A DNA stretch of 8,458 bases, taken from assembly GCA_016209155.1 (NCBI GenBank), contig JACQWU010000315.1, forward strand, positions 1 to 8,458. Direction: 5' to 3'. Below, piece by piece: positions 1 through 8,458 of this stretch. The notes beneath the pieces are model-generated. The model saw only the letters and a program-made list of their open reading frames with translations. It did not search any database and had not been told where the DNA came from. The position numbers were made by a program, and so were the translations under genes. Source of the DNA: Candidatus Desantisiibacteriota bacterium (GTDB lineage Bacteria; JACRDZ01). The stretch's first letter is position 1; every line of letters begins with the position of its first letter.

Positions 1-2
1 CG

Positions 3-428
3 GACATATTTGCTTGCGGAATAGTCCTGTACGAACTTATTACCGGTATAAAGCTGTTCAAGGGGGATACTGACCTGGAAATTCTTAAGAAGGTGCAACG
101 GGTTGAAATTGTTCCCCCTGCCAAAATAAGAAACAGCCTGCCTAAATTACTGGAGGATATCATCTTAAAAGCCTTGGCGAAGGACCCTAGTCGCCGGTTT
201 CAGACTGCGGCCGAGATGGAAAAGGCTCTGGAACGATTCTTGCTTTCCCCTATTTGTCCACCGGCCAGTAAATCCTTAAGCCATTTTATGAAAGGACTGT
301 ACGAGGAAGAGATTAACCTGGAAATCGGGGAACTGAAAACCTTTAAGGTAACTGCCCCATCGCCTAAATCAGGGACTTTGGCCGTACCTAATGCAATTTC
401 TAATAAAAAAGAAAAAAGTATATCCTGA
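3..428 (+). CDS. Ser/Thr protein kinase (Pkn type), C-terminal fragment, 5' end outside window
   Basis: An open frame enters from the window edge and encodes 141 residues. Residues 1-15 (DIFACGIVLYELITG) are kinase subdomain IX, with the invariant Asp first and the F-A-x-G pattern. Residues 55-72 (LKALAKDPSRRFQTAAEM) are subdomain XI with its invariant Arg. The ATP-binding and catalytic loops lie upstream, outside the window. After the kinase domain, SHFMKGLYEEEI (93-104) resembles the segment following the kinase domain in many myxobacterial and deltaproteobacterial Pkn proteins (family knowledge, from memory). Such kinases phosphorylate Ser/Thr on regulatory targets; no target is visible here. 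The DNA is about 46% GC with GCC, CTG and GGG codons, unlike everything downstream. The last ~10 codons (NKKEKSIS region) are A-rich and probably belong to the neighbouring sequence, so the true C-terminus appears to be lost at a junction near 388-410. Sure of family; unsure whether it belongs to the same genome. Confidence 0.85.
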   Translation, partial: DIFACGIVLYELITGIKLFKGDTDLEILKKVQRVEIVPPAKIRNSLPKLLEDIILKALAKDPSRRFQTAAEMEKALERFLLSPICPPASKSLSHFMKGLYEEEINLEIGELKTFKVTAPSPKSGTLAVPNAISNKKEKSIS

Positions 429-3400
429 CAAAAATGGAAGATGGTATTTTTATTTAGATGAAGAAAAAAAGAACGATATAAGATATTTGATAGAAACTGA
501 TTGCTTATCCTGGCGTGCAGGACAAATAACATATCTTTATGATAATTCTTCAAAATATTCTCCGATATATTTTAATGAATATGATTATTCAACCGATGAT
601 CCAGCTAAACTTCGTTACTATATAGCAGAGCAGGAAAAAATGTATTTTCATGACATTGCTCAAATAAAAAAAATTCAAGATGAATATTTTTTCGAATACT
701 ATGAACTAAGCGGAACTAAAATGTGGATAACAAATGCAAGAATTGCCGGTCAGTTTTCTTTATTCGCAAAAACTGATGAAGGCATAACCGGATTTATAGT
801 TGACCGTCATTCTGAAGGTTTGATAGTAGGTAAAGATGAAATAAAAATGGGACAATTAGGTTCATGTACTAATGAAATTGCTTTAAATAAAGTGCGTGTT
901 CCGCGTGAAAATATAATAGGTATTGCCGGACATGGACAGGTAATAGCGCTTGAAACGCTTAATTCTGGACGTACAGGGCTTGCTGCAGCAGCAACTGCAA
1001 TAATGAATAAAATTTTATCTTTAAGCAAGGAAAAGTTGCTAAATTCAGAAAAAGCAGAAGTTGAAGAAAAAAACGATGAAATAAAAGTTAATAAAATTGA
1101 TGACTTGCAATTTTTAAATTTAGGACATATTTTTATTAAAGTTTTAATGTCTGAATCTCTTGTTTTTGATCTTATTTCTTTGTGGGATTCCCCGTCAACT
1201 AAATCTGTACGAATGGAATCCGCAATATCTAAATATTTTTGTTCTGAACTTTTGCACGAAGTATTGTATTTTGCCGAAGATTTTTTTGGGCTTGAAGGGC
1301 AAACAGATATATATTTAATTGAAAAAATCAGACGCGATGCAAGAATCCTCAACATTTATGAAGGAACAAATGAAGTACAGCGTTTTTTAGTACTTAAAGA
1401 TTTGATACGTGTAATAAATGAAAAAGCATTTGATTCTGAAGAAAAAATTTATCCGGTTCCTGATTATATTAAAAATTTTATCAAAAAAATCAAAGTACTA
1501 AAGATGCATTTGTATGAGTATGTTAAAAAAGCTTTTGAATTAATGGGGGATTCAATTGCCAGTAATGTAACATGGCAGCCTGTATTTTTTCCTTTAGTAG
1601 AATTAGCAGGAATTATCGTGGTTATGGAATCGACAGTAAGACGCTTATGGCTGATCGAAAGTAATATTACCAATAGTGATAAATTTAAAGAGCTAATGGC
1701 AACTGCATTAGAACAGGTTCTGGTTTTTTTAAATCAAAAATTTGAATTATTTGAAAATAAATACCTCTCTTCTTTTAATCTGGCTAAAGAAGGGGTAACT
1801 CCTCCGGAAATAGCAATAGCGGAGATATACTCAATTGATGAGAAAATTGAAAAAACATTTCGTTATATGCCATCTGATAAATCATTTATCCAAATTTTAT
1901 GTATTGTTCGTCCGACAAAAAGATTAGCCCCATTCCCGCGCATAAAAAATGGGAAAATAGCAGAACCTGATACAATAATTGAACCTTCAGATTTAGGGGC
2001 TGTTGTTTCATCATTGCAATTAAAAAATAGATTAAAAGATAAAATTAAAATTACTGTTCTTACAATTGGACAAAAAAAATATGAATCATTACTTAAAGTT
2101 TTATTGGCAGGCGGAGTGGATAATGCAGTAAGAATAGATATAATTGATTTCCCATCAGAAGCTATAGAGACAGCAGATATAATCTATAAATATATAAAAT
2201 CACTGCCAATTTCATTTAATGTAATTTTAAGCGGTAAAGATAGTTCTTTAAATGGACAGAAATTTTTGCCTGTATTAGCTTATAAATTAAATTATTTTTA
2301 TTTTTCAGATATTTTAAAATTTAATTTAAATAATATAGATGAAAACAATTTTATTTTATATTCAAAAATCGCAATGCTTGAATTTGTTACTAATAAAAAT
2401 AATATCTGTATTGAGTTAGATAGCGATAATAATAATATTTTATATACCCTTGATAATTATCTGGAGGTTCTGGGTAAAGAAAATATTAAAGTGATTTCTG
2501 AAAATAGTGCTGTTTCTTTAAATCAAATTATTTATGAAGAAGAAAAAAAAGAAAAAAAGATTATTAAGAAAAAAGAATTGCTGTCAATAAGTGAAATAGC
2601 AGGGATATCAATGGATTTAATTGGAAGAAAAAAAATTACTCATGGAGAAATTTTTAACGAAGATTTAAAAATATTACCATCTTCATTTAATCCCGAAGAA
2701 ATACTTTTCATATCAGATTTAACGTTGACAGCTATAAATCAGGATTATGTTGATTTTGCATTGCATTATGCTGACCAGCTTAATAAAAAACTCGGTATTA
2801 TTTTACTCTGTTACAATAATGAACAATTTAAAAATTATTTAAATGAATTGAAAGAAAAAGGAATAAGCAATGTTTATATAATAGAAATACCTTCAGTTTT
2901 AGCAAGCCCTTATTCTAAAGGGAAGATATTGGAATTATTTTTAGAAAGTTCAAAACATAATTTTAATACAATTATATCTGGCGATAAAAGTAGCATATTA
3001 ATGTATAATCTGGCATCAAATTTATCGAAAATTCAAAGTCATAAAAAAGTCGAGATCTGGCAGAGTATCACAGATGTTCAATATGATATAACTGAAAATA
3101 AGATAATTATTAAATTTAAAACATTCGATGGTAAATTAAGAAGTAAAATAGAAATTGGGAATGAATTATATAAATTTATGATTTTGGAAAAGAATGTAAA
3201 TTTATATAAAACAGAAAATAAAGATGAAAAAAAGAATTTATCTGTTTATTTAACAAAACCAGAATATAAATTTGAAACAGAAGCACAGGAAAACATAGAA
3301 AAATATTATCATAAAATATTAAAAGCATTAAAACCTGAATTGAAAAATGCTGAAATAATAGTGGATTTAGGTTATGGTATAAAAAATAATGAAGGATTAT

Positions 3401-3519
3401 TGCTGGCGCAATCCTTAAAAGATAAACTTCAGGAAATAAGCGGTAAAACGGTTTTTTTAGGAGCAACAAGAAAAGTTACACAGGACTTAAAGCTTTTACC
3501 TGTTTCATATCAAATTTGA
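391..3519 (+). CDS. Acyl-CoA dehydrogenase - EtfB - EtfA fusion, N-terminus replaced or lost, ended early by an in-frame TGA
   Basis: Acyl-CoA dehydrogenases make enoyl-CoA and pass electrons to ETF; here donor and acceptor share one 1042-residue frame. Residues ~88-205 are the dehydrogenase middle domain (ELSGTKMWITNA at 105-116, VRVPRENIIG at 168-177). Residues 205-340 are the C-terminal helical domain; RRDARILNIYEGTNEVQRF (314-332) contains Glu324, the usual catalytic base. Residues ~340-490 are a helical extension like that of VLCAD/ACAD9-type enzymes. Residues 499-725 resemble ETF-beta (CIVRPTKR, EPSDLGAVVSSLQLK, LLAGGVDNAV). Residues ~769-1042 are ETF-alpha, ending inside its FAD domain at LLPVSYQI. 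The usual N-terminal helical domain and LTEPxxGSD motif are absent: residues 1-86 are Tyr-rich and unlike the family. The ATG at 391 has no ribosome-binding site and only marks where this frame opens, so the true start is unknown. The frame resumes intact after the TGA (see 3517-3744). Sure of domains; unsure the gene is functional. Confidence 0.85.
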   Translation: MQFLIKKKKVYPDKNGRWYFYLDEEKKNDIRYLIETDCLSWRAGQITYLYDNSSKYSPIYFNEYDYSTDDPAKLRYYIAEQEKMYFHDIAQIKKIQDEYFFEYYELSGTKMWITNARIAGQFSLFAKTDEGITGFIVDRHSEGLIVGKDEIKMGQLGSCTNEIALNKVRVPRENIIGIAGHGQVIALETLNSGRTGLAAAATAIMNKILSLSKEKLLNSEKAEVEEKNDEIKVNKIDDLQFLNLGHIFIKVLMSESLVFDLISLWDSPSTKSVRMESAISKYFCSELLHEVLYFAEDFFGLEGQTDIYLIEKIRRDARILNIYEGTNEVQRFLVLKDLIRVINEKAFDSEEKIYPVPDYIKNFIKKIKVLKMHLYEYVKKAFELMGDSIASNVTWQPVFFPLVELAGIIVVMESTVRRLWLIESNITNSDKFKELMATALEQVLVFLNQKFELFENKYLSSFNLAKEGVTPPEIAIAEIYSIDEKIEKTFRYMPSDKSFIQILCIVRPTKRLAPFPRIKNGKIAEPDTIIEPSDLGAVVSSLQLKNRLKDKIKITVLTIGQKKYESLLKVLLAGGVDNAVRIDIIDFPSEAIETADIIYKYIKSLPISFNVILSGKDSSLNGQKFLPVLAYKLNYFYFSDILKFNLNNIDENNFILYSKIAMLEFVTNKNNICIELDSDNNNILYTLDNYLEVLGKENIKVISENSAVSLNQIIYEEEKKEKKIIKKKELLSISEIAGISMDLIGRKKITHGEIFNEDLKILPSSFNPEEILFISDLTLTAINQDYVDFALHYADQLNKKLGIILLCYNNEQFKNYLNELKEKGISNVYIIEIPSVLASPYSKGKILELFLESSKHNFNTIISGDKSSILMYNLASNLSKIQSHKKVEIWQSITDVQYDITENKIIIKFKTFDGKLRSKIEIGNELYKFMILEKNVNLYKTENKDEKKNLSVYLTKPEYKFETEAQENIEKYYHKILKALKPELKNAEIIVDLGYGIKNNEGLLLAQSLKDKLQEISGKTVFLGATRKVTQDLKLLPVSYQI

Positions 3520-3744
3520 CAGACAGGAGTAAAAGTAAATCCAAAGATAATTTTTACCCTTGGCATATCAGGAGCGCCTCAGCATATAGATTATATTGGC
3601 AAAGATGCAATTATTATAGCTTTTAATCAGGATCAGGAAGCTCCAATTATTAAATTAAGCAAAGAAAAAACAGGATTTACGATTTATCCAATTATAGGGG
3701 ATTTATTTGAAACAGTAAAAGAATTTATGAAAATACTGGTATAA
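3517..3744 (+). pseudogene. Detached C-terminal end of the ETF-alpha FAD domain, behind an in-frame TGA
   Basis: Directly after the TGA, 74 further codons in the same frame run to TAA at 3742-3744 and complete ETF-alpha. They read QTGVKVNPKIIF, then TLGISGAPQHIDYIG, then IIIAFNQDQEAPI and IIGDLFETVKEF. These match the family consensus QTGKxVxPxLY, GISGAIQHLAG, INKDPEAPI and VGDLF, the part that holds the FAD. The consensus at the stop is Q(V/I)GQTG, so the TGA replaces a glycine, most simply by GGA to TGA. No ATG with a ribosome-binding site precedes the piece, so independent translation is unlikely. There are no other stops or frameshifts, so the change is recent, a sequencing error, or bypassed by readthrough. 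The stop is followed by C (TGAC), known as a leaky context. Confidence 0.8.
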
Positions 3745-3754
3745 CGTTATACCA
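3737..3754. repeat. 18-bp perfect palindrome over the ETF-alpha stop codon
   Basis: TGGTATAACGTTATACCA reads identically on both strands and includes the TAA at 3742-3744. As RNA it could fold as a 7-bp stem with an ACGT loop. No T-run follows on either strand (plus strand continues AGAAAAAACTG), so it is a poor intrinsic terminator as it stands. It could be a dimeric protein-binding site or a weak bidirectional terminator. Its right half plus flank (GTTATACCAAGA, 3746-3757) recurs with one mismatch at 4023-4034. Confidence 0.6.
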
Positions 3755-4052
3755 AGAAAAAACTGATTTACTACAGCATTATATTTTTTGATTTCAGAAG
3801 TTTTCCCTTTGATTTCCTTCCCTTGGACAGGTCATTTTATCAGTACTAATAAGGACATGGATAAATCGGTTCTTTTACAAGCAGTTTTATGTTTTTTGTA
3901 TTATCAATACGTTATTTACATTGGCTTATAGATTGTTGCGTAAATTTAAGGGGAACATCCGTTTTATCGGGAATCCATGTTTTATTTTTCAAACTTTCTT
4001 TTTGTATACTTATTTCTGTGATGTTGTACCAAGAGTTTACGATTTTTAGCTG
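3755..4052. other. Non-coding stretch between the ETF remnant and the toxin-antitoxin promoter
   Basis: I see no convincing gene on either strand in these ~300 bases; stops are frequent in all frames and no ribosome-binding site precedes a usable ORF. It is T-rich on the plus strand. Two things stand out. GTTATACCAAGA at 3746-3757 and GTTGTACCAAGA at 4023-4034 form an 11/12 direct repeat flanking the stretch. The segment at about 3950-3979, containing TTTATCGGGAATCCATG, resembles half of the REP-like dispersed repeats with GGGAATCC arms seen in various bacterial genomes (from memory). The stretch may be a decayed insertion or repeat-derived spacer; that is inference. Confidence 0.4.
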
Positions 4053-4081
4053 TTGACAAAAATATAATAATATCATAATAT
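4053..4081 (+). promoter_or_regulatory. Candidate sigma70-type promoter of the toxin-antitoxin operon
   Basis: A perfect -35 box TTGACA (4053-4058) is followed at 17-bp spacing by TAATAT (4076-4081, 4 of 6 matches to TATAAT) in very AT-rich DNA. The predicted start near 4088 would place the inverted repeat at 4090-4107 right at the transcription start, as expected for an autoregulated antitoxin operon. The -10 box is imperfect, and the AT-richness makes chance matches likely. Confidence 0.5.
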
Positions 4082-4089
4082 TAAGTATA

Positions 4090-4107
4090 GTAAAGATATT
4101 TCTTTAC
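4090..4107. promoter_or_regulatory. Inverted repeat, candidate antitoxin operator
   Basis: GTAAAG-ATATTT-CTTTAC is a perfect 6-bp inverted repeat with a 6-bp spacer, located between the candidate promoter and the antitoxin start at 4139. Ribbon-helix-helix antitoxins bind short palindromes as dimers of dimers and repress their own operon, so this is the natural candidate operator. The position and symmetry are seen; the binding is inferred. Confidence 0.45.
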
Positions 4108-4138
4108 AAATATTTTTATGTTTTATGAGGAGAAAAAT

Positions 4139-4405
4139 ATGTCAAGACAAACAAAAATTATTAATATGTCCTTACCTCTTCCACTTTGGAGAGAAGTAGA
4201 CAAATTAGCAAAAAAAGAAGAGATTTCCAGAAGTGAAATTTTAAAAGATTCTTTAAGTCAATACATAAAAGCTAAAAAACGATGGCAAATAATTCGAAAG
4301 TGGGGAGAAGAAGCAAGCATAAAATTTAAAATTGAAACAGAAAAAGATCTTGAAAATATAATTCATGAATTCAGGAAAGAAAAAAAACAGAGGACTTCCG
4401 AATGA
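4139..4405 (+). CDS. Ribbon-helix-helix (CopG/Arc-type) antitoxin
   Basis: This is an 88-residue basic protein. Residues ~6-15 (KIINMSLPLP) form the DNA-contacting beta strand. LWREVDKLAKKEEISRSEIL and the following DSLSQYI (to ~42) are the two helices of a ribbon-helix-helix domain, with the typical SRSE turn. The charged C-terminal half is the expected toxin-binding arm. An in-frame ATG exists at 4118, but I chose 4139 because GAGGAG (4127-4132) lies 6 bases before it. Its TGA overlaps the toxin ATG (ATGA, 4402-4405), indicating translational coupling. It should neutralise the PIN toxin and repress the operon through the inverted repeat just upstream. The fold is clear from the pattern; exact subfamily is not. 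Confidence 0.85.
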   Translation: MSRQTKIINMSLPLPLWREVDKLAKKEEISRSEILKDSLSQYIKAKKRWQIIRKWGEEASIKFKIETEKDLENIIHEFRKEKKQRTSE

Positions 4406-4830
4406 AACCTGTATTAAATAGATTCAGGATAGTATTGGATACTAATATTTACATTTCTGCTATTCTTTTCGGAGGTAAACCTGAAGAACTATTGAAGTTA
4501 GCAAGAGCAGGAAAAGTAGGACTTCTAATTTCCGAAAATATTAAAAATGAAATAGCTGAAATATTGAAAAGAAAATTCAAATTTAATGATCTTCAAATTT
4601 CTGAAATATTAGAGGATATTGATAGCGTTTCAACTTTAATTATTCCAAATATTATCTTAAATATCATTAAAAAAGATGATGAGGATAATAAAATATTGGA
4701 ATGTGCTATAGAAGGCAAAGTAAATTATATTATTTCTGGGGATCACCATCTTTTAGAACTTAAAGAATATCAGAAAATAAAAATTTTAAAGATTACAGAG
4801 TTTTTAGATGTTTTTTATGTAAGGGAATAA
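4402..4830 (+). CDS. PIN-domain toxin (putative ribonuclease of a type II toxin-antitoxin pair)
   Basis: This 142-residue protein is a single PIN domain of the usual length. The metal-binding acidic residues are visible: Asp13 in IVLDTNIYISA, a Glu in SENIKNEIAEIL (probably Glu50), Asp95 in DDEDNKILECA, and Asp114 in YIISGDHHLLEL. The pattern fits the 'putative toxin-antitoxin system toxin component, PIN family' group rather than classic short VapC. PIN toxins are Mg-dependent endoribonucleases that cut tRNA, rRNA or mRNA; the target here is unknown. The start overlaps the antitoxin stop by ATGA, so both are made from one message. All active-site acids appear intact, so the toxin is probably functional. 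Confidence 0.88.
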   Translation: MKPVLNRFRIVLDTNIYISAILFGGKPEELLKLARAGKVGLLISENIKNEIAEILKRKFKFNDLQISEILEDIDSVSTLIIPNIILNIIKKDDEDNKILECAIEGKVNYIISGDHHLLELKEYQKIKILKITEFLDVFYVRE

Positions 4831-4856
4831 TACTGGAAAACTGATAAGGATTTTTT

Positions 4857-5510
4857 ATGATTTACTATAATTTCGATGATATTATTCAAAAGAATGAATT
4901 ATTAAACAGTCTTTTTACAAATAATGAATGGTGGGAAGATTATTATAAATATATTGACTTGCAAGCAAATTTAAAAAGTATTACAACTGAAATTATAACA
5001 AATAATTATATCTCAAAAAGTGCGTTAATTGAGAATAATGTTACTATTAAGGGACCTGTTATTATATTAGATAATTGTGAAATTTATTCGGGATCTTATA
5101 TTGTTGGACCTGCTTTGATTGGTTATGATTGCAAAATTGGGCCAAATTCTTTTATCAATAGCAATTGTATCATTGGTAATCATATAAAAATCGGACAATG
5201 CGCAGAAATAAAGTGTTCGGTAATAATGGATAAAAGTAAATTATATTCTTTATCTTATATTGGGCATTCAATTATAGGGAAAAAAGTAAAAATTGGCTCA
5301 GGGGTAATAACTGCTATAAGTCGCTTTGATGATTGTTCAATTAAAATACGATACAAAAATATAGAATTAGATTCAAAACAAAATAAATTTGGAGCAATAA
5401 TCGGAAATGAGACTCAAATTGGTATTGGGGTTAAAATATTACCAGGAAAAGTTATTAAACCTAAAGAAAATATTTATCCTAATTCAATAATTAATAGAGA
5501 CATATTATAG
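4857..5510 (+). CDS. Left-handed beta-helix (hexapeptide repeat) protein, GlmU C-domain-like without the catalytic His
   Basis: This 217-residue protein starts 26 bases after the toxin, with AAGGA (4846-4850) 6 bases before the ATG. Residues 1-50 are helical (NNEWWEDYYKYI). From ~55 to 215 hexapeptide repeats with I/V at regular spacing form a left-handed beta helix: VTIKGPVIIL, YIVGPALIGYDCKIGPNSFI, then SYIGHSIIGKKVKIGSGVIT, KFGAIIGNETQIGIG and VKILPGKVI. The order matches the acetyltransferase half of GlmU-like and archaeal sugar-1-phosphate nucleotidyltransferases. There is no nucleotidyltransferase domain. At the position of E. coli GlmU His363 (GHLTYLGD) this protein has Ser131 (YSLSYIGH), and Asn377 is Lys145; Tyr366 is kept as Tyr134. 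It may therefore be an altered transferase, a sugar-phosphate binding protein, or a structural partner. The fold is secure, the activity is not. Confidence 0.75.
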   Translation: MIYYNFDDIIQKNELLNSLFTNNEWWEDYYKYIDLQANLKSITTEIITNNYISKSALIENNVTIKGPVIILDNCEIYSGSYIVGPALIGYDCKIGPNSFINSNCIIGNHIKIGQCAEIKCSVIMDKSKLYSLSYIGHSIIGKKVKIGSGVITAISRFDDCSIKIRYKNIELDSKQNKFGAIIGNETQIGIGVKILPGKVIKPKENIYPNSIINRDIL

Positions 5511-5530
5511 TTTAAAATTATCTCCTTCCC

Positions 5531-5559
5531 TTGACAAAAACCAAAAAATCTGATATTTT
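5531..5559 (+). promoter_or_regulatory. Sigma70-type promoter of the proC-yggT-divIVA-yggU operon
   Basis: TTGACA (5531-5536), 17 bases, then TATTTT (5554-5559, 5 of 6 matches). The expected transcription start is near 5566, just after an upstream in-frame TTG at 5562 that therefore cannot be the proC start. This is the best promoter in the window and separates the proC operon from the beta-helix gene ending at 5510. Confidence 0.65.
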
Positions 5560-5597
5560 TATTGTTATCGAAAATAGTTTTCAGGAGTGATAAATTA

Positions 5598-6419
5598 GTG
5601 ATAAATAAAAAAAATATATTATTTATTGGTGCTGGCAATATGGCAGAAGCAATAATCTCCGGTTTAATTTCTGCTAAAGTTTATAATTCAGATCAAATAA
5701 ACGCATATGATATTGATAAATCCAGATTAGAATTTATAAAAAGTAAATTCAAAATAATCACTTATAATAATTTAAAATCTGCGGTTAGTGAAAGCAATAT
5801 TCTTTTATTAGCTGTAAAACCTCAGACTATAATTTTTATTTTAAATGAAATTTGTCCATATTATAAAGATGAGCAACTTATTATTTCTATAGTAGCAGGA
5901 ATAAATTCAAGTATAATAGTAAAATATCTTGGAGAAAATGCTCGTATTATTAGAGTTATGCCAAACACTCCAGCTTTGGTAAAAGCAGGAATGTCCGTAA
6001 TTTGTAAAGCTGGAAAAGCTAAAGAAGAAGATATTGAAGAAGCTAGAAAAATTTTTTCTGCTTTAGGGGAAATAGAAGTTTTATCAGAATTATATTTTAA
6101 CGCTGTTACAGCATTATCAGGTAGTGGTCCGGCTTATGTATTTTTAATGATAGAAGCTTTAATGGAAGCAGGAATAAAAGTAGGATTGAACCGTGATATT
6201 GCGCTAAAATTGGCAATGCAAACAGTATATGGTTCAGTAAAAATGATAAAAAAAACAAATTTGCATCCAGCAGAATTAAAAAATAAAGTATGTTCACCCG
6301 GTGGTACAACTATTGCAGCTTTGTATAAACTGGAAAAAGGAGCATTTCGGGCTTTAATTACAGAAGCAGTTGAAGAGGCTTTCTGTCGTGCAATTGAAAT
6401 GGAAAAAAACAATTGCTGA
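5598..6419 (+). CDS. proC: Pyrroline-5-carboxylate reductase
   Basis: The 273-residue enzyme performs the last step of proline synthesis, reducing 1-pyrroline-5-carboxylate with NAD(P)H in the cytoplasm. The start is GTG at 5598, preceded by AGGAG (5583-5587); the earlier in-frame TTG at 5562 abuts the -10 box of the promoter and has no ribosome-binding site. The N-terminal Rossmann motif is ILFIGAGNMAEAIISG. VKPQ and RVMPNTPALVKAG follow, then the C-terminal helical dimerisation domain with TALSGSGPAYVFLMIEAL and the P5CR signature around VCSPGGTTIAAL near the end. Length and all hallmark motifs are normal for ProC. It leads a tight cluster with yggT 31 bases downstream, an arrangement seen in many bacteria. 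Confidence 0.97.
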   Translation: MINKKNILFIGAGNMAEAIISGLISAKVYNSDQINAYDIDKSRLEFIKSKFKIITYNNLKSAVSESNILLLAVKPQTIIFILNEICPYYKDEQLIISIVAGINSSIIVKYLGENARIIRVMPNTPALVKAGMSVICKAGKAKEEDIEEARKIFSALGEIEVLSELYFNAVTALSGSGPAYVFLMIEALMEAGIKVGLNRDIALKLAMQTVYGSVKMIKKTNLHPAELKNKVCSPGGTTIAALYKLEKGAFRALITEAVEEAFCRAIEMEKNNC

Positions 6420-6450
6420 TTTTGCTATTATCAGTTAAAGGTAATTATAA

Positions 6451-6750
6451 ATGTTTATTCTTGGCAACTTATTAAATGCCTTTGCAACTATTTTAAGACA
6501 TTTAGTTTCGTTATATTATATTTTAATTATTATACGTGCAGTAAGTTCATGGATTGATATAGATCCTTATAATCCAATTATGCATTTTATAATAAAAGTA
6601 ACAGATCCTTTTCTCAGGTGGATAAAAACAAAAATACCTGATAATAGACTGGGAATGGATATTTCTCCCATAATAGCTTTTTTTATACTGGTTTTTATAG
6701 AGAAATTTTTTATTGAATCTTTAAGCGATTTTGCTTTAAGATTAAAATAA
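6451..6750 (+). CDS. yggT: YggT family integral membrane protein
   Basis: This is a 99-residue membrane protein with two hydrophobic segments at about 8-30 and 71-90. Family signatures are visible: LIIIRAVSSWI (25-35), the NP pair (41-42), VTDPFLRWI (50-58) and MDISPIIAFFIL (69-80). AAAGG (6437-6441) precedes the ATG by 9 bases. YggT proteins lie next to cell-division or proC-type genes in many bacteria and their plant-plastid relatives affect thylakoid/division-related membranes, but the biochemical role is not settled. It sits between proC and divIVA, consistent with an envelope or division-site role. One YggT repeat is present; longer relatives carry two. Confidence 0.9.
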   Translation: MFILGNLLNAFATILRHLVSLYYILIIIRAVSSWIDIDPYNPIMHFIIKVTDPFLRWIKTKIPDNRLGMDISPIIAFFILVFIEKFFIESLSDFALRLK

Positions 6751-6775
6751 GATTAAATCAAGAGGTGAAACAATA

Positions 6776-7423
6776 ATGAAGATTAGTCCAGATGATATTA
6801 GACGTCAGAAATTTGAAATTGGTTTTAGAGGATACAATTCACAAGAAGTAGATACTTTTCTTCAATTACTTTCGGATGATTATGATACTTCTATTAAAGA
6901 TAATGAAAGACTGACAAAAGAAGCTTCTGAATTAAGGAAAAAAGTTGATGAATATAGAAAAAAAGAAGAATTTCTTGAAAAAGCTTTAATAGTTGCACAG
7001 CGTTCAGCAGATGAAACTATTGAAGCAGCCAAAAAAGAGGCAGATAAAATTTTAAAAGAAGCTGAACTGAATGGTGAAAAGATTGTTGGACGGGCAGAAA
7101 TTAAATCTATGGAAGTAAAAGATGAAATTTATGAATTACAGAAACAAAAAGAGAATTTTATAATTCAAATTAAAACGCTGATGGATAATATTAATAGTTA
7201 TATTAGTTCACGTTCAAAACAAGAATCATCAGCTGGTTCGCAAAAAACTGAATCGAGAACTTCTTCTATTCAAAAAAAACCTGAAAGCAAACCTGAAAAA
7301 GATAGTGATTTTAAAAATGATATACCGGATTTTGAAGCAGCACTATTGGAATCAACAGAAAATACTGTTAATGATATTGACATAGAGAATAATCCTGATA
7401 TAATCACAACAACAGATGAATGA
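6776..7423 (+). CDS. divIVA: DivIVA domain protein (coiled-coil pole/division-site organiser)
   Basis: This 215-residue protein has a strong ribosome-binding site, AGAGGTGA (6761-6768). Residues 1-36 are the DivIVA N-terminal domain: ISPDDIRRQKFEIGFRGYNS then QEVDTFLQLL, matching the family core GFRGYxxxEVDxFL, which inserts into curved membranes. Residues ~37-145 are a long coiled coil rich in Lys and Glu. Residues ~150-215 are a low-complexity Ser/Lys/Glu tail ending in an acidic stretch (DIDIENNPDIITTTDE), probably disordered and possibly a partner-binding or phosphorylation region. DivIVA-type proteins recruit division or cell-wall machinery to poles and septa. It lies 25 bases after yggT and 21 before yggU. 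The name is by domain; it could be a GpsB- or Wag31-like member with a different local job. Confidence 0.92.
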   Translation: MKISPDDIRRQKFEIGFRGYNSQEVDTFLQLLSDDYDTSIKDNERLTKEASELRKKVDEYRKKEEFLEKALIVAQRSADETIEAAKKEADKILKEAELNGEKIVGRAEIKSMEVKDEIYELQKQKENFIIQIKTLMDNINSYISSRSKQESSAGSQKTESRTSSIQKKPESKPEKDSDFKNDIPDFEAALLESTENTVNDIDIENNPDIITTTDE

Positions 7424-7444
7424 TTTGTATGGAGTTATAAGAAA

Positions 7445-7732
7445 ATGTTAACTATTAATGAAAATGGAGATGGAGTTACTTTTAGAATAAGAGTGCAACC
7501 AAAATCATCTCGAACTGAAATTTATGGAATTGTTAATGAAACAATTAAATTGCGTTTAGCAGCACCGCCTACAGATAATAAAGCAAATCTTGAATGTATT
7601 GCTTTTTTATCAAAAAAGTTTTGTATCCCAAAATCCTCTATCCAGATCCTGCAAGGACAAAAATCCCGCGAAAAGATTATAAAAATTTTTGGAGTAAATA
7701 AGGGTGAGCTTGAAAAGATGTTAAGTATTTAG
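7445..7732 (+). CDS. yggU: YggU / DUF167 family protein
   Basis: This 95-residue protein matches the DUF167 (YggU) family over its whole length. Hallmarks are FRIRVQPKSSRTEI (13-26), LRLAAPPTDNKAN (37-49) and a C-terminal basic segment with ILQGQKSREKIIKI. The family is small, alpha/beta and of unknown function, and in many bacteria follows yggT, as here. GGAG (7431-7434) lies 10 bases before the ATG. It is in the same frame as divIVA, separated from it only by TGA and seven codons. It is the last gene of the operon; its TAG lies 12 bases from the stop of the convergent cytochrome gene, leaving no room for a separate terminator. Confidence 0.9.
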   Translation: MLTINENGDGVTFRIRVQPKSSRTEIYGIVNETIKLRLAAPPTDNKANLECIAFLSKKFCIPKSSIQILQGQKSREKIIKIFGVNKGELEKMLSI

Positions 7733-7744
7733 TATAAGTTCTAA

Positions 7745-8248
7745 TTAATCTCTTCCCGGGCATAAAGGAGTCATGCGATCCTGTCTATGCAGATGACATT
7801 TGCGGCAAACTTTTAATGGATCTATTGGGAAAATAAGGCCTAATTCATTAGCTTTTTTTCTAACTTTCATAATATTCATTGGCCTGTATAAACTTCCCGG
7901 ACCATGACAGGCTTCACATTGAACGCCCTCCAGATTTACCTGTTCATAAAATTTTTGCTCTCCATAACCTGTTGTATGACATTTTAAACATTTTGGATTC
8001 TCTTTATCACTATTTTGAAGTCTATCATAAGCTTTTGAATGTCTCTGTTTTTTCCATGATTCATAAACTTCAGTATGACATATTCCACATTCAATAGCAC
8101 CAATATATTTAAGAACATTGTTTATTGAGGATGATTCAGTATTAAATTTTGTTGTATCTTGTTGAATGGATTTGGGGGTTGGATTTTCTTCTGCTTTTAT
8201 AATTGTAAAAGAAATAAATACAAGGAGCAGGATAAATATTTTTTTCAT
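7745..8248 (-). CDS. Exported tetraheme c-type cytochrome (cytochrome c554-like)
   Basis: This 167-residue protein has an N-terminal signal peptide (MKKIFILLLVFISFTII, likely cut after KA at ~19), so it acts outside the cytoplasm. Four CxxCH heme sites are present: CGICH (54-58), CLKCH (87-91), CEACH (111-115) and CRKCH (148-152). His70 in the WKKQRHSKAY segment is a likely distal heme ligand. The pattern ECGICHxEVYxxWxxxRHxxA followed by GVQCEACHGPGSLYR is typical of the cytochrome c554-type multiheme family, which shuttles electrons in anaerobic respiration. Partners are not visible. AAGGA lies 5 bases before its ATG. The C-terminus (HLHRQDRMTPLCPGRD) ends soon after the fourth heme. There is no lipobox at the signal cleavage site, so I expect a soluble periplasmic protein. 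Confidence 0.93.
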   Translation of the reverse strand: MKKIFILLLVFISFTIIKAEENPTPKSIQQDTTKFNTESSSINNVLKYIGAIECGICHTEVYESWKKQRHSKAYDRLQNSDKENPKCLKCHTTGYGEQKFYEQVNLEGVQCEACHGPGSLYRPMNIMKVRKKANELGLIFPIDPLKVCRKCHLHRQDRMTPLCPGRD

Positions 8249-8278
8249 ACATATCCTTATTTTTATATAATTTCTTAT

Positions 8279-8306
8279 ATTTTATTTAATAGAATAAAAA
8301 AGTCAA
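8279..8306 (-). promoter_or_regulatory. Sigma70-type promoter of the cytochrome gene
   Basis: On the minus strand TTGACT (8301-8306) is followed after 16 bases by TAAAAT (8279-8284), 5 of 6 matches in each box. The expected start near 8272 leaves a ~24-base leader before the ATG at 8248. It lies in the 89-base gap after the stop of the upstream frame, so the cytochrome is probably transcribed on its own. Confidence 0.55.
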
Positions 8307-8337
8307 GAGAATTCTTATCAGAAGTATCCCCAATTTT

Positions 8338-8457
8338 TTATGGAAAAAATAACACCAATTGTAAATCCAATTTTTCCCGAGTTATTTTATGGTTAAACAT
8401 ACCTGAATATTTAGCTAATATATCTTTTATGCCATCTGCTACAGCATAATATCTAAA
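8338..8457 (-). CDS. C-terminal tail of an unidentified protein, start outside window
   Basis: On the minus strand an open frame enters from the window end and runs 39 codons to TAA (8338-8340). It begins FRYYAVADGIKDILAKYSGM and ends with KLDLQLVLFFP. The part seen is helical then hydrophobic with a Phe-Phe-Pro end. I do not recognise the family. It is placed 89 bases upstream of, and in the same direction as, the cytochrome gene. Codon use is AT-rich like its neighbours, which supports a real coding end, but a run of this length could be chance. Confidence 0.4.
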   Translation of the reverse strand, partial: FRYYAVADGIKDILAKYSGMFNHKITREKLDLQLVLFFP

Positions 8458-8458
8458 G

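Follow-up and report, generated by a model that had tools for sequence, protein, structure and literature searches.

The window analyzed here, i.e., the whole stretch of 8,458 nucleotides, is an entire contig (G000:C281) of a genome that is assembled in 352 contigs (3.08 Mb) and is 79% complete. On its forward strand an open reading frame of 1042 codons ends in a TGA at 3517-3519, and the features found from the start of the contig to just beyond this stop, with the basis on which each was assigned, are the following.

1..390, + strand: C-terminal part of a Ser/Thr protein kinase catalytic domain, in a different frame from the ORF at 391..3519 (Pfam and composition).
391..3519, + strand: the ORF in its present form, which is the 3′ portion of a giant fusion and is cut early by the TGA (family alignment).
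391..1818, + strand: acyl-CoA dehydrogenase module, with the middle and C-terminal domains, the YEGTNEVQ catalytic region and a VLCAD-like C-terminal extension (Pfam, alignment, and fold similarity to VLCAD at Z 24.6).
1888..2529, + strand: EtfB module (PF01012; ETF small/beta fold at Z up to 24.8, rmsd 3.0 over 204 residues).
2690..3744, + strand: EtfA module, start approximate (PF00766; Foldseek matches to ETF alpha chains, the best being 5ol2_A at E 7e-13).
3517..3519, + strand: in-frame TGA at an invariant-Gly codon of the EtfA FAD-binding domain (frame, and Gly in 21/21 relatives).
3520..3744, + strand: former 3′ end of the gene beyond the TGA, 74 codons and a TAA (no ATG, GTG or TTG restart before 3727).

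The EtfB and EtfA modules follow the acyl-CoA dehydrogenase module in order and in a single frame, with the end of EtfA read across the TGA. The first-pass annotation had taken this ORF for ETF-alpha, and this holds for its 3′ end; the ORF also encodes part of an acyl-CoA dehydrogenase and EtfB, and it is without its N-terminus. The dehydrogenase module lacks its N-terminal half and the LTEPxAGSD motif, since homology to the family begins only at about residue 4 of the ORF. The N-terminal domain of the EtfA module is very divergent, and its FAD-binding domain, located at 3337-3732, is identified as EtfA by a match to the Pfam ETF_alpha profile (PF00766) in a profile search of the genome itself (G000:C281:3337-3588, 62 bits against a cut-off of 27). 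This match runs across the TGA, the one such codon inside it, and confirms the earlier claim that ETF-alpha homology lies on both sides of the stop. All fold comparisons reported here rest on a predicted model of the window protein with a mean pLDDT of 71. A product terminated at 3519 would be without most of the FAD-binding domain of EtfA and would not be expected to transfer electrons.

The TGA at 3517-3519 is real in this assembly, and the frame beyond it stays open for 74 codons, up to a TAA at 3742-3744, with no ATG, GTG or TTG in frame before 3727. Both EtfA motifs, QxGQTG and GISGxxQH, are present in the window frame, except that the first Gly is itself the stop (QI-stop-QTG). As first proposed, this stop replaces a conserved glycine: all 21 aligned relatives carrying the giant fusion have Gly, and none a stop, at this codon (QIGQTG or QIGQSG), and Gly is likewise present in a separate EtfA encoded on another contig of the same genome (C329; HQIGQTGTTV) and in the EtfAs of two genomes of the same phylum (G001 and G003; HQVGQTGKTV). 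Local composition predicts ~98 stops in 1042 random codons and gives a probability of ~7e-4 for the 74 codons beyond the TGA staying open by chance, and the codons 3′ of the TGA retain 19 of 20 family-invariant residues. The open, conserved frame around the TGA is not due to chance. Taken alone, a stop at 3517-3519 is ordinary, and it is the fusion family to which the frame belongs that is the interesting part of this locus.

A scan of our collection with the window protein alone found nothing. A search of 386 genomes identified one, an unclassified bacterium (G232), whose match to the EtfA end, at 48% identity, lies within a 2,796-codon open frame. From N- to C-terminus, the protein encoded there comprises a FixC/ETF-QO-like flavoprotein, a 4Fe-4S region of the ETF-QO type, a pair of acyl-CoA dehydrogenase modules, EtfB and EtfA. 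The family was then recovered by a profile scan from an alignment including the G232 relative, which identified ~22 more contigs with the fusion, with members in Nitrospirota/Nitrospirae, Planctomycetota and Proteobacteria in addition to G232 itself. One open frame of 2,345-2,902 codons is kept in 16 relatives; the remaining ones are cut by contig ends (4), change frame (2) or contain a TAG (1). The members with a TAG or a changed frame are those at L111, where codon 359 was singled out, L091 and L101, the last of these with a coverage of 1.57, so an error is possible there.

ETF, FixC/ETF-QO and the acyl-CoA dehydrogenases are familiar proteins, both as individual subunits and within complexes; we found no published description of these parts as one chain, although the literature searched mostly excludes subscription journals and the absence of a hit does not establish novelty. 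For one Nitrospirota member, FixC of Fix/EtfABCX was the nearest match to the first module, and the region that follows was most similar to the 4Fe-4S end of ETF-QO. Genes for thiolase, FadJ-type hydratase/dehydrogenase or acyl-CoA ligase adjoin the fusion in all four loci tested (L099, L102, L103 and L112), these four having been selected for flanking ORFs that resembled beta-oxidation genes. Based on this module content and these neighboring genes, the intact family probably represents a single-chain acyl-CoA:quinone oxidoreductase of ~2,350-2,900 residues with its own dehydrogenase, ETF and ETF-quinone oxidoreductase.

Searching the genome under study with the G232 protein located an apparent 5′ part of the same gene on a second contig, C194, which covers G232 residues 6-684 and 996-1158, with C281 covering residues 1578-2632; residues ~1159-1577 are unmatched between the two, and this search found no other copy of either part of the fusion in the bin. 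C194 encodes the FixC/ETF-QO, 4Fe-4S and first dehydrogenase modules, is similar in coverage to C281, and is not physically joined to it. As the two contigs complement each other and neither part has a second copy in the bin, they apparently represent one gene. The frame on C194 is also broken. A TGA interrupts it at 2026-2028, and the homology continues past this codon without leaving the frame; the frame changes near 2690-2703; and ~30-34 codons are lost, among them those for a PYPNF-type motif that each of the 14 full relatives in the alignment has. An uninterrupted single frame is thus absent in this copy, which contains two TGAs, one frame change and one lost segment in all, and we class it as a broken relative, by descent, of the fusion family and not as a working member.

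We compared these lesions with the background in the rest of this MAG. Among 104 homologous places (31,659 codons) compared with a genome of the same phylum, we observed one clear mid-gene nonsense codon, a TAA in cheB, together with one or two small frame changes that are doubtful, i.e., a background of ~1-3 small lesions per ~31,700 codons. Most of the other large frame breaks are N gaps; in the sampled contigs three of the frameshift-like breaks are of this kind, and others resemble tandem paralogues. No internal stops were found in 44 ABC-domain matches, and a coding-score scan for stop-split genes gave 34 candidates, most of which resemble adjacent genes, each having a separate start, or antisense shadows; among the candidates the cheB TAA stands out. 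This gene encodes a CheB methylesterase (L031, G000:C2, - strand), and the TAA lies in frame near 1292 (GLFAMR-stop-NGAYTVAQDE). With one to three lesions as the background, at least three lesions in ~2,300 codons have a probability of 6e-5 to 1.5e-3, a rough guide, since the window was chosen for its TGA and the calculation ignores this. Provided that C194 and C281 are one gene, this copy therefore contains several disabling lesions above the assembly background, as expected of a pseudogene. In the window part, 4 of 98 invariant positions deviate, compared with 0-3 in relatives; for C194, the count of invariant residues is usable for the gap-free parts only, as it comes from a fragment alignment.

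We take the window to carry the 3′ half of a recently decaying copy of the giant fusion, with the TGA being one of several breaks, and assign this reading a probability of about 0.6. Its intact ancestor would have contained the FixC/ETF-QO, 4Fe-4S, two acyl-CoA dehydrogenase, EtfB and EtfA modules in one frame, and the intact chain would oxidise acyl-CoA and hand the electrons via its internal ETF to an ETF-quinone oxidoreductase that is likewise part of the chain. The breaks would be real mutations, and recent ones, because the protein still holds nearly all invariant residues. The gene may have become dispensable, since the genome keeps separate etfB, etfA and fadE genes, located together on C329. 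The etfA gene of this set is interrupted by a 44-base N gap (L029, 3839-3882), so its frame is not checkable to the end. Decay is supported by the intact single-frame relatives, the low background of lesions and the intact state of the rest of C281, where the genes encoding RHH, PIN, hexapeptide, ProC, YggT, DivIVA and YggU proteins are all unbroken. Against it, C194 and C281 are unjoined, their third-position GC differs (0.28 vs 0.19, both within the bin range of 0.18-0.32), and the protein parts are uneroded.

Two further loci were observed on this contig. A ribbon-helix-helix antitoxin and a PIN-domain toxin form a pair with an ATGA overlap at 4118-4830, and 7745-8248 on the - strand encodes a small multihaem cytochrome of the Cytochrome_C554 family, which has several CxxCH motifs and whose start resembles a signal peptide.

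The main rival, which we regard as possible, if doubtful, is that the organism itself has an unbroken gene, and that a fragmented assembly, sequencing error or a mixture of strains produced the kinase junction and all the breaks, the TGA included. The two origins named for the stop at the outset, a fresh nonsense mutation and a sequencing or assembly error, are both still live. The genome is in 352 contigs, is 79% complete and contains N-gapped scaffolds, and the start of C281 is suspect in its own right. Positions 1-390 have a GC content of 46%, a level attained in 0.3% of windows across the sampled genome, and a GC3 of 0.50 vs 0.14-0.19 for the window genes; no close match of the kinase fragment was found elsewhere in the genome or in the phylum (four genomes of the phylum), and the fragment joins the fusion ORF in mid-gene. 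This start is foreign in composition and is a contig chimera or a rearrangement, and a chimeric contig start is likely, so that the contig itself may be chimeric. In addition, a nonsense codon also interrupts the gene for CheB, whose loss would be unexpected; this is consistent with assembly noise or mixed strains. On either side of the TGA almost every invariant residue is retained, meaning that any lesions are either young or artefactual. However, the background of small lesions is low, the other genes of C281 are intact, and the loss of ~30-34 codons is atypical of base-calling error.

Two other explanations, both of them improbable, would keep the gene functional. The first is that it has been split into separately translated, cooperating pieces, such as a FixC-like ORF, a 4Fe-4S ORF and a dehydrogenase ORF. 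On C194, the second ORF has an ATG start ~30 bases after the TGA and the third has an ATG start overlapping the end of the second, an arrangement like translational coupling, but a split gene leaves unexplained both the invariant motif lost from the FixC part and the TGA in the window, where the last 74 codons have no ATG, GTG or TTG until 3727. The second, equally unlikely, is programmed or leaky readthrough of TGAC, resulting in two forms with and without the FAD-binding end. A TGA followed by C is a weak termination context, the base after this TGA is C, and the 74 codons 3′ of it are open and conserved. However, no relative among the 21 aligned has a stop at this codon, and the 5′ part on C194 carries further, unrelated breaks that differ from this one. 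C is the next base in just 2 of the 37 long ORFs of this genome that end in TGA, no restart is available until 3727, no tRNA-Sec scored above the curated threshold, and the tRNAs found include none with a UCA anticodon. The two-form proposal of the first-pass annotation is not upheld by these observations, and programmed readthrough is without positive support. Selenocysteine reading of the TGA is unsupported as well, with no tRNA-Sec above the curated gathering score in the incomplete genome searched.

A genome-wide reading of UGA as Gly (code 25) or another amino acid, which the replaced residue being Gly would suit, has next to no probability and was rejected: prfB (RF2) is present at 521 bits, TGA is in routine use as a stop (37 of 193 long ORFs end in it, and it terminates the antitoxin, proC and divIVA genes at 4403-4405, 6417-6419 and 7421-7423, as noted at first reading), tRNA-Gly with anticodons UCC and CCC and tRNA-Trp with CCA were found, the search for a UGA-reading tRNA gave no UCA anticodon among the tRNAs found in this 79%-complete genome, the C194 TGA is not at a conserved Gly position in the family alignment, and the other nonsense codon in this MAG is a TAA.

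Returning to the decaying copy and the family to which it belongs, the fusion joins on one chain parts that are usually made as four or more separate proteins. If the proposed function is correct, electrons would stay within one molecule from fatty acyl-CoA to membrane quinone. Electron hand-over between ETF and its partners normally occurs by diffusion and docking, and if the fusion works as its parts suggest, this hand-over becomes an intramolecular question. The broken copy suggests that the fusion can be lost where separate genes are also present.

All of these parts have counterparts in known systems. For example, the N-terminal module of the fusion matches FixC of Fix/EtfABCX (PDB 7koe) over most of its length (7koe_C, 110 bits), this module is followed by a 4Fe-4S domain of the type found in ETF-ubiquinone oxidoreductase (PDB 2gmh, residues 490-560), and EtfB and EtfA modules form the C-terminal part of the fusion. 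In those systems these are separate subunits, whereas the fusion carries them on a single polypeptide, together with two acyl-CoA dehydrogenase modules. The Etf/butyryl-CoA dehydrogenase (PDB 5ol2) and caffeyl-CoA reductase-Etf (PDB 6fah) complexes likewise combine an acyl-CoA dehydrogenase with EtfA and EtfB, and by sequence the window dehydrogenase module most resembles 6fah_C; unlike the fusion, both complexes consist of separate subunits and have no ETF-QO part. The window dehydrogenase module is alike in fold to VLCAD, ACAD9 and Bacillus-type FadE (VLCAD, Z 24.6), including the C-terminal extension, with a sequence match to NF058590 that falls below the curated cut-off; unlike these enzymes, it is fused to EtfB and EtfA, and its N-terminal half is not on C281. 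The closest comparison within the same genome is the separate etfB-etfA-fadE set on C329, which encodes the same three activities and keeps the Gly in its EtfA motif but, unlike the fusion, does so as three genes and without an ETF-QO part.
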